A stretch of DNA of 64,000 nt, taken from Gemmatimonadota bacterium (GTDB taxonomy: Bacteria > Gemmatimonadota > Gemmatimonadetes > Longimicrobiales > Gaopeijiaceae). Positions 1 to 64,000 of this stretch are shown here, in pieces. The notes under the pieces are model-generated. The model was not told where the DNA came from, made no database searches, and saw nothing but the letters and a program-made list of their open reading frames with translations. Position 1 is the stretch's first letter, and each line of letters opens with the position of its first letter. The stretch lies in NCBI GenBank assembly GCA_028873815.1, contig JAPPNN010000029.1, positions 1 through 64,000 on the forward strand, written 5' to 3'. A program made the translations under genes and the position numbers.

Positions 1-55
1 GCAGCCCCCCGCCAGCCTCCGCAGGGGACTCACGGAGTGTGGCCCCAAGGGGTAC
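1..55. repeat. Diverged direct repeat, copy 1
   Basis: This stretch matches 1611-1665 in the same orientation. A 14-base core CACGGAGTGTGGCC (31-44 and 1641-1654) is identical, and GCCAGCC sits exactly 20 bases before it in both copies. The pair brackets the Mrr-type restriction gene. The role is unknown; it could be an old insertion boundary. Copy 1 begins at the window edge, so its true left end may lie outside. Confidence 0.5.
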
Positions 56-80
56 ACGGATCGCCGGAGGCTCGAATCCC

Positions 81-107
81 GGCAGGAAATCATCTAAAAT
101 CATACAG
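81..107 (-). repeat. 27-bp inverted-repeat partner of 20336-20362
   Basis: The reverse complement of this segment matches 20336-20362 at 24 of 27 positions, with three transitions. The distant copy lies just before the truncated recombinase at 20382. The pair may mark ends of one element or two copies of an attachment-like sequence. This is my reading of the bases only; no family was recognised. Confidence 0.5.
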
Positions 108-175
108 GACTGCATGATCCGCCATTTCCTGCTCTCGTGCTGGACCTCGCTGGACCGTGCCGAATGACCGGAAAA

Positions 176-198
176 CCGGAATCATTTGCCGGGAATTG
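176..198 (+). repeat. Recombinase-tail motif, diverged copy
   Basis: The segment contains GGAATCATT followed by CGGGAATT, the same pair of words found just after the recombinase genes at 5487-5510, 20833-20855 and 21832-21855. Its presence here suggests that another recombinase remnant may end just left of the window. It is the most diverged of the four copies. Confidence 0.4.
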
Positions 199-585
199 CC
201 GGGGCATCGCGAACGCATTTCCTGGCACGGGTTTTCGACCACCGAGGCGTCAAAGACCTTGCATTGACTACTCGCCGGACAGGCGGTTTTCATCCCCAAG
301 TCCCTTGCGGTGCCAATCCCGCCGGTCGAGGCACTTGCTCATAGAGACCTGCGAAGCTCCCGATCCGGTCGGCCGCGCCGATTGCTCGTGACGGAAGCAG
401 TCGAAATCCAACCCCGATGGAAGGGGCGGGCGAGCCCGCCCCGGAGATCGGGGGGACCGGCGGGCCGCAGCGCCGAACCAAGCGAAAGGCGTTATCCCGC
501 CGGTCTACACCGTGGAACTCCGCAAGGCTACATTTACCCCCACAGCTACTTTGCCGCATTCGAGTTCACGACAGGAGGCTGACCG
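199..585. other. Gene-free stretch before the Mrr-type gene
   Basis: I see no convincing gene here. The short reading frames on both strands overlap one another and lack ribosome sites or recognisable domains. The only clear signal is the ribosome site ACAGGAGG at the right end, serving the GTG start at 586. Confidence 0.5.
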
Positions 586-1449
586 GTGAAGGCCGCAGAG
601 ATGCCCACCTTTTTGGACTTGCTTTGGCCTACGCTGGAGGTGCTGAAGGAGAATGGCGGCTCGGCGTCGATCAAGGAACTCTTGGAACAGGTCACCCGAC
701 TCCTCGCCTTGCCGGATGAGGTTTCCGACCGGCTTCGCGGTGAAGGCCCGCAGACAGAAGTCGGCTACCGCCTCGCGTGGGCACGGACCAACCTCAAGTG
801 GGCCGGCGCTGTCGATAACACGGCCAAGGGAGTCTGGACGATCACTCCGCAGGGGCGAGCGATCCCTTCGGAGAAAAAGGTGCGGGATCTCGTCCGTGAG
901 GAGAGAAAGCGTCGCCGTGCGCAAAGAGACATCGCCACTGCGGCCGCGGAGCCTACGGATGACGATGGGTCGAAGGATCCTGAGCCTTCGAATGGAAGCG
1001 ACTGGGCGGAAGATCTGTTGGCCATCTTGCGTGAACTGACGCCTGATGCCTTCGAGCGTTTGTGTCAGCGGATTCTGAGGGAATCGGGCTTCACCAAGGT
1101 CGAGGTAACGGGCCGATCTGGTGATGGCGGTATCGACGGGGCCGGCGTGCTGAAGGTCAATCTCATTTCGTTTCACGTGCGATTCCAGTGCAAGCGATAC
1201 GCTGGTTCGGTGGGACCAGGCGAGATCCGAGACTTCCGGGGGGCATTGGGCGCTGGCGTGGACAAGGGCCTGTTCTTGACGACGGGGAGGTTCACGAGGG
1301 CCGCAGACGGCGAGGCGTTACGAGAGGGAGCGCAGGCAATCGACCTCATTGACGGACTGGCTCTTTGCGAGCTCCTTAGAAAGCTGAAGCTCGGGGTAAG
1401 CACGGAATCGGTGACCAGACCGCAACCGGAGTTCTTCGCCGGGCTTTGA
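586..1449 (+). CDS. mrr: Mrr-type restriction endonuclease
   Basis: The 287-aa product has the Mrr layout: an N-terminal winged-helix region (about 5-90), a charged linker (about 100-140) and a C-terminal Mrr_cat endonuclease domain (about 145-270). The PD-(D/E)xK-type site is visible as D184 in GDGGIDG and Q201-C-K203 in FQCKRY. The family cuts foreign, usually methylated, DNA in the cytoplasm. The GTG start at 586 is supported by ACAGGAGG eight bases upstream. No partner methylase is adjacent, as expected for a type IV enzyme. It is a single-gene unit between the direct repeats at 1-55 and 1611-1665. Confidence 0.88.
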   Translation: MKAAEMPTFLDLLWPTLEVLKENGGSASIKELLEQVTRLLALPDEVSDRLRGEGPQTEVGYRLAWARTNLKWAGAVDNTAKGVWTITPQGRAIPSEKKVRDLVREERKRRRAQRDIATAAAEPTDDDGSKDPEPSNGSDWAEDLLAILRELTPDAFERLCQRILRESGFTKVEVTGRSGDGGIDGAGVLKVNLISFHVRFQCKRYAGSVGPGEIRDFRGALGAGVDKGLFLTTGRFTRAADGEALREGAQAIDLIDGLALCELLRKLKLGVSTESVTRPQPEFFAGL

Positions 1450-2167
1450 CAACGGGGTGGAAGGTCCGGCGGCCACGCGCAACGCCCGACGAGGTGGCAG
1501 TCAATTTCCGACGCGGAGATCAAGTCCGACGCGGGACGGAGTGAGGAGCGAGACCCCTACCTCCACCTCCAAGAGGAAGGGTAAACTCAGGGGGTTCGAA
1601 GGGGGAGCGTAGCCACCCTCGCCAGCCCCACCGGGAGACACACGGAGTGTGGCCACGGGGGGTAGGCTGGCTTGTCGACGTTAGCGTGCGACAAGCCAGC
1701 CTTGGGGCGCCCTCCGAAACGCGTCTCCGGGCACCGCCCGGAACCGCGCCCTCCGCGCCGTCGCGGACAACCTCCCCGGCCTCGTGGTCGCCAGTCTCAC
1801 GGGCGACGAGGACGAGTCCGCCCGCCCTGACGATGGGAAAGGCGCTCTCGCCGACTGCCGCGTTCGACCCTACCCATACCCCTCGGAGAGCCGGGATCGT
1901 CGCTCTCAGGCGATTCCACGGCCCGCAGGTTACCCGAAGCTTTTGGAATGCACGGAAATGGCCTGCTGACCCCGTCGCGGAGCCGGAGGCTCGTCAAGTC
2001 TTCGGACAGGGCCTTGACGGCTCGCACGGCAGGGACAGGCTGCTTGTCTCGAAGCTCGCCCGCCAAGTAGCTTTCCCACTGCTCCATTGCCACCGGAACC
2101 TTGGAATGTACGTGGTCGGCAATGGGCTCTAACCCCCGCGTCGTCAGCCAACGATGGAAGGACCCGA
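1450..2167. other. Intergenic stretch with a repeat but no gene seen
   Basis: About 720 bases lie between the Mrr-type gene and the lipoprotein gene. Short overlapping frames are present but none has a ribosome site plus a protein-like composition. The right half of the direct-repeat pair lies at 1611-1665. Confidence 0.5.
1611..1665. repeat. Diverged direct repeat, copy 2
   Basis: This is the second copy of the repeat at 1-55, with the identical 14-base core at 1641-1654 and GCCAGCC at 1621-1627. Together the copies flank the Mrr-type gene at a distance of about 1.6 kb, which would suit a small mobile defence cassette. No transposase is present between them. Confidence 0.5.
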
Positions 2168-3391
2168 ATGAGGATCAAGCGTTGCCCGGCCACCGATGGC
2201 GCCACGGCCATTGCCGTCGCCGCCGTTGCGGCGTGCGGCGACGGGCCACCCGCCGCCCGCTCCTCGGCCGTGGTCACCGACAGCGCCGGCATCGAAATCG
2301 TCACCAGCGACCCGTGGACCACGGAGGCTCACTGCGCAATCGGCGACGAGCCTATCCTCTCGATCGGCACCCGCGAAGGGGATGCTCCTCACATATTCTA
2401 TCAGGTGCGCGCCGCCGCACGCCTCTCCGATGGGTCCGTCGCGGTCGTGGATGGCTCCAGCCGAGAAGTCCGCGTGTTCGATGAGACCGGTGCGCACCTC
2501 GTCTCCATGGGTGGTCGTGGCGAAGGACCCGGTGAATTCGGCAGCCCTTGGCTCCTATGGGTCCTGCCGGGTGACACCCTCTGGGTGGGCGACTACCTGC
2601 CTTGGCGCTTCAACATCTTTTCTGCGGACGGGGTATTCATCCGCTCCTTGACTCCGGACGATTTTGCCCTGCACACCCTCATCCCTCCTGGCGGCGTGCT
2701 CGACGGCGGCTCCTCCGTGAATGTGACGCAGGAGACCGGCGGAGCGGGTGGCGATTTCGCCACTCCGGTGAACTTCCTGGTGATCGCACATGGCCCCGAT
2801 GGTTCGGTTCTCGATACGCTTGCGACCCTGCCGGGAGTGCGTCTCGGTTCGTTGCCCGGATTCGCCGGGTTCGTCGAGCCACTGTTCGAGGCGTCTTCGC
2901 TGGTGACCGCCCGTTCGACCACCGTCGCGATGACCACCGCGCGGGAACCGGAAGTTCGGATTCTGGACGACGCGTTCCGGCTGCGCCGCATCATACGCTG
3001 GTCGGATCCGGACAGAGAGGTGACCGGCGCACACCTACAGGCGGCTCACGAGGACTACATCGCCCAGCATGGCGGTCCTGGAAGCTCAGGCTGGAGCGCG
3101 GGGCACGAGGCTGCCATCAGCGGCAATCGACCCGTGGCCGAGGTCTTTCCCACCGCTTCGGATCTCATGATCGGGAGTGACGGGCGCCTGTGGCTGAAGC
3201 GTTACACGAGGCCCCGCGAAGAACCGTCTTGGATGGCCTTTCAGGCGGGCGGGGATTTCTACTGCCATTTCCGTCCCGGCTTGGAATTGACGCCGCTGGA
3301 ACTCGGGGCCAATTACCTGCTTGCCCTGCGCCACGACGACTTGGGGGTGGAACGGGTCGTGATGTACGACCTGACACGGAACTCCAGCTGA
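2168..3391 (+). CDS. Secreted 6-bladed beta-propeller lipoprotein
   Basis: The 407-aa product starts at ATG 2168, preceded by GGAAGGA; the longer TTG frame from 2087 lacks a signal. A short signal peptide ends in VAAC, giving a lipidation Cys at residue 23. The body has propeller-like repeats such as DGSVAVVDGSSREVRVFDETG and GRGEGPGEFG, typical of 6-bladed NHL-like lipoproteins common in Gemmatimonadota. The likely role is cell-surface ligand or protein binding; no enzyme motif is visible. It stands alone between two intergenic stretches, so context says little. Confidence 0.75.
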   Translation: MRIKRCPATDGATAIAVAAVAACGDGPPAARSSAVVTDSAGIEIVTSDPWTTEAHCAIGDEPILSIGTREGDAPHIFYQVRAAARLSDGSVAVVDGSSREVRVFDETGAHLVSMGGRGEGPGEFGSPWLLWVLPGDTLWVGDYLPWRFNIFSADGVFIRSLTPDDFALHTLIPPGGVLDGGSSVNVTQETGGAGGDFATPVNFLVIAHGPDGSVLDTLATLPGVRLGSLPGFAGFVEPLFEASSLVTARSTTVAMTTAREPEVRILDDAFRLRRIIRWSDPDREVTGAHLQAAHEDYIAQHGGPGSSGWSAGHEAAISGNRPVAEVFPTASDLMIGSDGRLWLKRYTRPREEPSWMAFQAGGDFYCHFRPGLELTPLELGANYLLALRHDDLGVERVVMYDLTRNSS

Positions 3392-4314
3392 ACCCCCGCT
3401 GTCCCATCGACAAGCGGAGAATGCACCCCCGTCCTTCCCTCGCCCGCGGGCATCCCATTCCGTCCGGCGAAATCGCCCTCATTTCTGCATATCAGAAGCG
3501 ATCCACGATTCCCTGCCTTGATTCGCGCCATTCTCAACCTGACGGCCCGCAGACTGCCCGAAATGCCCCGGTGGTCGCCCGGAAACGGCTTTCGAACCCT
3601 CACGGCTCGACGACCCAGCCATTCGCCTGTGCACGCACCCGTCCGACGCGGGATCGAGCGCTTCGAGAACATCCTCCGGGGCATGGACGACGGTGCGGCG
3701 GAGGACGGCCTCAACCGCCGTCTCCGCCGCCTCGTCGAGATGAGGATGCGCTTCGGATCGGCCCGTCCCGAAGGGATGATCGACGGTGTGTTTCGAGCCG
3801 CGTGTCCGCATCCCGGATTCGAGCGCCGTTTGGTGGAGCCCGTTGCCGATCCGGACGTGCGCATTTGACATCGGGGGGCTTGTGCAGGGAAAATCGCGCT
3901 CGGGCGTGCGAACCGGGAACTCCGCAAGTCGCCGGACGGCTTGGGGTTGGGCCACGGCCTACGGATCGCCGGTGCCGATCCGGCTCTCCGGACCGTGGAC
4001 GGGAGCGACCCGTCCCTTCGGGATGCCCGGTGCGGCATCGGGGCGGTTCGGCATGTGCAGGCCCATGCCACCCTCCCCGCCGGGTCGCTCCCTGACCAGC
4101 AATCCGTCCCGGAAGGGGTGGCGAGCGCCGCTTCGAGGCGGTGGAGAACCCGTTGGCCAGCCTGCCGGACGTTGGCCAGTTCGGCATCGCCGGGCAAGGC
4201 CCGGGACGCGGGGGTCGCGGGATGGCGGGCAGTCGGGCTGGCGGAGAAGCCTAGCCTCCGCGAGCTTTCGGGCAGGCGGATCGTGCAGTCCATCGAATCG
4301 AGAGGAATCGAACG
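3392..4314. other. Gene-free stretch before the recombinase
   Basis: About 920 bases have no convincing gene. A frame at 3518-3868 has a protein-like end (about 60 residues rich in R, E and D), and a second frame follows from 3941, so decayed coding sequence is possible. I recognise no domain. The right end carries the ribosome site AGAGGAA for the recombinase. Confidence 0.45.
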
Positions 4315-5475
4315 ATGGCACGCACGAAACGAAATCGGCGCTCGTACAGCGCCGGAGAATGGGGCCGGAACCGGGTGAGGATCTTCCCGGACCCGAAGAC
4401 CGGCCTGTACCAGATGGAGTGGCGAGAGAACGGGCGAAGGCGTACCCGTTCGCTCGGGCACCGGGATTGGACCCGAGCGAAGAAGCAGGCGGACGAGTTC
4501 GCCGCAGGGTTCGCGAGCCCGGACCTGAACGGCAAGGCGGAAGCCGAGCCCGAGCCGCTCACGCTGGGCTCGCTCTTTGACATCTACGGTGAAGAGGTCA
4601 CCCCGACGAAGGGGAAGCGGACCCGCGAACGCGACAGGGTCGCGACCGCGATGTTCCTCAAGTTCTTCGGACGGGACCGGGACCCCGCCACCTTTTCCCA
4701 GCGCGATTGGGACCGATTCATCCAAGCGCGGCGGGCGGGCAGGGCTGGCCTGTCGGGCCAGCCGGTGGGCAACCGGACGATCGAGTGGGACCTGACGTTC
4801 CTCGTGGCGGTCTTCAACTGGGCCGAGAGGTCGAAGGACGAGCAGGGCCGCCCGCTCCTCGACAGGAACCCGCTGAAGGGCTTGAGGAAGCCCAGGGAGA
4901 AGAACCCCGCCCGGGTCGTCCTCACCGAGGAGGAGTACCAAGCGCTGCTCGGGGTATCCCGGCAGGTCGATTGGCGGTTCCATGTCGCGCTCGTGCTCGC
5001 CCACGAGACCGGGCACCGAATCGGGGCCATCCGCAACCTGAGGTGGCCGGATATCGACTTCGAGGGCCGCGAGGTGCGGTGGCGGGCGGAACACGAAAAG
5101 ACCGGATATGAGCACGTTACTCCGCTTACCGACGAGGCCCTCGCCGCCTTGGAAGAGGCGCGGCGAATGGGCGACGGGAGTGGTAATGCTCCGGTGCTGC
5201 CCTCGTCGAGGGAAGCGACGCGGTGCGTGCATCGTGTTTCCGCCTTTCAGTGGTGGAAGAAGGCCCAGACGCTCGCGGGACTGGAACCCAAGCCCCGGCG
5301 CGGCTGGCACTCGCTGAGGCGAAAGTTCGCCAGCGACCTGATGGACCTTCCGCTCAAGGTCCTCTGTGAGCTTGGCGGGTGGAAGGATGCCCAGACGGTG
5401 CTCAGGTGCTACCAGAGGCCGGACCCCGGACAACTCAGGACGGCGCTGGAAGGCCGCAGAAGGGTTCGCGGCTGA
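4315..5475 (+). CDS. Tyrosine recombinase (integrase), intact
   Basis: The 386-aa protein has an N-terminal arm-binding region (1-80), a core-binding SAM-like domain (about 85-185) and a catalytic domain. Catalytic residues are visible: R235 in HETGHRIGAIR, H332-S-L-R335 in HSLRRK, W356 in LGGWK and Y366 in RCYQ. The family cuts and joins attachment sites in integrative elements. ATG 4315 follows AGAGGAA at good spacing. Two truncated relatives lie at 20382-20819 and 20912-21832, and all three share a tail motif. This is the only full-length copy and could drive the island's mobility. Confidence 0.93.
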   Translation: MARTKRNRRSYSAGEWGRNRVRIFPDPKTGLYQMEWRENGRRRTRSLGHRDWTRAKKQADEFAAGFASPDLNGKAEAEPEPLTLGSLFDIYGEEVTPTKGKRTRERDRVATAMFLKFFGRDRDPATFSQRDWDRFIQARRAGRAGLSGQPVGNRTIEWDLTFLVAVFNWAERSKDEQGRPLLDRNPLKGLRKPREKNPARVVLTEEEYQALLGVSRQVDWRFHVALVLAHETGHRIGAIRNLRWPDIDFEGREVRWRAEHEKTGYEHVTPLTDEALAALEEARRMGDGSGNAPVLPSSREATRCVHRVSAFQWWKKAQTLAGLEPKPRRGWHSLRRKFASDLMDLPLKVLCELGGWKDAQTVLRCYQRPDPGQLRTALEGRRRVRG

Positions 5476-6124
5476 AATCCCGACCAGCGGGAATCATTCG
5501 GCGGGAATTCGCTCCACGAAACTCCCAAGTTCCGCGTTTGCAAGCATTTGCAAGTTCCATGCATCTTGCGGGGTACGCTGGCTTAGCAACGAAACGGGCG
5601 TCAGAGAAGCCCGTGGGGACCGCGTCCGCGACCCGGCGACCGCCACCGGTGCGGTGGCGGAGCACCACCGCGAGTGCCTCGGGGAACCCGTTCAGCCGGA
5701 CCTCGCGAAGTGCGGTCGGCGGTGGGACGGAGCCCAGCGATGCCGGATCTGCCATGCACTCCGGAAGCCGGAGTGGAGAATGACCCCGCCAGCGCCGATG
5801 TCGCTGGACACGGGCACCGGTTCCGCCTTGGGGTGGATCAATCTGGCTACTTGCGACTCCTCCGGTGCTTCGACTCGTTCGCTCGGGCTGCTCTTCACAC
5901 TTCGGTGACCCGAAGGGCGGTACTCTACGGATCCGCCCGCAAAGAGGTTTCATTACCGTCTTCGACCTTGTTGGGGACCATATGGGCCAGCACCCCTTCA
6001 ACGACCGCGAACGGATGTCCACGGCTTCTAGGCCAGTCCCCGGAAGATGCACGGCCACCCGTCGCATGCCATATTTCTGGCGCTCCCGATCCACGCCGAC
6101 GAACGAACAAGGACATTGACGAAG
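5476..6124. other. Recombinase 3' flank, no gene seen
   Basis: About 650 bases separate the recombinase from hsdM. The stretch holds the tail motif at 5487-5510 and a direct repeat TTTGCAAG-CA-TTTGCAAG at 5537-5554, which could be recombinase arm sites. Reading frames here overlap and lack starts. The hsdM promoter should lie in the right part but I cannot place it. Confidence 0.45.
5487..5510 (+). repeat. Recombinase-tail motif, copy after the intact integrase
   Basis: Two GCGGGAAT-type words lie 14 bases apart, start to start, 11 bases after the recombinase stop. The same arrangement follows both truncated recombinases (20833-20855, 21832-21855) and appears in weaker form at 176-198. A conserved non-coding word just downstream of a recombinase gene is a reasonable candidate for part of an attachment site; this is inference. 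Confidence 0.55.
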
Positions 6125-7726
6125 GTGGCCACCAAGCGGACCAACGGCGAAGCCACAACCGGCTACGAGGCCGAGTTGTGGGCGATGGCCGACGCGCTCC
6201 GCGGCTCGATGGACGCCGCAGAGTACAAGCATGTCGTGCTTGGACTCGTCTTCCTGAAGTACATCTCCGACGCCTTCGAGGAGCGCCACGCAACGGTGCA
6301 CGCCGAGTGGGGAGAAGAGGCCGCCGAGGACCGCGACGAGTACATCGCCGAGAATATCTTCTGGGTGCCAGCGGAGGCTCGCTGGGAGCGCCTGAAGGCC
6401 GAGGCGCGGCAGCCGACCATCGGCCAGATCGTGGATCGGGCCATGGCCGCCATCGAGCGCGACAATCCGGCGCTCAAGGAGGTGCTTCCCAAGGACTACG
6501 CACGGCCCGCGCTGGACAAGCAGCGTTTGGGCCAGTTGATCGACATGGTGGGCAACATCCGCGTCGGGGACGCCGAAGCCCGCTCCACGGACGTGCTTGG
6601 GCGCGTGTACGAGTACTTCCTCTCGCAGTTCGCGAGCGCCGAGGGGAAGAGGGGCGGCGAGTTCTACACCCCGCGCTGCGTCGTCAGGCTGCTCGTCGAG
6701 ATGCTGGAGCCCTACCGGGGGCGGGTCTACGACCCCTGCTGCGGCTCATCGGGCATGTTCGTGCAGTCGGTCGAGTTCATCCGCGCCCACGCCACCGGCA
6801 ACGCCAACGGGGGCAAGGCGCGCGGCGACATCTCGATCTACGGGCAGGAGTCCAACTACACGACATGGCGGCTCGCCAAAATGAACCTGGCGATACGCGG
6901 GATCGGCGGGCAGATCGCCCACGGAGACAGCTTTCACAACGACCGCCATCCGGACCTGAAGGCCGACTTCATCCTCGCCAACCCTCCGTTCAACGTCTCG
7001 GACTGGGGGGGCGAGCGGCTGGCCGAGGACAAGCGTTGGCGCTATGGCCTGCCGCCGAAGGGAAACGCGAACTTCGCCTGGGTGCAGCACATGGTCCATC
7101 ATCTCGCTCCCAGGGGGATCGCCGGATTCGTGCTGGCCAACGGGTCGATGTCGTCGAGCCAGTCCGGCGAGGGCGAGATCCGGAGGAACCTGATCGAGGC
7201 TGGTCTCGTGGACTGCATGGTTGCGCTGCCGGGCCAGCTCTTCTACTCGACCCAGATTCCTGCCTGCCTCTGGTTCTTGGCGCGCGGGCGCGATCGGCGC
7301 GGAGAGATCCTCTTCATCGACGCGAGGAAGCTCGGTCGCATGGTGGACCGGACGCACCGCGAACTGACCGGCGAGGAGATCGGCCGGATTGCGGGAACCT
7401 ATCATGCGTGGAGGATTCACGAGAACGGCTACTCGGATGTGCCCGGTTTCTGCAAGAGCGCGCCGCTGGACGAGGTCCGCAAGCACGGCCGCGTCCTTAC
7501 GCCGGGCCGGTATGTCGGGGTGGAACCCCAGGAGGATGATGGCGAGCCGTTCGAGGAGAAGATGATGCGGTTGACCGCTGAACTACGTGAGCAGCAGGCC
7601 GAAAGCGCACGGCTTGATGCGTTGATTGGTCAGAATCTGGAGGCGCTGGGATTCGGGCTGGCGGCGAACAGTGAAGCCACGGAACTTGGCGGCAAGCGTA
7701 GATCGGCAACGACGGAGCGACCGTGA
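6125..7726 (+). CDS. hsdM: Type I restriction-modification DNA methyltransferase (HsdM)
   Basis: The 533-aa protein is an N6-adenine methyltransferase of type I systems. An N-terminal HsdM_N helical region (about 10-150, with [20 protein letters not shown]) precedes the catalytic domain with motif [11 protein letters not shown] and motif IV NPPFN. It would methylate the target sequence with HsdS and form the R2M2S complex with HsdR. GTG 6125 lies 11 bases after AAGGA; TTG 6116 and an ATG at 6047 are alternatives. It opens an operon with overlapping genes: small membrane protein, HEPN, NTase-HsdS, HsdR. Confidence 0.93.
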
Positions 7727-7968
7727 TGTGTCTCTGGGCGGGGATTTTCAATACACTGGGTCTTGCTCTAGACATCATTGGTGTCGTGCTCCTGTTTCAT
7801 TTTGGTTTGCCACCGGACGTGAATCGTGACGGTGCCGTGGGATGGACGCTGGGCACAGATGAAGCCGAGGCTCAGAAGGCTCGGCGATATGCCCGGAGGT
7901 CTTGGACGGCACTTCATCTGATCGTCACCGGGTTTGCCCTTCAGATCGTCGGCACTTGGATGAGGTAA
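7723..7968 (+). CDS. Small two-helix membrane protein inside the RM operon
   Basis: The 81-aa product starts at GTG 7723, which overlaps the hsdM stop by four bases, so translation is probably coupled. Two hydrophobic segments are visible, at about residues 5-27 ([18 protein letters not shown]) and 62-78 ([16 protein letters not shown]), joined by a charged loop. I do not recognise a family. Its placement between hsdM and the HEPN gene suggests a role linked to the RM locus, but a passenger gene cannot be excluded. About 180 bases without a clear gene separate it from the HEPN gene. Confidence 0.65.
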
Positions 7969-8146
7969 TGGCTCCCGCATCGCGAGAAGCGGAGGAACGA
8001 ATGCATGAGCGAGAACACTCCAGCGGTTCGGTTGGTATCGGGGATCCAGCCGGAATTGCCATGGCCGATCCGCAGCTCGGCAGTTCTCGCCTGAGAGGCG
8101 CAGTCGGCCAGTCCCAGAAAGCGCCGGGATTCCGGAGGCAGGGACC

Positions 8147-8560
8147 GTGAGCAATGCAGACGAACAGCGCTGGCAGCAGCGGCTCGACACTTTCGGGACA
8201 GCCCTCGTGCAACTCACGAATGCTTGTGACCGCGAATGGTACGACTACTTGGAACTTGCCGGGCTGATCAAGACGTTCGAGTTCAGTTTCGAGTTATCCT
8301 GGAAGGTGCTCAAGGATCTCCTTTTCTATGAGGGCCACGACGTGAAGGCCCCACGTGCGGTGATCCGCAAGAGCTTCGAGGTGGACTACATCGACGAGAG
8401 CGACTGCGAGACCCTGCTCGACGCACTAGACCAGCGGAACATCTTGAGCCATGCCTACTTGCTCGATGTGGCACAGGAGGCAGAGACGCTGATCAAGAAT
8501 CGCTACCACCCGGTCCTACTACGACTCCACCGGACTCTAGACGCCAGACGAACGCGATGA
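8147..8560 (+). CDS. HEPN protein, HI0074-type nucleotidyltransferase partner
   Basis: The 137-aa all-helical protein matches the HI0074 'nucleotidyltransferase substrate-binding' family, with the typical FEFSFELSWKVLKDLL segment. It carries the HEPN signature R97-x4-H102 (RNILSH), the catalytic motif of HEPN RNase toxins. In HepT/MntA-like modules the NTase AMPylates and silences the HEPN toxin. The GTG start at 8147 has GGAGG upstream. The stop overlaps the next gene's ATG (ATGA), and that gene begins with the matching NTase domain, so the two form a pair embedded in the RM operon. Confidence 0.85.
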   Translation: MSNADEQRWQQRLDTFGTALVQLTNACDREWYDYLELAGLIKTFEFSFELSWKVLKDLLFYEGHDVKAPRAVIRKSFEVDYIDESDCETLLDALDQRNILSHAYLLDVAQEAETLIKNRYHPVLLRLHRTLDARRTR

Positions 8561-10205
8561 CGGACGGTCTCAAGGACGTGCATCGTGAGGCGATCATCGC
8601 CGTGATCGCGGCCAATGACCGCGTGGAACGCGCCGTGCTGTTTGGATCAAGGGCAACCGGCACGAACACCGTGACGTCTGACGTGGACATCGCGCTTTTC
8701 GGCGACCGGCTGACGTTGACGGATCGGGCGCGTCTGTCTGCCGTGATCGCCGAGATACCGATGGCGCAGTCGGTGGATTTGCTGCTGTACAACTCGATAC
8801 GTAACCGGACGCTACGGGAACGTATTCGAGAAGACGGCATCGAGTGGTTCCGCCGCCGGAGCGGCTTCGAGGCCAAACAGCACCTAGACGACGAGGAAAA
8901 TGGCATTACGAGCAGAACGGAACGAGGACGTAACGATCGGTGGCCCACCGTCCAGCTTGGTGAGGTTGTGGACTTGCTGTCCGGCTTCCCGTTCAGGAGT
9001 GGTGATTACGTGAGTGATCCCGAAGCACCACGTCTACTCCGAGGGGCCAACATCGCCCAAGGCTATCTTCGGTGGGATGAGGCCAAGCGATGGCCACAAG
9101 AAGCTGCTGAGCACTTGACCCGTTATTGGCTCCGCCAAGGCGATGTGGTCATTGCAATGGATCGTCCGTGGATCGAAGCAGGCCTGAAATCGGCCTCGGT
9201 CAGAGAAACTGACATCCCTGCCTTACTCGTACAACGAGTGGCTAGATTGCGAGGCCGGGATCAGCTTGACACCCGATTCTTACGCTATGTGATAGGCTGT
9301 CATGACTTTAGCCAATATGTCCTTTCGGTACAGACTGGCACTGCCGTCCCGCACATAAGCGCTCAGCAAATCAAGGAATTTGAGTTTCCGCTGCCCCAGA
9401 TCCATGAGCAGCGCGCGATCGCCCACGTTCTAGGCACGTTGGACGACAAGATCGAGTTGAACCGCCGGATGAGCGAGACGCTGGAGGCGATGGCCCGGGC
9501 GCTGTTCAAGTCGTGGTTCGTCGATTTCGATCCGGTCCGTGCGAAGATGGCGGGCCGGGACACGGGCTTGCCGCGAGGCATCGCCGACCTGTTCCCCGAC
9601 CGGATGGTGGACTCCGAGGTTGGGGAGATACCGGAGGGGTGGGAGGCGGCGACGCTGGCTACGGCAATTGAAATCTACGACCGCAAGCGAATTCCGCTCA
9701 ACAAGCGTCAGCGATCCAAAAGGCAGGGGCCGTATCCGTACTATGGCGCAGCTGGCATCATGGATTACGTCGACGACTACCTGTTTGATGGAGTCCACAT
9801 TCTGACGGGCGAAGATGGCTCGGTAGTTGACGCTCACGGCTACCCGATTGTCCAGTACGTTTGGGGCAAATTCTGGGTCAATAATCACGCACACGTTATC
9901 AAGGGGAGCGCAATCAGCGAGGAGCACCTCTACCTAGTGCTAAAGCAAACCAATATCACGGCTTTCGTGACCGGCGCCGTTCAACCCAAGCTCAACCAGA
10001 GGAACTTGAAAGCGATTCCTCTAGTAGTGCCAGCCGGCTCCACATGTCGAATCTTCTCTCGTTTGGTTGCTCCTCTCTTCGCCAAGTTGCGGCTCAACGG
10101 CGACGAGTGCTTGCTACTGGCCGTACTCCGCGACACGCTACTCCCCAAGCTGATGTCGGGTGAGATCCGCGTACCGGAAGCCGAGAGGTTGGTAGCATCC
10201 CTCCC

Positions 10206-10209
<4 letters not shown>
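8557..10209 (+). CDS. hsdS: MNT-type nucleotidyltransferase fused to HsdS
   Basis: Residues 1-105 form a minimal nucleotidyltransferase with G30-S31, D42-V-D44 and a third Asp at D74. Residues 129-550 are a type I specificity subunit: first target-recognition domain from [12 protein letters not shown], a central conserved helix ([20 protein letters not shown]), second recognition domain from about 360, and a C-terminal conserved region. The NTase should neutralise the HEPN partner upstream; HsdS sets DNA specificity. An out-of-frame ATG at 8900 with GAGGA in front could be a former hsdS start, so the fusion may have arisen by an indel near 8900-8940. The stop overlaps hsdR. Confidence 0.85.
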
Positions 10210-13358
<3,149 letters not shown>

Positions 13359-13518
13359 CACCAAGTCGGATCGGGCCACATCAGAGCCCCCTCAACTGCC
13401 ACGCTCGGCCTCCTTTGCCGTTGAGTCTACGATCCCCGCGAACACGTCAGCCGGGATTCCTCACACCCCTTCCGGCCCCGCCCACTCTGTCATCAAGAAA
13501 GGAGCGCTGCTCCAGCCC

Positions 13519-14361
13519 ATGAGCAAGAAGCAAATTGACTTCAAGGATCCCGTTTTCGCCCTGAATTGGCTTGACACAGCTATCGGTTTCGAACGGCGCA
13601 AACTCTCGAAGTGTCCGGTACTCCCCGATATGGCTCCTGGGCACGAGGCGGCACAGGGATGGGCATATGTCGTAGCTGGCTACTTTCTATTGGAGCAGGC
13701 GTTCAAGTTGCTGCTCCATCTACGGAAAACCTCCCCAGCAAGAACACATACCCTGTCCTCCGAACTCTACGATCTTCTGCCGGACAACGAGAAAGACACC
13801 CTACGTGAGTACTACCGTGACTACCGCGAGGCGTGCGACCGTGCAACTGGCTTCCCGTTCCGAAACCTCGACAGTTTTCTGTCAAATCTCGATGGACAAC
13901 AGACCAGCAGCGGTAGATTCGTGGGTTCCTTTGATTGGCGCTACTATCTGATAGAGAAGATGACCGGGGCTGCGATGCCTATTGTAAGCATTGAGATGTT
14001 GCATGAGGTTGCATACGGTGCGACGCGCATCATGGAATACCTTGTCCATGGCAGATTCGAGCCATCGCAGTATACCTACAGCCATAGGATGCACTGGCCC
14101 CGAAAGCGAAAGTACTTGGAGTGGATGACGGTTAGGATCAACACTCCTGAACTGCACTTACCGGAAAGCGGTTTGGAGATTCTTTGGGGACCCGATTATC
14201 GCCACCGGTATGATTTCCTTATACATCATGGGAATGGCCGATTCAACATTGGCTTCAACAAGCTACCTAAGGACCAGGGGATTCAGATCATCGACAAGAG
14301 AGACGAGGTAGAGGCGTTCGATCCTGATGAAGGGTTCAAGAGCATCGGCATAGTAAGGTAG
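13519..14361 (+). CDS. Unrecognised protein downstream of hsdR
   Basis: The 280-aa product starts at ATG 13519, with AAAGGAG about 14 bases upstream. I do not recognise it. A helical N-terminal part (EAAQGWAYVVAGYFLLEQAFKLLLHL) precedes a mixed, Tyr- and His-rich C-terminal half. Its base composition is visibly lower in GC than the hsd genes. Position directly after a type I RM operon suggests an accessory or defence gene, but no catalytic motif is clear. The in-frame extension back to 13027 lies inside hsdR and is not real. Confidence 0.65.
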   Translation: MSKKQIDFKDPVFALNWLDTAIGFERRKLSKCPVLPDMAPGHEAAQGWAYVVAGYFLLEQAFKLLLHLRKTSPARTHTLSSELYDLLPDNEKDTLREYYRDYREACDRATGFPFRNLDSFLSNLDGQQTSSGRFVGSFDWRYYLIEKMTGAAMPIVSIEMLHEVAYGATRIMEYLVHGRFEPSQYTYSHRMHWPRKRKYLEWMTVRINTPELHLPESGLEILWGPDYRHRYDFLIHHGNGRFNIGFNKLPKDQGIQIIDKRDEVEAFDPDEGFKSIGIVR

Positions 14362-14906
14362 TCACCTAGGGAGCCACACGGCCGAGACCCGACGTGACGA
14401 TCGACGTGGGTGAGAGTCACGCTCTGCGACGCGGCATACCAAGCCGCATTCTCCGAGGAGAGCGGGCCGTCTTTTCGCGCGTGCGGCGGAAGACATCGAG
14501 CCATAGGGGTATACGGATTGATCTGGACGGCAATGCCGGTCATCTTACCCTTCCTCTGTGTCGTCACACGAGCCCAGGAGCTTGGCTCAGCGCAAGGTGG
14601 CGGCGTTCCATGCAGAATGAACGGTGTTATGTGGCCCGCAACATTCTTGGGGTACCCATAGACATCGAGTGCGCGGCGGTTCCGGGGAGCGAAAAACAGA
14701 CCTGGAAGGCTTGCCGTCTACCCGGGTCCGGATTCATCCTCCGGCCATCGGCCAGCCCCCGACCGCCCCCTGAAACCGCCTGGCGCGTTGACGTGTCCAG
14801 CGCATCTTCGCCAGTATTCATCGGACACACTTTTCAACACGGGCGGGGGTGCCATGTGGAAAAAGGTGCTGGTGATCGCCTGTCGCTGAATCTCGCGACG
14901 GGTTCG
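14362..14906. other. Gene-free stretch, no clear feature
   Basis: I see no supported gene. An 83-residue frame at 14410-14661 has no ribosome site. The frame of the next gene extends back to 14394, but its translation there looks non-coding. A ten-codon frame starting MWKKVLVIAC at 14853 looks like a broken signal peptide. Confidence 0.4.
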
Positions 14907-16544
14907 ATGTCGCGGCTGGCGACTTGGTTCGGGTCCGTGTGCTCCCTTGGCCGGTCCGACCTGGCCCAATGGCTTCACGGGTATGTCGAGGGGATCGAGG
15001 CACGGCTCCCGGCCAACTTCACGGAACGGGCGGCGACGCTGCGGGCGGCAGCGCGGCGGTGGCTGACTGAACTCGACTTGCCAGCCCCGGCGACGGCACC
15101 CGCCAGCGGGAACGCGCTGGCGACCTGTCTGTTACTCGCAGGGTGCGGCGACGTGTTGCCAATCGTTCCTCCAGAGGCTCCGCCAAATCAGCCTCCCGTG
15201 GTCTCCGGCGAGTTGCCGTATCAACGGCTGCCTGGGCCAGGTGCGACGGTGCACCTCGACGTGGCCGGATACTTCACCGATCCAGACGGCGGCGAGCTGA
15301 CGTTTTCGGCCACCAGCTCGGATACGGCCGTTGTCACGGCCTCGACGGCGGGAAGCGTGCTGACCCTGACGGGCGGCGCGATCGGAGGCGCGGCGCGGGT
15401 GACGGTGACTGCCCGCGATCTGGACGGCGCGGAAGCGTCGGGAAGTATCGGCGTAGAGGTGAACCGCCGTCCGGTCGCCTCTGAGATTCCGGGGCAATCG
15501 CTTGTGGGAGACACTGAGCCGCTGGCGCTTGACGTGGCCGGATACTTCGCCGATCCGGACGGCGACGCGCTGACGTTCGCGGCCGCCAGTTCGGATACGG
15601 CTGTCGTCGCGATCTCGACGGCGGGAACCGTGCTGACCCTGACGGGCGGCGCGACCGGGGGCGAGGCGCGGGTGACGGTGACTGTCCGGGACCCGGACGG
15701 CCTAGAGGCTGTCGCTAGCTTTCCGGTTGTGGTGGCTGATGCTCTGTTTAAGAAATACCCTATTTTTGTGCATCAGATCAGAGGCTCAAATGACGATCCA
15801 CATTCTGATCCTCAGAAAATCACGACGTTCAACCAAGCAATAGAGCAAATATCTATCATGCTTGGTTCCGGCACCGTTATGTCTGATTCTGTTTATGTGT
15901 CGAACAAGCGTATACGTTGTCGAGGGTTGAGTTTCGAAAAGGGAGATACGATCAAGCAAGGCATACACCTGTCAGCATATACAGATACCAAGATTGGCAA
16001 TGTTGCGCGCATCACACCCTGCACCGATTCTTCATTTGTAGGGTTGCATAATGTATTTGGTGGAAGAATAGAATATCAGAGCGGTTCTGCTGGCAGTCCT
16101 TCCGTGTGGGCGCATGAGATTTTCCATCTACTGATAGATATGATGCCTGGTGGAGAAGCCATATATGATGATAGTGGAAAATGGATAGGCGCTAGGATCT
16201 TTTCTGAGCATCCAGTAGTAGATTCAATTTGGAGATACAAATGGCAAGAGGCAGAGAAGACAATAGGAACATCCTATGAGGGCAAACTACCCATTGATGA
16301 CAGATACGGTACACATTGGCACGAGTGCGCGGCAGTTTCCAAGTGGATATCGAGGCACGAGGCACATTATGACATAATGAGCACTTATGGATCGCAGACT
16401 GATAGTATCATTATAACTCCAATAACACAAGCAGCCTTGGTTTTTCCTTTGGGCATACATGATGAATACATATCTGATTATCATGTATACAATCCGAACA
16501 CAAAAACACCCATCTATCCAGATAGCTGTATAGGGATACACTAG
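14907..16544 (+). CDS. Putative HExxH metalloprotease lipoprotein with Ig-like repeats
   Basis: From ATG 14907 the product is 545 aa. A lipobox LLAGC puts the lipidation Cys at residue 80, unusually deep; TTG 15078 would place it at residue 23, so the start is uncertain and the 5' end may be recombined. Two 85-90-residue Ig/cadherin-like repeats follow (about 94-277, each with DVAGYF-x-DPDG). The C-terminal third has H403-E-I-F-H407, a zincin motif, in DNA of clearly lower GC. It probably acts at the cell surface. The protease family was not identified. The next gene also has an HExxH motif. Confidence 0.6.
   Translation: MSRLATWFGSVCSLGRSDLAQWLHGYVEGIEARLPANFTERAATLRAAARRWLTELDLPAPATAPASGNALATCLLLAGCGDVLPIVPPEAPPNQPPVVSGELPYQRLPGPGATVHLDVAGYFTDPDGGELTFSATSSDTAVVTASTAGSVLTLTGGAIGGAARVTVTARDLDGAEASGSIGVEVNRRPVASEIPGQSLVGDTEPLALDVAGYFADPDGDALTFAAASSDTAVVAISTAGTVLTLTGGATGGEARVTVTVRDPDGLEAVASFPVVVADALFKKYPIFVHQIRGSNDDPHSDPQKITTFNQAIEQISIMLGSGTVMSDSVYVSNKRIRCRGLSFEKGDTIKQGIHLSAYTDTKIGNVARITPCTDSSFVGLHNVFGGRIEYQSGSAGSPSVWAHEIFHLLIDMMPGGEAIYDDSGKWIGARIFSEHPVVDSIWRYKWQEAEKTIGTSYEGKLPIDDRYGTHWHECAAVSKWISRHEAHYDIMSTYGSQTDSIIITPITQAALVFPLGIHDEYISDYHVYNPNTKTPIYPDSCIGIH
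15187..15735 (+). repeat. Tandem Ig-like domain repeat within the lipoprotein gene
   Basis: Two adjacent coding repeats of about 260-270 bases encode near-identical domains. Both include DVAGYF, DPDG, SSDTAVV and VLTLTGGA in the same order. Such close copies suggest recent duplication and a site where copy number can vary. The low-GC protease part begins right after the second copy. Confidence 0.75.
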
Positions 16545-16551
16545 ATGTTGA

Positions 16552-16962
16552 GTGACCGGAGGACAAGGGAGTCGAACCCTCATGTTGCTGTGTATAACAT
16601 GGGCGGTGATCTTGATCTACCCACGATGGACAGATCGGCTGTCGCTCGACTACGATGGCCGGTACGCAGATTGCGACGATGTCATCGGAATCTCAATACC
16701 GGGTGTCCTGCTGCATGAGTTCGGCCATGCACTGGCTGATCCGCTGGTCGGGTGTACCGAGCAGTGGCGCAAGGCGCTGATCGAGGACCGCGAGCAGTTC
16801 CCGTCCATCTATGCTCTGGTACGACTGATGGGCTACCACCCGGACCGCTCTCGGGCCACCTGTTGGGAATGCATGGACTATCCGCCAGTGGACGCGGTCG
16901 AAGGTGACACCATCCCGAGCGGAGGGGACATCGGCGAGTTCGTTCTAGATGTTGGTGGCTGA
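16552..16962 (+). CDS. Small membrane-anchored HExxH protein
   Basis: The 136-aa product begins seven bases after the previous stop. It has one N-terminal hydrophobic segment (about 10-24) and H55-E-F-G-H59 in LLHEFGHALADPL, a zinc-metalloprotease signature, with three Cys in the second half. It is too short for a standard protease and lacks an obvious third zinc ligand, so it may be a fragment, or a partner of the preceding HExxH lipoprotein. GC is intermediate. I do not recognise a family. Confidence 0.5.
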   Translation: MTGGQGSRTLMLLCITWAVILIYPRWTDRLSLDYDGRYADCDDVIGISIPGVLLHEFGHALADPLVGCTEQWRKALIEDREQFPSIYALVRLMGYHPDRSRATCWECMDYPPVDAVEGDTIPSGGDIGEFVLDVGG

Positions 16963-16971
16963 CCCCGATGC

Positions 16972-17287
16972 ATGGCCGGTGACGAGCCTGTCATGGATGC
17001 GCTGGTCGAATCGTGGTTCCCGAATCGGCTGGAAGCATTGGGTCTTGCGTTGGACCCACGGAAGCACGTGGTTCCCGAGTCCGTCTATGTCGTCTCAATG
17101 TCAAACAACATGCGGCCGCCCAGTCGTGCGGCTCCATTCGAGCCAGTCCGGCCCGGTTAGACACCGCGCCCCCGCACCGGATACTGGAACGAGGACGGGC
17201 AGCGGTTCGGCGGTGAGACTCGGCGTCACGACCACATCTACGTCTTCGCGCGGCAGAATGCCCGCTCGGCCCCGGTGCTCCGCTTAA
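16972..17287 (+). pseudogene. Possible broken gene with in-frame TAG
   Basis: A frame from ATG 16972 reads 62 protein-like residues to a TAG at 17158-17160. The same frame then continues with a protein-like stretch (GYWNEDGQRFGG, HDHIYVFARQ) to about 17287. This suggests one gene broken by a nonsense change. No family was recognised. The stretch up to 17406 holds nothing else that I can support. Confidence 0.35.
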
Positions 17288-17406
17288 GACTCGCGGCGTG
17301 CTTCCTCAGTGAAATCGTCGAAGCCATGCTCACCCGCAGCGGGTTCAGCGCCCGGGTAGAAGGGGTTGACCCCTCTCCAAGCCCATCGCGCAACGAGGCG
17401 CCGTCA

Positions 17407-19137
17407 CTACGCCTGCGACAGCAGCTTCAGGGCATCGTCGACGGCGGCCAACTCGTTCGCGATTCTGTCACACACGGCTTCGAAATGCCCGGCAAAGGTC
17501 CCGTAATCCCTCAGCGCATCCCCCTTGAGAGTCTCAGATTCGCTGCCGCCCGCGTGGGCCGCCACCTTGCTCCTGATGCTCTGCGCCTCCCGCAGGCCCT
17601 TAAGTCGAGTTGACTCACCCAGGGTATCCGCGATGTCCGCTGCGGCGATCGCCTTCTCTAGCAACGTGATGCTTCGGTCTTCCTTTCGGAACTCCACGCC
17701 CTTGGCCGCAAGGAGCCCTCGAATGGGCCGGGCAAGGAACCCTTCGACGACCGCCGTAGCCAACGCTTGGAACGCGCTGGCCCACTCTTGGGAACTGTCG
17801 CCCCGCGGCACTCGCAGGGCATCCAACACCCTTTGTTTGCGAAGCTTCCACCAACTCGGAGCTTCCCGATTCCAGTCACGCAAGAAGTACTCAACGCGTG
17901 ACAGCGGCGGATCGTTCGAAGGCCACTGCCCGTAGAAGTCAGGCCTGACTACGTCGTCGGGCAAACCTGCCTTCGGCTTTTCATTGAAGCTCTGCCAGTA
18001 GATCTGCTCCTGGTAGGGCAAGTTGCGAAGATAGCAGATGTATGCGGACACTTGGCCAGCGTCATTCACGCAGTAGCTTCGAAGCGTCCATGCTCCCCGG
18101 CATTGAATACTCCTATTCTCCACGGTGTACTTGTCGGGGTCGGCCGTGTACTTGTTCAATACCTCCGGGCGGAAGTACGCCGGAGACAGCTCGTGTGGCA
18201 GTGTCGTCCCCTCAGCATTGAAGTAGGTCACAGTAGCACCGGGGCGAGTCGAGATCTTGGTAGTCGTCCCGTTTCGCCAGTCGTCTGCCCAGAATTCCAC
18301 CCCCTTCTCAGCGCCTCCCCCAACCCACCTTTCTCGCTGACGCGCCCATACCTCGTCGCGTGGGCATAGGTGCGCGAGCTGATAACCGCGCGCCCAGGAA
18401 CCGAACCCAGGGAAGATCCGCTGCTTGAACACCAGCTCTTGGTTAGAATCGTGAACCGCGGGCGGGGCGGAGTCAGGCCACTCAAGGCAATCCGGACGCG
18501 TCAACGTAAAGTCGAACAACCGCACAAGTAGTGAATCCGAGGCGGCCAGGTATTCTTCAAGGTCCACCCGCGAAAAGGAAACCAGCGTAACTCCTGCTTC
18601 TTTGACCGACACGGAGATGATTGGGTCGAAGTCCCCGTTATCGTCGAAGCGACAGTAGGCGCCGCGTTCGGGGCGCCAGTGGCATGCGGACAGATGCAGG
18701 TATTCCTGCAAGACCTCCATATAGTACGAGTCGTCCGTTTTCAACCCGACAAGCTCGCGGGGATAGACTAGGCGGGTAGCAGCTGCAAGGAGCTTGGACC
18801 CTTGAAACGAGCTCCCGCGGGCGATCGTGAAGGGGCCATCGTCAAGGGAGGTCGAGTAGCTAGCGACGGGACCGGGGTGAGAGCTCCACTTTAGCAAGTC
18901 GGTCTGGTCAAACTGCGTGAGTTCGGCACGAGGAACGATCGCCGTATCGACGAAGAAGCTCTTGGCTGCTGCGTAGACTATGAGCTCATCCTCCCTAGAA
19001 TTCTGCGCTAGCACGGCCAGGTGCCCCCGTGCACTGATCCAAGTGTCGAAGGAAGCCTCGTCTGCTGGGCACTTGGCAACCGACCGGGTGCGGTCCAGCA
19101 AGGTTTGGTGGGAAGATGTCGGGTGGCGCCTAGCCAT
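17407..19137 (-). CDS. Unrecognised 576-aa protein with C-terminal HEPN-like motif
   Basis: ATG 19137 follows GAGGAGAC at six bases. The long N-terminal part (about 1-430) is mixed alpha/beta, rich in Trp and Tyr, without a family I recognise. The C-terminal 140 residues are helical and contain R522-x5-H528 (RSKVAAH), which fits the HEPN R-x4-6-H ribonuclease signature. An N-terminal sensing part plus C-terminal HEPN is a layout known from phage-defence proteins such as ApeA; membership is my inference. It is a single gene, opposite to its neighbours, in an island rich in defence genes. Confidence 0.7.
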   Translation of the reverse strand: MARRHPTSSHQTLLDRTRSVAKCPADEASFDTWISARGHLAVLAQNSREDELIVYAAAKSFFVDTAIVPRAELTQFDQTDLLKWSSHPGPVASYSTSLDDGPFTIARGSSFQGSKLLAAATRLVYPRELVGLKTDDSYYMEVLQEYLHLSACHWRPERGAYCRFDDNGDFDPIISVSVKEAGVTLVSFSRVDLEEYLAASDSLLVRLFDFTLTRPDCLEWPDSAPPAVHDSNQELVFKQRIFPGFGSWARGYQLAHLCPRDEVWARQRERWVGGGAEKGVEFWADDWRNGTTTKISTRPGATVTYFNAEGTTLPHELSPAYFRPEVLNKYTADPDKYTVENRSIQCRGAWTLRSYCVNDAGQVSAYICYLRNLPYQEQIYWQSFNEKPKAGLPDDVVRPDFYGQWPSNDPPLSRVEYFLRDWNREAPSWWKLRKQRVLDALRVPRGDSSQEWASAFQALATAVVEGFLARPIRGLLAAKGVEFRKEDRSITLLEKAIAAADIADTLGESTRLKGLREAQSIRSKVAAHAGGSESETLKGDALRDYGTFAGHFEAVCDRIANELAAVDDALKLLSQA

Positions 19138-19574
19138 CGTTCGTCTCCTCTGAGAGCAGCTTGTCAGTGGGTTCTGTTAGCACGCGATAGCGGCGGACTA
19201 CCGGGGTAGAGAGGTGGGTTCAAGTAAACTTACCCCATGCCCGATCACCACTCCATCCCCCTCTCCCCGACCAACTGGGTCTGGGGCCTCCATCAATTGA
19301 TCAGACGTGCCGTCTGGTCGATTCCCACGACCTCTGGGGCGACATCCAGCTCGGCCATCGGCTCCCGGCACGCGACGCCAACGTCCAATCGCCGCGACGG
19401 GTCGCACGGGTAACCCTTGGGCGATAACGTACCGGCCACGGGGCGGCCTTGGTAGCACTGCGGTCGCGAGTGGCACTCCTGGGCCGGTAGCCGGAGTCGT
19501 TTCACCCACTTGCCGTAGCCGTGGAGGTATGTAACTGTTACACATGGCATCGAAACGCCTCGGAGGAGAACAGC
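19138..19574. other. Gene-free stretch
   Basis: Short frames occur on both strands (for example minus 19293-19550), but none has a ribosome site plus recognisable content. The right end has CGGAGGAG, which served the decayed antitoxin at 19575. The start of the minus-strand gene at 19137 implies a promoter in this stretch that I cannot locate. Confidence 0.4.
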
Positions 19575-19801
19575 ATGGCTCGACGTGTCAACATCATGAT
19601 GGACGAGGAGGCGTGGTGAGTGATCGAGCGGTTTGCCGCAGGGTAGCCGGAGCTACGCCGTCAACACCGCGATCCGGGAGTGATCCGAAACCTCTAAGGA
19701 GGCGGGAAGCTTCTGCACGGATGGATGCGTTGCGTGCTCGGCTGGCCACCGTCCAACCCGACCAGATCGTCCGGTGGATGCGGGAGCAGCGGCTCCCGTG
19801 A
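19575..19801 (+). pseudogene. vapB: Decayed VapB-type antitoxin
   Basis: ATG 19575, with GGAGGAG upstream, opens a typical ribbon-helix-helix start (MARRVNIMMDEEAW). It hits TGA at 19617 and TAG soon after, then continues as IERFAAG and SRSYAVNTAIRE. A shifted frame encodes the C-terminal half ending REQRLP at 19801. Several stops and a shift show that the gene is dead. Its end overlaps the start of a decayed VapC-like gene, as in intact vapBC pairs. Confidence 0.65.
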
Positions 19802-20220
19802 TCGTCACGCCGGACGCATCGGTTCTACTCAAGTGGGCTCTTCCGGGCGACGACGAGCAGGGCACCGACTCGGCGCTCGCACTGCGTGACGAGGCGGCGG
19901 CCGGAACCCTTGATCTGATCGTTCCCCCAACTCTGGATCGACCAAGTGGGAAACACGCTGGCGAGACAGCTTCCCGAGGACGCCGACAAACTGCTCGCAT
20001 CGCTTGCAGACTTCGGCCTGATTAAAGCGAAGCCGGACGCAAGGTGGAGAACCCGCGCTTGTGTCCCTATCGGTGACGTACGCTTTCGCGTTCTACGACG
20101 CGGCCTACCATGCCGTGGCGCACGGCCCCCGGGGCGTGTTCGTCACGGCGGACGAACGGTATGTGCCCCGCGCCTCGGGGGCCGAGGCATTTCGTCCCTT
20201 CGGCTCTGGCGGACACCCTG
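19798..20220 (+). pseudogene. vapC: Decayed VapC-type PIN toxin
   Basis: From GTG 19798 the frame reads VIVTPDASVLLKWALPGDDE, the PIN-domain start with its first Asp. The frame shifts near 19932 into WIDQVGNTLARQLPEDADKLL, and again near 20060 into SVTYAFAFYDAAYHAVA and FVTADERYV, which carry the later conserved Asp residues. At least two frameshifts break the toxin. With the dead antitoxin upstream this is a lost toxin-antitoxin module, unlike the intact pair at 27480-28117. Confidence 0.7.
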
Positions 20221-20335
20221 AAAACAGGTCGGAAATAGGAAGGCGAGCTTCCCGCAGTTTGAGGCGATTTCCCCGCCATATCAGGGAGACGGGAGGCGAC
20301 ACCGTTAACGGGTAGAAAGCGCAGATCGTGCGGCC

Positions 20336-20362
20336 CTGTATGACTTTAGACGATTTCCTACC
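20336..20362 (+). repeat. 27-bp inverted-repeat partner of 81-107
   Basis: This segment matches the reverse complement of 81-107 at 24 of 27 bases. It lies 20 bases before the point where homology of the truncated recombinase begins. The closeness to a truncation point suggests a recombination or integration boundary. Confidence 0.5.
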
Positions 20363-20381
20363 CTGATCTTGGCCAGCTTTA

Positions 20382-20819
20382 GTCCGCTGGTCGGACATCG
20401 ATTTCGAGGGCCGTGAGGTGCGCTGGCGGGCGGAACACGAGAAGACCGGCTACGAGCACGTCACGCCGCTGACCGACGATGCATTGGCCGCGCTTGAAGA
20501 GGCGCGGCGGGTGAACCCCGGAAGCGGGAACGGTCCGGTGCTGCCCGCACCGAAACAGCCCTCGCATTGCCTCGGTCGCTACATGGCGCTGAGGTGGTGG
20601 TACAAGGCCGCGAAACTCGCGGGCCTCGAACCGAAGCGGGGCCGGGGCTGGCACTCGCTCAGGCGCAAGTTCGCTTCGGACCTGATGGACCAGCCGTTGA
20701 AGGTGCTCTGCGAACTCGGCGGCTGGAAGGAGCCGACGACGGTGCTGCGTTGCTACCAGCAAGCCAACCCGGGACAACTCAGGAAGGCTTTGGATGGCCG
20801 CCGGAGGGTTCGCACCTGA
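20382..20819 (+). pseudogene. Tyrosine recombinase, 5'-truncated remnant
   Basis: The frame aligns to the last 145 residues of the recombinase at 4315-5475, starting at RWSDIDFEGREVRW. It retains HSLRRK, LGGWK and RCYQ, but the N-terminal half, including the first catalytic Arg, is gone. There is no start codon or ribosome site at the new end. It is close in sequence to the intact copy, so the truncation seems fairly recent. The same tail motif follows at 20833-20855. Confidence 0.8.
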
Positions 20820-20832
20820 GATCCCCGAAAGA

Positions 20833-20855
20833 GCGGGAATCAATCAGCGGGAGTC
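20833..20855 (+). repeat. Recombinase-tail motif, copy after the truncated remnant
   Basis: GCGGGAATCAATCAGCGGGA lies 14 bases after the remnant's stop, matching the arrangement after the intact recombinase at 5487-5510. Confidence 0.55.
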
Positions 20856-20911
20856 AAACTACCGAAGCCCGCAACTACAACGTTCACAACAAGATGCGCG
20901 TCTAGCAACAC

Positions 20912-21832
20912 TTGCTGGAGAAGCTCTTTGACATCTACGGTGAGGAGGTGACGCCCACGAAGGGCGAGTGCTCCCGGCAATACGACCGGGGTGCATTGGC
21001 GATGTTCCTCCGGTTCTTCGGGAAGGACCGGAAGCCCGCAACGCTTTCCCAGCGCGACTGGGACCGGTTCATCCGGGCGAGGCGGGCGGGCAGGGTCGGA
21101 CCGAGCGGGAGACCCGTTTCCAACAGGACGGTCGAACGAGACCTGCGGTTCCTGCTCGCGGTCCTCAACTGGGCCGCACGGTCGCGGAACGAGGCGGGAA
21201 GGCTTCTCCTCGACTCCAACCCTCTGAAGGGCTTGAGGGTGCCCAGGGAGAAGAACCCAACCCGGGTGATTCTCTCTCAAGCGGAGTACGAGGCGCTGCT
21301 CCGGGTGTCCGCCCAGATCGATTGGCGCTTTCGCGTGGCGCTCGTGCTCGCGCACGAAACGGGCCACCGAATCGGCGCAATCCGCCACCTGAGGTGGTGC
21401 GACATCGACACGGGAGCCGGGGTGATTTGGTGGCGTGCGGAGCACGATAAGACAGGGTTCGAGCATCGGACACCCGTGACCGACGAGGCGCTAAGAGTGC
21501 TGGAAGAGGCGCGGAAGGCGAACCCCGGGAACGGCGACGCTCCCGTGCTGCCCGCGCGCAGGGACTCCGCGGGGAGCGTGAGCCACGCGGCGGCGCGCGA
21601 CTGGTGGAAAAAGGCCGAAGCGCTCGCCGGGCTGGAGCGCATGCGCGGCAGGGGCTGGCATTCGCTGAGGCGCAAGTTCGCCTCGGACCTGATGGACCAG
21701 CCGCTGAAGGTGCTCTGCGAACTGGGAGGCTGGAGGACGGCACAGACGGTGCTCCAGTGTTACCAGAGACCCGACGAGGACCGGCTCAAGAAGGCGCTCG
21801 CGGAGCGGCGGGTCCACCACTCCCCCAGTTAG
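20912..21832 (+). CDS. Tyrosine recombinase lacking the arm-binding domain
   Basis: The 306-aa frame aligns to residues 82-386 of the intact recombinase (LFDIYGEEVTPTKG onward). It keeps the core-binding and catalytic domains with HETGHRIGAIR, HSLRRK, LGGW and CYQ. The N-terminal arm-binding region of about 80 residues is missing. TTG 20912 is a weak start without a good ribosome site, so this is either a remnant or a reduced recombinase. Divergence from the 4315 copy is larger than for the 20382 remnant. Confidence 0.7.
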   Translation: MLEKLFDIYGEEVTPTKGECSRQYDRGALAMFLRFFGKDRKPATLSQRDWDRFIRARRAGRVGPSGRPVSNRTVERDLRFLLAVLNWAARSRNEAGRLLLDSNPLKGLRVPREKNPTRVILSQAEYEALLRVSAQIDWRFRVALVLAHETGHRIGAIRHLRWCDIDTGAGVIWWRAEHDKTGFEHRTPVTDEALRVLEEARKANPGNGDAPVLPARRDSAGSVSHAAARDWWKKAEALAGLERMRGRGWHSLRRKFASDLMDQPLKVLCELGGWRTAQTVLQCYQRPDEDRLKKALAERRVHHSPS

Positions 21833-21855
21833 CGGGAGTCAATCGGCGGGACCCC
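21832..21855 (+). repeat. Recombinase-tail motif, third plus-strand copy
   Basis: GCGGGAGTCAATCGGCGGGA begins at the last base of the recombinase stop codon. It marks the right edge of the accessory island; hsp20 and housekeeping-type genes follow. Confidence 0.55.
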
Positions 21856-21911
21856 TGCCGCTCAATCGTGTAACTTCAACCGGGGCAAGCGGAAAGCAAT
21901 TCCGAGACGTT

Positions 21912-22011
21912 CTGCCATTTTGGCAGGTTGCACCTGTCATTTCGGCAGTCCCGACCCTGCCATTTCGGCAGCCTGCACGGCGAAGGATCTCGTTTTCTGC
22001 CATTTCGGCAG
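21912..22011 (+). promoter_or_regulatory. Four inverted-repeat activator sites upstream of hsp20
   Basis: Four 15-base inverted repeats of the form CTGCCATTTCGGCAG occur at 21912-21926, 21934-21948, 21957-21971 and 21997-22011. Copies 3 and 4 are identical, and copies 1 and 2 differ by one base each. Centres are 22, 23 and 40 bases apart, close to whole helical turns. Their position just upstream of a sigma-54-type promoter is what enhancer-binding activators use. The activator gene is not in the window. Confidence 0.75.
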
Positions 22012-22020
22012 GTCCTCCAG

Positions 22021-22036
22021 TGGCACGGCCGATGCA
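22021..22036 (+). promoter_or_regulatory. Sigma-54-type promoter of hsp20
   Basis: TGGCACGGCCGATGCA fits the -24/-12 consensus: GG at 22022-22023 and GC at 22034-22035 are exactly 10 bases apart. Only one base of the TTGC block differs. It lies 62 bases before the hsp20 ATG and just after four activator-like inverted repeats. Confidence 0.75.
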
Positions 22037-22097
22037 ATACGGTGCACCGGCTGCACAAGGGTGCACCGCTTCAAACCATCAGAATGAGGACTGCTCA

Positions 22098-22556
22098 ATG
22101 TCACTGATCAAGCACACCAACCGCTTCGTCCCCTTGAACGACTTCGATGTCCTGGCCAACCGCATGAACCGGTTGTTTGGCGACACGGGCCTCGGGAACC
22201 TGACCTACGCCTCCAGCTGGGTGCCTCCGGTCAGCGTCGAGGAGAAGGGCGGAGAGATCCTGCTCACGGCCGAGCTGCCCGGCATGGCCGAGGACGCGGT
22301 CGAGATCAACCTCGAGAACAACGTGCTCACCATCTCGGGCGAGAAGCGCGAGTCCCGCGAGGAGGGCGTGCCCGGCGGCAAGTATCACCTGGCCGAGCGC
22401 AGCTTCGGCTCCTTCCGCCGGTCCTTCACGCTGCCGCGCACCGTGCGCGCCGACGGCATCACGGCCGACTTCGAGAACGGCCTCCTGACGGTGAGCCTGC
22501 CCAAGGCCGAGGAAGCCGTCAGCCGGAAGATCGAGGTGAGCCGCCGGGAAAGCTGA
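22098..22556 (+). CDS. hsp20: Small heat-shock protein Hsp20
   Basis: The 152-aa protein is an alpha-crystallin-family chaperone that binds unfolding proteins in the cytoplasm. The crystallin domain spans about 40-140, with PPVSVEEKGGEILLTAELPGM, the ENNVLTISGEKRE strand and the conserved A-x-x-x-n-G-L end (ADFENGLLTVSLPK). The C-terminal tail carries the KIEV variant of the I-x-I/V motif. ATG 22098 follows GAGGA at eight bases. It is a single gene under the sigma-54-type promoter, with a terminator hairpin after it. Confidence 0.94.
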   Translation: MSLIKHTNRFVPLNDFDVLANRMNRLFGDTGLGNLTYASSWVPPVSVEEKGGEILLTAELPGMAEDAVEINLENNVLTISGEKRESREEGVPGGKYHLAERSFGSFRRSFTLPRTVRADGITADFENGLLTVSLPKAEEAVSRKIEVSRRES

Positions 22557-22577
22557 TCTCGGCTGCCCACAACCGGA

Positions 22578-22606
22578 GACCGCGCCGTCAGTGCGGCGGC
22601 GCGGTC
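22578..22606 (+). terminator. Terminator-like hairpin after hsp20
   Basis: GACCGCGCC (22578-22586) pairs perfectly with GGCGCGGTC (22598-22606) over an 11-base loop. It starts 21 bases after the hsp20 stop. There is no clear T-run, so intrinsic termination is not certain, but it also lies between hsp20 and an oppositely oriented gene. Confidence 0.6.
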
Positions 22607-22685
22607 CGTCCGGAGATCAGGGCGCGAGGGGCCCGTCGGCGAGGCCTGGCCCCTCTTCTGCGTGCGCAGATCGATGCCGAGTGAC

Positions 22686-23540
22686 CTACCTCCCGTCCCT
22701 CGGCTTCACCCACCACCGCGGATCGCAGAGCACCGTCGGCGGTTCGGTCCCGTCGAGTTGCGCCCGTGCGCACGGTCCGGCCCGCTCCCCAAGGAAGCTC
22801 GCACCGGTCATCGCCGTGATCTGCGCGGGTGTGCTGTTTGCGATGACCCGCAGCCGTTCCAGCATCTCCGGTGTTCGAAGGGCCCCGGCCAGCGCGATTG
22901 CTTCCCGCATTGCGGGAATGGACTCGATATTGCTCCAGGTCGAGAGGTATCGTTCGGGCGGGCCGTCAAGGTGGAGCGCGGCGGCCTCGGCCATCTCCCG
23001 TTCGTACGGACCGGGTCCGTTCCTCACGACGATGCCGGCCATCACAAGCAGCGCGTCTCTGGCGTGGTCCCCCAGCGCATCCGGGGACAGTGCTACCGCC
23101 AGCAGATGTGGGACGGCCTGGTGTCCGAAGTGGGCCAGAGTTTCCGCCACCACACCCCCGTTGTAGGCATACCAGGCGAGTGCCGGCAGCATCCTGGGAT
23201 CTCCGATGGCCGCGAGGTGGCGTGCCAGGGAAGTCGACGTGTCACCGTGTCCGTCGAGCGGCGTCACGGGGACGCCTCTTCTGTGGTCGATCTGCCAGGC
23301 GACCTCGCGTTCAAGGGCCACGATCATGGCGGCCAGCAGTTGGGGCGAACGTTCGTCCGGGGGAACGCCCAGGCTGTGGAGGACACCCCGCTCCCATTCG
23401 GCCGGGCCCTCGGCCGTGAGCATGCGGATGATGTCCTCCTCGGGCAGCGGAGGCTCCTGCGCCGCCGCGGGAAGCGCGACCACCGGAGATACGAGGTACA
23501 TCGCGGTCCCGATCAACACGTTCAGCTTCAATGTCGTCAT
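22686..23540 (-). CDS. Secreted helical-repeat protein
   Basis: The 284-aa product starts at ATG 23540, with AGGAGGAGA upstream. A signal peptide (about 1-28) ends in PAAAQ. The rest is helical with HEAT-like spacing (for example TSLARHLAAIGDPRMLPALAWYA), suggesting a periplasmic or surface scaffold. No catalytic motif is visible. A pair of Cys near the end (GPCARAQL, VLCDPRWW) could form a disulfide. It is probably co-transcribed with the M15-type lipoprotein upstream (gap of 26 bases). Confidence 0.6.
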   Translation of the reverse strand: MTTLKLNVLIGTAMYLVSPVVALPAAAQEPPLPEEDIIRMLTAEGPAEWERGVLHSLGVPPDERSPQLLAAMIVALEREVAWQIDHRRGVPVTPLDGHGDTSTSLARHLAAIGDPRMLPALAWYAYNGGVVAETLAHFGHQAVPHLLAVALSPDALGDHARDALLVMAGIVVRNGPGPYEREMAEAAALHLDGPPERYLSTWSNIESIPAMREAIALAGALRTPEMLERLRVIANSTPAQITAMTGASFLGERAGPCARAQLDGTEPPTVLCDPRWWVKPRDGR

Positions 23541-23566
23541 TGCTCGTCTCCTCCTGTCTCGCGCGG

Positions 23567-24502
23567 CTACCACGCCGCATGGTAGTGGCGGTCCGCGTAC
23601 TTGGTAAACGGCTGCCTGTCCCGCGTACCCAAGTTTCTGGCCAAATCGTCAAGCCTGTTCCAGATGATGCGAACCCTGGCCTGCTCGGCAGCGCTCATGC
23701 CATTCCAGTCGTTGGATACGCCGGCGAGCCATTTTACACTGATGTCGGCGGCCCGGCCCTCGAGGTGCCAACTCGTCGCGGACGCGCCCTGAATGCTGGC
23801 GTTGCCGTGCGGACAGCGATACCCGCTCGACAACGCCAGTGGCTCGCCGTAGTTTGTCCGCAGCCGGTCGAGGTTGTCCTTGAGCGTCTGGCTCACCCAC
23901 CCGTAGTACGTGTGCGGGTTGCCGTCGGTCCAGAATCCGTTGAGTTCTTTCCAGCTGAAGTACGCGGCGCCGTTCCCGTTCTCTTCGATCTCGTCGCAGG
24001 CGGGGTGGTCGCGTTCCTCTACCGCATAGTCCGTGTACTCCTGAGCGATTCGCTCCTGCTCATCATCGCAGCCGGGGCCGCCGCCACCCGAGCAAAAGAG
24101 CAGTTCTTCGGAGACGATCTCGCCGGTCGAGATACGGTAGGTAACCAGGTACCAGCAGATCGTCCCGCCCTCGGACCGGGGCCGTGTCTCCGTGCGCGTG
24201 CGCGACCGTGAGGCCGCGAGCCGCCATTCCCCCCCGGCACGGCCGCCTTCTCCCGCCCGCGGCGAGATCCCGGAGGGATCGCGGTATCTGACTCCCGGCA
24301 TGTCTACCAGACCGAGTTCCGCGCCGGCACTGGAGACGACGGTTCCGTCCACGATGGTTGCACCCACGAGATCGATGTCGCCCGACGGAACTCGGACGTG
24401 GGTGGTGGCCGTTGCCCGGTCACCGCCCGGGGCCAGCCACGGATCATCGCAGGCACCCAGAGCGAGTAGAGCGACGACACCCAGCGAGATAGAGGGTCGC
24501 AT
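23567..24502 (-). CDS. Lipoprotein with M15-type peptidase domain
   Basis: The 311-aa product starts at ATG 24502 behind AAGGAGG. A signal peptide with lipobox LGAC is followed by a low-complexity linker. The C-terminal domain (about 190-311) has the peptidase M15 zinc-site pattern: SGYRCPHGN, SWHLEGRAADI (H and D ligands) and a terminal H in DRHYHAAW. The family trims peptidoglycan peptides (D,D- or L,D-carboxypeptidase). The frame extends upstream into a remnant of another gene at 24547-24608, which the strong ribosome site shows is not part of this protein. Confidence 0.75.
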   Translation of the reverse strand: MRPSISLGVVALLALGACDDPWLAPGGDRATATTHVRVPSGDIDLVGATIVDGTVVSSAGAELGLVDMPGVRYRDPSGISPRAGEGGRAGGEWRLAASRSRTRTETRPRSEGGTICWYLVTYRISTGEIVSEELLFCSGGGGPGCDDEQERIAQEYTDYAVEERDHPACDEIEENGNGAAYFSWKELNGFWTDGNPHTYYGWVSQTLKDNLDRLRTNYGEPLALSSGYRCPHGNASIQGASATSWHLEGRAADISVKWLAGVSNDWNGMSAAEQARVRIIWNRLDDLARNLGTRDRQPFTKYADRHYHAAW

Positions 24503-24546
24503 GAGAAAACCTCCTTGTAAGGGGTCTTTCCTCCCAGGAGGTTCAA

Positions 24547-24634
24547 GATCGACAACCCACATCATTGTCCTGTCATTTTCGAAGATGTAGGTCATCGGGG
24601 GACGGCCGAGAAAGCCGTCAGCCGGAAGATCGAG
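24547..24634. pseudogene. Mosaic of two gene fragments
   Basis: Bases 24547-24608 match 25574-25635, inside the lipoprotein gene at 25327-25740, at about 80% by eye; on the minus strand both read MTYIF-x-ND. Bases 24604-24634 match the 3' end of hsp20 (22505-22535) with one mismatch in the last 29 bases. Two unrelated fragments joined back to back point to a past duplication and deletion involving this 3-kb stretch. Confidence 0.6.
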
Positions 24635-25330
24635 TCATCGCGGTGTGAGCGTCACGGACGCTCTGGTGAAGTAGACCTGTGTGAGACTCTCGAAGCCGGA
24701 GTCTGCGCCCATCAGAAGCCATGCGCGGCCGTCGGAAGGCACCAGAAGCGGCGCGGACACGCCTTGCTCGGGCAACTCCTTGGTCTCCCACCGACGAGGC
24801 TCCTCGCAGGTTCTTGAGTTGGCGACATTGCCGAGTACAACCGCCTCGGTGCCGCTGTTCGACTGGCTCCCGATGTCGACGTTCATGCGCAGGTAGGAAC
24901 CATCGCTGACCGGGAGCGGTTCAACCGCGGTGACACCGGCCTTGATCCATACGCTCTCGCCGGGGGAGCCGCCGACGCCGAAACAGCCCGACGGCGTCTC
25001 GGTCGCGATCTCCAGGCTGACCGTGGCCGCATACCGGGCACCGGGTGTCAGCCCGTCGAGCGCCCCCTTGTAGAACATGAAGAGGTCGTCACTCCGGTTG
25101 ATGCCGGAAATGAACAGCGCGGATCGCGAGTCGAGCGGCGGCGGGATCGCTCGGTAGTCGGCGGTCAACTCGTAGATTTCGGCGTGTTCGGGCGGGTAGT
25201 CGGCGAAGCCCGCAACGAATCCCTGAGGCCCGCGGCCAAAATCGAAGGTGAATACCGGTGGGTCTGCGGGGGAGACGACTTCCGCACAGCTGCTGAGCAA
25301 CGCGCCTGCAATCAGCGCGACCCTTCTCAG
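24635..25330 (-). CDS. Secreted lipoprotein with probable CTG start
   Basis: The frame is open further upstream, but the protein-like part begins RRVALIAGALLSSC, a compact signal with lipobox LSSC. The best start is CTG 25330, five bases after GGAGG and overlapping the stop of the upstream gene (CTGA). From there the product is 231 aa, a beta-rich protein (VFTFDFGRGPQGF, ARYAATVSLEIA) resembling carbohydrate-binding or sandwich folds. No enzyme motif is seen. It is translationally coupled to the lipoprotein at 25327-25740. Confidence 0.6.
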   Translation of the reverse strand: MRRVALIAGALLSSCAEVVSPADPPVFTFDFGRGPQGFVAGFADYPPEHAEIYELTADYRAIPPPLDSRSALFISGINRSDDLFMFYKGALDGLTPGARYAATVSLEIATETPSGCFGVGGSPGESVWIKAGVTAVEPLPVSDGSYLRMNVDIGSQSNSGTEAVVLGNVANSRTCEEPRRWETKELPEQGVSAPLLVPSDGRAWLLMGADSGFESLTQVYFTRASVTLTPR

Positions 25331-25740
25331 TTCACCCTCCGAACAAACGTCACCGCCTGGTCGGAAAACCCGTTCGGCCGTTCCGAGCCGTCGCCATCCG
25401 GGTCCGCGGGTTCGAAGTCCACCTGAAACCTGTCCGGACCTTGAATCTCCACGATCCCGAAGAGCGTGCGGCCCGCCACGGGTCCGTCGTCCCACGGTCC
25501 GACGTCGAGGTGGACCGGATCGGCCTGGTAGTTCACCCGGTACGGTACCGGCACGGTATCGCGTCCCGCTTCCAGCTCGACGACCCACTTCATGACGCTG
25601 TCGTTGTCGAAGATGTAGGTCATCGGAGGGCGCTCGGACCCGACCGACACCCACTCGCCCAGAAGCGGCTCTGGGGGTTCGCTGCAGGAGAGCAGGGCGG
25701 GAAGGGCGAGGGCCGCGCACAGGGCGGCGAACCGACTCAC
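25327..25740 (-). CDS. Small lipoprotein of unknown function
   Basis: The 137-aa product begins at GTG 25740. The signal peptide ends in the lipobox LLSC, giving a lipidated Cys near residue 19. The remainder is a beta-rich domain beginning GEWVSVGSERPPMTYIFDND, similar in style to lipocalin-like 'response' lipoproteins. A fragment of the same coding sequence persists at 24547-24608, so a paralog once existed nearby. The stop overlaps the next lipoprotein's start. The gene lies four bases after ahcY's stop on the same strand. Confidence 0.65.
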   Translation of the reverse strand: MSRFAALCAALALPALLSCSEPPEPLLGEWVSVGSERPPMTYIFDNDSVMKWVVELEAGRDTVPVPYRVNYQADPVHLDVGPWDDGPVAGRTLFGIVEIQGPDRFQVDFEPADPDGDGSERPNGFSDQAVTFVRRVN

Positions 25741-25744
25741 GCGC

Positions 25745-27226
<1,482 letters not shown>

Positions 27227-27248
27227 GATTCTGCACCTCGGGTTGCGT

Positions 27249-27293
27249 GCAATTGCTCCGGTTGGGCGCAATTGTTCCGGTCGCCCGCAATTG
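27249..27293 (-). repeat. Three 19-bp tandem repeats in the ahcY leader
   Basis: GCAATTG recurs at 27249, 27268 and 27287, exactly 19 bases apart, with TCCGGT-type sequence between the copies. The array starts 23 bases upstream of the ahcY start codon. The spacing is nearly two helical turns, so a repressor or activator could bind one face. CAATTG is itself palindromic. I see no complete riboswitch fold here. Confidence 0.55.
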
Positions 27294-27402
27294 CGTGGGT
27301 CTAAATCTAGCCGTGGCGGTGGGCTGATCCAGACCCGGGTGACGGGTTCGGGGAGTGCTGGCTGCCGCGGGGATCCTGGAAGTGGGCCACTGTGGCCGCG
27401 AG

Positions 27403-27455
27403 GATATACAGTTTCATAGAGAATAGATATACTTATGTCATAATAGCAGATATAC
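27403..27455 (+). promoter_or_regulatory. Three 23-bp-spaced operator-like repeats upstream of vapB
   Basis: GATATAC occurs at 27403, 27426 and 27449, exactly 23 bases apart, within an AT-rich island ending 25 bases before the vapB ATG. VapB antitoxins usually repress their own promoter by binding repeats near it. The array is a good candidate for that operator. The AT-rich stretch also probably contains the promoter. Confidence 0.6.
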
Positions 27456-27479
27456 CCATGTGTGCCGGAGAGGAATCCG

Positions 27480-27689
27480 ATGAGAAAAACCAGCGTCGTC
27501 ATCGACGATGAACTCGTCGCCCGCGTGCGGATCCTGCTTGGAACTTCGTCCATCCGGGAGACGATCGACAGGGCGTTGCGTGAAGTGGAGCGCCGCGAGG
27601 CGAGGCGGCAGGAGATCCGGGCGCTGATTGAGATGGACGGGCTCGACCTGCGCGACCCGGCAGTGATGTCGAAAGCGTGGCGCTACTAG
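27480..27689 (+). CDS. vapB: VapB-type ribbon-helix-helix antitoxin
   Basis: The 69-aa product starts at ATG 27480 behind GGAGAGGAA. It has the ribbon ([17 protein letters not shown]), helix-turn-helix ([14 protein letters not shown]) and a charged C-terminal tail that would block the toxin. It should bind the three repeats upstream and neutralise the PIN toxin encoded next. No decay is visible, unlike the copy at 19575. Confidence 0.85.
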
Positions 27690-27709
27690 CCACGGAAGCT
27701 CGAACCCCG

Positions 27710-28117
27710 ATGCCCTACCTGATCGACAAGAGCGCGCTGGCCCGCATGTCCCATCCGCAGGTACAGGCCAGGCTCGTGTCGATCCTCGAAGCGGGCGAGG
27801 CCGCCACCTGTGCCGTGATCGACCTCGAGGTCCTCTACTCGACCCGGAATGCGTCCGACCACGCGCGCACCCGCCGCCGCCGCTTCCTCGCCTACCGTCG
27901 GGTGGAGCTGACCGAGGCGATGTTCCAGCGCGCTATCGAAGTGCAGGGCCTGCTGGCGCTCCGCGGACAACACCGCGTGCCGATTCCGGATCTGATCATC
28001 GCGGCGGCCGCGGAGCACGCCGGGATGGTCCTGGTGCACTACGACGCCGACTTTGATCGGATTGCCGCGGTTACCGGGCAGGCGCTGGAGTGGGTCGTGC
28101 CGAGGGGGTCGGTCTAG
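27710..28117 (+). CDS. vapC: VapC-type PIN-domain toxin
   Basis: From ATG 27710 the product is 135 aa and starts MPYLIDKSALARM, the PIN opening with the first catalytic Asp. E in DLEVLYSTR and D residues in IPDLIIAAAAE and HYDADFDRIA complete the acidic site. The family cuts tRNA or rRNA. GTG 27677 is an alternative start overlapping vapB by 13 bases. The pair looks intact. Confidence 0.88.
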   Translation: MPYLIDKSALARMSHPQVQARLVSILEAGEAATCAVIDLEVLYSTRNASDHARTRRRRFLAYRRVELTEAMFQRAIEVQGLLALRGQHRVPIPDLIIAAAAEHAGMVLVHYDADFDRIAAVTGQALEWVVPRGSV

Positions 28118-28192
28118 TCGCGAGAGACCGCCGATGGTCCACGCCCGTCGGATCCGTCGGGCGGGCTGGATGCATCCCGCCCTCTACCGCGG

Positions 28193-28453
28193 TCAACATG
28201 GGAATCGGGATGAGGGCCATCCGAAGCACTCGGCCACCAGGCTGGTGCACCGGGCGCAGCGCTCCCTGTCGACCACCTCCAACACCACGACTCCTCTGGC
28301 CTCTTGGAACTCTGCCGAGAGACCGATCTCCCTCCGTATCCAACCAACGGTGTTCCAAACGCAATCGTATTCCAACTCGCATAAGCCACACAGCGGAATG
28401 GCCAGCGGGTCGCAGGCTGCTTCGTCGACGGATGCTCTCTCCAGCGTGGACAT
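28193..28453 (-). CDS. Possible small Cys-rich protein
   Basis: The 86-aa frame from ATG 28453 has eight Cys, including PLCGLCELEYDC and CARC, which could bind a metal. A weak GAGAG precedes the start. I do not recognise a family. It lies downstream of the ParS/MbcA-type antitoxin on the same strand after a gap of 130 bases. The composition is plausible, but the call rests on a single short frame. Confidence 0.4.
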   Translation of the reverse strand: MSTLERASVDEAACDPLAIPLCGLCELEYDCVWNTVGWIRREIGLSAEFQEARGVVVLEVVDRERCARCTSLVAECFGWPSSRFPC

Positions 28454-28583
28454 TTCGGTCTCTCGGCAGGGTTGGAGGTTGGAGCGGGGTCTCGCTTCCC
28501 AGGACAACCGCCGACGAAAGTTCGTGCAATCGCCCTATCCACTACCGTTAACAACGCTGGGTTCCAAAACGTGTAACGGCGGC

Positions 28584-28814
28584 CTACGCGCCCAACCCGT
28601 ACTCGATCCGACCGAGTACCTGCTCCACCACTCGGGCTCCCGCATCGCTGTCCAGAAGATCCAGGGGGCGCTCACCGCGAAGCGCGCGGTTGGGCTTCCT
28701 CAGCCAGCGCCTTGCCTTCGAGGCATCCCCGAGCGCCTCCTCCGCTATGGTCGTGACGCGCGTGACCCGCGCTACCCGGTCGGGTTGCTCACTGTAGCGT
28801 TCATCGCCTTCCAT
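28584..28814 (-). CDS. Orphan ParS/MbcA-type antitoxin domain (DUF2384)
   Basis: The 76-aa product has the toxin-binding domain of Xre/MbcA/ParS antitoxins: AEEALGDASKARRWL, RKPNRALRGERPLDLL and a closing VEQVLGRIEYG. These usually neutralise a RES-domain toxin encoded next door. No RES gene is visible on either side, so it appears to be an orphan. The N-terminal DNA-binding Xre part is also missing. Its start (ATG 28814 or GTG 28817) lies inside the end of the amidohydrolase gene, with GGGAGG in front. Confidence 0.7.
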   Translation of the reverse strand: MEGDERYSEQPDRVARVTRVTTIAEEALGDASKARRWLRKPNRALRGERPLDLLDSDAGARVVEQVLGRIEYGLGA

Positions 28815-31800
28815 CACCGCCCCCCTCCCGGCGATTCCGATCCCAGTAATCCGTCGGCCGGTCGTCGCTGAGCAGCGCGTCCTGGTCCACCCAGTAGGGG
28901 TCGCCGAAGGGCCGGCGCCGCGGCCACATCTCGTCCAGCGTGTCGCCGTCGTAGACGATCCCGTCCTTGATCACCAGGGCAATATCGGCGGTTGCGCGGA
29001 TGTCCTCCAGCGGGTTGGAATTCAGCACCACGAAGTCCGCCAGCTTGCCCTCGGCCAGCGACCCGAGCTCGTGCGCCAGCCCCAGGAAGTGGGCGCCGTG
29101 GATGGTGGCGACCTTGATCGCGGTGTGCTCGTCGGAACCCGCCGCGACCATCCAGACCTCGTAGTGGGGTCCCAGCCCGTGGAGCTGGCCGTGCGCGCCG
29201 ATCGCCCCCCAGCCGCCCTCGTCGATGATGTCCACCATTCCGCGCGCGATCAGCGGGAACGAGTAGTCCGTCTCGGGCCGCAGCATCCGTCGCCGCGTCA
29301 CCGGAACCAGCATTCGCCAGGGCAGCCAGTGCTGCATCTTGGGATCCTTCCAGATCTCGTACTCCTGGTAGAAGTACTCCTCGTTCCAGGGCCCGGGGCC
29401 GCCCACCATGAACGTCGGCGAATACACGGCGTCGGCCTGCCCGAAGAACTTCGCCACGTCGCTGTAGAGCGGGGCGTAGCTCAAGGGGTGCTCCCACGCC
29501 GTGTGCCCGTCCATGATCATGCCCATGTTGAACTCGATGTCGCCGCCCTCCGAAGTAACCCGCAATCCGCGCACGCGCGCCGCCTCGGTGACCCACTGGC
29601 GCTGCTGCCGTGTCGGCTGCAGGTACTCCTTGATCGTGACCGCGCCCCACGACATGAGCCGCGCCACGTTCTGGTCCGCCAGCTCGTAGCTCGAGATCTC
29701 GTTCTGGCGCGCGCCGTCGCCCGAATACACCGGATCGCCGGTGCTGTAGACCCGCGGCCCGATCATCCTGCCCGACTCGACCAGCTCGGCGGCCGGGAAC
29801 ACGTTGGCCGACCATTGCGAGTTGTCGAGCGTCGTCGTCACCCCGTACGCGAGGTAGATCGCCGACTCCCAGTTGCGCAGCGGGATGATGCCCAGGTGGT
29901 CGCGGTGGTGGTGGGCGTGCATGTCGATCAGCCCCGGGATGATCGTCTTGCCGGTGGCGTCGAACACCTGGTCCGCACCGGCCGTGTCGCACGCGCCGAT
30001 GCAGGTGAGTCTGCCGTCCGTGGCGACGAGTGTTCCGTTTTCAAGGACGACGTCGTCCTCGACAGTGACGATACGGGCGCCTGTGAAAGCGACCGTGCCG
30101 GACGCAATGTTGCGGGGGAGTTCCAGCCGGATCGGCACTTCCTCCGTCTCACCCGTGGTGACATCGTGCGCATGGTAGCGCGGCCCGCTCACGAACTCGA
30201 GCGTGGTCGCGTCGCGCCAGCGCGGATGGATGCCGCCCTCCAGACTGACCTGCGTCACGGGGAGCTGGCCGTCGCGCTTGGCGATCCGCACCGTGTTGGA
30301 CCCCGTGCCCCCGTATGGGAACGGCATGCGGTAGACGTTGTCCCCCTCCTGGAAGGCGAGCCATGCGCCGTCGGGGGACACGGCGGCCTCGTCGGCGTCG
30401 GGGAGCGTGAAGTGCACGCGGCGATCGGTGCCGTCCATGCGAATCGATGCGATGTCGGTGCCCGCGGGATCGTCGCCCATGGGGCCGAGCGCCTCGGCGT
30501 AGAAGAGCCGCCCGTCGGGGCCGAACCAAGCCTGGGGCGGGGGACGGCGGGGCATCATCGGGCGGCCGCCGGTGTAGGGCCGCGCGACCTTGGTGATCGT
30601 GCGGGTGTCGCCGCCGTCCGCGGGGACCGCCACGAACTCGAAGTACTCGTTGCTGGCCACGGTGCGGCCGCGGCTGGTCGCGCCCGCGCCCCGGGTGGCC
30701 ACGATCTCGCCGCCGTCGGAGCTCCACACCGTGTTCATGTACTCGCCCTCGCGCGTGGTGAGCTGCCGGGGCGTGCCACCGGTGGCCGGCACGCGCCAGA
30801 TGTGGCCGCGCCCATTCTGCTCCCAGCCCGCAAATGCGATGTCGCGGCCGTCCGGCGACCACGCGGGGGCGATCTCGGAGTGGTCGAAGGAGTCCTCGGT
30901 GAGCCGCTCGGGCGTGCCGTCGGGCAGGTCCATCATCCAGATGCGGCCCGTGGCCTGGAAGGCGAGACGGCTCCCGTCGGGGGACGAGGCGGTCCAGCGC
31001 GGGAACTTCACCGTGAAGGTCGTGCCGAGCGGCTCCTGGGGTCGGCCCGCCATTTCGGAGATGACGCGATGCACACGCGCCGTGAACGCGATGGTGGTCA
31101 CCTCGCCGCTCTCGACATCGACGCGGCGGATCTTCCCGCCTGCCGGGATCACGATCGAGCGGCTGTCGCGCGACCACGCGTAGCCGGGGAGGTCGCGCGA
31201 GACCTTCATGCCCTCGGCCATGTCCACCTCGATCGGGTCCATGAGCACGCGTTCGGCGCCGGTCTCGAGGTCGCGCAGCCAGAGCGCCGTGCGGGGACCG
31301 AAGCGGAGCCCCTTGTGCGAGATCGTCCCGTCGGGGATGCGCCGCGCGAAGGCGAGCCAGCGCCCGTCCGGCGACGGCTCAGGCGCGATCCCGCCGCCGC
31401 TCGAGGTCTGGCCCTGCTGCACCACTTGGCCCGTCGTGACCTCGTCTACGCGTCCCGTCTCCAGGTCGAGCCGGCGGATCTGCTTGTACCCGTGCACGAT
31501 GTCGGAGCGCCCCGACCACAATCCGGGCGGAGCCGTGCGGACCTGGAAGTAGAGCGATCCGCCGTCGGGCGAGAACGCGGGCCATGCGGCGGCCGGGTAG
31601 TCGGAGCCCACGAGCTCCACCCCCTCTCCTCCGTCCCGCGAATACATCCACAGCCCGGCGCCTCCGGCACCTCGCTGCGTCGATGAACGCCGCACTACCA
31701 AAAAACGACCATCCGGAGACCACGCCGGCTCCCAGGCCCTGAGCGACTGGTCCTCAAAGACGGGACGGGGGTTGGATCCGTCCGCGTCCATCAGCCACAG

Positions 31801-32190
31801 ATTGCTCTGGCCGCCGCGGTCCGAAATGAAGGCGATCGTGGCGCCGTCGGGGGAGAGGCGAGGATGGTAGTTGACCGCGATGCCGCTGTTCTGTGTCAGC
31901 GCAACCGCCTCGCCGCCGGTGGCCGGCACCCGGTAGACATGGCCCAGCAGGTCGAAGACGACCCACTCGCCGTTCGGCGCGAGGTCGACCGACATCCAGG
32001 TGCCTTCGCTTGTTGTGAAATCGATCTCGAGCGTCTCGCCGCGGGGGGCGGTGACGTCCCAGGCCTGCGTGTCGGCTGCCTGCGCGTGAAGGAGGTGGCC
32101 GGCACCGGTCGGGACGGCCATCCACAGGGCGGTCATGGAGACGTGGCGGAAATGCCTGGGAATCGGGGAAACATGGAATTGCCGGCGCAT
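28801..32190 (-). CDS. Secreted TolB-like propeller fused to amidohydrolase
   Basis: The 1129-aa product starts at ATG 32190 behind GGAGG. A signal peptide (about 1-38) leads to TolB/WD40-like propeller repeats (many SPDG motifs, for example HPRLSPDGATIAF) to about residue 680. A metal-dependent amidohydrolase follows, with the HAHHH metal-site loop (IPGLIDMHAHHHRD), later His and Asp ligands and ADFVVLNSNP near the end. Such fusions are common in Gemmatimonadota and probably process imported peptides or amides. The open frame continues far upstream only as antisense of the TonB receptor. Confidence 0.9.
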   Translation of the reverse strand: MRRQFHVSPIPRHFRHVSMTALWMAVPTGAGHLLHAQAADTQAWDVTAPRGETLEIDFTTSEGTWMSVDLAPNGEWVVFDLLGHVYRVPATGGEAVALTQNSGIAVNYHPRLSPDGATIAFISDRGGQSNLWLMDADGSNPRPVFEDQSLRAWEPAWSPDGRFLVVRRSSTQRGAGGAGLWMYSRDGGEGVELVGSDYPAAAWPAFSPDGGSLYFQVRTAPPGLWSGRSDIVHGYKQIRRLDLETGRVDEVTTGQVVQQGQTSSGGGIAPEPSPDGRWLAFARRIPDGTISHKGLRFGPRTALWLRDLETGAERVLMDPIEVDMAEGMKVSRDLPGYAWSRDSRSIVIPAGGKIRRVDVESGEVTTIAFTARVHRVISEMAGRPQEPLGTTFTVKFPRWTASSPDGSRLAFQATGRIWMMDLPDGTPERLTEDSFDHSEIAPAWSPDGRDIAFAGWEQNGRGHIWRVPATGGTPRQLTTREGEYMNTVWSSDGGEIVATRGAGATSRGRTVASNEYFEFVAVPADGGDTRTITKVARPYTGGRPMMPRRPPPQAWFGPDGRLFYAEALGPMGDDPAGTDIASIRMDGTDRRVHFTLPDADEAAVSPDGAWLAFQEGDNVYRMPFPYGGTGSNTVRIAKRDGQLPVTQVSLEGGIHPRWRDATTLEFVSGPRYHAHDVTTGETEEVPIRLELPRNIASGTVAFTGARIVTVEDDVVLENGTLVATDGRLTCIGACDTAGADQVFDATGKTIIPGLIDMHAHHHRDHLGIIPLRNWESAIYLAYGVTTTLDNSQWSANVFPAAELVESGRMIGPRVYSTGDPVYSGDGARQNEISSYELADQNVARLMSWGAVTIKEYLQPTRQQRQWVTEAARVRGLRVTSEGGDIEFNMGMIMDGHTAWEHPLSYAPLYSDVAKFFGQADAVYSPTFMVGGPGPWNEEYFYQEYEIWKDPKMQHWLPWRMLVPVTRRRMLRPETDYSFPLIARGMVDIIDEGGWGAIGAHGQLHGLGPHYEVWMVAAGSDEHTAIKVATIHGAHFLGLAHELGSLAEGKLADFVVLNSNPLEDIRATADIALVIKDGIVYDGDTLDEMWPRRRPFGDPYWVDQDALLSDDRPTDYWDRNRREGGGDGRR

Positions 32191-32400
32191 TGGGAACCTC
32201 CATTCGCGATACGGATACAACGGGATGCCGTGTTGGCGGCATATCGGTCCAGAATGCGCACGTCGACGAGACGGAGCAACAAATGGGGGCTGGGTGACAC
32301 TTTGTGCGGCTGGAATCGTATGTCGCGAGACGCGAGGGGCGCCGAGGCGACTATGCGGCGGCTTGGGCCCGCTCGGAAACACCCCAAGGAGACTACACGA

Positions 32401-35181
32401 ATGATCAGACGTGGATTGATAATGCTCGCCCTGTTGGCCGTGCCGACGACGGCTTTCGCGCAGGGCACGATCGAAGGAACCGTCCGCAGTGGAGACAGTG
32501 GGATCGGCCTCGGGAACGCCCGGGTCGAAATCCCCGCCCTCGGCCTGGTGGAATACACCGGAGCCACGGGTACCTTCTCGATTACCGGCGTGCCCGCCGG
32601 CACCCATACCCTCGAAGTCCGGCTTCTCGGGTACGGACTGCAGACCCAGCAGGTGACGATCGCCCCGGGGCAGTCCGTCTCCCTGGATATCGCACTCGGA
32701 ATCGCGGCGTTCGAGCTGAACGAACTGGTGGTGGTGGGGAGCCGCACGAGGCCCCGCACCGTAACCGAATCGATGGTGCCGGTCGACGTGATTCCGGTGT
32801 CCGAAATCTCGCGGCAGGCCGAGACCAACATCGACTTCCTGCTTCGCAACGTCGTTCCGTCGTACAACGTCAACATCCAGCCGATCAGCGATGCGGCCAC
32901 GATCACGCGGCCGGCCAACCTGCGCGGCCTCGCCTCCGACCACACGCTGGTGCTCATCAACGGCAAGCGCCGGCACCGGGGCGCGGTCATCATCTGGCTG
33001 GGCGCGGGGCTCTCGGACGGCGCCCAGGGACCCGACATCGGGGCCATCCCGGGGATCGCGCTGCGCCAGGTGGAGGTCCTGCGGGACGGCGCGTCGGCGC
33101 AGTACGGCTCGGACGCCATTGCGGGCGTGCTGAACTTCCAGTTGAAGAACGACCGCTCCGGCGGCTCGGTCCAGGTCAAGCAGGGCCGGCACTTCGACGG
33201 CGACGAGTTCCTCGATGGTTCGGACCGGAGCTGGGGCGGTCACGGCAACGCGGTCGCGGTGGCGGGCAACTTCGGGGTCCCGCTCGGCGAGTCCGGATTC
33301 GCCAACGTAAGCGTCGAGTACGGAAACCAGGAGCCGACGGACCGCGCCATCCAGCGGAACGACGCGGCCGGGCTCGTCGCGGCGGGCAACACGGCCGTGC
33401 GGACGCCGACCGCCCAAGTCTGGGGCTCCCCCAGGGTCTCGGACGACCTGAAGGTGTTCCTCAACACCGGCTACAACTTCGACGACGACGAGCAGGTCTA
33501 CGCATTCGGAAACATCGCATCGAAGCGGGTGGACGGCGGCTTCTTCTTCCGCAACCCGAACACCCGCGGCGGCGTCTTCTCGGGCGACGGCGGCGCCACG
33601 CTGCTGATCGGCGACGTGTTGCAGGCGAATGGCCTGGGATCGGCCAACTGCCCGGTCGTCGCAATCACCAACAATGTCCCCGATCCGGTCGCGCTCCAGC
33701 AGGTGTTCGACGACCCGAACTGCTTCTCGTTCCAGGAGATGTTCCCCGGAGGCTTCACGCCGCAGTTCGGCGGGGAGGTCTTCGACGCATCGATCGTCGG
33801 TGGAATCAGGGGCCGCACCGACAGCGGCATCAACTGGGATGCCAGCACGAGCTGGGGCCGGAACCTGGCCGACTTCTTCATCTACAACACGGTGAATGCC
33901 GCGCTCGGTCCCGAGACGCCGACCCACTTCGACCCCGGCCTCTACAACCAGGAGGAGATTAACCTCAACCTCGATCTCTCCTACCAGGTGAACGAAGTGG
34001 CCAACGTCGCGGCCGGATTCGAGCAGCGCGAGGAGCGCTTCGAGATAGGACAAGGCCAGGACGAATCCTGGCAGATCGGACCGTATGCGGCCCAGGGCTT
34101 CAGCTCCTCTTCCAACGGCTTCCCCGGCTTCAGCCCGCTGGCCGCCGGCGATTGGACCCGCAGCAATACCGCGTTCTACGCCGACCTCAACCTCGGCAGG
34201 GCGGACGACCCATGGGCCATAGGCGTCGCGGGCCGCTACGAGGACTTCTCCGACTTCGGCGGCAAGGCGACCGGAAAGGTCTCCTTCCGGTTCGAGGCCA
34301 CCGACCGGATCGCGTTTCGGGCGAACGCCAACACCGGTTTCCGCGCGCCCACACCCGGGCAGCAGAACGCTTTCAACGTCTCGACGGTCTTCGACACCGA
34401 GCTCGGCGACCTGGTCAACCGCGGCACCATTCCCTCCACCTCGGAGGTGGCCAGGACCCGTGGCGGCAGGCAGCTCGAGCCGGAGACCTCGGTCAGCCTG
34501 ACCGGCGGGGTCGTGTACGAGGCGGGCGCCTTCCGCTTGACGGCGGACTACTTCCGCATCTCGATCTCGGACCGCTTCGCCCAGACCAGGACCTTCAAGC
34601 TCACGCCCGCCGAGGTCGCGCAGCTGGTGTCGGAGGGCGTGACAAGTGCCGCGAACCTCGCGGAGTTCCGCTTCTTCACCAATGACTTCGCGACCCTGAC
34701 CCAGGGCATCGACCTGGTGGCGAACTACTCGCCCGGCGAGGCGACCAACGTGAGCCTGCTCTTCAACTACACCGGCACCGAGGTCACCGAGCGCAATCCG
34801 GAAGTCGTGAACGACGCGCGCGTGGACCAGCTCGAGCGGGCTTTGCCGCGCTATCGCAGCGTGCTCAGTCTTTCGCGGCGGGTCGGCAGCGCGAGCACCC
34901 TGCTTCGCGGGACGTACTACGACGGCTTCTACGACTCCGAGCTCAGCGACCCGGACCTGCGATACGGTGCGCGGGTCCTCTTCGACGCCGAAGTCTCGTT
35001 GCCGGTGGCGGACAACGCCGCGATCGCCTTCGGCGCCAACAACCTGTTCAACACCTACCCGGACGAGAATCCCGCCGCGTCCGGCCTCGGTGCGCTCTAT
35101 CCCGAGAGCGCTCCCTACGGCTTCAACGGCGGCTACTACTACGTGCGCCTGAGCTACGACTGGCTGTGGGCGACTCGGTGA
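32401..35181 (+). CDS. TonB-dependent outer-membrane receptor
   Basis: The 926-aa product begins at ATG 32401 after AAGGAG. It has a signal peptide (to AFAQ), a CarboxypepD_reg-like Ig domain (about 22-95), a plug domain (about 115-235: ISRQAETNIDFLLRNVVPSYN, RDGASAQYGSDAIAGVLNF) and a 22-strand-type barrel. It imports a substrate across the outer membrane using TonB energy; the substrate is not known. It is divergent from the amidohydrolase, with 210 bases between them, so the pair may be coregulated. It ends directly against the cyclase gene. Confidence 0.93.
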   Translation: MIRRGLIMLALLAVPTTAFAQGTIEGTVRSGDSGIGLGNARVEIPALGLVEYTGATGTFSITGVPAGTHTLEVRLLGYGLQTQQVTIAPGQSVSLDIALGIAAFELNELVVVGSRTRPRTVTESMVPVDVIPVSEISRQAETNIDFLLRNVVPSYNVNIQPISDAATITRPANLRGLASDHTLVLINGKRRHRGAVIIWLGAGLSDGAQGPDIGAIPGIALRQVEVLRDGASAQYGSDAIAGVLNFQLKNDRSGGSVQVKQGRHFDGDEFLDGSDRSWGGHGNAVAVAGNFGVPLGESGFANVSVEYGNQEPTDRAIQRNDAAGLVAAGNTAVRTPTAQVWGSPRVSDDLKVFLNTGYNFDDDEQVYAFGNIASKRVDGGFFFRNPNTRGGVFSGDGGATLLIGDVLQANGLGSANCPVVAITNNVPDPVALQQVFDDPNCFSFQEMFPGGFTPQFGGEVFDASIVGGIRGRTDSGINWDASTSWGRNLADFFIYNTVNAALGPETPTHFDPGLYNQEEINLNLDLSYQVNEVANVAAGFEQREERFEIGQGQDESWQIGPYAAQGFSSSSNGFPGFSPLAAGDWTRSNTAFYADLNLGRADDPWAIGVAGRYEDFSDFGGKATGKVSFRFEATDRIAFRANANTGFRAPTPGQQNAFNVSTVFDTELGDLVNRGTIPSTSEVARTRGGRQLEPETSVSLTGGVVYEAGAFRLTADYFRISISDRFAQTRTFKLTPAEVAQLVSEGVTSAANLAEFRFFTNDFATLTQGIDLVANYSPGEATNVSLLFNYTGTEVTERNPEVVNDARVDQLERALPRYRSVLSLSRRVGSASTLLRGTYYDGFYDSELSDPDLRYGARVLFDAEVSLPVADNAAIAFGANNLFNTYPDENPAASGLGALYPESAPYGFNGGYYYVRLSYDWLWATR

Positions 35182-36033
35182 TCACCCCGGCACCCACCCC
35201 ACAATCCTCAGCGGCCCGCCGCTGCCGCCCTCGATCTTCATCGGGAGCGCGACGATCCCGGCGCCGGTGGGCGGCAGCCGGTCCAGGTTGGTGAGGTTCT
35301 CGAACCCCACGATGTTGGCGCTGTAGAGGATCACATGGGAGCGGAAGTCGCTGGACTGGCCGTAGTCGATGCTGGGCGTGTCGATCCCGATCGCGCCGAT
35401 GCTGCGGTTGTCGACGAGCCACTGCGCGGCCTCGGTGCCGATGCCCGGGAAGTGCAGCTCGGGTACGGCATCGGGGCCGGTCAGGTCGGTGCCCAGGTAG
35501 GCGGTGCGGTCGCTCCAGCGTGACGACCATCCCGTGCGGATGAGCAGTGCCGTACCGTCGGCGATCGGGCCGTGCTCGGCCTCCCACGCGGTGAGGTCAT
35601 CGACGGACAGGAGGTAGTCCGGGTCGGCGTCGGCCCCTGCCGTGACGTCGACCACCGAGGCGGTCGTGATCAGGCAGGACAGCGGAATCTCGTGGGCGGC
35701 CTGGCGGCCCTCCGCAAAGTGGATCGGTGCGTCCAGGTGCGTGCCGCCGTGCTCGGCCGACGCGAACGAGTAGGAGGCGTAGAAGTAGCCGCCTTCGGTG
35801 TGGCCGTACGCCAGTTCGTTGAGCTGGAAGCCGAGCGTGTCGGTGGGCCAGTAGATCGTGGACGGCCCGAAGGCGTGGCCGAGGTCGATCCACTCGCCGG
35901 CGGTGCCGTCGAAGAGGCCCGTGTGGTCAGGGGAGCCGGAACCGCCGGCCGGGGCCTCTTGCAGGCACCCCGCGGCCACAAGGATGCCGGTCAGTGCGGC
36001 GAGCGTGGCCGCCGCCGGATTCGTCGTCCTCAT
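35182..36033 (-). CDS. Cyclase-family lipoprotein (kynurenine formamidase-like)
   Basis: ATG 36033 follows AAGGAGG at six bases. The 283-aa product has a lipobox AAGC and the cyclase-family metal motif HGGTHLDAPIHF. The fold is that of bacterial kynurenine formamidases, which hydrolyse amides or lactones; the substrate here is unknown. Lipidation suggests an envelope location. Its stop codon abuts the TonB receptor stop (tail to tail, zero spacing). It lies after the PQQ dehydrogenase on the same strand. Confidence 0.85.
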   Translation of the reverse strand: MRTTNPAAATLAALTGILVAAGCLQEAPAGGSGSPDHTGLFDGTAGEWIDLGHAFGPSTIYWPTDTLGFQLNELAYGHTEGGYFYASYSFASAEHGGTHLDAPIHFAEGRQAAHEIPLSCLITTASVVDVTAGADADPDYLLSVDDLTAWEAEHGPIADGTALLIRTGWSSRWSDRTAYLGTDLTGPDAVPELHFPGIGTEAAQWLVDNRSIGAIGIDTPSIDYGQSSDFRSHVILYSANIVGFENLTNLDRLPPTGAGIVALPMKIEGGSGGPLRIVGWVPG

Positions 36034-36103
36034 TTCCATCCTCCTTCTGTCCTTCTGGTCCTGATTCGCCCGGACGGCGGGGCGTTGCGCGACCGGTCCG
36101 CCG

Positions 36104-38089
36104 CTACTCCGGCAGGCGCAGCGCCACCAGCGAGCCCGGGAGCCCGCGGCGGTTGATCGCCATCACCAAGTACTGCACGCCCTCGTGCATGTAGGTCATC
36201 GGGGCCGTGACGGTGGAGCCGGGGATCTCGACGGCCCCCAGTTCCTCGCCGGTCATCTTGTCGACCGCGCGGAAAACGGGCGCGGCGCCCCGGCCTTCGG
36301 CGTACATGAGCAGGGTGCTGGTCACGAGCTTGGTGGCGTGCGAGCGCGCGCCGGTGTTGCCGATGTCCACGCCCTCCAGCAGCGGGTGATTGAGGATCGC
36401 GTCGGGGGTGTGGCCGTTGGGGATCTGCCAGACGTGGTCCCCGGTGTTGAGGTCGATCGCGGTGATGGTGCCGTACGGGGGCTTGAAGATCGGCAGTCCC
36501 CGGGGACCCCGGACACCGCCCGGTCCGATGCTCACCCAGTCGACGTTGGAGTCGGGGTCCACGTCCTTGCCCGGCTGGAGACGAGGGGCGCTGCAGCCGC
36601 GGGTCGAGGCGACATAGAGGATTGCCGTCTCGGGGTCCACCGCCGAGCCGCCCGGGATGTTGGCACCGCCGTTGGCGCCGGGACAGTGAATCGCGGCCTG
36701 CGTGCCGTCGGGGGCGCCTTCGACCGAGGGGGGATTGAAGAGCGGGCCCAGGCGGAAGTCCTTCACGATGTCGAGCGCCATCGCGCGGAGTTCCGGCGTG
36801 AAGTCGATCAGGTCGTCCTCGGTGATGCCCTGCATCTCGTAGGGTGCGGGGCGCGTGACGAAGGGCTGCGTCGGCGACAGCTGCTCGCCCGGCACGTCGG
36901 ACTGCGGGACGGGGCGCTCCTCGATCGGCCAGACGGGCTCGCCGGTCTCGCGGTCGAGCACGTAGGCCCAGCCCTGCTTGGTGGTCTGTACGATCGCCTT
37001 GATGGCGCGCCCGTCGACGTTGATGTCCACGAGGTTGGGCGCGGTGGGGTTGTCGTAGTTCCAGACGTCGTGGTGCACGGTCTGGAAGTGCCAGCGGCGC
37101 TCGCCCGTCTGCACGTCGAGGGCGAGGATGGAGGTGGCGAAGAGATTGTCCCCGGGGTGGAAGCCGCCGAAGTAGTCGATCGTGGGCGGGTCGGTGACGA
37201 CGTAGACGAGGCCCAGCTCGGCGTCCGCGGAGAGGGGTGCCCACGCGGACACGTTGCCGGTCCACTTCCAGGCATCGTTCTCCCAGGTGTCGTTGCCGAA
37301 CTCGCCCTCCTGCGGGATCACGTTGAAGGTCCACATGTGCTCGCCGGTCGCCGCGTCGTATGCCAGCACGTTGCCGGGCACGTTCTCCTTCCGGGTCTGG
37401 AAGTAGCCCTGCTCGTGCGAGTTGCCGACCACGACCACGCCGTTGACGACGATCGGGGGGGACGAGTTGGTGATGTAGCCGACCTCGGGGGGGAGGCCGG
37501 CGTCCCGGTCGTGCTTCCAGTGGCCGAGGTTGGCCAGGAGGTCGACGGTACCGCGCTTGCCGAAGGACTCGATGGGATGTCCGGTGTCGGGGTCCAGCGC
37601 GTGCATGAAGAAGGCGGGGGTGACCAGGTAGATCATGCCGCGGCCGTCCACCTCGGCGTAGGCGACCCCCTTACCGTAGTCCTTCCGCATCGAGTCCTCC
37701 CACCGCTTGGTGTGGGGCTCGCGGAAGGTCCACAGGGTCTCGCCGGTGGCGGGATCGATGGCGACGGCGGTGCGGCGGGTGCCGGCCACCGAATACAGCG
37801 TCCCGTTCACGTAGATGGGGGTCGCGCGCAGGTATTGCGTAGGGCTGGGGCTGAAGTTGTCGCCCCGCCACGTCCACGCCACTTCGAGGTCGTTGAAGTT
37901 GGAGGCGTCGATCTGGTCGAGGGGGGAGTAGCGCGAGCTGGCCGCGTCGGCGCCCCAGTAGCGCCACTCGCCGTCCTGGGCGGAGGCGGTGGGCGGGGCG
38001 GCAAGGGACAGGGTGGTGAGCGTGAGGGCTGCGAGGGTGAGGGCGGCGCCGAGCGAGCGGCCCGCCGAGGGCCGAATGGTCGGATTCAC
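36104..38089 (-). CDS. Periplasmic PQQ-dependent dehydrogenase
   Basis: The 661-aa product starts at GTG 38089, five bases after GGAGG. A signal peptide ends in TASAQ. The body is an 8-bladed quinoprotein propeller with repeats such as AIDPATGETLWTF and ALDVQTGERRWHFQTVHHDVWNYD. It resembles membrane-type quinoprotein glucose/alcohol dehydrogenases without the membrane part. There is no CxxCH heme motif, so an external electron acceptor is needed. The substrate cannot be told. It probably shares a transcript with the cyclase gene. Confidence 0.9.
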   Translation of the reverse strand: MNPTIRPSAGRSLGAALTLAALTLTTLSLAAPPTASAQDGEWRYWGADAASSRYSPLDQIDASNFNDLEVAWTWRGDNFSPSPTQYLRATPIYVNGTLYSVAGTRRTAVAIDPATGETLWTFREPHTKRWEDSMRKDYGKGVAYAEVDGRGMIYLVTPAFFMHALDPDTGHPIESFGKRGTVDLLANLGHWKHDRDAGLPPEVGYITNSSPPIVVNGVVVVGNSHEQGYFQTRKENVPGNVLAYDAATGEHMWTFNVIPQEGEFGNDTWENDAWKWTGNVSAWAPLSADAELGLVYVVTDPPTIDYFGGFHPGDNLFATSILALDVQTGERRWHFQTVHHDVWNYDNPTAPNLVDINVDGRAIKAIVQTTKQGWAYVLDRETGEPVWPIEERPVPQSDVPGEQLSPTQPFVTRPAPYEMQGITEDDLIDFTPELRAMALDIVKDFRLGPLFNPPSVEGAPDGTQAAIHCPGANGGANIPGGSAVDPETAILYVASTRGCSAPRLQPGKDVDPDSNVDWVSIGPGGVRGPRGLPIFKPPYGTITAIDLNTGDHVWQIPNGHTPDAILNHPLLEGVDIGNTGARSHATKLVTSTLLMYAEGRGAAPVFRAVDKMTGEELGAVEIPGSTVTAPMTYMHEGVQYLVMAINRRGLPGSLVALRLPE

Positions 38090-38239
38090 ATGTGCCTCCG
38101 GATGGGTCTGGTGTCGTTGAAGCCGCTTGAGAATATGGCGGACCCCGCCGGGGGGCCAGTGGGGCGGAGGCGCGGTGTCGGAGTCACGGCGCGGAGCCCC
38201 GGCGTTGGGGGTCACGGCGATGGAGCCGTGGCGGCCGAG

Positions 38240-39193
38240 TCAGGGCCGTGGCAGCTCCCCGTTCAGTTCCATGTACACGCGGCCGATGGCCGTCGGCGCC
38301 TGGCTGGCGTGGAGCGACCAGCCTTCCAGGGCTCCGAAGTCGGCCTCCGCGACCGCTTCTTCCAGCGTGAGCCCGGCGGCGTGGAGGCGGGTAGCCTCGG
38401 CGATGACCTGGACGACGGCCTGCCGGTAGGTCTCGAGCTCCTCGGCGAGGACCGCGGGCGGGTCCACGAATCCGTGCCCCGGCACGTAAGTGGTCACATC
38501 GAGTGCCTGCGCAGCCTCGATCATCGCCACCCACTCGGACGGGTAGGCCGACCGCATCGCCGGGAAGATCCGGTTCAGGTAGGCCTCGCTCATGAAGAGG
38601 AGCTGGATCTCGCGACCGCCGAGCTGGAGCGTCTCGCGGGTTTCGACCAGGTGCGTGGGCACGACGACGGGGGGCGCGTCGGCGGGACGGCCGGGGTTGT
38701 CGGCGGCCGCCAACAGCACCGCCTGCGATGTGGGGTGGGCGTAGAAGCGGGCGTCGGCGGGGAACTCGGAGTTGCCCGCCGTGTGGTCTCCGTGGTCGGA
38801 GCAGACAATGACATGCGTGATGGGCCGGTCGGTGATCCCCGCGATGGTCTCGACCAGGCGCCGCGTCTCTTCCGGGCTGCCCTGGCCGTCGGCGACGAGG
38901 ACGCCTTCGTCGGTCACAACGAACATGCTGACCGTAGTGAAGCGCTCGTCGCCCGCGGAGCGCAGCTGCTCGTAGGAATACACGCCGGGCGCGAGTTCCT
39001 GGACGCGCGAGAAGTCGTCGTCGGTGTAGCCGCGGGTGTAGGGGTCCGCTGTGCGGAGGACGTCGTCGGCCGTTGCGGGGGTGGTGGTGGCGCCGGGCGC
39101 GTCGTCGGGCGTGGGGGCGCAGGAGAGGGCCAGGAGCGTGATCGGCGCCAGGACGGCGAGAGGGGAACGGCCTTTTGCGGGTGCGGCGTTCAT
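38240..39193 (-). CDS. Metallo-beta-lactamase-fold lipoprotein, degenerate active site
   Basis: The 317-aa product starts at ATG 39193, with lipobox LSC. It has the MBL fold, but the metal motif reads CSDHGDH, so the first His of HxHxDH is Ser. The HTxGD region, present in the MBL at 44488 as AHTDGD, is absent: the chain passes directly from GREIQLL to FMSEAYLNRIF, a loss of about 20 residues. The last His (VPGHG) remains. The enzyme may be inactive or bind one metal. It is divergent from the selenoprotein gene. Confidence 0.8.
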   Translation of the reverse strand: MNAAPAKGRSPLAVLAPITLLALSCAPTPDDAPGATTTPATADDVLRTADPYTRGYTDDDFSRVQELAPGVYSYEQLRSAGDERFTTVSMFVVTDEGVLVADGQGSPEETRRLVETIAGITDRPITHVIVCSDHGDHTAGNSEFPADARFYAHPTSQAVLLAAADNPGRPADAPPVVVPTHLVETRETLQLGGREIQLLFMSEAYLNRIFPAMRSAYPSEWVAMIEAAQALDVTTYVPGHGFVDPPAVLAEELETYRQAVVQVIAEATRLHAAGLTLEEAVAEADFGALEGWSLHASQAPTAIGRVYMELNGELPRP

Positions 39194-39326
39194 GGGCGAG
39201 ACTCCTGAACGGGCGATGCCTTGTCGTGTGCGGCAAAGGTCGCCATCGGAGCCCGCCCGCGCTACAATGTTGCCCGGCGAGCCCGCGCCCGGCGGGCGCA
39301 CCAGGGAACGAGAACGGAGAGACCGA

Positions 39327-39914
39327 ATGATTCGCAAATTGCTGGTGGCGGCCGGACTGGCTGCCGTGCTGGGCCTGGGCGCGCCGGATGGTGCGATGGC
39401 CCAGGAGGCGGGCGACGGCCTTATCGAGGTCGGTGCGATGGCGCCCGACTTCGAACTGACCGGAGCGACCCGTCACGGAGTTCTGCAAGACGGGGTCCGC
39501 CTGAGCGACTACCGTGGCGAGACGGTGGTCCTGGCGTTCTTCTTCAGAGTAAGGACGCGTGGCTGAACGGTTCAAATGAGAGCGTACCGTGATCAGTACG
39601 CAGAACTGTTCAACGAAGGCCGCAACGTGGTGCTCATGGCGATCTCCAACGATTCGGCGGAGGAGGGCGCTTCCTGGCTGAAGGACGAGGACTTCCCCTA
39701 CCTCTTCGGCAGCGATCCCGACGGCGACGCCTTCACGGCGTTCGGCGGGTCGCTCAGGGACAACGGGATGGTCGGGAGCCGTGCCGTGATCGTGGTCGGG
39801 CCCGACGGCCGGGTGGCGAAGGTGATCCCGCAGTTCAACCAGGTCGATCCGGCTGCATACGATGAACTGGCCGCCGTGATCGACGAGGTGACGCCGGAGC
39901 CGGAGGAAGGGTAG
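39327..39914 (+). CDS. Exported selenocysteine peroxiredoxin (in-frame TGA = Sec80)
   Basis: ATG 39327 follows GGAGAG. Read through the TGA at 39564-39566, the product is 195 aa: signal peptide to AMAQ, then an AhpC/TSA peroxiredoxin. The TGA falls exactly at the peroxidatic Cys (TRG-U-TVQMRAYRDQY; the T-x-x-C context is kept) and the frame continues to a normal end (VDPAAYDELAAVIDEV). A 6-bp hairpin starts 15 bases after the TGA (39582-39601). A nonsense mutation at just this codon is less likely, especially as a second such gene lies at 48540. It would reduce peroxides in the periplasm. Confidence 0.82.
39582..39601 (+). promoter_or_regulatory. Candidate bacterial SECIS hairpin, first selenoprotein
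   Basis: GCGTAC (39582-39587) pairs perfectly with GTACGC (39596-39601) around the loop CGTGATCA. The loop starts 21 bases after the TGA and has G as its second base followed by U, as in bacterial SECIS elements recognised by SelB. The geometry equals that of the hairpin at 48825-48839. Confidence 0.7.
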
Positions 39915-39922
39915 GGTCGGGG

Positions 39923-40477
39923 TTAGCCGGCGCCCAGCATCGACTCCACCGAGCCCACCAGGTCCTGCCCCGGACCCACACCCGTGGAGACGATGCGCCC
40001 GTCACCGTCCACCAGCACGACGATCGCCGTCGTGAGCGCCTGGTAGGCTCTCACCGCCTCGCCGCTGGCGTCATACACGAAGGCGTAGCCGGGTTCGTGC
40101 CTGTCGACATGTCGCCGTATGCGCCTGGGCGACTGGTTCACCGCGACCGCGACGGCCACCACGGTGATGCGGTCGGAGAACCGTGCCTGGATCTCGTCGA
40201 TCTGGGGTTGCAGCGCCTCGCATTGCTCGCACCACGACGCCCAGAACTCGATGAGGGCGGGGCCGCTGCCCACCAGATCGAGCAGCGACACGGCGTTGCC
40301 GTCCAGGTCCTGCACCTGGGCGTCCGGCGCCGGGGTGCCCGGCGGAAGGCCCAGTCCGGCGTCCTGGGCGGCCGCCGCACGGGGGCCGGCCGCGGCGAGT
40401 GCGATCGCCGTGAAAAGAATCGCGGTGATTTGCGCCCACCGGGACGCGCACGTGCTGCCGGAGGCCATCCTCTCCAT
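39923..40477 (-). CDS. TlpA-type periplasmic thioredoxin
   Basis: The 184-aa product starts at ATG 40477. A signal peptide ends in AAAAQ and a thioredoxin fold follows, with the active site WASWCEQC and the cis-Pro region replaced by TTAIVVLVDGDG. It reduces or shuffles disulfides outside the cytoplasm. The gene follows the CcdA-like electron-transfer protein by 17 bases, so the pair probably works together (CcdA passes electrons to TlpA). It converges on the selenoprotein peroxiredoxin, eight bases apart, which it might reduce. Confidence 0.88.
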   Translation of the reverse strand: MERMASGSTCASRWAQITAILFTAIALAAAGPRAAAAQDAGLGLPPGTPAPDAQVQDLDGNAVSLLDLVGSGPALIEFWASWCEQCEALQPQIDEIQARFSDRITVVAVAVAVNQSPRRIRRHVDRHEPGYAFVYDASGEAVRAYQALTTAIVVLVDGDGRIVSTGVGPGQDLVGSVESMLGAG

Positions 40478-40494
40478 GCTCACTGGTTCGCTCC

Positions 40495-41232
40495 TCACAG
40501 GTTGTATCCGACCTGGATAAAGTAGTACTCCGCCACCCCGAACATGACCAGAGCCGCGAGTCGTTTCACCGTCACCATCCACTTCCCGGACTTCGGAAGG
40601 CGCGAAAGGGTACCCGAGAACAGCCCCACCGCGACAAGAAGCGCGGTCATCCCGAGGGAGAAGACGAAAAGGTAGAGGAATCCCATTGCGCCGGCCCTGG
40701 TAGCCGCGACCCACGCCAACACGGCCGCAAACGCCGGCGCCCCGCACGGGGCGGCCACGACACCGGAGGTCGCACCCAGCACGAAGACGGCGCCGTAGGA
40801 ACCCCCCTCCCGGCTTCCGGCCCAAGCCAGCAACCGCTGCGGCACCCTCACCGGAATCACGTCGAGCATGGCCAGCGCAAACAGCACCAGCAGGTTGCCG
40901 ATTGCGAACAGGGCCCACGGGCTGGAGCTCACGGTGCCGAACAGGGTCCCGGTAAGGCCCGCGAGGAGTCCCAGGAAAGCGTAGAGCAGCGCCATTCCCA
41001 CGACGTAGGTCATGGTCAGGGCCACCGTCCGGCGCATGGGCTGCCCGTCGGTCGCCGTCCCCGAGATCACGGACGCCGTGATCGGGATCATCGGGTACAC
41101 GCACGGGGTCAGGCTGGTCGCCACGCCCGCTCCGAAGAGCACGACCAGGGCCAGAAGCGGGCTGGAAGCGAGCGTCTCGGATAGACCCCCGGCCGCCTCC
41201 TGGACGAGGACAGCCGGGAAGACTTCCGTCAC
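40495..41232 (-). CDS. CcdA/DsbD-type transmembrane electron carrier
   Basis: The 245-aa product starts at GTG 41232. It has six to seven membrane helices and the two conserved Cys of the DsbD core: TPCVYPMIPI and APCGAPAF. It moves electrons from cytoplasmic thioredoxin to periplasmic thiol proteins. The short N-terminal VFPAVLVQEAAGG does not look like a full DsbD alpha domain. It is the third gene of a four-gene minus-strand series: barrel, Tyr-rich protein, CcdA, TlpA. Confidence 0.9.
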   Translation of the reverse strand: MTEVFPAVLVQEAAGGLSETLASSPLLALVVLFGAGVATSLTPCVYPMIPITASVISGTATDGQPMRRTVALTMTYVVGMALLYAFLGLLAGLTGTLFGTVSSSPWALFAIGNLLVLFALAMLDVIPVRVPQRLLAWAGSREGGSYGAVFVLGATSGVVAAPCGAPAFAAVLAWVAATRAGAMGFLYLFVFSLGMTALLVAVGLFSGTLSRLPKSGKWMVTVKRLAALVMFGVAEYYFIQVGYNL

Positions 41233-41239
41233 CGGCAGG

Positions 41240-42451
41240 TCATTTTCCGCCGCGGCGCTTGGCGGTTCGTCCGCTGCTGCGTCCGGAACTCGCGCTTGCG
41301 CCCGAGCTGCGGCCGCTCACCGATGATCCGATGCTCCTGCCCCCCGAGTAACTGCCGCCCGTGCTGATGGACCGCGGCCCGCGATAGCCCCTGCCGGCGA
41401 TCACTCGTCCACCACCGGATCTCGACGGCGCCCGATTGACATCCACCACAACCGGTCTGTAGTAGCCGCCCCATCCACCCCAGTAGCTCGAATACCCGTA
41501 GCCGTAGTAGCCGGGATAGCCATAGCCGTAGCCGTAGCGGTTGTAGCGGCCGTATCCGTACATAAGGGGGGAGTAGTAGTAGCCGAAGGGGCTTGTCATG
41601 TATACGCGGCGGGTTCGCTGGTCGGACCCGTACGCCTCGTCGGCGAGCGGTCCACCGCCTCCGAGCGCGAAGTGCTGCGGATACGAGATGGCCACGACGA
41701 TGTCGATCACCTCCGCCGACACGCCGGCGTCGTCAAGCCGGATCAACTGCTCGGAATCCAGCCCATCGAACTCCTGCCGGATCTGCGCGAGCCAACCCGC
41801 GACCGCCTTGGCGTCGACATTGAGCGAAGCGTCAATCACGTCGTCGATCGTGACGCGGGCGGCCGCAAAGAACTCGGCTCCCTGCAGGAGGAACGGGAGC
41901 GGCTCGGTGCGCCGCGGGAGCCCCAGGTCCTCTAGGACGGCGTCGTCCGCGTGGCTATACCACTGCGACCAGGCGGTCGTGCCGCCGTTCGCCTGGAGGG
42001 CCCGCACATCCAGCCACTCTCCAGGGCCCGGCATCGAGATGATTCCGGTGCTTTGGCGGACCGTCCCGTTGTCGCAGGTCAGGTCGGACGTCGTGTACAG
42101 CCGCCGGCCATCATCGGAAAACCTGGCCGACTCCGTTCCGCGACAGTTGTCCTGCGCGACCGGATGCGGTTGTCCGTCGGCGTAGTAGCTCTCGCGGTGC
42201 GTGATCTCGCCGTCCACGATGGTGAGCATCTCCACGTCGGCGCCGCTCGGGACGAAGCAGAGGATGCCCCTGTCGGCGGCTGCCTCGCTGTCGGCGGGCC
42301 ATTCGGCCTGGGTCGGAACGTTCGGCTCCCAGCAGCCAAGGTAGGGCTGCCACCCTTCTCGCACCTGGCCGGCTTGCGCCTGCACGACGCCGGGGATGGC
42401 GGCCAGAAGGAGGCCGGCCGCCACGCTCATGCCCTTCGTTCTCGTCAACAT
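41240..42451 (-). CDS. Exported protein with Tyr/Gly-rich and Ser/Gly/Arg-rich tail
   Basis: The 403-aa product starts at ATG 42451, with a signal peptide ending VVQAQ. Residues 30-290 form a domain I do not recognise, with three or four Cys. From about 295 the chain is low complexity: GYGRYNRYGYGYGYPGYYG repeats, then a Ser/Gly/Arg-rich tail ending RRGGK. Such tails are seen in cell-surface or matrix proteins. It ends seven bases before the CcdA gene on the same strand. Confidence 0.7.
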   Translation of the reverse strand: MLTRTKGMSVAAGLLLAAIPGVVQAQAGQVREGWQPYLGCWEPNVPTQAEWPADSEAAADRGILCFVPSGADVEMLTIVDGEITHRESYYADGQPHPVAQDNCRGTESARFSDDGRRLYTTSDLTCDNGTVRQSTGIISMPGPGEWLDVRALQANGGTTAWSQWYSHADDAVLEDLGLPRRTEPLPFLLQGAEFFAAARVTIDDVIDASLNVDAKAVAGWLAQIRQEFDGLDSEQLIRLDDAGVSAEVIDIVVAISYPQHFALGGGGPLADEAYGSDQRTRRVYMTSPFGYYYSPLMYGYGRYNRYGYGYGYPGYYGYGYSSYWGGWGGYYRPVVVDVNRAPSRSGGGRVIAGRGYRGPRSISTGGSYSGGRSIGSSVSGRSSGASASSGRSSGRTAKRRGGK

Positions 42452-42519
42452 GTCTGATCCCTTTCCGTCGCGCATCGTTTTCGTCCGTGCCGGGAGCGTC
42501 CGTCCCGGATCGTTCGCCG

Positions 42520-43302
42520 TCACAGCCTGAATCCTATCCCGAACGTGACCTGCAGCCCCGCCAGATCGAGATCCGGGAACCCCACGAAATCGGCCGACAG
42601 CGGGGCGCTCGCGAAACCGTATCTCGCTTCGCCAACCAACAGCACCCGACCGTTCACGGCGACATCCATCCCGCTGGACAATTGTATCGTAGCTCCCCTG
42701 TCCCGCGAATAAAAGCGGTCACCGAAGATCTCCAGGGTTTCGTAGTCGATAAAGTCGCCGTGCTGCGCGAAGCGGTACGAAACGATGCCCCCGGCGACAC
42801 CCACGTACGGGTTCCACGTTTCCGGCACCCACGCGAACCGGCCGATGGCTCTCCCCCGGTCCTTCAGGTAGGCCTTCACTCCGACGGTGATGGGCCTGAT
42901 CGAGAACTCGGTGGTCTGTTCGATCGGGAGGTCGTCCTGATCCACCCACTCGCGGAACTCCGACCTGGTCTTGGCATTGGTGTATCCGACGCTGAGGAGC
43001 ACGTCCAACCGCGTCGTGGCCCGGATCGCGAGATCCCCTCCGATCGAGGCCCCGGCCAGATCCCGGGTATCGACCGTCAACTCCTCGCGGGTCAAATCCC
43101 AAAGGCTCTGCGTGCCGTCGCCGCTCGCGGCGCGGGGCATGTGCAGACCGGCCCTGAACGTGAAGGTCGCCCTGGGCGTGCCGAAGAGGAAGTCGCGGTT
43201 CTGAGCACTCGCCTCCGCCGGTGCCGCCGCCCCCAGCAGGAGAAGGACAAGGAGGCTGCCAAGTATGGGCCCTGCCCCGGTACTCCGTTCGCTACCGAGC
43301 AT
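42520..43302 (-). CDS. Outer-membrane beta-barrel protein
   Basis: The 260-aa product starts at ATG 43302, seven bases after AGGAG. A signal peptide (to EASAQ) precedes alternating strands (FRAGLHMPRA, LDVLLSVGYTNAK, VGVKAYL) and a final strand QVTFGIGFRL ending in a hydrophobic residue plus L, as in outer-membrane barrels. The size suits an 8-10-stranded OmpA/OmpW-like barrel. Its function is unknown. It heads the CcdA/TlpA series. Confidence 0.78.
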   Translation of the reverse strand: MLGSERSTGAGPILGSLLVLLLLGAAAPAEASAQNRDFLFGTPRATFTFRAGLHMPRAASGDGTQSLWDLTREELTVDTRDLAGASIGGDLAIRATTRLDVLLSVGYTNAKTRSEFREWVDQDDLPIEQTTEFSIRPITVGVKAYLKDRGRAIGRFAWVPETWNPYVGVAGGIVSYRFAQHGDFIDYETLEIFGDRFYSRDRGATIQLSSGMDVAVNGRVLLVGEARYGFASAPLSADFVGFPDLDLAGLQVTFGIGFRL

Positions 43303-43458
43303 TTCGGTCTCCTGGTTTACGGGTTCGGCCACGCTCATGCGCAAGACCCGTGCCGCTCTGGACGTGTGCCGTGGCGGGACTCTGGGACCTGTGCGGACGC
43401 CCGCCATCCCCCCGTGGGGACAGTGAGCGTCCACTTGGGGTGACACCTGCCCGCACCG

Positions 43459-44340
43459 TCATCCGCCGAGCGTCCTCTGCAGGTATGCCTTCAGACGTTC
43501 CCAGGCGTCGGCCGCCGGCGCGGTACGCACATCGGGGTCGTCGTCTACGCGCAGCCAGAAGCCGTGGTTCACGTCGTCGTAGATGTGCAGATCGTGTTCG
43601 ACACCGGCAGCCCGCAGCGCGCTCTCGAACGCCGCCACGGACTGCGGCGACGGACCGTTGTCGAGCGCGGCGAAAGTGCCGTATACCTCGTGATCCAGCC
43701 GCGCGACGACCTCCGGGTCATCGACGAGGCGGCCGTAGAAGATGGCCGTCGCCTCGTGGTTGACGCCGTCGAGTCCGAAAGAGAGCGCTACCCCTCCACC
43801 GAAACACCACCCCATGGCGCCGACTCGCCCGGTCACATCGGGACGTCCCTTGAGGTAGGCCACCGCGGCATCGAGGTTCGCGATCATCGCCGCCGGATCC
43901 GCTTGCGCTTCCCGAACCAGCGCCATGTTCTCGTCCGGGCTGGCGCCGGTGCGCCCATGGAACAGGTCTGCCGCAAGCGTCACGTACCCCTCGTCCGCGA
44001 AGTCGTCGGCCAGATGGCGCACGCGGTCCTGGAGGCCGTTCCATTCGTGGATGATCACCAGGGCCGGAAACGGACCGTCGCCTTCCGGGACGGCGAGGTA
44101 GCCGGTCGTGAGTTCGTCCCCATCCAGGTAATTGAGGTCGCTGCCCTCTAGAGCGTCTCCCTCGCCGATGATCGCGGGGGGCAGCTCGGGGGCCTGGCTC
44201 GTGTCCTCGGCGGGTGGCGCCTCCGCGCACGCGAGCGCGAGCGGAACGAGGAGGAACGGGGCTCGGACGCGCGAAAAAACCGCTGCATCGACCCGGCGAG
44301 CGCCTGCTTCAGTGAATCCACCCATAGTCTTGTTTTCCAT
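43459..44340 (-). CDS. Dienelactone-hydrolase-family lipoprotein
   Basis: The 293-aa product starts at ATG 44340 (44325 is possible) and has a lipobox LACA. The alpha/beta-hydrolase fold has the nucleophile Cys in GWCFGGG, Asp in LDNGPSP and His in NHGFW, the DLH triad. It probably cleaves lactones or esters in the envelope; the lipoprotein form is common in this phylum. The gene is divergent from the MBL gene at 44488, with an inverted repeat between them. Confidence 0.88.
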   Translation of the reverse strand: MENKTMGGFTEAGARRVDAAVFSRVRAPFLLVPLALACAEAPPAEDTSQAPELPPAIIGEGDALEGSDLNYLDGDELTTGYLAVPEGDGPFPALVIIHEWNGLQDRVRHLADDFADEGYVTLAADLFHGRTGASPDENMALVREAQADPAAMIANLDAAVAYLKGRPDVTGRVGAMGWCFGGGVALSFGLDGVNHEATAIFYGRLVDDPEVVARLDHEVYGTFAALDNGPSPQSVAAFESALRAAGVEHDLHIYDDVNHGFWLRVDDDPDVRTAPAADAWERLKAYLQRTLGG

Positions 44341-44362
44341 ACTGGTGATTGCCACCGAAAGG

Positions 44363-44380
44363 CTATTGGTTAGACAATAG
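44363..44380. promoter_or_regulatory. Inverted repeat in a divergent promoter region
   Basis: CTATTG (44363-44368) and CAATAG (44375-44380) form a perfect inverted repeat with a six-base spacer, 23 bases upstream of the hydrolase start and between two divergent genes. It is a candidate operator. No regulator gene is adjacent. Confidence 0.45.
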
Positions 44381-44487
44381 GTGGGACGGGCACGCCCGGC
44401 GTCAAATGGATGCGCGGGCCAGTGTCCGGTCTCGTCGGAAGTCCGACCGCTGTCGGAAGCGCAAGTTGGAACCACCAGGAGCGGGAG

Positions 44488-45423
44488 ATGCGCAGAATGA
44501 GGATTCCCCTTGTGGGAGAGTCGGGCCGCTGGCCCCGAATCGCCGCCGTCGCGGTTGTGCTCGCCGGTATCGGCACGGGCGCGCTGGAGGCGCAGCAGGA
44601 CATGTCGGATGTGGAGATCACGACGGTGCCCCTGGAGAGCGACCTGTTCATGCTGATCGGACGGGGCGGAAACATCGGATTGTCTGTGGGAGAGGACGGC
44701 GCGTTCCTCATCGACGACCAGTTCGCGCCCCTGACGGACAAGATCCTCGCGGCGGTCGCGGAGGTGACGGAACAGCCCGTTCGCTGGGTGCTCAACACGC
44801 ATTGGCACGGCGACCATACGGGGGGCAACGAGAATCTGGGCAATGCCGGAGCCATGATCGTCGCCCACCGCAACGTCTATCGGCGCATGAACCCGGAAGA
44901 GTTCGCGGACCTCGTTGGCCGGTCCAGCCAGGCCCCGCGGGCGGCCCTGCCCGTCGTCACGTTCGACGAAGGCGTCCAGTTTCACTGGAACGGCCGGCAC
45001 ATCGAAGTGACGCACATCGGCCAGGCCCACACGGACGGCGACGCGATCGTGCACTTCCCGCGCGCCAACGTCTTCCACATGGGAGACACCTTCTTCCGCG
45101 GCCGCTACCCGTTTGTCGACATGGACAGCGGCGGCGGCGTCGACGGCGTCATCGCCGCGGCCAACTTCGTGCTGGAGCGGTCGAACGAAGGCACGAGGAT
45201 CATGCCGGGCCACGGGGACCTCGCGTCGCCGGAGCACCTGCGCGAATATCGCGACATGCTCGAAACCGTGCGCATGCGCGTGGCGAGCCTTGTCGCCAAC
45301 GGCCGTACGGAGGATCAGGTCGTCGCCGCGGCGCCCACGGCCGACCTCGACGACACCTGGGGCGCCAACTCCGAGCGCTTCGTTCGCGCCGTGTACCAGA
45401 GCCTGGCAGGAGGGATGCAGTGA
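44488..45423 (+). CDS. Metallo-beta-lactamase-fold hydrolase, intact site
   Basis: ATG 44488 follows AGGAGCGGGAG. The 311-aa product has a signal peptide (to ALEAQ) and the full MBL site: THWHGDH, the later His/Asp region AHTDGD and the closing MPGHG. Its sequence is like subclass B3-style or quinoprotein-relay MBLs of unknown substrate. The stop overlaps the M20 peptidase start (TGATG), so the two are coupled. It serves as an in-window control for the degenerate MBL at 38240. Confidence 0.88.
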   Translation: MRRMRIPLVGESGRWPRIAAVAVVLAGIGTGALEAQQDMSDVEITTVPLESDLFMLIGRGGNIGLSVGEDGAFLIDDQFAPLTDKILAAVAEVTEQPVRWVLNTHWHGDHTGGNENLGNAGAMIVAHRNVYRRMNPEEFADLVGRSSQAPRAALPVVTFDEGVQFHWNGRHIEVTHIGQAHTDGDAIVHFPRANVFHMGDTFFRGRYPFVDMDSGGGVDGVIAAANFVLERSNEGTRIMPGHGDLASPEHLREYRDMLETVRMRVASLVANGRTEDQVVAAAPTADLDDTWGANSERFVRAVYQSLAGGMQ

Positions 45424-46781
45424 TGAAGATGAACGTTGAACGCATTCGGGCGGTTACCGCAACAGCTGCCACGCGTGCGGCCGCGGCCGGGCTGGCGGTG
45501 ATGGCCGCGCTCGCAGTCGCGGCGCCCATCTCACCCGCGGCCGTGCAGAACGCACGGGTCGACAAACTGGTGGCCACCGTTCAGGACACGATCATCCGGC
45601 TGCGCGAGCACATCCATCAGTACCCCGAGCTCGGCAACCGCGAATTCAACACGGCGGCGCTGGTCGCCGACCACCTGCGTGCGCTCGGCTTCGACGAGGT
45701 GCACACGGGGATCGCCCACACGGGCGTCGTGGGCATCCTCCGCGGCGGCCTGCCCGGCCCTGTGGTGGCGGTGCGCGCCGACATGGACGCGCTTCCCGTC
45801 ACCGAGATGACGCCCTACGCCTTCCGGTCCACGGTGCGCACCACCTACCTGGGCCAGGAGGTGGGGGTGTCCCATGCGTGCGGCCACGACATCCACGTCG
45901 CGGTGCAGCTGGGCGTGGCGTCGGTGCTGGCCGGCATGCGCGACGAGCTGCCGGGGACGGTCAAGTTCATCTTCCAGCCAGCCGAGGAAGGGCCGCCGCC
46001 TGGCGAGGACGGCGGCGCGCGCATGATGGTGGCCGAGGGCGTCCTGCAGGATCCCGCCCCGAGCGCAATCTTCGGCCTCCACTCCTTCGCCGAGATGGAG
46101 GTGGGCAAGGTCGGGTTCACCTCCGGGCCGGCGCTCGCGGCGGTGGACCACTTCAAGATCCGCATCCTGGGGCTGCAGGCCCACGGTGCCGCGCCCCATC
46201 TGGGGATCGACCCGATCGTGATGGCGTCCCAGGCGGTCAGCGCATTCCAGACCATCCGGTCGCGCAACCTGCCCCCGCTCGAGCCCAGCGTGGTGACGGT
46301 GGGGATCATCCGGGGCGGCACCCGCTTCAACATCATCCCGCACGTGGTCGAGATGGAGGGTACGGTCCGCACCTACAACCCCGACGTGCGCGACGCGGTC
46401 GAGCAGCGCATGGGCGAGATCCTGGCCGGGATCACGGCGGCGGGGGGCGGCACCTACGAGCTGGAGTACGACCGGGGCACGCCTGCCACGATCAACGATC
46501 CCGCGCTCGGGGAGCGCATGCTGCCCACGCTGGCCAGAGTCGTCGGCGAGGAGAACGTCGTCGACCTGGATCCCACGATGGGCGGAGAGGACTTCGCCTA
46601 CTTCGCCAACGAAGTCCCGGGCTTCTTTTTCCGGCTGGGGCAGGTCATTCCCGGGGGAACCTCCGGCGGTCACCACACGCCGGACTTCCAGGCCGACAAC
46701 TCGGCCGTGCCCGTCGGGATCCGCGCGATGACCAACCTGCTGCTGGACTACCTGAGGGCGGGGAGGGCGGCTTCGGAGTAG
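45423..46781 (+). CDS. M20-family metal-dependent amidohydrolase
   Basis: The 452-aa product has a signal-like N-terminus (to about 40), then the M20D pattern: HIHQYPELGNREF, RADMDALPV, SHACGHDIHVA, QPAEEGPPPGEDGGARMM and GGEDFAYF. The family hydrolyses N-acyl amino acids or hippurate-like amides with two metals. Export suggests a periplasmic location. It is coupled to the MBL gene upstream and converges on asnB. Confidence 0.92.
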   Translation: MKMNVERIRAVTATAATRAAAAGLAVMAALAVAAPISPAAVQNARVDKLVATVQDTIIRLREHIHQYPELGNREFNTAALVADHLRALGFDEVHTGIAHTGVVGILRGGLPGPVVAVRADMDALPVTEMTPYAFRSTVRTTYLGQEVGVSHACGHDIHVAVQLGVASVLAGMRDELPGTVKFIFQPAEEGPPPGEDGGARMMVAEGVLQDPAPSAIFGLHSFAEMEVGKVGFTSGPALAAVDHFKIRILGLQAHGAAPHLGIDPIVMASQAVSAFQTIRSRNLPPLEPSVVTVGIIRGGTRFNIIPHVVEMEGTVRTYNPDVRDAVEQRMGEILAGITAAGGGTYELEYDRGTPATINDPALGERMLPTLARVVGEENVVDLDPTMGGEDFAYFANEVPGFFFRLGQVIPGGTSGGHHTPDFQADNSAVPVGIRAMTNLLLDYLRAGRAASE

Positions 46782-46808
46782 CGGCACGACACCGCCGGGC
46801 CGCTTGCC

Positions 46809-48467
46809 TCAGTAGGCGGACTGGTGCACCCCCGCGACCGCCCGTCCCGAGGGGTCGAGCGTCTTCGACAGCACCTCGTCCCATGCCAGCGCCTCGGGCG
46901 TGGAGCACGCCACGCTCGGTCCTCCGGGGACACAGTGCGCGGCGGCCGGCAGCGGGAAGTGCGACTCGAAGATCCGACGGTACAGGTACGCTTCCTTGTC
47001 GGCGGGCGGGTTGTGCGGGAAGCGGAAGGGGGCGCTGGCCATCTTGCGGTCGCTCACACTCTTCTCCGCGTAGTCCTTCAGCGAGTCGATCCAGGAATAC
47101 CCCACGCCGTCTGAAAACTGCTCCTTCTGGCGCCAGGTGACCTCGGCCGGCAAGTAGTCGCTGAACGCTTCCCGGAGGATGCGCTTCTCGATTCCGCCGC
47201 CGGCCATCTTGCCCGCTGGATCGATCGACATGGCCACGTCCAGGAATTCCTTGTCGAGGAACGGGACGCGCGCCTCGATTCCCCACGCGGCCATGGCCTT
47301 GTTGGCACGCAGACAGTCGTACTGGTGCAGCCGGTCGATCTTGCGAACGGTCTCCTCGTGGAAGGAGCGGGGGTCGGGCGCGCGGTGGAAGTACAGGTAA
47401 CCGCCGAACACCTCGTCGGCCCCCTCGCCGGATAGCACCATCTTGATCCCCAGGGTCCGGATGCGCCGAGCCATCAGGTACATAGGGGTGGCGGCGCGCA
47501 CCGTCGTCACGTCATAGGTCTCCAGGTGATGAATGACGTCGGACAGCGCGTCCAGCCCGTCCTGCACGGTGAAGTGGAACTCGTGGTGCACGGTGCCGAT
47601 GTGATCGGCCACGACCCTGGCGGCGGCCAGGTCGGGAGATCCCTCCAGGCCGATACAGAACGAATGGAGCCGGGGCCACCACGCCTCGCTGCGGTCGTCA
47701 TCCTCGATCCGGCGTCGCGAAAAGCGCTGCGCCACCGCGGACACGATGGAGGAGTCCAGTCCTCCGGACAGGAGCACGCCGTAGGGAACGTCGGACATGA
47801 GCTGCCGGTGCACGGCCGCCTCGAGCGCCTCGCGGATGCGTGACGGGTCGGGGTCCTCCGTTGCGGCGCTGAAGTTCCGCCAGGCCCGCGTGTAGTAGGG
47901 TCGCGGCGTGCCCTCCGCAGAGTCGAGAAGGTGTCCCGGCGGGAACTCGGTGACCGTGCGGCAGACCGGCGTAAGGGCTTTCATCTCGGACGCGACGTAG
48001 AACCGTCCGTCGTCATCATGCCCGGTGTACAGCGGCACGATGCCGAGGTGGTCGCGCGCCACGAGGTATCGGTCCTGCTCCAGGTCGTATAGCACAAAGG
48101 CGAAGATCCCGTTCAGACGATCCAGGAAGTCGGCGCCTTCTTCGGCGTACAGCGCCAGAATGACCTCGCAGTCGCTTCGGGTGAGGAAGCGGTACGGGGT
48201 GCGGAGTTCGGACTCGAGCTGGCGGTGATTGTAGATCTCGCCGTTGACGGCCAGCACGTGGGTGCCGTCCGCGTTCTCCAGGGGCTGGGCACCGTGCTCC
48301 ACATCCACGATTGCGAGGCGGTTGTGGGCCAGAACGGCGCGCTCGTGCGTGAATACGCCGGACCAGTCGGGCCCGCGATGCCGCTGCAGCTTCGACAGCG
48401 TCAGGACCCGCTCACGCGGTGGTGGATCGGTAGGGTCGAATCCCAGGATGGCGAGGACGGAGCACAT
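46809..48467 (-). CDS. asnB: Asparagine synthetase B (glutamine-hydrolysing)
   Basis: The 552-aa cytoplasmic enzyme makes Asn from Asp, ATP and Gln. The class II glutaminase starts MCSVLAILGF with the N-terminal nucleophile Cys2 and has RHRGPDWSG and VNGEIYNH. The synthetase domain has the ATP loop VLLSGGLDSSIV and later LSGEGADEVFGGY. The length matches E. coli AsnB (554 aa). It is divergent from the second selenoprotein gene. Confidence 0.96.
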   Translation of the reverse strand: MCSVLAILGFDPTDPPPRERVLTLSKLQRHRGPDWSGVFTHERAVLAHNRLAIVDVEHGAQPLENADGTHVLAVNGEIYNHRQLESELRTPYRFLTRSDCEVILALYAEEGADFLDRLNGIFAFVLYDLEQDRYLVARDHLGIVPLYTGHDDDGRFYVASEMKALTPVCRTVTEFPPGHLLDSAEGTPRPYYTRAWRNFSAATEDPDPSRIREALEAAVHRQLMSDVPYGVLLSGGLDSSIVSAVAQRFSRRRIEDDDRSEAWWPRLHSFCIGLEGSPDLAAARVVADHIGTVHHEFHFTVQDGLDALSDVIHHLETYDVTTVRAATPMYLMARRIRTLGIKMVLSGEGADEVFGGYLYFHRAPDPRSFHEETVRKIDRLHQYDCLRANKAMAAWGIEARVPFLDKEFLDVAMSIDPAGKMAGGGIEKRILREAFSDYLPAEVTWRQKEQFSDGVGYSWIDSLKDYAEKSVSDRKMASAPFRFPHNPPADKEAYLYRRIFESHFPLPAAAHCVPGGPSVACSTPEALAWDEVLSKTLDPSGRAVAGVHQSAY

Positions 48468-48539
48468 GCGATTAAGATAGGTCTCCCGGAACCGGGGGTG
48501 TACCCGGTGGAATCCGCCACTCTGCAACGGATCACGAAC

Positions 48540-49166
48540 ATGCTCCCATCCATTCGATTTGCGGCCGGCGCGCAATTCGTCGCGTTGCCGATGATGCTGG
48601 CCCTGCTTGCGACCGCTTCCGCGGCCCGTGCACAGGACCTGGGTCCCGCTGACGGTCACGACATGCCGGGCACCGACATCGAGCGCGTGGCTGTCGGGGA
48701 CGAAGCGCCGCTGTTCACGCTCGAATCCTTCGACCGCGGCCCGGTGACGCTCTCGGACTTCCGGGGGGACAAGAACGTCGTGCTCGTCTTCTACCGGGGC
48801 CACTGGTGACCCTACTGCGCCAGTCAGCTCGTGGAGCTGAGAGCCCTTTTACCCGAAGACCTCAGGGACGAGACCGAAATCGTGACGGTGTCGGTGGACG
48901 ACCAGGAGGGGATGCAGCTGATGATCGACCGTGTGGCCGCCGAAGACGGCATGGCTCCCGACTTCATCATGCTCTCCGACCCGGACCACGCCGTGATCGA
49001 CCGCTACGGCCTGTTCAATGAGAATGCGCCTCCGAACCGGCCTCTGCCGCATCCCGCCACCTACGTGATCGACAAGGAGGGTGTCGTGCGGTACCGCTTC
49101 GTGGAGGTGGACTACCGGGTGCGGCCCACCAACGAGGACATTCTGGAGGTCCTGAAGACGCTGTAG
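48540..49166 (+). CDS. Exported selenocysteine thioredoxin/peroxiredoxin-like protein (TGA = Sec90)
   Basis: Read through the TGA at 48807-48809, the product is 208 aa: signal peptide (to AARAQ), then an AhpC/TSA thioredoxin fold. The TGA replaces the first Cys of the CxxC site: VLVFYRGHW-U-PYCASQL, where relatives have RGxWCPYC. The frame then continues normally to 49166 (RVRPTNEDILEVLKTL). A 6-bp hairpin begins 15 bases after the TGA (48825-48839). ATG 48540 is the best start, but its ribosome site is weak; GTG 48498 is an alternative. A U-P-Y-C centre predicts a fast periplasmic peroxide or disulfide reductase. Confidence 0.83.
48825..48839 (+). promoter_or_regulatory. Candidate bacterial SECIS hairpin, second selenoprotein
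   Basis: CAGCTC (48825-48830) pairs perfectly with GAGCTG (48834-48839) around the loop GTG. The loop begins 21 bases after the TGA and starts with G then U. Stem length, distance and the GU in the loop equal those of 39582-39601, although the surrounding sequences differ. Confidence 0.7.
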
Positions 49167-49437
49167 CGGGTTTGGGGCACCGCCGCGCGAGCCACGGCCC
49201 GCGCGAGCCACTCCCCACGCTAGCCACGCGCCGCGCGAACAGGGGCAGTGGAGGCGGGTGTTCCCGGGTGGTTGGGGGTGTTCAGGGTCGGCGTACGCCC
49301 GAATCGTGGTGCCTGAAGGGGGCGATTTGCGCTCCTGGAACATTTTGTCCCATCCAGACATGTAAACGCACATCCGGTGCGGGTAGCGTGGGTCTCGCTT
49401 GATCGAGTCACGACCCACCGAGAGTGGAGCCGCCCGG

Positions 49438-50037
49438 ATGCCTGAAAGCCACTGCGAAGCGCACAGCCGACCGAAAACACCCTCGGAGCCCCGCGTCGCA
49501 AGGCGCCGCCGCTCGGCGATCCTGACGCTGGTGCTGGTGCCGGCGACGATCGTACTCGCGGCGCTCGCGGTCTCCGACCTGCCCCGCATGGGGCGAATGG
49601 CGGCACGCGTCGACCTGGCCAGGCTGGATGCGGAGTTCCTAGGAGATGACGCGGTCGTCTTCCAGTCCGCGCTGAACGACTGCGGGCCTGCCGCGCTGGC
49701 GAACATGATGCGCGTGGTCGGCGTTGTCGCGCCCTCCACCGACTCGCTCGCGGTGCTCGCGGACATGGGGCCGAGGGGCACGACCGCCCGCGGACTGATT
49801 CGCGCCGCCGGCCGATTCGGCCTGCCGCTTGAGCTGGTACGCCTCACGCCGGCAGACCTGTACCAGGCACGCACACCGTTCATCGCGTGGGTGAACCGCA
49901 ATCACTTCGTGACCGTCATCGGAAGGTCCCCGTCCGGCCGTCTGACCGTGGTGGATCCGACGGCGGGCCGCTACTCGATCAGCGAAGAAGCATTCCAGGA
50001 AATCTGGTCCGGCGAGTCGATCGTGCTCGCCGGATAG
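49438..50037 (+). CDS. Membrane-anchored C39-type peptidase
   Basis: The 199-aa product starts at ATG 49438. A basic N-terminus (RVARRRRS) and one membrane helix (about 28-47) place the C39 domain outside the cytoplasm. The papain-like triad is visible: Cys in SALNDCGPAALANMM, His in NHFVTVIG and Asp in VVDPTAG. C39 peptidases remove leaders after double-glycine sites. Here the domain is free rather than fused to an ABC transporter. It is 65 bases upstream of six peptide genes that carry such sites, so it is probably their processing enzyme. Confidence 0.87.
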   Translation: MPESHCEAHSRPKTPSEPRVARRRRSAILTLVLVPATIVLAALAVSDLPRMGRMAARVDLARLDAEFLGDDAVVFQSALNDCGPAALANMMRVVGVVAPSTDSLAVLADMGPRGTTARGLIRAAGRFGLPLELVRLTPADLYQARTPFIAWVNRNHFVTVIGRSPSGRLTVVDPTAGRYSISEEAFQEIWSGESIVLAG

Positions 50038-50102
50038 TTCCTGGGTCCGGCCGCGGCGAGGGGCGTTGCGGCTTCGTTTACAATCGCTGAAGGAGGAGGA
50101 TG

Positions 50103-50387
50103 ATGAGGAAAGGACGAATGCGGGCAACCGTGTACGCGCTCTGTCTTGCGCTGCTCGCGGGGCAGGGAGCCCAACTGACCGCGGGACTACCGGTCGCCGT
50201 CTTCGAGAACGGGGTACCGACCGCAGTTGAGGGCCGCGGATGGCTAACGTTCAGTATCTGCGTCGGTTGCATAGCGTCGGGCATGTTCCTGGCTGCTACA
50301 GGCGGAATCGTGGCAGCGGCGAGTGTACCCGGTTCGACCATGGCGGCCGCCGGGTGTGTAGCCGCGTGTTACGACGCAATCTTTTGA
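50103..50387 (+). CDS. Cys-rich exported peptide precursor 1
   Basis: The 94-aa product begins at ATG 50103 after AAGGAGG. It has a Sec-type signal region (about 1-28), a short leader ending VEGRG, and a hydrophobic core with C-x2-C-x28-C-x3-C (ICVGC and GCVAAC). No homology is recognised beyond the five paralogs that follow. The four Cys suggest two disulfides in a helical-hairpin peptide. The C39 peptidase upstream probably cuts near the GR position. Confidence 0.8.
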   Translation: MRKGRMRATVYALCLALLAGQGAQLTAGLPVAVFENGVPTAVEGRGWLTFSICVGCIASGMFLAATGGIVAAASVPGSTMAAAGCVAACYDAIF

Positions 50388-50404
50388 TTGACAAGGAGAT
50401 CCGG

Positions 50405-50740
50405 ATGAATAAGACGTTGCACCAACAGATGCACGTCGGCATGGCGATGATGCTGTTCCTTGCCCTTATGAATGGCCTGGTGAACCCGTTTGCGGTCGGA
50501 GGGCGGACGGATACGACCGCTGAAATCACGATAGCGGAGTCCCTTGGCCGGGGGGCAGTTGAGCGAGACGTGATCGCTGTCGAAGGAGGGCAGGCGCTTG
50601 CAAGGACTGGCTGCGTTCTATGCGTTGGAGGCATTCTCTTTGCTGGCGGAGCAAGCATCGTCGGTTTGATAGCAGTGGCGGCGGCGGCTCCCTTTGCCAC
50701 GGGTGCGTGTGCCTTCGTTTGTACGCTGGGATATGGATGA
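50405..50740 (+). CDS. Cys-rich exported peptide precursor 2
   Basis: The 111-aa product starts at ATG 50405, six bases after AAGGAGA. The signal helix (about 10-25) is followed by an acidic leader (TTAEITIAESL) ending AVEGGQ and a core with C-x2-C-x28-C-x3-C (GCVLC and ACAFVC). The GG and the Cys frame match the other copies. It is the longest of the six. The gap to precursor 1 is 17 bases. Confidence 0.8.
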   Translation: MNKTLHQQMHVGMAMMLFLALMNGLVNPFAVGGRTDTTAEITIAESLGRGAVERDVIAVEGGQALARTGCVLCVGGILFAGGASIVGLIAVAAAAPFATGACAFVCTLGYG

Positions 50741-50768
50741 TCATCGATTGCGGTGACAAGAGAGGACA

Positions 50769-51065
50769 ATGGCGCTAATGAAGAACAAGAGTGTTGCAAC
50801 TGTGATACGAGCCTTGACCGTGGTTGCGCTGGCGAACGCCACAAACGCGAGCAGCCGGCGGGCGGAAGTCGTCGTTGACGAAGCCGGAACGGTCGAGGCA
50901 AGCATGGTGTTGGAGGAGGCGGTCGTAGGCGGACAGAACACGGGGCTCAACATTGCGTGTTGGGGATGCATCAGTGTCACTGTGGTTCTGGTGGCAATGG
51001 CGGGGGTTGGAGGTTTCCTGAGCATCGCTTGCGGCTTTGCGTGTGGAAAACTTGCCTTGGCGTAA
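50769..51065 (+). CDS. Cys-rich exported peptide precursor 3
   Basis: The 98-aa product starts at ATG 50769 (50778 possible, as its spacing to AGAGGA is better). The leader is acidic (VVVDEAGTVEASMVLEEA), ends AVVGGQ and is followed by a core with C-x2-C-x20-C-x3-C (ACWGC and ACGFAC). The double glycine is canonical here. Confidence 0.8.
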   Translation: MALMKNKSVATVIRALTVVALANATNASSRRAEVVVDEAGTVEASMVLEEAVVGGQNTGLNIACWGCISVTVVLVAMAGVGGFLSIACGFACGKLALA

Positions 51066-51082
51066 ACAAAAAGGAGGAGATT

Positions 51083-51376
51083 ATGACTAAGCTACGGAGT
51101 AAAGGGCTCACGGGAGCCGTGTTGGTCGCGGTATTGATGGCAGGGTCGCTGCGAGGGCTAGAGGCCGGTGCTGACAACGCCGCGGCGTGGGAAACGCGTT
51201 CAGCGGTGGCGGAGTCGAGTGTGATTGAGGGACAGGGATGGTGGAAGTTCGCTGCATGTATCGGGTGTGTGGCGGGAGCAGTGGTGGGCTCGGTCGTGTC
51301 TGCGGGAACTGGAGCAGCTGCCGCTGCCATCGGCTGTGGAATCTTGTGCGGCATGGCAGCTGCTGATGACTTCTAG
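51083..51376 (+). CDS. Cys-rich exported peptide precursor 4
   Basis: The 97-aa product starts at ATG 51083 behind AAGGAGGAGA, the strongest ribosome site of the set. Signal helix, then AVAESSVIEGQGWW and a core with C-x2-C-x22-C-x3-C (ACIGC and GCGILC). The cleavage motif is G-Q instead of G-G. The core is very Ala/Gly/Val-rich. Confidence 0.8.
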   Translation: MTKLRSKGLTGAVLVAVLMAGSLRGLEAGADNAAAWETRSAVAESSVIEGQGWWKFAACIGCVAGAVVGSVVSAGTGAAAAAIGCGILCGMAAADDF

Positions 51377-51398
51377 GACCTGGTTATGGAGGTGTACC

Positions 51399-51692
51399 AT
51401 GAGGCGGGCAATGAACACGTGGTCCCGCGGCTCTGTCGTCGCGCTAATGTTGGGCATTGGCATCGCTTCGGGTCTGCAGCCCAAGAGTAACATGGCACAA
51501 AGGAACGCAGTTGCCCCGACCGACATGATTGAGCAAGCAGTTGTGGTCGGTGGCCAGGGGCTGAACGGCACGTTGGCGTGCAAGCTGTGTTGGTTGGCTG
51601 TCAGGCGTCTGGTCTTTTCGGCGCCAGGAGGCGCAGTGATTGGCGGTTTAATCTGTACGGCCGCCTGTTCAACGCATATCAGTCCCTTGTAG
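51399..51692 (+). CDS. Cys-rich exported peptide precursor 5
   Basis: The 97-aa product starts at ATG 51399, six bases after GGAGG. Signal helix (about 10-25), then IEQAVVVGGQG and a core with C-x2-C-x21-C-x3-C (ACKLC and ICTAAC). Unlike the others, the core carries three basic residues (CKLC, AVRRL), which may alter its target or membrane behaviour. Confidence 0.8.
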   Translation: MRRAMNTWSRGSVVALMLGIGIASGLQPKSNMAQRNAVAPTDMIEQAVVVGGQGLNGTLACKLCWLAVRRLVFSAPGGAVIGGLICTAACSTHISPL

Positions 51693-51711
51693 AGAAAGGC
51701 AGAAGAAAGTG

Positions 51712-52011
51712 ATGAGGATGAACAGCGGGATTGTTCGAGGTGTCGTAGTGGCGGCTGCCGTGTTGACGCTTGGGACCGCAGGAACATCGAGCACAGGATA
51801 TGGTGTCGGAGCGGACACAGGCCAGGTTGGAGCGTCGGCGTCGGCGCAGGTGACGGATCAGGTTGTGGGAGGTCAGCACGCGGGCGTGGTGGCGCTCGTA
51901 GCTGCATTGCGTTTGTGGTGCGTGCAATGCGTCTTCGGCGCTGCTTCGACCGGGCAGGTCGACCTCGTCGAGTTGGCCCAGTGCGCCATCTTCTGCGACA
52001 TCGCGTTCTAG
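51712..52011 (+). CDS. Cys-rich exported peptide precursor 6
   Basis: The 99-aa product starts at ATG 51712 (GTG 51709 and ATG 51718 are alternatives). Signal helix, Ser/Ala-rich leader, VVGGQHAG and a core with C-x2-C-x17-C-x3-C (WCVQC and QCAIFC). The core loop is the shortest and contains acidic residues (VDLVEL). It closes the array; a strong hairpin follows 16 bases later. Confidence 0.78.
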   Translation: MRMNSGIVRGVVVAAAVLTLGTAGTSSTGYGVGADTGQVGASASAQVTDQVVGGQHAGVVALVAALRLWCVQCVFGAASTGQVDLVELAQCAIFCDIAF

Positions 52012-52026
52012 TCGGACGGAAACAGA

Positions 52027-52061
52027 GGGGGACCCGGGCCGCTGCTTTGTCCGGGTCCCCC
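52027..52061 (+). terminator. Strong intercistronic hairpin after the peptide array
   Basis: GGGGGACCCGG (52027-52037) pairs perfectly with CCGGGTCCCCC (52051-52061) over a 13-base loop. No T-run follows. Placed between six peptide genes and the maturation/transport genes, it probably causes partial termination or shields the upstream mRNA, so that peptides are made in excess over the machinery. Confidence 0.75.
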
Positions 52062-52073
52062 GATGGATGAATC

Positions 52074-52622
52074 ATGGAGGTATCGAAACCATCGATGCGT
52101 GAAAAGAGCGTGGCGTTGGCGGTGGCGGCTTGTGTTGCGGGTATTGCGATTGTGCCGTTGGTCTGGATGGGCAGAACCGGGGATGGTCCGGATGCCCCGC
52201 CCTGGGTGCTACCGCCCGTCTCAGGTTGGCTGGGGGAGTCGGAAACGTGGACATACCGGGCGAACGAGACGGGGTCGACGGCCTTGATCTATGTCGATCG
52301 CAGTTGTGTTCACTGCAAGGCGGAACTGGAGTTGTGGGAGTCGGTGCAGGAAGATCACGCGAACGGGGTAGCGGTCTGGGTGGTGGCCTCCCCGAGGTCG
52401 GTCATGGAGAGAGCGCGGTGGGTTCCCCCATCGCTTCGTGAACGGACGGTACATGACCGCGACGGAAGTGTGGGCCGGGCCCTGGGGGTCAGCGCGGTGC
52501 CCGCGACGTTCTGGATCGACGAGACCGATACGGTCCGGATCCTACGTGTCGGACGCAGCAACAGGAAAATGCTTGCCGACAACATCGCCGCAATGCGCGG
52601 AAAGGGAGAATCGAAGTCATGA
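52074..52622 (+). CDS. Membrane-anchored thioredoxin-like protein
   Basis: The 182-aa product (ATG 52074; ATG 52095 is possible) has one N-terminal membrane helix (about 12-32) and a thioredoxin-like domain with the active site DRSCVHCKAEL and the cis-Pro region VSAVPATFWID. It faces the periplasm and would make, break or shuffle disulfides. Beside six precursors with four conserved Cys each, it is the obvious maturation partner. Its stop overlaps the next gene (ATGA). Confidence 0.85.
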   Translation: MEVSKPSMREKSVALAVAACVAGIAIVPLVWMGRTGDGPDAPPWVLPPVSGWLGESETWTYRANETGSTALIYVDRSCVHCKAELELWESVQEDHANGVAVWVVASPRSVMERARWVPPSLRERTVHDRDGSVGRALGVSAVPATFWIDETDTVRILRVGRSNRKMLADNIAAMRGKGESKS

Positions 52623-53299
52623 GTGGACGAGATGGAGCGCGTGGGGGCGTGCGACGGATTCTGGCAGCGCTGCGGCACTTTCTGAACATGCTCGTGCCCA
52701 GTCTGGATGACATTCGCGAGTATCAACCCATCGCACCCCCGCTGGTCATGGGATGGGTGTTCTCGCTGGTAGCCGCGTTGTCGCTCCGGCCGTTGGTATT
52801 AAGCGCAATGGCAACCCAGGGACCGGAGATTGCGCAGGGGACGCTTCTGGTGCTGGGTGTAGTGGCAGTGATTGCGCCGCTGATTCACCTGCTCAAGGCG
52901 GGGCTTCTGGCAGCCTTGGGATGGGCTGTGCTGGTGCTTGCGAACTCGAAGCGCCGCATCCGTCCGATGCTTTCGGTACTCCTGTACGGGGAAGCGATTC
53001 TGGCGGCGCAGGGAGTGCTCCAGGCGCTCTATCTGCACCTGGTGACGGGCGGAAGCCCGACGTCACCTGCTGATCTGCAGTCCAATTTGGGGTTGGCAGC
53101 CTTCGTACCTGCCACGAGCCCGGGTCTGCTGGCGGTCGCCCAGAGTTTCTCGTTGGGCCATTTCCTGTGGTTCGGATTCCTCGTGATTGCACTGCGCCGG
53201 TGCGATGGTCCCGAGCGTCGACCGTCCCTCGGACTCGCACTGTTCTTCTGGGGCGTCATGGTGGCCTTTTCTGCGGCACGCGCATGGGTCACATTGTAA
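52619..53299 (+). CDS. Polytopic membrane protein (YIP1-like)
   Basis: The 226-aa product starts at ATG 52619 inside the previous stop. Five hydrophobic segments are visible between about 40 and 225 (for example VMGWVFSLVAALSL, GTLLVLGVVAVIAPLI). The arrangement is like Yip1-family membrane proteins, but the match is weak. In this locus it could give immunity or assist export. The gap to the ATPase gene is 43 bases. Confidence 0.7.
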   Translation: MSGRDGARGGVRRILAALRHFLNMLVPSLDDIREYQPIAPPLVMGWVFSLVAALSLRPLVLSAMATQGPEIAQGTLLVLGVVAVIAPLIHLLKAGLLAALGWAVLVLANSKRRIRPMLSVLLYGEAILAAQGVLQALYLHLVTGGSPTSPADLQSNLGLAAFVPATSPGLLAVAQSFSLGHFLWFGFLVIALRRCDGPERRPSLGLALFFWGVMVAFSAARAWVTL

Positions 53300-53342
53300 T
53301 GCGGGCGAGAGAGAGGGTGGGCGGGCGGCGTTGGGGGGGCAA

Positions 53343-54059
53343 ATGGCGGGAGTGAGGCTGCGGGGATTCAGCGTCCGGTACTCCAACTTCTTCCTGGAAC
53401 CGATGGATCTGACCGTCGATCCGGGAGAACGCGTTGCGTTGGTTGGAGCGAACGGGGCCGGGAAGAGCACGACGCTCAAGGCGATTGCGGGTCGGCTGCG
53501 GGACTACGAGGGCAGGGTGGAACTCTGCGGAGACGACATCCGACCCCAGTTGCCGGAGATCAGGACGCGTGTTGGGTTTCTTCCCGAAAAGCTGCTCGGA
53601 TTCGGTTGGATGACCATCGATGAGCACCTGCGGTTCCTCTCGACCTTCTTCCCCACCTGGGACCGCGACTACGAGCAAGAGCTCCTGACTCGCCTGGATC
53701 TTCCGGGGGCGTCGAAGGTGGGCACGCTTTCCAGGGGGATGTCGGTCAAGCTGTCGCTGGTAACTGCCGAGGCCCACCGGCCACCGGTCCTCATCCTCGA
53801 CGAGCCCACCACGGCCATCGATCCGGTCATGCGCCGAGAGCTGCTTGGGATCATTGGTGATTGCGCACCCCGGGGCGGCGATCGCCTCGTCCTCTTTTCC
53901 AGCCATATCCTCGAAGATGTGGAGGTCATCGCCGAGCGGGTCGTCCTGATGAGGGTGGGACAGATCCTTGAGGACGTGACCACGAAGGAGCTTCAGGAAC
54001 GCGATCCCGGTTCGCCTCTCTCCCAAGTCCTCCTTTCAACATTGGAGTCCGATGACTAG
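53343..54059 (+). CDS. ABC transporter ATP-binding protein
   Basis: The 238-aa product starts at ATG 53343. Walker A GANGAGKST, signature LSRGM, Walker B VLILDEP and H-loop SSH are all present, so the ATPase should be active. The type resembles CcmA/NatA-like exporters used for bacteriocin immunity or peptide export. It overlaps the permease gene by eight bases. It lacks a C39 domain, which instead is encoded separately at 49438. Confidence 0.94.
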   Translation: MAGVRLRGFSVRYSNFFLEPMDLTVDPGERVALVGANGAGKSTTLKAIAGRLRDYEGRVELCGDDIRPQLPEIRTRVGFLPEKLLGFGWMTIDEHLRFLSTFFPTWDRDYEQELLTRLDLPGASKVGTLSRGMSVKLSLVTAEAHRPPVLILDEPTTAIDPVMRRELLGIIGDCAPRGGDRLVLFSSHILEDVEVIAERVVLMRVGQILEDVTTKELQERDPGSPLSQVLLSTLESDD

Positions 54060-54753
54060 TCAAGCCCTTTGGACGCTGGTGGGACTTGAGTTTCTACGGC
54101 CCCGCCGGACCTTCGCGCGTGGTTGGCTTTTCCTCCTGGCAATCGTGATCCTTGTGGTTGCGATAGGGTCTGACACGCAAGCGGCACTAGCGTTGACCTC
54201 GGTCGGTGCCGCGTTTGCCACTCAAATCCCCGCTAATACCCTCCATGACAGGCTTACAGGCAGTCTGGAAGCGGTTACCACACTCCCCGTGAGCGCCGGG
54301 ACGCTCGCAGCAGCCCGCCTTGCGGCAGTTGGCCTTATGACGGCGATGGGCGCGGTTCCGATCGCTGTCGCCGGTGGCATTGCAGGCCCCGCCATGCTGG
54401 AGGACTCCAGCCTGATCCACATAGTGATGGTCTTCTTTGTGGCGGCCTGGATCTTGCTCTCGGTGTTGTCGGCGGTGTCCCTCGCGGTCCTGCTCCGCTT
54501 CAGGACCCAGTCGATAGTGTCCCATGGCCTGATTGTCGGGTTTGTGACACTAGTGGGCGTGGGCTACCTCTACGATCGGCTCTTCGGGAGCCCATTGCGG
54601 TTGATCCGGGCCGTGATGACCAGCGATCACACCCTGGCGATCGCCATTGGCAGCGCCTTGGTTGGCTCGGCAGTGGTCCTGACGGCCTCATTCCTGCTCA
54701 CCCGCAGGGGATTCGAGATCTACCAGCCGGAACCGGACGCGATGGACTGGTAG
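54052..54753 (+). CDS. ABC transporter permease
   Basis: The 233-aa product has six membrane helices (for example GWLFLLAIVILVVAIGS and SIVSHGLIVGFVTLVGVGYLY). Its layout resembles ABC-2-type permeases. It starts inside the ATPase gene, so the two form one transporter. It is the last gene of the peptide locus. The export role versus self-protection cannot be told from sequence. Confidence 0.88.
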   Translation: MTSQALWTLVGLEFLRPRRTFARGWLFLLAIVILVVAIGSDTQAALALTSVGAAFATQIPANTLHDRLTGSLEAVTTLPVSAGTLAAARLAAVGLMTAMGAVPIAVAGGIAGPAMLEDSSLIHIVMVFFVAAWILLSVLSAVSLAVLLRFRTQSIVSHGLIVGFVTLVGVGYLYDRLFGSPLRLIRAVMTSDHTLAIAIGSALVGSAVVLTASFLLTRRGFEIYQPEPDAMDW

Positions 54754-54913
54754 GACGGCGCTCGTCCGCTTCGGTGGCCGCGGGAATTCGACCGCTCGGC
54801 GGCACTTGCCCGGGCACCTGCACGCCAACACGGGCGAGCGCTCACGGGTCTTCAGGGTTGCGGGGTGGGTTATTGTACTCCCGGAAACACGGCGCCTCCA
54901 ACCTGTGGAATCC

Positions 54914-56704
54914 ATGTCCCGAGGTACCACGAGTCTGGTCGAATCCCTCCTGTCAAGGGTGTCATTCGCAGAGCGCTCGGAAGGATGGAGCCTGATCGAG
55001 CGGTTTGCGGTACTCGTGCGCGAATCCGGGTCGCCGGACGAGCGCGCGGCCGCGCACTACATCGTGTCGCGCCTTGAGAACGCGGGAGTCCCTCACGACG
55101 TCTACGAGCCGGAACTCTATCTCTCCATACCGAAGGGTGCCTCGGTCGCATTTGCGGGCGTGGACTTCGCCGGCAAGCCGCCGTCGTTTGCGGCGTCAAC
55201 CCCGAAGAGGGGGCTGTCGGCGCCTGCCGTCCACATCCCCGCGAACCCGTCCAGCGACGCCGCCGATCTGTTCAAGTCGCCGCACGGTCCACTCCCCGAC
55301 GACATCGCGGGCAAGATCGTGGTGACCGAGGGAATGCCCATGCCCGTGTCGGTGGCGCGTTTCGAAGCGGCGGGCGCGGTCGGCCAGGTGTACATCAATC
55401 CGGGAAGCCGCGTCCACTGGGGAATCTGCACGACCGTGTGGGGCACGCCGGGCGAGTCCCAACTCGGGCTGCGTCCCACGACGCCGGTGGCGGCCATCGA
55501 TCGCTGGGACGGCGACAAGCTGATTGCGGCCATCGCGGATGGCCTGGACAGGATCACCGTCCACACCGACCTGGAGGAGGGGTGGTACCCCTGCCAGCTT
55601 CCGGTCGCGCGTATCGACGGCCAGGAGGAGGATTTCGTCCTCGCGCACGGGCACTATGATTCGTGGGACGTCGGAATCGGCGACAATGCGGTGGGCGACG
55701 CCACGCTGCTCGAGCTGGCGCAGATCTTCCACGAACACCGGGAGGACCTGAGGCGGTCGCTGAGGGTGGCCTGGTGGCCGGCGCACTCTACGGGCCGCTA
55801 TGGCGGATCGACCTGGTTCGCCGACCAGTTCGCTCTGGAGTTGTCGCAGCGATGCGTGGCCGCCGTCAACATCGACTCGCCAGGCTGCTGGGGCGCGACC
55901 GAATACGACGCCGTACCCTGGATGGCGGAGGCCGGCAAAGTCTGCCGCTCCTCGATCCTGTCGGTGGCGGGTGTCGAGCCGACCCGCCAGCGGCCCCTCC
56001 GGGCCGGGGACTATTCGTTCGACCAGATCGGGCTTACCTCCTTCTTCATGCTGCTCTCCAACATCCCCCAGGAGGAGCGGGACCGGCTGGGCTTCTACCC
56101 CGTGGGTGGCTGCGGGGGCAACATCGCGTGGCATACGGAGAAGGACCGGATCGAGGTGGCGGACCGCGCCAACCTGGAGCGCGACCTCCGGGTCTATCTG
56201 ACGGCCATCGCCAGGTTTCTGGAGGACGAAGTCCTGCCCCTGGACTTCCGCGAGACCGCGGCCGAGTTGGGAGATGCTCTCGAGGCGTACGAAGGGACGA
56301 TCGACAAGGACCTCGGCAAGGTGTTCAACCTGGTGCCGGTCAGAGAGGCCTACGATGAACTGGTGGAGCGGCTGAACGCCTTCTACGACTCGATCGAAGA
56401 GGGCAATGTCGACCCTGACGTGGCAAACGAGGCGCTGCTCAGACTGGCACGGATCCTGGTTCCCATAGGGTACGCGCAAGGGCCCCGGTTCGAGCACGAT
56501 CCGGCGACGCCACGCGTACCCATTCCCAGGCTTGCCAGGGTTCCCGACCTCGCCGCGATGCGCGAAGAGGACCCGGAGATGTTCCGGTTCGTCGTGACGG
56601 AGCTGCGGCGCCGGTCCAACCAGGTCGTTGCCGGCTTCACCGAGGCGTCATGGCTGCTCAAGCGGTTGGCCGCGCCCCTCGTTCCCCATCTGTCCGTCGG
56701 CTGA
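54914..56704 (+). CDS. M28-family metallopeptidase with PA domain
   Basis: The 596-aa product (ATG 54914, weak ribosome site; the open frame extends to 54806) has a PA-like insert (about 90-190, KGASVAFAGVDF) and the M28 zinc domain: AHGHYDSWDVGIGDNAVGDATLLELA, then acidic ligands and H in AWHTEKDRIEV. A helical C-terminal part follows. There is no signal peptide, so it is probably cytoplasmic. It may cleave aminoacyl or small peptide substrates. Its end overlaps the racemase gene by 57 bases in antisense. Confidence 0.87.
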   Translation: MSRGTTSLVESLLSRVSFAERSEGWSLIERFAVLVRESGSPDERAAAHYIVSRLENAGVPHDVYEPELYLSIPKGASVAFAGVDFAGKPPSFAASTPKRGLSAPAVHIPANPSSDAADLFKSPHGPLPDDIAGKIVVTEGMPMPVSVARFEAAGAVGQVYINPGSRVHWGICTTVWGTPGESQLGLRPTTPVAAIDRWDGDKLIAAIADGLDRITVHTDLEEGWYPCQLPVARIDGQEEDFVLAHGHYDSWDVGIGDNAVGDATLLELAQIFHEHREDLRRSLRVAWWPAHSTGRYGGSTWFADQFALELSQRCVAAVNIDSPGCWGATEYDAVPWMAEAGKVCRSSILSVAGVEPTRQRPLRAGDYSFDQIGLTSFFMLLSNIPQEERDRLGFYPVGGCGGNIAWHTEKDRIEVADRANLERDLRVYLTAIARFLEDEVLPLDFRETAAELGDALEAYEGTIDKDLGKVFNLVPVREAYDELVERLNAFYDSIEEGNVDPDVANEALLRLARILVPIGYAQGPRFEHDPATPRVPIPRLARVPDLAAMREEDPEMFRFVVTELRRRSNQVVAGFTEASWLLKRLAAPLVPHLSVG

Positions 56705-57439
56705 TCCGACGCCGACCTCGGCCAACTGCTTGCGCGGCGCGGGGTAGGCTTGCGCCGACGGCGCCAAGCCGACCGCGACCATTCCCTCGGCAGCCTTGAG
56801 CGCGGCGACAACAGGATTGACGACCGGCACACCCAGGCGCCCCTGCAGGTCCCGTGTCACGTCCAGAAAGCCCATCGTCATGCATCCGAGCACGATGGTG
56901 TCGGCGCCGTTCGCTACGGCCGCGCGCCCTTCGGCCTCCAGCGTGACCAGCACCTGTTCACGCCTGCCCCGCAACTCCAGAACCGGCACGTCCACGGCCC
57001 GAACCTCTGAAACGAACCCCTCCAGCCCGTGACCGCGCATTTGCCGGTAGATGGAGGGCACCACCTCGTCCACGACCGTCAGCACAGCGAATTGATCGCC
57101 GAGCTGGGCTGCAAGATGTCCGCTCGCCTGTCCCGGGCCCACGACCGGGATACTCGTGACCTCGCGAACGGCAGAAAGTCCGGGATCACCGAAACAGCCG
57201 ACGATGATGGCATTGGTGCCCCCGGATTCCAGCCGCGGAGCCGCCGCCAACAGCCATGGCACACAGAGGGCCTCCTCAGCCGAGCTCTCGATCGACGCGG
57301 GTCCCTCCTCGCTGTCCTCCACCGCCACCGTCGTGCCGGGAGCGGCGTGGCGTTCCAGGTACGCCCGTCGGCGTTCCAGTTCCCCGTATCCGAGAGGACC
57401 GCGCGAGAGCGGGCCGGGAATGAAGTAGGTGACATGCAT
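56648..57439 (-). CDS. Asp/Glu/hydantoin racemase-family protein
   Basis: ATG 57439 follows GGAGG. The 263-aa product has the two-lobed racemase fold with catalytic Cys in VGCFGDPG and LGCMTMGF, matching the Asp/Glu/hydantoin racemase family. It would interconvert D and L forms of an amino acid or hydantoin in the cytoplasm. It converges with the M28 gene and overlaps its last 57 bases. It is divergent from the propeller-protein series. Confidence 0.88.
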   Translation of the reverse strand: MHVTYFIPGPLSRGPLGYGELERRRAYLERHAAPGTTVAVEDSEEGPASIESSAEEALCVPWLLAAAPRLESGGTNAIIVGCFGDPGLSAVREVTSIPVVGPGQASGHLAAQLGDQFAVLTVVDEVVPSIYRQMRGHGLEGFVSEVRAVDVPVLELRGRREQVLVTLEAEGRAAVANGADTIVLGCMTMGFLDVTRDLQGRLGVPVVNPVVAALKAAEGMVAVGLAPSAQAYPAPRKQLAEVGVGSADGQMGNEGRGQPLEQP

Positions 57440-57566
57440 TTAGGGCCTCCTCGCCCCTGTAGGGCCTCCTCGCCGATGCCTGAATGTAGTCTTGTCCACA
57501 CGCTCCTTTGGTGCCAGCCTTACTATCTTGTCGCCTCTGTCATCGATGTCGTTCAGGAAACGGAAA

Positions 57567-59918
57567 ATGAGAAGAATTATGAGGGTTCTTCGGGCAGGCC
57601 TGGTGGCCACGGTGCTCCTCCCCGGCTCGCTGCTCGCGCAGGGGTTCGGAGGAAGCGTGGCGGTTTGGGGCAATGAGGTTCTGGTGGCGGACCCCGCCTT
57701 TGGCGGCTCCAGCGCCGGGGGTATCTACACCTACGTGCGCGAAGGGGACCGCTGGGTCGAGACCGACAGGCTCACCGGTCCGGAACCCTCCGCCGGCGAC
57801 GGATTCGGGTACGGGATCGCTGTTTCGGGAGACCGCATGCTCGTGACGGCCCTGAACCCGCGCTCTCGCCAGGGCGGTGGCATCCATTCGTATGTTCGCA
57901 CTGGGACAGGGTGGATTCATGATGGGATGGTTGTTGCCGATGCGTTTCCCGAAGGCACGATGATGGGCCTCGCCGCGTTGCATGGCGACCGCGCCGCGAT
58001 AGCTACGGCCTCGATGGGTGCGGAAGGGTCCGTCCTGCTGTTCCGCCACGTCGACGGCTCCTGGATCCAGGAGGCCGAGCTGGTGTCGCCCCGGCAGCGG
58101 GAGAGGACCGGATTCGGCGGGTCGATCGCGCTATCCGACGACCTGCTCGTCGTGGGAGCGCCCATTGCCGACTCCGCGATGGGTGCGGCGTTCGTCTACG
58201 AGCCGGGCCCCGACGGGTGGGACATGACCGCGGAACTCGCCACGGACGGGGGCAGCGGCGCCTATCTGGGCACGGCCGCGCTGATCATGGAAGACCGTAT
58301 CCTCCTGGGCGGCGGGCACCCCCTGAACGAAGCGGGGGCGGTGTACGTCTTCGCGCGCGAGGACGATGAATGGGCCGAGCTGGGCCGACTCGGCGCCTTC
58401 GACGGATCTCCCGGCGACCAGTTCGGGACCACCATGGCGGCGGACGGACCGACGCTGTGGGTGGGCGCGCCGGGCGTGGACACCCGCCGGGGCGGCATCT
58501 ACGAGTTCACCAGCGACGGAACGGGTGGCTGGGCCTCCGCGATGAAGCTGACCGAGGCCGCGCCCGCGCCCGGTGCCTGGATGGGCACGAGAGTGGCCTA
58601 CGGCAACGGGGTGCTGGTTTCGGGAATGCCCAGGGACGACTACGGTGCCGGCACGGCACTGATTCTCGAGCGGGACGGGGAAGGTTGGACGGATGGCTTT
58701 TCCGTGTTCACGGACATCGATGGGATGGAACCCGTGCTCGGAGGCCAGGTCGACTGCGCCGAGGGCATCGCGTCGGCGTTCGGGTGCAGCGACGTGGACC
58801 TTGTCTCCTTCGTTCCGGTGGAGGATCTCGGCGGCAGCCGCGGTGTCCGTGTCAACGATGTATGGGGATGGACGGATCCCGAGTCGGAGCGTGACTATGC
58901 CATCGTGGGACGGATGGACGGCACTTCCTTCGTGGACGTGACCGACCCGGGCACCCCTGTCGTCGTCGGCAACCTGCCCAAGCCGGAATGGGCGCCGGGG
59001 AGCATCTGGAGGGACATGAAGGTCTATCGCGACCATGTCTTCATCGTGGCGGACGGAGCTGCCGACCACGGCATGCAGGTGTTCGACCTTACCAGGTTGC
59101 GCGAGTTCGCCGGCGAGATGCTCACCTTCGACATGGACGCGCACTACGACCGGATCAACAGCGTTCACAACATCGTGATCAACGAGGAGACCGGATTCGC
59201 GTACGCCGTCGGCAGCAGTGGAGGCGGGGACACCTGTGGTGGTGGGCTCCACATGATCAACATCCAGGAGCCCCAGGATCCGGTGTTCGCGGGGTGCTTC
59301 GCAGACCCCACAACGGGAAGATCCGGCACCGGTTACTCCCATGACGCCCAGTGTGTCATCTATGACGGACCCGACCGGGAGCACGCCGGCAAGGAGATCT
59401 GCTTCGGCGCCAACGAGACGGCGCTGAGCATCGCCGACGTTACCGACAAGGAGAATCCGATCGCCCTGGCGATGGGCGAATACCCCAACGTCGGCTACAC
59501 GCACCAGGGCTGGCTCACCGAGGATCAGGCCTACTTCTACATGAACGACGAGTTGGACGAAGTGGGCGGGCTCACGCAGGGAACGCGGACCCTCATCTGG
59601 GACGTCAGCGATCTGGACGAGCCGATCATGGTCAAGGAGCATGTGTCGGAAAACACGGCCAGCGACCACAACCTCTACATCGTCGGCAACCTGATGTACC
59701 AGTCCAACTACAACAGCGGACTGCGTGTTCTGGACATCTCCGATGCCGTTAACCCGCTCGAAGTCGCGTTCTTCGACACGGTGCCGGGTGAGGATTCTCC
59801 GTCCATGGACGGCTCCTGGAGCAACTACCCCTTCTTCGCATCCGGAGTCATCGTCGTGACATCGGGGTCGCAGGGACTGTTCCTGGTCAAGAAGCGGAAC
59901 CGCACGCCTGTCTCCTGA
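57567..59918 (+). CDS. Choice-of-anchor B family propeller protein
   Basis: The 783-aa product (ATG 57567; 57546 and 57579 are alternatives) has a signal peptide (to LLAQ). The first half carries FG-GAP-like repeats (GFGYGIAVSGDRMLV, FGGSIALSDDLLVVGAP) and the second half LVIVD-like repeats (VDVTDPGTPVVVGNL, VLDISDAVNPLEVAFFDT). This matches the choice-of-anchor B layout. It is probably secreted or surface-bound; no anchor is visible at the C-terminus (KKRNRTPVS). Two further propeller proteins follow. Confidence 0.85.
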   Translation: MRRIMRVLRAGLVATVLLPGSLLAQGFGGSVAVWGNEVLVADPAFGGSSAGGIYTYVREGDRWVETDRLTGPEPSAGDGFGYGIAVSGDRMLVTALNPRSRQGGGIHSYVRTGTGWIHDGMVVADAFPEGTMMGLAALHGDRAAIATASMGAEGSVLLFRHVDGSWIQEAELVSPRQRERTGFGGSIALSDDLLVVGAPIADSAMGAAFVYEPGPDGWDMTAELATDGGSGAYLGTAALIMEDRILLGGGHPLNEAGAVYVFAREDDEWAELGRLGAFDGSPGDQFGTTMAADGPTLWVGAPGVDTRRGGIYEFTSDGTGGWASAMKLTEAAPAPGAWMGTRVAYGNGVLVSGMPRDDYGAGTALILERDGEGWTDGFSVFTDIDGMEPVLGGQVDCAEGIASAFGCSDVDLVSFVPVEDLGGSRGVRVNDVWGWTDPESERDYAIVGRMDGTSFVDVTDPGTPVVVGNLPKPEWAPGSIWRDMKVYRDHVFIVADGAADHGMQVFDLTRLREFAGEMLTFDMDAHYDRINSVHNIVINEETGFAYAVGSSGGGDTCGGGLHMINIQEPQDPVFAGCFADPTTGRSGTGYSHDAQCVIYDGPDREHAGKEICFGANETALSIADVTDKENPIALAMGEYPNVGYTHQGWLTEDQAYFYMNDELDEVGGLTQGTRTLIWDVSDLDEPIMVKEHVSENTASDHNLYIVGNLMYQSNYNSGLRVLDISDAVNPLEVAFFDTVPGEDSPSMDGSWSNYPFFASGVIVVTSGSQGLFLVKKRNRTPVS

Positions 59919-59952
59919 CGTGAGAGTGTTCTTCCGATCGAAAGGCGCAGTG

Positions 59953-61053
59953 ATGACCTTGTCGCATACCCCTCGCACGGCAGCGCGCCACGCCCTCGCC
60001 ATCCTGCTTGCCTGCATCGGTGGGGCACTGAACGGCGCCGCGCATGTCGCGGACGGCCAGACGGCAACGACCGAGCGCGTGTATGTGGCCAACCAGGCGG
60101 CCGCCAGTGTCTCCGTCATCGACGCGGCGTCCGGGACGGTCATCGAGACCATCGACCTCACGCAACTCGGCTTCGACCCCAACTGCCGCCCCCACCACAC
60201 CGCGGTGGATCCTGACGGCCGTCACTGGTACGTCTCGCTGATCGGCGGCGGCAACGTCCTCCGTTTCAACGCGGACAATGAACTGGTCAGCCGCGCGCCG
60301 TTCGAGACGCCCGGCCTGCTGACCGTCGACCCGTCCAGCGACCGCTTGTACGTGGGCCGCTCGATGATGGCGGTCAATCCGCCGCAGCGCATCGGTGCGA
60401 TCGACCGCGACGACATGACCGTGCAGGAGCTGGACGTGTTCTTCCCGCGTCCGCACGCCCTGACCATCGACCCCGTGACGAACCGCATCTTCACGGCTTC
60501 GCTGGTCGAGAACCGCGTCGCGGTTGTGGAAGGCGGCACCGAGGCGCTGGAGCTGGTGGACATCGCCGGCCCGCCCCACACCCTCGTGCAGTTCGCGCTT
60601 TCCCCCGACGGCCGCCGTCTCGTAGCCACCACCCAGTTGACCGGAAAGCTCCTGGTCTTCGACGCCACCACGCCCGCCCTCGCCCTTGTTGCCGAAGTCG
60701 ACGTGGGTACGCAGCCCTGGCATCCGGCCTTCTCGCCGAGCGGGGACCGGGTGTATTTCGGCGCCAAGGACGATGACGCGGTCGTGGTGGTCGAGACGGA
60801 GGGCTGGTCCGTGGTGACACGCATCACCGCGCCGGGAATCGTGGAACCGCACGGCAGCGCGGTCACCGCCGACGGCCGCTACCTGTTCGTATCGAACCGG
60901 AACCTCAAGGGCGCCTACACGCCCACGCGCCAGGTGGAGAACAACGCCGATGTGGGCACGGTGGTGAAAATCGACACCCGCACGCTGGAAGTCGTACAGA
61001 CAATCGAAGTCGGGACGTATCCTGCCGGGATCTCGCTTGGGGCCATTCCGTGA
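59953..61053 (+). CDS. YncE-like secreted 7-bladed propeller
   Basis: The 366-aa product (ATG 59953) has a signal peptide (to VADGQ) and YncE/YVTN-type repeats (RVYVANQAAASVSVIDAASGTVI, RLYVGRSM, ADVGTVVKIDTRTLEVV). Such propellers bind other proteins or metals in the periplasm; no enzymatic role is shown. It overlaps the next gene by four bases (GTGA). It follows the choice-of-anchor protein by 34 bases. Confidence 0.87.
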   Translation: MTLSHTPRTAARHALAILLACIGGALNGAAHVADGQTATTERVYVANQAAASVSVIDAASGTVIETIDLTQLGFDPNCRPHHTAVDPDGRHWYVSLIGGGNVLRFNADNELVSRAPFETPGLLTVDPSSDRLYVGRSMMAVNPPQRIGAIDRDDMTVQELDVFFPRPHALTIDPVTNRIFTASLVENRVAVVEGGTEALELVDIAGPPHTLVQFALSPDGRRLVATTQLTGKLLVFDATTPALALVAEVDVGTQPWHPAFSPSGDRVYFGAKDDDAVVVVETEGWSVVTRITAPGIVEPHGSAVTADGRYLFVSNRNLKGAYTPTRQVENNADVGTVVKIDTRTLEVVQTIEVGTYPAGISLGAIP

Positions 61054-62924
61054 CCCCCGGCCGTACCGTCGCCGTCGTCCTTTTCCTGTCGGGGTCCGTC
61101 GGCGTGTGTGCCCCTGCGCCAGCCCCGCTGCCTCCGGCTCCGGTATCCTTCGCCCCGGCTTCCGACTGGGAACGCGTCGTATACGGCATCGAGGTCACGG
61201 ACGAGGCGGGAGAGCCGATCGATCATCCCTTCCTGGGTGGGTTCAACCTTCCCCGGCCGCAGCTCGCCGATGCGGACGGAGACGGCGATCTGGACCTCTT
61301 CATCCAGGAGCGCTCGAACCAGGTGATGTTCTTCCGCAACGAGTCGGAGGGCGGCCCGCCCGCCTACCGCTGGGTCACCGATGCTTTCGAAAACCTGCCG
61401 GTGGGCGAGTGGTTCCGTTTCGTGGACGTGGACCTCGACGGCGACCTGGACCTTCTCGCGGAAGAGCCGTTCAGCTACATCCGCTACTACCGCAACGACG
61501 GCGGGGCGGGGCCGGCCGCCTACGTCCTGGCGACAGATACGATCAAGGACGTCATGGGCGAACCCGTCTTCTCCGACCGCCAGAACATCCCCAACGCGGC
61601 GGACATCGACTGCGACGGGATGCTCGATCTCCTGATCGGCCGCCTCACGGGCACCATCACGCGCTACGAGGCCGAGTCCATCGACGAGGACGGCGTGCCG
61701 CGCTTCCGTCACGTCACGGATTCGTTCGAGGACATCGAGATCATCGGTGCCTTCCAGGGAAGTCTGCACGGCGCCAACACCATGGCGCTCGGCGACATCG
61801 ACGAGGACGGCGACCACGATCTTTTCTGGGGCGATTTCTTCGAGCCCGGCCTCCTCTTCATCGAGAACACCGGCAGCTGCCGCCGTCCCGTGCTCAGGGG
61901 CGTGCCGAGGCCGTTTCCGCTGCGCGATCCCGTGAGCACGTCGGGCTACAATGCTCCCGCGCTCGGGGACATCGACCAGGACGGCGACATGGACCTGACC
62001 ATGGGAGTGCTGGGCGGGGCCTTCAATCCCAACCTCACCACGGTCGAGAACCTCCACCAGTTCCAGCAGGGCACGGACGGCGGGTTCACCGAGACCTCCA
62101 CGCGGCTGGTTCGCAGCCTCGACGTCGGCAGCGAGTCGATCCCAGCGTTCACGGACCTGGACGGCGACGGCGATCTGGACCTCCTCGTGTCCAACAAGAT
62201 CGAGCCGGGGGACACCCGCAGCGGACGGCTCTACGTGTTCGAGAACACCGGCACACCGACCGCCCCCGCCTTCACCGCGCGAGGCACCGTGCCGGGGCTA
62301 CCGGAAGCGTACCACTATGCTCCCGCCTTCGGAGACCTCGACGGCGACGGCGACGACGACATGCTGCTGGGCGAATGGCGCGACCGGGTCGCCTACTACC
62401 GCAACGACGGCGGCCGCCGCGGCCGTGCGGGACGCCGCGGTTCGGACGACCTGCTGCCGCGCTGGACCCTCGTGGACTCGGCAGCAGCCACACTCACGCG
62501 CGGACGCAACACCACTCCCGCCCTGGGCGATCTGGACGCGGACGGAGACCTCGATCTCATCGTCGGCGAGTCGTCCGGCACGCTCAACTATTACCGCAAC
62601 GACGGTGGCCCGGGTTCGCCGGACTTCGTGCTCGTCTCGGACGAATTCCAGGCCATCGACATCGGCCGCAGGAGTGTTCCCACCATCCTCGATCTGGACG
62701 GCGACGGCGACCTGGATCTCGCCGTGGGAACGGAGGCCTCCGGGCTTCTGTTCTACCTGAACGAGGGATCTCCCGACGAGCCTGTTTTCGTCGAGACCGT
62801 GCCTTTTTCGCCCGCAGTCCCCACATTCACCGCACCCGTTTTCGTCGATGTCGACGGAGACGGTGACCGGGATCTGGTAGCGGGCGGGGTGGGTGGCGGG
62901 ATCACGGTCTACCGCAGACGATAG
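61050..62924 (+). CDS. Secreted FG-GAP/VCBS-repeat protein
   Basis: The 624-aa product starts at GTG 61050. A signal peptide (to about 21, with a Cys in GVCAPAPAP that could be lipidated) precedes about ten repeats with D-x-D-x-D-G-D-x-D calcium loops (DADGDGDLDLFI, DLDGDGDLDLL). Integrin-like FG-GAP propellers bind calcium and act at the surface. Coupled to the YncE-like gene, it forms the end of a three-gene propeller series. Confidence 0.88.
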   Translation: MTPGRTVAVVLFLSGSVGVCAPAPAPLPPAPVSFAPASDWERVVYGIEVTDEAGEPIDHPFLGGFNLPRPQLADADGDGDLDLFIQERSNQVMFFRNESEGGPPAYRWVTDAFENLPVGEWFRFVDVDLDGDLDLLAEEPFSYIRYYRNDGGAGPAAYVLATDTIKDVMGEPVFSDRQNIPNAADIDCDGMLDLLIGRLTGTITRYEAESIDEDGVPRFRHVTDSFEDIEIIGAFQGSLHGANTMALGDIDEDGDHDLFWGDFFEPGLLFIENTGSCRRPVLRGVPRPFPLRDPVSTSGYNAPALGDIDQDGDMDLTMGVLGGAFNPNLTTVENLHQFQQGTDGGFTETSTRLVRSLDVGSESIPAFTDLDGDGDLDLLVSNKIEPGDTRSGRLYVFENTGTPTAPAFTARGTVPGLPEAYHYAPAFGDLDGDGDDDMLLGEWRDRVAYYRNDGGRRGRAGRRGSDDLLPRWTLVDSAAATLTRGRNTTPALGDLDADGDLDLIVGESSGTLNYYRNDGGPGSPDFVLVSDEFQAIDIGRRSVPTILDLDGDGDLDLAVGTEASGLLFYLNEGSPDEPVFVETVPFSPAVPTFTAPVFVDVDGDGDRDLVAGGVGGGITVYRRR

Positions 62925-62931
62925 GAGTCGG

Positions 62932-63444
62932 ATGGACCTCAGAGACGTGCAGGCCGTCATCGACAGCGCGAAGGTCCGGGACAACGGTATGCTGGAGGAC
63001 TTCATCCGCAGCACCGCGCCGAACGCGACGGAAGAGGAAGTCCTGGAGGCGGCCGCAGTCGCGATCGAGGTCGTGGAAACCGTTCCGGTGCTGCTGGCCA
63101 GGGCCGCCCAGGCCGCGGACCAGCGTGGCCTCAGGGTGGTGGTCATGCCGCTGCTGGAACACGCAGCGCGCTACTTCGTCAATCCCGTCGACCTGATTCC
63201 CGAGATGACCCAGGGCATGGCGGGGCTTCTGGACGACACCTACCTGGCCCTGCGCATCCTCGAAAACCTGAATCGGGGCTCGGACCCGCTGTTCGACGCT
63301 GACTTCGACGAACCGCTGCGCTTCCTGCGTAGGCTTGTGGGTCGAGAGATCGCCAGAAAGCTCGACGCCGCCTCGATCTTCGCACTCCAGGACGTGTCGA
63401 CGCACGTCAGCAGGGTGTTCGCCGAGATGGGAAGGCCCTCCTGA
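62932..63444 (+). CDS. DUF1232/YkvA-like protein
   Basis: The 170-aa product starts at ATG 62932, five bases after AGGAG. The central part (about 75-115: HAARYFVNPVDLIPEMTQGM, GLLDDTYLALRIL) matches the DUF1232 pattern of a short helical pair often associated with membranes. Function is unknown. It begins eight bases after the FG-GAP gene, so it may share the transcript. Confidence 0.75.
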   Translation: MDLRDVQAVIDSAKVRDNGMLEDFIRSTAPNATEEEVLEAAAVAIEVVETVPVLLARAAQAADQRGLRVVVMPLLEHAARYFVNPVDLIPEMTQGMAGLLDDTYLALRILENLNRGSDPLFDADFDEPLRFLRRLVGREIARKLDAASIFALQDVSTHVSRVFAEMGRPS

Positions 63445-63504
63445 CCGTGCGCGGCCGGGAAAACGGGAAACGTTGCGGTTGCCGGGACCGTATTTGAGCA
63501 AAAA

Positions 63505-63519
63505 CGGGGCTGAGCCCCG
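63505..63519 (+). other. Short perfect hairpin before the small membrane gene
   Basis: CGGGGC (63505-63510) pairs with GCCCCG (63514-63519) over a three-base loop, 19 bases before the ATG at 63538. It may slow or tune translation of the next gene. No T-run is present. Confidence 0.35.
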
Positions 63520-63537
63520 GGAAAGGACAGAAAGACC

Positions 63538-63813
63538 ATGTTTGAGTTGATTGCTCTGGGCATCGGCGGTGCGGCGGGCCTGTTCGGACACGTGAAGTCG
63601 AAGGACTTCGTACGCCGCAAGCTCAGGTACACCAAGGTCGCGGAGAAGTCGGCGGGCGGAATGGGACTGGCGGCCGGCGCGGCCACGGCGATCGCCGCCG
63701 CACCGGTCGTGGCATTGCTGCCGGTGGTGGGTACGGGCACGGCGATCCTCGTCGGCCTCGGCGTGGGAACGGGCGTCGGAGTCGGCATCAAGCAGGCGCG
63801 AAAGGGACAATAG
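63538..63813 (+). CDS. Small Gly-rich membrane protein
   Basis: The 91-aa product begins at ATG 63538 behind AAAGGAC. Two hydrophobic Gly/Ala-rich segments (about 3-17 and 40-84: GLAAGAATAIAAAPVVALLP, GTGTAILVGLGVGTGVGVG) flank a basic stretch. Glycine-zipper-like spacing suggests membrane insertion and oligomerisation. No family is recognised. Confidence 0.65.
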   Translation: MFELIALGIGGAAGLFGHVKSKDFVRRKLRYTKVAEKSAGGMGLAAGAATAIAAAPVVALLPVVGTGTAILVGLGVGTGVGVGIKQARKGQ

Positions 63814-63817
63814 AGCA

Positions 63818-63834
63818 GGCCTCACGGGGAGGCC
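63818..63834 (+). terminator. Terminator-like hairpin
   Basis: GGCCTC (63818-63823) pairs with GAGGCC (63829-63834) over a five-base loop, directly after the small membrane gene. There is no clear T-run, so termination is uncertain. Confidence 0.4.
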
Positions 63835-63888
63835 CCACGGGGACAGCCCCCGCCTTCCTAGCGTGCACCGCACAAAGGACCCGACCCC

Positions 63889-64000
63889 TTGAACCAGGAC
63901 AAGCGCACCGTCAGGTCATGGGTGCTGTACGACTTCGCGAACTCCATCTTTCCGGCGGTGATGACGACGGCGGTGTTTCCGCTGTTCTACGTGAACGTCA
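63889..64000 (+). CDS. MFS transporter, UMF1-like (partial)
   Basis: Only the first 37 residues fall in the window. TTG 63889, about nine bases after AAAGGA, starts LNQDKRTVRSWVLYDFANSI, the typical opening of UMF1/Atg22-type major-facilitator proteins (WVLYDFANSxF). The first membrane helix continues to the window edge. The substrate is unknown. Confidence 0.75.
   Translation, partial: MNQDKRTVRSWVLYDFANSIFPAVMTTAVFPLFYVNV

Follow-up and report, generated by a model that had tools for sequence, protein, structure and literature searches.

The nearest parallels to the locus reported here are found among bacteriocin, toxin-protection and fibre-secretion systems. Gallocin A consists of two hairpin peptides, with mature lengths of 42 and 60 residues, and needs both its disulfides and the thioredoxin-like protein BlpT (PMC10100652). 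Its immunity protein, GIP, was modelled as a hairpin like the toxins themselves and was necessary and sufficient for immunity, and the same text proposes a disulfide-hairpin subgroup of class IIb bacteriocins comprising gallocin A, brochocin C, thermophilin 13 and ABP-118 (PMC10100652). Some thermophilin 13 strains carry a separate C39-like protein, which is thought to be inactive (PMC10059821). In Pseudomonas, FapD is a standalone periplasmic C39 peptidase needed for Fap secretion, and periplasmic C39 peptidases are described as a class yet to be characterised (PMC5557850). YknWXYZ, which combines a Yip1-family protein with an ABC transporter, protects Bacillus from the SDP toxin, a disulfide peptide of 42 residues (PMC4887032). 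Furthermore, Yip1 proteins occur in the clusters of leaderless and circular bacteriocins (PMC11580447, PMC8659200).

We analysed a window of 64,000 nt of Gemmatimonadota DNA (contig JAPPNN010000029.1, assembly GCA_028873815.1, positions 1 to 64,000, forward strand). On its + strand, a C39 gene, six precursor genes and the genes of a thioredoxin (Trx)-like protein, a Yip1-like protein, an ABC ATPase and an ABC-2 permease follow one another in this order:

49438..50037, + strand, standalone C39 cysteine peptidase (PF03412)
50103..50387, + strand, precursor 1 (alpha), with signal helix, leader, V-E-G-R site, C-x2-C-x28-C-x3-C and PGST loop
50405..50740, + strand, precursor 2 (beta), with V-E-G-G site and C-x2-C-x28-C-x3-C
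50778..51065 (the start may be 50769), + strand, precursor 3 (gamma), with V-V-G-G site and C-x2-C-x20-C-x3-C
51083..51376, + strand, precursor 4 (gamma), with I-E-G-Q site and C-x2-C-x22-C-x3-C
51399..51692, + strand, precursor 5 (gamma), with V-V-G-G site and C-x2-C-x21-C-x3-C
51712..52011, + strand, precursor 6 (gamma), with V-V-G-G site and C-x2-C-x17-C-x3-C
52027..52061, + strand, strong 13-bp stem-loop lacking a T run, between precursor 6 and the Trx-like gene
52074..52622, + strand, thioredoxin/redoxin-like protein (Pfam Redoxin, C-V-H-C active site)
52619..53299, + strand, Yip1/YknW-like polytopic membrane protein (PF04893 and NF052650, both below cut-off)
53343..54059, + strand, ABC transporter ATPase (PF00005)
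54052..54753, + strand, ABC-2 type permease (PF13346, below cut-off)

The precursors are 94, 111, 95 (or 98), 97, 97 and 99 (or 100) codons long, and Shine-Dalgarno-like stretches accompany them (AGGAGG, AGGAG, GAGGA, AGGAGG, GGAGG and AAGG, respectively), confirming the six adjacent genes of 94-111 codons with their own ribosome sites of the preliminary description. The frame C-x2-C-x(17-28)-C-x3-C that it assigned to all six is present in each (spacings 2/28/3, 2/28/3, 2/20/3, 2/22/3, 2/21/3 and 2/17/3). The leader end that it gave as V-x-G-(G/Q/R) reads V-x-G-(G/R) in five precursors, and the fourth departs from it with I-E-G-Q. Pfam matches bear out the C39, thioredoxin-like, polytopic membrane and ABC genes that it placed around the precursors. 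Among stop-to-stop frames 60-200 codons long, six in the window carry C-x2-C-x(15-32)-C-x3-C close to the frame end, exactly the precursors; in 20 simulated windows (second-order Markov) there were three in all, with none in 18 windows, one in one and two in another. A profile of the six precursors likewise matched exactly these six in their own genome (E <= 1). Compared with the orthologues in locus L007, whole-gene dN/dS was 0.24-0.69, below 1 in all six precursors, and by this whole-gene measure among close relatives no diversifying (positive) selection was seen, which speaks against the bacteriocin interpretation given below. Precursor 5 evolves fastest (37% identity to its L007 orthologue); dN/dS in its leader part reached 1.05.

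The 62-base gap after precursor 6 has a folding energy of -32.4 kcal/mol (a raw value), and a strong stem of other sequence stands right after the last precursor in about 14 of 17 loci, as judged by eye. We infer that the stem-loop at 52027..52061 is an attenuator or mRNA-stability element. Promoter and terminator scans stayed at about shuffle level (1 against 0.8 and 4 against 4.1 in shuffles). From the C39 gene to the permease gene of the window, we saw neither a regulator nor a classic immunity gene, nor an outer-membrane exit component, and the lack of the last leaves release from a diderm cell unexplained.

The C39 protein of the window matches PF03412 with E 8.8e-22 (77.8 bits, cut-off 22) and carries an N-terminal membrane anchor and the catalytic residues Q76, C82, H156 and D173; the profile match and the intact catalytic Cys, His and Asp place it in peptidase family C39. 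Q76 and C82 are kept in 16/16 homologues that reach these positions, and H156 and D173 in 17/17. Its relatives in the PDB are the PCAT/ComA peptidase domains (best E 2.1e-13), and the pilus-associated C39 protein FilB gave a weak NCBIfam match (E 8e-4). In 17/17 loci a short frame encodes the C39 alone (up to 286 codons, and 123 in L072, where it is cut by the contig), and the ABC protein of the window has no Pfam match to a C39 domain. The enzyme is separate, unfused to the transporter, membrane-tethered and probably periplasmic, which would make the maturation route unlike that of ordinary double-glycine bacteriocins.

The Trx-like protein of the window matches Pfam Redoxin at E 5.4e-6 (26.7 bits, cut-off 26.6) and has an N-terminal hydrophobic segment by eye; an orthologue with C-x2-C is present in 17/17 loci. 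Trx-like proteins can also reduce disulfides, which counts against an oxidase role. The Yip1-like protein of the window matches PF04893 below cut-off (E 0.004), and the same family matches 4 of the 17 orthologues. The YknW family profile NF052650 matches 11/17 of them at E <= 0.1 (best E 6.4e-12) and the window protein at E 0.0025, with 17.3 bits against a curated cut-off of 110, so by profile comparison the latter is a relative of YknW, not an equivalog. The ABC ATPase (PF00005, E 4.2e-27) and the permease (PF13346, E 1e-4, below cut-off) are both present in 17/17 loci, and PF13346 matches 10 of the 17 permease orthologues at E <= 0.1 (best E 4.1e-9).

Precursor profiles were also run across genomes, as the preliminary description had suggested, and the co-occurrence of C39, thioredoxin-like and ABC genes held. 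Among 395 genomes of the phylum, a standalone C39 adjoins the strong precursor match (E < 1e-6) in all 13 genomes that have one, seven of which are the loci behind the profiles and six independent. Precursor matches with E 6.5e-5 to 0.01 (25/38 genomes, e.g. G163) were left out of the 13; two of these, in G070 and G201, are real, as identified via their C39. From 20 genomes with C39 we obtained 18 standalone loci after dropping G048 and G143, whose matches lie in frames of 723 and 819 aa and are presumed to be C39-ABC transporters. Precursor-type ORFs adjoin the C39 in 11/11 standalone loci outside profile building (by eye), and in three of the 18 loci (G322, G370 and G169) the precursor profile did not hit the actual position of the precursors. 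All five partners occur in the same order as in the window in 17/17 loci, under four family labels. This count omits L006 (genome G394), in which the contig ends inside precursor 4 of the array and no Yip1 match was found, and the contig of L072 begins inside the C39 gene. One further Yip1 match was noted in G411.

Within the genus of the window the cassette is patchy, being present in 7/23 genomes, and its site is empty in 5 of the 15 fetched genus genomes that lack it. In viral contigs, 18 pattern matches included no C39 relative. On plasmids, C39-domain matches came from 41 records, none covering 80% of the query, with 20/25 among the matches listed annotated as peptide-exporting ABC transporters, and the Yip1-like and Trx-like proteins had no matches; the two plasmid regions inspected were without annotation. 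No title or abstract describing the cassette was found in a literature search that is thin in subscription journals.

A single alpha and a single beta peptide are encoded in 18/18 loci (the alpha frame is interrupted in L063), and 9/11 distant loci contain this pair with no gamma. The conserved unit is the alpha/beta pair, and the six peptides of the window are an expansion. The preliminary description, in proposing a multi-peptide system with paired Cys beside a peptidase, a thioredoxin-like protein and an ABC transporter, was right in outline and missed this core unit. Arrays of four to six peptides are found in the genus of the window, besides one array of five in L062. In the latter, the leaders of three paralogues are 88-93% shared but their cores only 38-49%, a pattern to be expected if the product varies while the leader is conserved. 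All four Cys are kept in 16/16 aligned alphas and 18/18 aligned betas; the alpha of L065, assigned by position and motif outside the alignment, also has four. Six gammas, from L010 and L011, carry a single Cys in each helix, 18-21 apart, which lies inside the 16-22 range of the inner C2-C3 spacing in the four-Cys gammas of the genus and is consistent with nested Cys pairing. The two-Cys spacing also fits some C1-C3 or C2-C4 pairs. As two-Cys peptides occur in only two related genomes, the Cys loss may be a single event. The automatic cut site was wrong for one L008 gamma, the L009, L063 and L067 betas, the fifth peptide of L010 and the L067 and L072 alphas, and Cys counts for these rows were taken from alignments or by eye.

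The precursors are small, each with a signal helix, and their putative hairpins are very hydrophobic, with GRAVY values mostly of 0.8-1.8. AlphaFold2 predicts a helical hairpin for the beta peptide (core pLDDT about 90) and only weakly for the alpha peptide (pLDDT 64, poor); Cys distances are not readable from either model. The beta model had no Foldseek match in the PDB, where a sequence search with beta gave only a potassium-channel fragment at E 0.8. Searches of the peptides against Pfam, NCBIfam and PADLOC gave isolated matches to unrelated families and no credible one. Judged by these searches, the peptides are without a credible known family, in a cassette not found described in the titles and abstracts searched. 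At the proposed cut site, residue -1 varies and includes G, R, Q, T, A, S and N, among others. This range is wider than the GG, GA or GS reported at the cut site of C39 enzymes and counts against C39 cutting.

The preliminary description likened the Cys frame to halocin C8. Halocin C8 is secreted, hydrophobic and Cys-rich with CxxC and CxxxC elements, features that the cassette peptides have in common with it; it has more cysteines than are found here and is made as a fusion with an immunity protein, from which it is released. By profile the likeness fails: TIGR04449 had no match in the genome of the window (E <= 1) or among 34 precursors searched against NCBIfam (E <= 0.1). By analogy of organisation, gallocin A is the closer system. 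Both have two adjacent peptides of similar mature size with few charged residues. The gallocin peptides are modelled as alpha-helical hairpins with an intramolecular disulfide; here a helical hairpin is predicted for beta and weakly for alpha, and the disulfides are putative. Both systems have a thioredoxin-like gene in the locus (17/17 loci here) and leaders with a terminal glycine motif as the site of C39 cleavage (putative here). Two distinct, conserved peptides stand side by side, as in the gallocin A subgroup, in 18/18 loci. Unlike gallocin A, the cassette peptides have four Cys as a rule and a Sec-type signal helix, the C39 is a membrane-tethered protein of its own instead of a domain of the ABC exporter, and the cassette adds a Yip1/ABC module, up to six peptides and Gemmatimonadota hosts. 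Unlike class IIb bacteriocins, the precursors lack a PF10439 match (six window precursors at E <= 1; 18 betas and 16 alphas at E <= 0.1).

The cassette resembles YknWXYZ in having a Yip1-type membrane protein beside an ABC transporter, and differs in its ABC-2 type permease and in that no membrane-fusion protein was seen in the cassette of the window. Leaderless and circular bacteriocin clusters likewise place a Yip1 protein and ABC components beside small bacteriocin peptides; the leaderless bacteriocins are without a leader, unlike the cassette precursors, and the DUF95 protein that marks the circular ones is none of the five partners. A study of a haloarchaeal precursor and its protease (PMC12893001) deals with a serine protease and was set aside.

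With moderate confidence, we interpret the cassette as encoding a two-peptide, disulfide-stapled hairpin bacteriocin for interbacterial antagonism, similar to gallocin A and matured by another route. The precursors would be exported via Sec by their N-terminal signal helices, and the C39, anchored in the inner membrane and facing the periplasm, would cut after the V-x-G-x motif. The tethered Trx-like protein may help to link the CxxC in helix one with the CxxxC in helix two, giving hydrophobic helical hairpins of about 35-55 residues. Alpha and beta probably work as a pair, making up a two-peptide bacteriocin that acts on membranes, and the gammas, commonest in the genus of the window, may widen the repertoire or act as look-alike immunity peptides. 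The Yip1/YknW-like protein, ATPase and permease may clear peptides from the producer membrane as self-immunity, or release them, and the stem-loop after the last precursor would hold the downstream genes at a lower level. Only tentatively do we go further and propose a new diderm bacteriocin class, with Sec insertion into the producer's inner membrane, periplasmic cutting and stapling, and Yip1-ABC extraction and release, in which alpha and beta would form a pore and the gammas tune its targets; maturation at the glycine motif would then follow export instead of accompanying it.

Other assignments of the peptides were weighed against the same data. That only alpha and beta are effectors, with some or all gammas serving as mimic immunity peptides in the way suggested for the hairpin protein GIP, which is necessary and sufficient for immunity to gallocin A (PMC10100652), is in our view unlikely. 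The gammas do vary most in number and sequence, and those with two Cys retain the overall pattern while allowing fewer bonds; yet the signal helix and cutting motif of the gammas are of the same type as those of alpha and beta, and, since 9/11 distant loci keep all partners without any gamma, gammas cannot be a general immunity factor. We give somewhat less credence to mature peptides that act as extracellular signals within the lineage, matured and exported by C39 and ABC proteins in the manner of Gram-positive double-glycine pheromones. C39 enzymes do act on both pheromones and bacteriocins (cf. the statement on PCAT in the abstract of PMC7018657), all precursors are small with signal helices, and several peptides could make a strain-specific code. 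However, the space from C39 to permease in the window is taken up by the cassette genes, with nothing left for a kinase, regulator or receptor gene, such hydrophobic hairpins would be poor diffusible signals, and a conserved peptide pair would be unexpected.

That the peptides are building blocks of a fibre, coat or channel on the surface or in the membrane, with a FapD-like periplasmic C39, appears equally improbable. The window C39 does resemble FapD in being standalone and probably periplasmic, the weak FilB match points the same way, and several related subunits per operon would suit assembly. Against this, the cassette lacks Fap-type substrates, amyloid repeats and an outer-membrane pore: Pfam scans of its 11 proteins gave only C39, redoxin, Yip1-like, ABC and ABC-2 families, with no amyloid-repeat subunit, barrel family or FapF-type pore, and the available text of PMC5557850 mentions neither an ABC/Yip1 module nor a Trx protein for Fap. 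The patchy presence and replaced site within the genus also fit a competitive trait better than a surface structure.

Gemmatimonadota are widespread and rarely cultured. If the bacteriocin interpretation is true, they gain a defined peptide weapon system, in which Sec export would be followed by a tethered C39 and an oxidase, unlike the textbook coupling of cleavage and export. With obvious substrates encoded beside the C39, the question of what periplasmic C39 peptidases do becomes directly testable, and alpha and beta would be simple two-gene targets for expression. The disulfide-hairpin subgroup of two-peptide bacteriocins would then reach beyond Gram-positive hosts.

The paired-cysteine cassette of the window comprises the following genes.

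Within 49438-54753, + strand: C39 peptidase, 199 aa.
Within 49438-54753, + strand: six small precursors of 94 to 111 codons, each with a ribosome site and an N-terminal hydrophobic helix.
Within 49438-54753, + strand: thioredoxin/redoxin-like protein.
Within 49438-54753, + strand: Yip1-like polytopic protein.
Within 49438-54753, + strand: ABC ATPase and ABC-2 permease.

The leaders of precursors 1 to 6 end in V-E-G-R, V-E-G-G, V-V-G-G, I-E-G-Q, V-V-G-G and V-V-G-G, and the cores follow C-x2-C-x(n)-C-x3-C with n of 28, 28, 20, 22, 21 and 17, respectively. The lengths, ribosome sites, helix and cysteine frame reported in the preliminary description hold for all six, while its leader end V-x-G-(G/Q/R) fits five and fails in the fourth. 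Among the stop-to-stop frames of 60-200 codons in the window, six carry the motif and are exactly the six precursors; in 20 control windows generated with a second-order Markov model, no motif frame occurred in 18, one in one and two in one. Codon comparison with L007, a cassette locus close to that of the window, gave precursor dN/dS values of 0.24-0.69, with dN higher than in the C39 gene by a factor of about 2.5 to 9. The six precursors are therefore real, fast-evolving genes, and positive selection is not indicated.

The distribution of the cassette was investigated with both the peptidase and the precursors. When genome_contigs (84,980 species) was scanned with the peptidase, a search that covers close relatives only, six loci came back; the titles of five of these MAGs name Gemmatimonadetes or Gemmatimonadota, and that of the sixth names Longimicrobiales, an order within Gemmatimonadota. 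The assignment to this phylum is taken from these six titles. Precursors adjoin the C39 gene in all six (six in L007, at least four in L006 at a contig end, four in L008, and five each in L009, L010 and L011). Profiles built from these loci and the window (A2 from 34 precursors, A3 from 7 peptidases) were searched against 395 phylum genomes. Precursor matches at E < 1e-6 were found in 13 genomes, and a standalone C39 adjoins in 13/13; seven of these genomes are profile sources and six are independent. At E <= 0.01, 38 genomes matched, and 2 of the 25 weaker matches were confirmed as real. C39 matches at E <= 1e-15 were found in 20 genomes, 18 standalone and two inside long open frames. Judged by eye, precursor-type ORFs adjoin C39 in all 11 standalone loci outside the profile set, including three (in genomes G322, G370 and G169) where the precursor profile failed at the right place. 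Furthermore, the five partner genes, namely all except the precursors, occur in identical order in 17/17 loci examined, a count that excludes L006, where the array runs into the contig end, and includes L072, whose contig starts inside the C39 gene. The Yip1-like gene was found in 13 of the 121 genomes of the family, 12 of them already known cassette holders and the thirteenth being G411; among these 121, no match was seen in G394, which holds L006 and whose contig ends early. Within the phylum, the neighbor check proposed in the preliminary description was borne out. The odds given to the overall reading were kept although the 13 co-occurring genomes reduce to 6 independent ones, because the 11 further C39 loci and the 17-locus partner count carry the argument.

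The conserved unit is a pair of peptides, alpha (like precursor 1) and beta (like precursor 2). Nine of the 11 more distant loci (L064-L072) contain only two precursors, one alpha and one beta. The alpha peptides have a PGS-type loop and a C-x2-C-x28..32-C-x3-C frame, and the beta peptides a G-x-S/T-V-x-G-L-like motif and x28 or x29 between the cysteine pairs; all four cysteines are kept in 16/16 aligned alpha and 18/18 aligned beta sequences. L065, outside the alpha alignment, has an alpha as well. In the distant locus L063, the alpha frame is seemingly broken between leader and core (reverse strand, ~2640-2930 from its 5' end), and the beta and partner frames are open. The further precursors, named gamma, number 23 (17 with four core cysteines and six with two) and occur in the window's genus and in L062. 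The three gammas of L062 share 88-93% identity over 59 leader residues versus 38-49% in the cores, as would be expected if varied products share a conserved leader. In L010 and L011, the six two-cysteine gammas have a spacing of 18-21, inside the 16-22 range of the inner spacing in the genus's four-cysteine gammas. This fits nested C1-C4 and C2-C3 bonds, though certain C1-C3 or C2-C4 pairings are compatible with it too, and the cysteine losses may descend from one event. Inside the L063 cassette (7036-7606, - strand) lie two secreted peptides of 73-75 aa with five cysteines each and without the glycine motif; their identity is 84% in the first 37 residues and 36% beyond them.

In the C39 protein, positive charges and then a hydrophobic segment precede the catalytic domain, which retains Q, C, H and D. 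The mean hydropathy of the segment is at least 1.65 in 15/17 loci, the exceptions being L072 (contig cut) and L068 (without the segment in frame). Since the peptidase has an anchor-type segment and its substrates have signal helices, they would encounter each other on the outer side of the inner membrane. At the putative cutting site, conservation is highest for a G two positions ahead of the proposed cut, and V, I or L is the rule two positions further upstream. A review of C39 leaders describes a hydrophobic residue at -4 and G at -2 (PMC10885120); the proposed site is alike in both, whereas -1 is relaxed here. By eye, the thioredoxin-like protein of the window has a hydrophobic N-terminal segment. 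Its orthologues have C-x2-C (C-x-H-C in 8/17, C-P-Y-C in 3/17), presumably closer to DsbA/DsbG-type than to ResA-type active sites. For the beta core, AlphaFold2 predicted two helical stretches, 56-81 and 85-94/96-110, at pLDDT ~90; the alpha prediction is less certain. Hydrophobicity of the cores is very high (GRAVY mostly 0.8-1.8, two gammas lower), with net charges mostly from -2 to +2 and ranging from -4 to +5.

The Yip1-like protein and YknW are distantly related, with 11/17 orthologues matching the YknW profile at E <= 0.1 (best 6e-12) and the window protein far below the cut-off. YknW belongs to a pump protecting Bacillus from the disulfide peptide SDP (PMC4887032), and Yip1 proteins have been reported in leaderless and circular bacteriocin clusters, where they may act in transport or immunity (PMC11580447, PMC8659200). 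In the window, a strong stem-loop without a T run (52027-52061) separates the precursors from partner genes. A strong stem of differing sequence follows the last precursor in ~14/17 loci, counted by eye, and would match peptides made in excess over the machinery. No outer-membrane exit route was seen in the window cassette. In the working model, cleavage, disulfides, secretion and killing are predictions.

By analogy, the nearest system in working principle is gallocin A, which has two hairpin peptides and requires both disulfides and a thioredoxin-like protein (PMC10100652); a thioredoxin-like protein is also encoded in the cassette. Class IIb membership is not claimed, because a PF10439 match is absent and the peptidase is separate from the exporter. 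The likeness to halocin C8 drawn in the preliminary description fails at the profile level, where no match was obtained. The solved relatives of the peptidase are peptidase domains of C39-ABC transporters. As the example of FapD shows, a standalone C39 is able to act in the periplasm (PMC5557850); no Fap partners were seen with the cassette.

The cassette site is flanked by a redoxin gene and an M28 peptidase gene. In the upstream redoxin (peroxiredoxin-like) gene, at 48540-49166 of the window, a TGA lies in frame within FYRGHW-TGA-PYC and probably marks the catalytic position. Because the TGA is kept in all 17 loci where the motif was located (24 examined) and both a tRNA-Sec (79.7 bits) and an above-cut-off match to SelB are present in the genome, the redoxin is a probable selenoprotein, whose frame gene callers would split.

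The cassette is present in 7/23 genomes of the genus, and the equivalent site was compared in 15 of the 16 without it. The flanking genes lie side by side in five (L108, L110, L114, L115 and L116), with ~170-340 bases between matches. Four (L103, L105, L106 and L107) have a different ABC-bearing cassette, equivalent in position to 49167-54916 of the window, with a propeller-like protein (weak matches only), an ABC ATPase 28-33% identical, a putative permease and one or two cysteine-containing secreted proteins, mostly ~118-133 aa, of which the one scanned gave no clear family; this is possibly another peptide system. In L112 and L113, a propeller-like gene and three secreted cysteine-rich peptides of 75-79 aa lie between redoxin and M28, and a remnant of the C39 N-terminus is retained (E 3e-5 and 5e-5), so the hairpin cassette was apparently replaced. 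The site is uninformative in four (L104, L109, L111 and L117). Among the distant loci, L062 and L063 share the window's flanks, and no convincing match to these was found within the stretches fetched for L064-L072. Such gains, losses and replacements, all at a single site, are consistent with a competitive trait.
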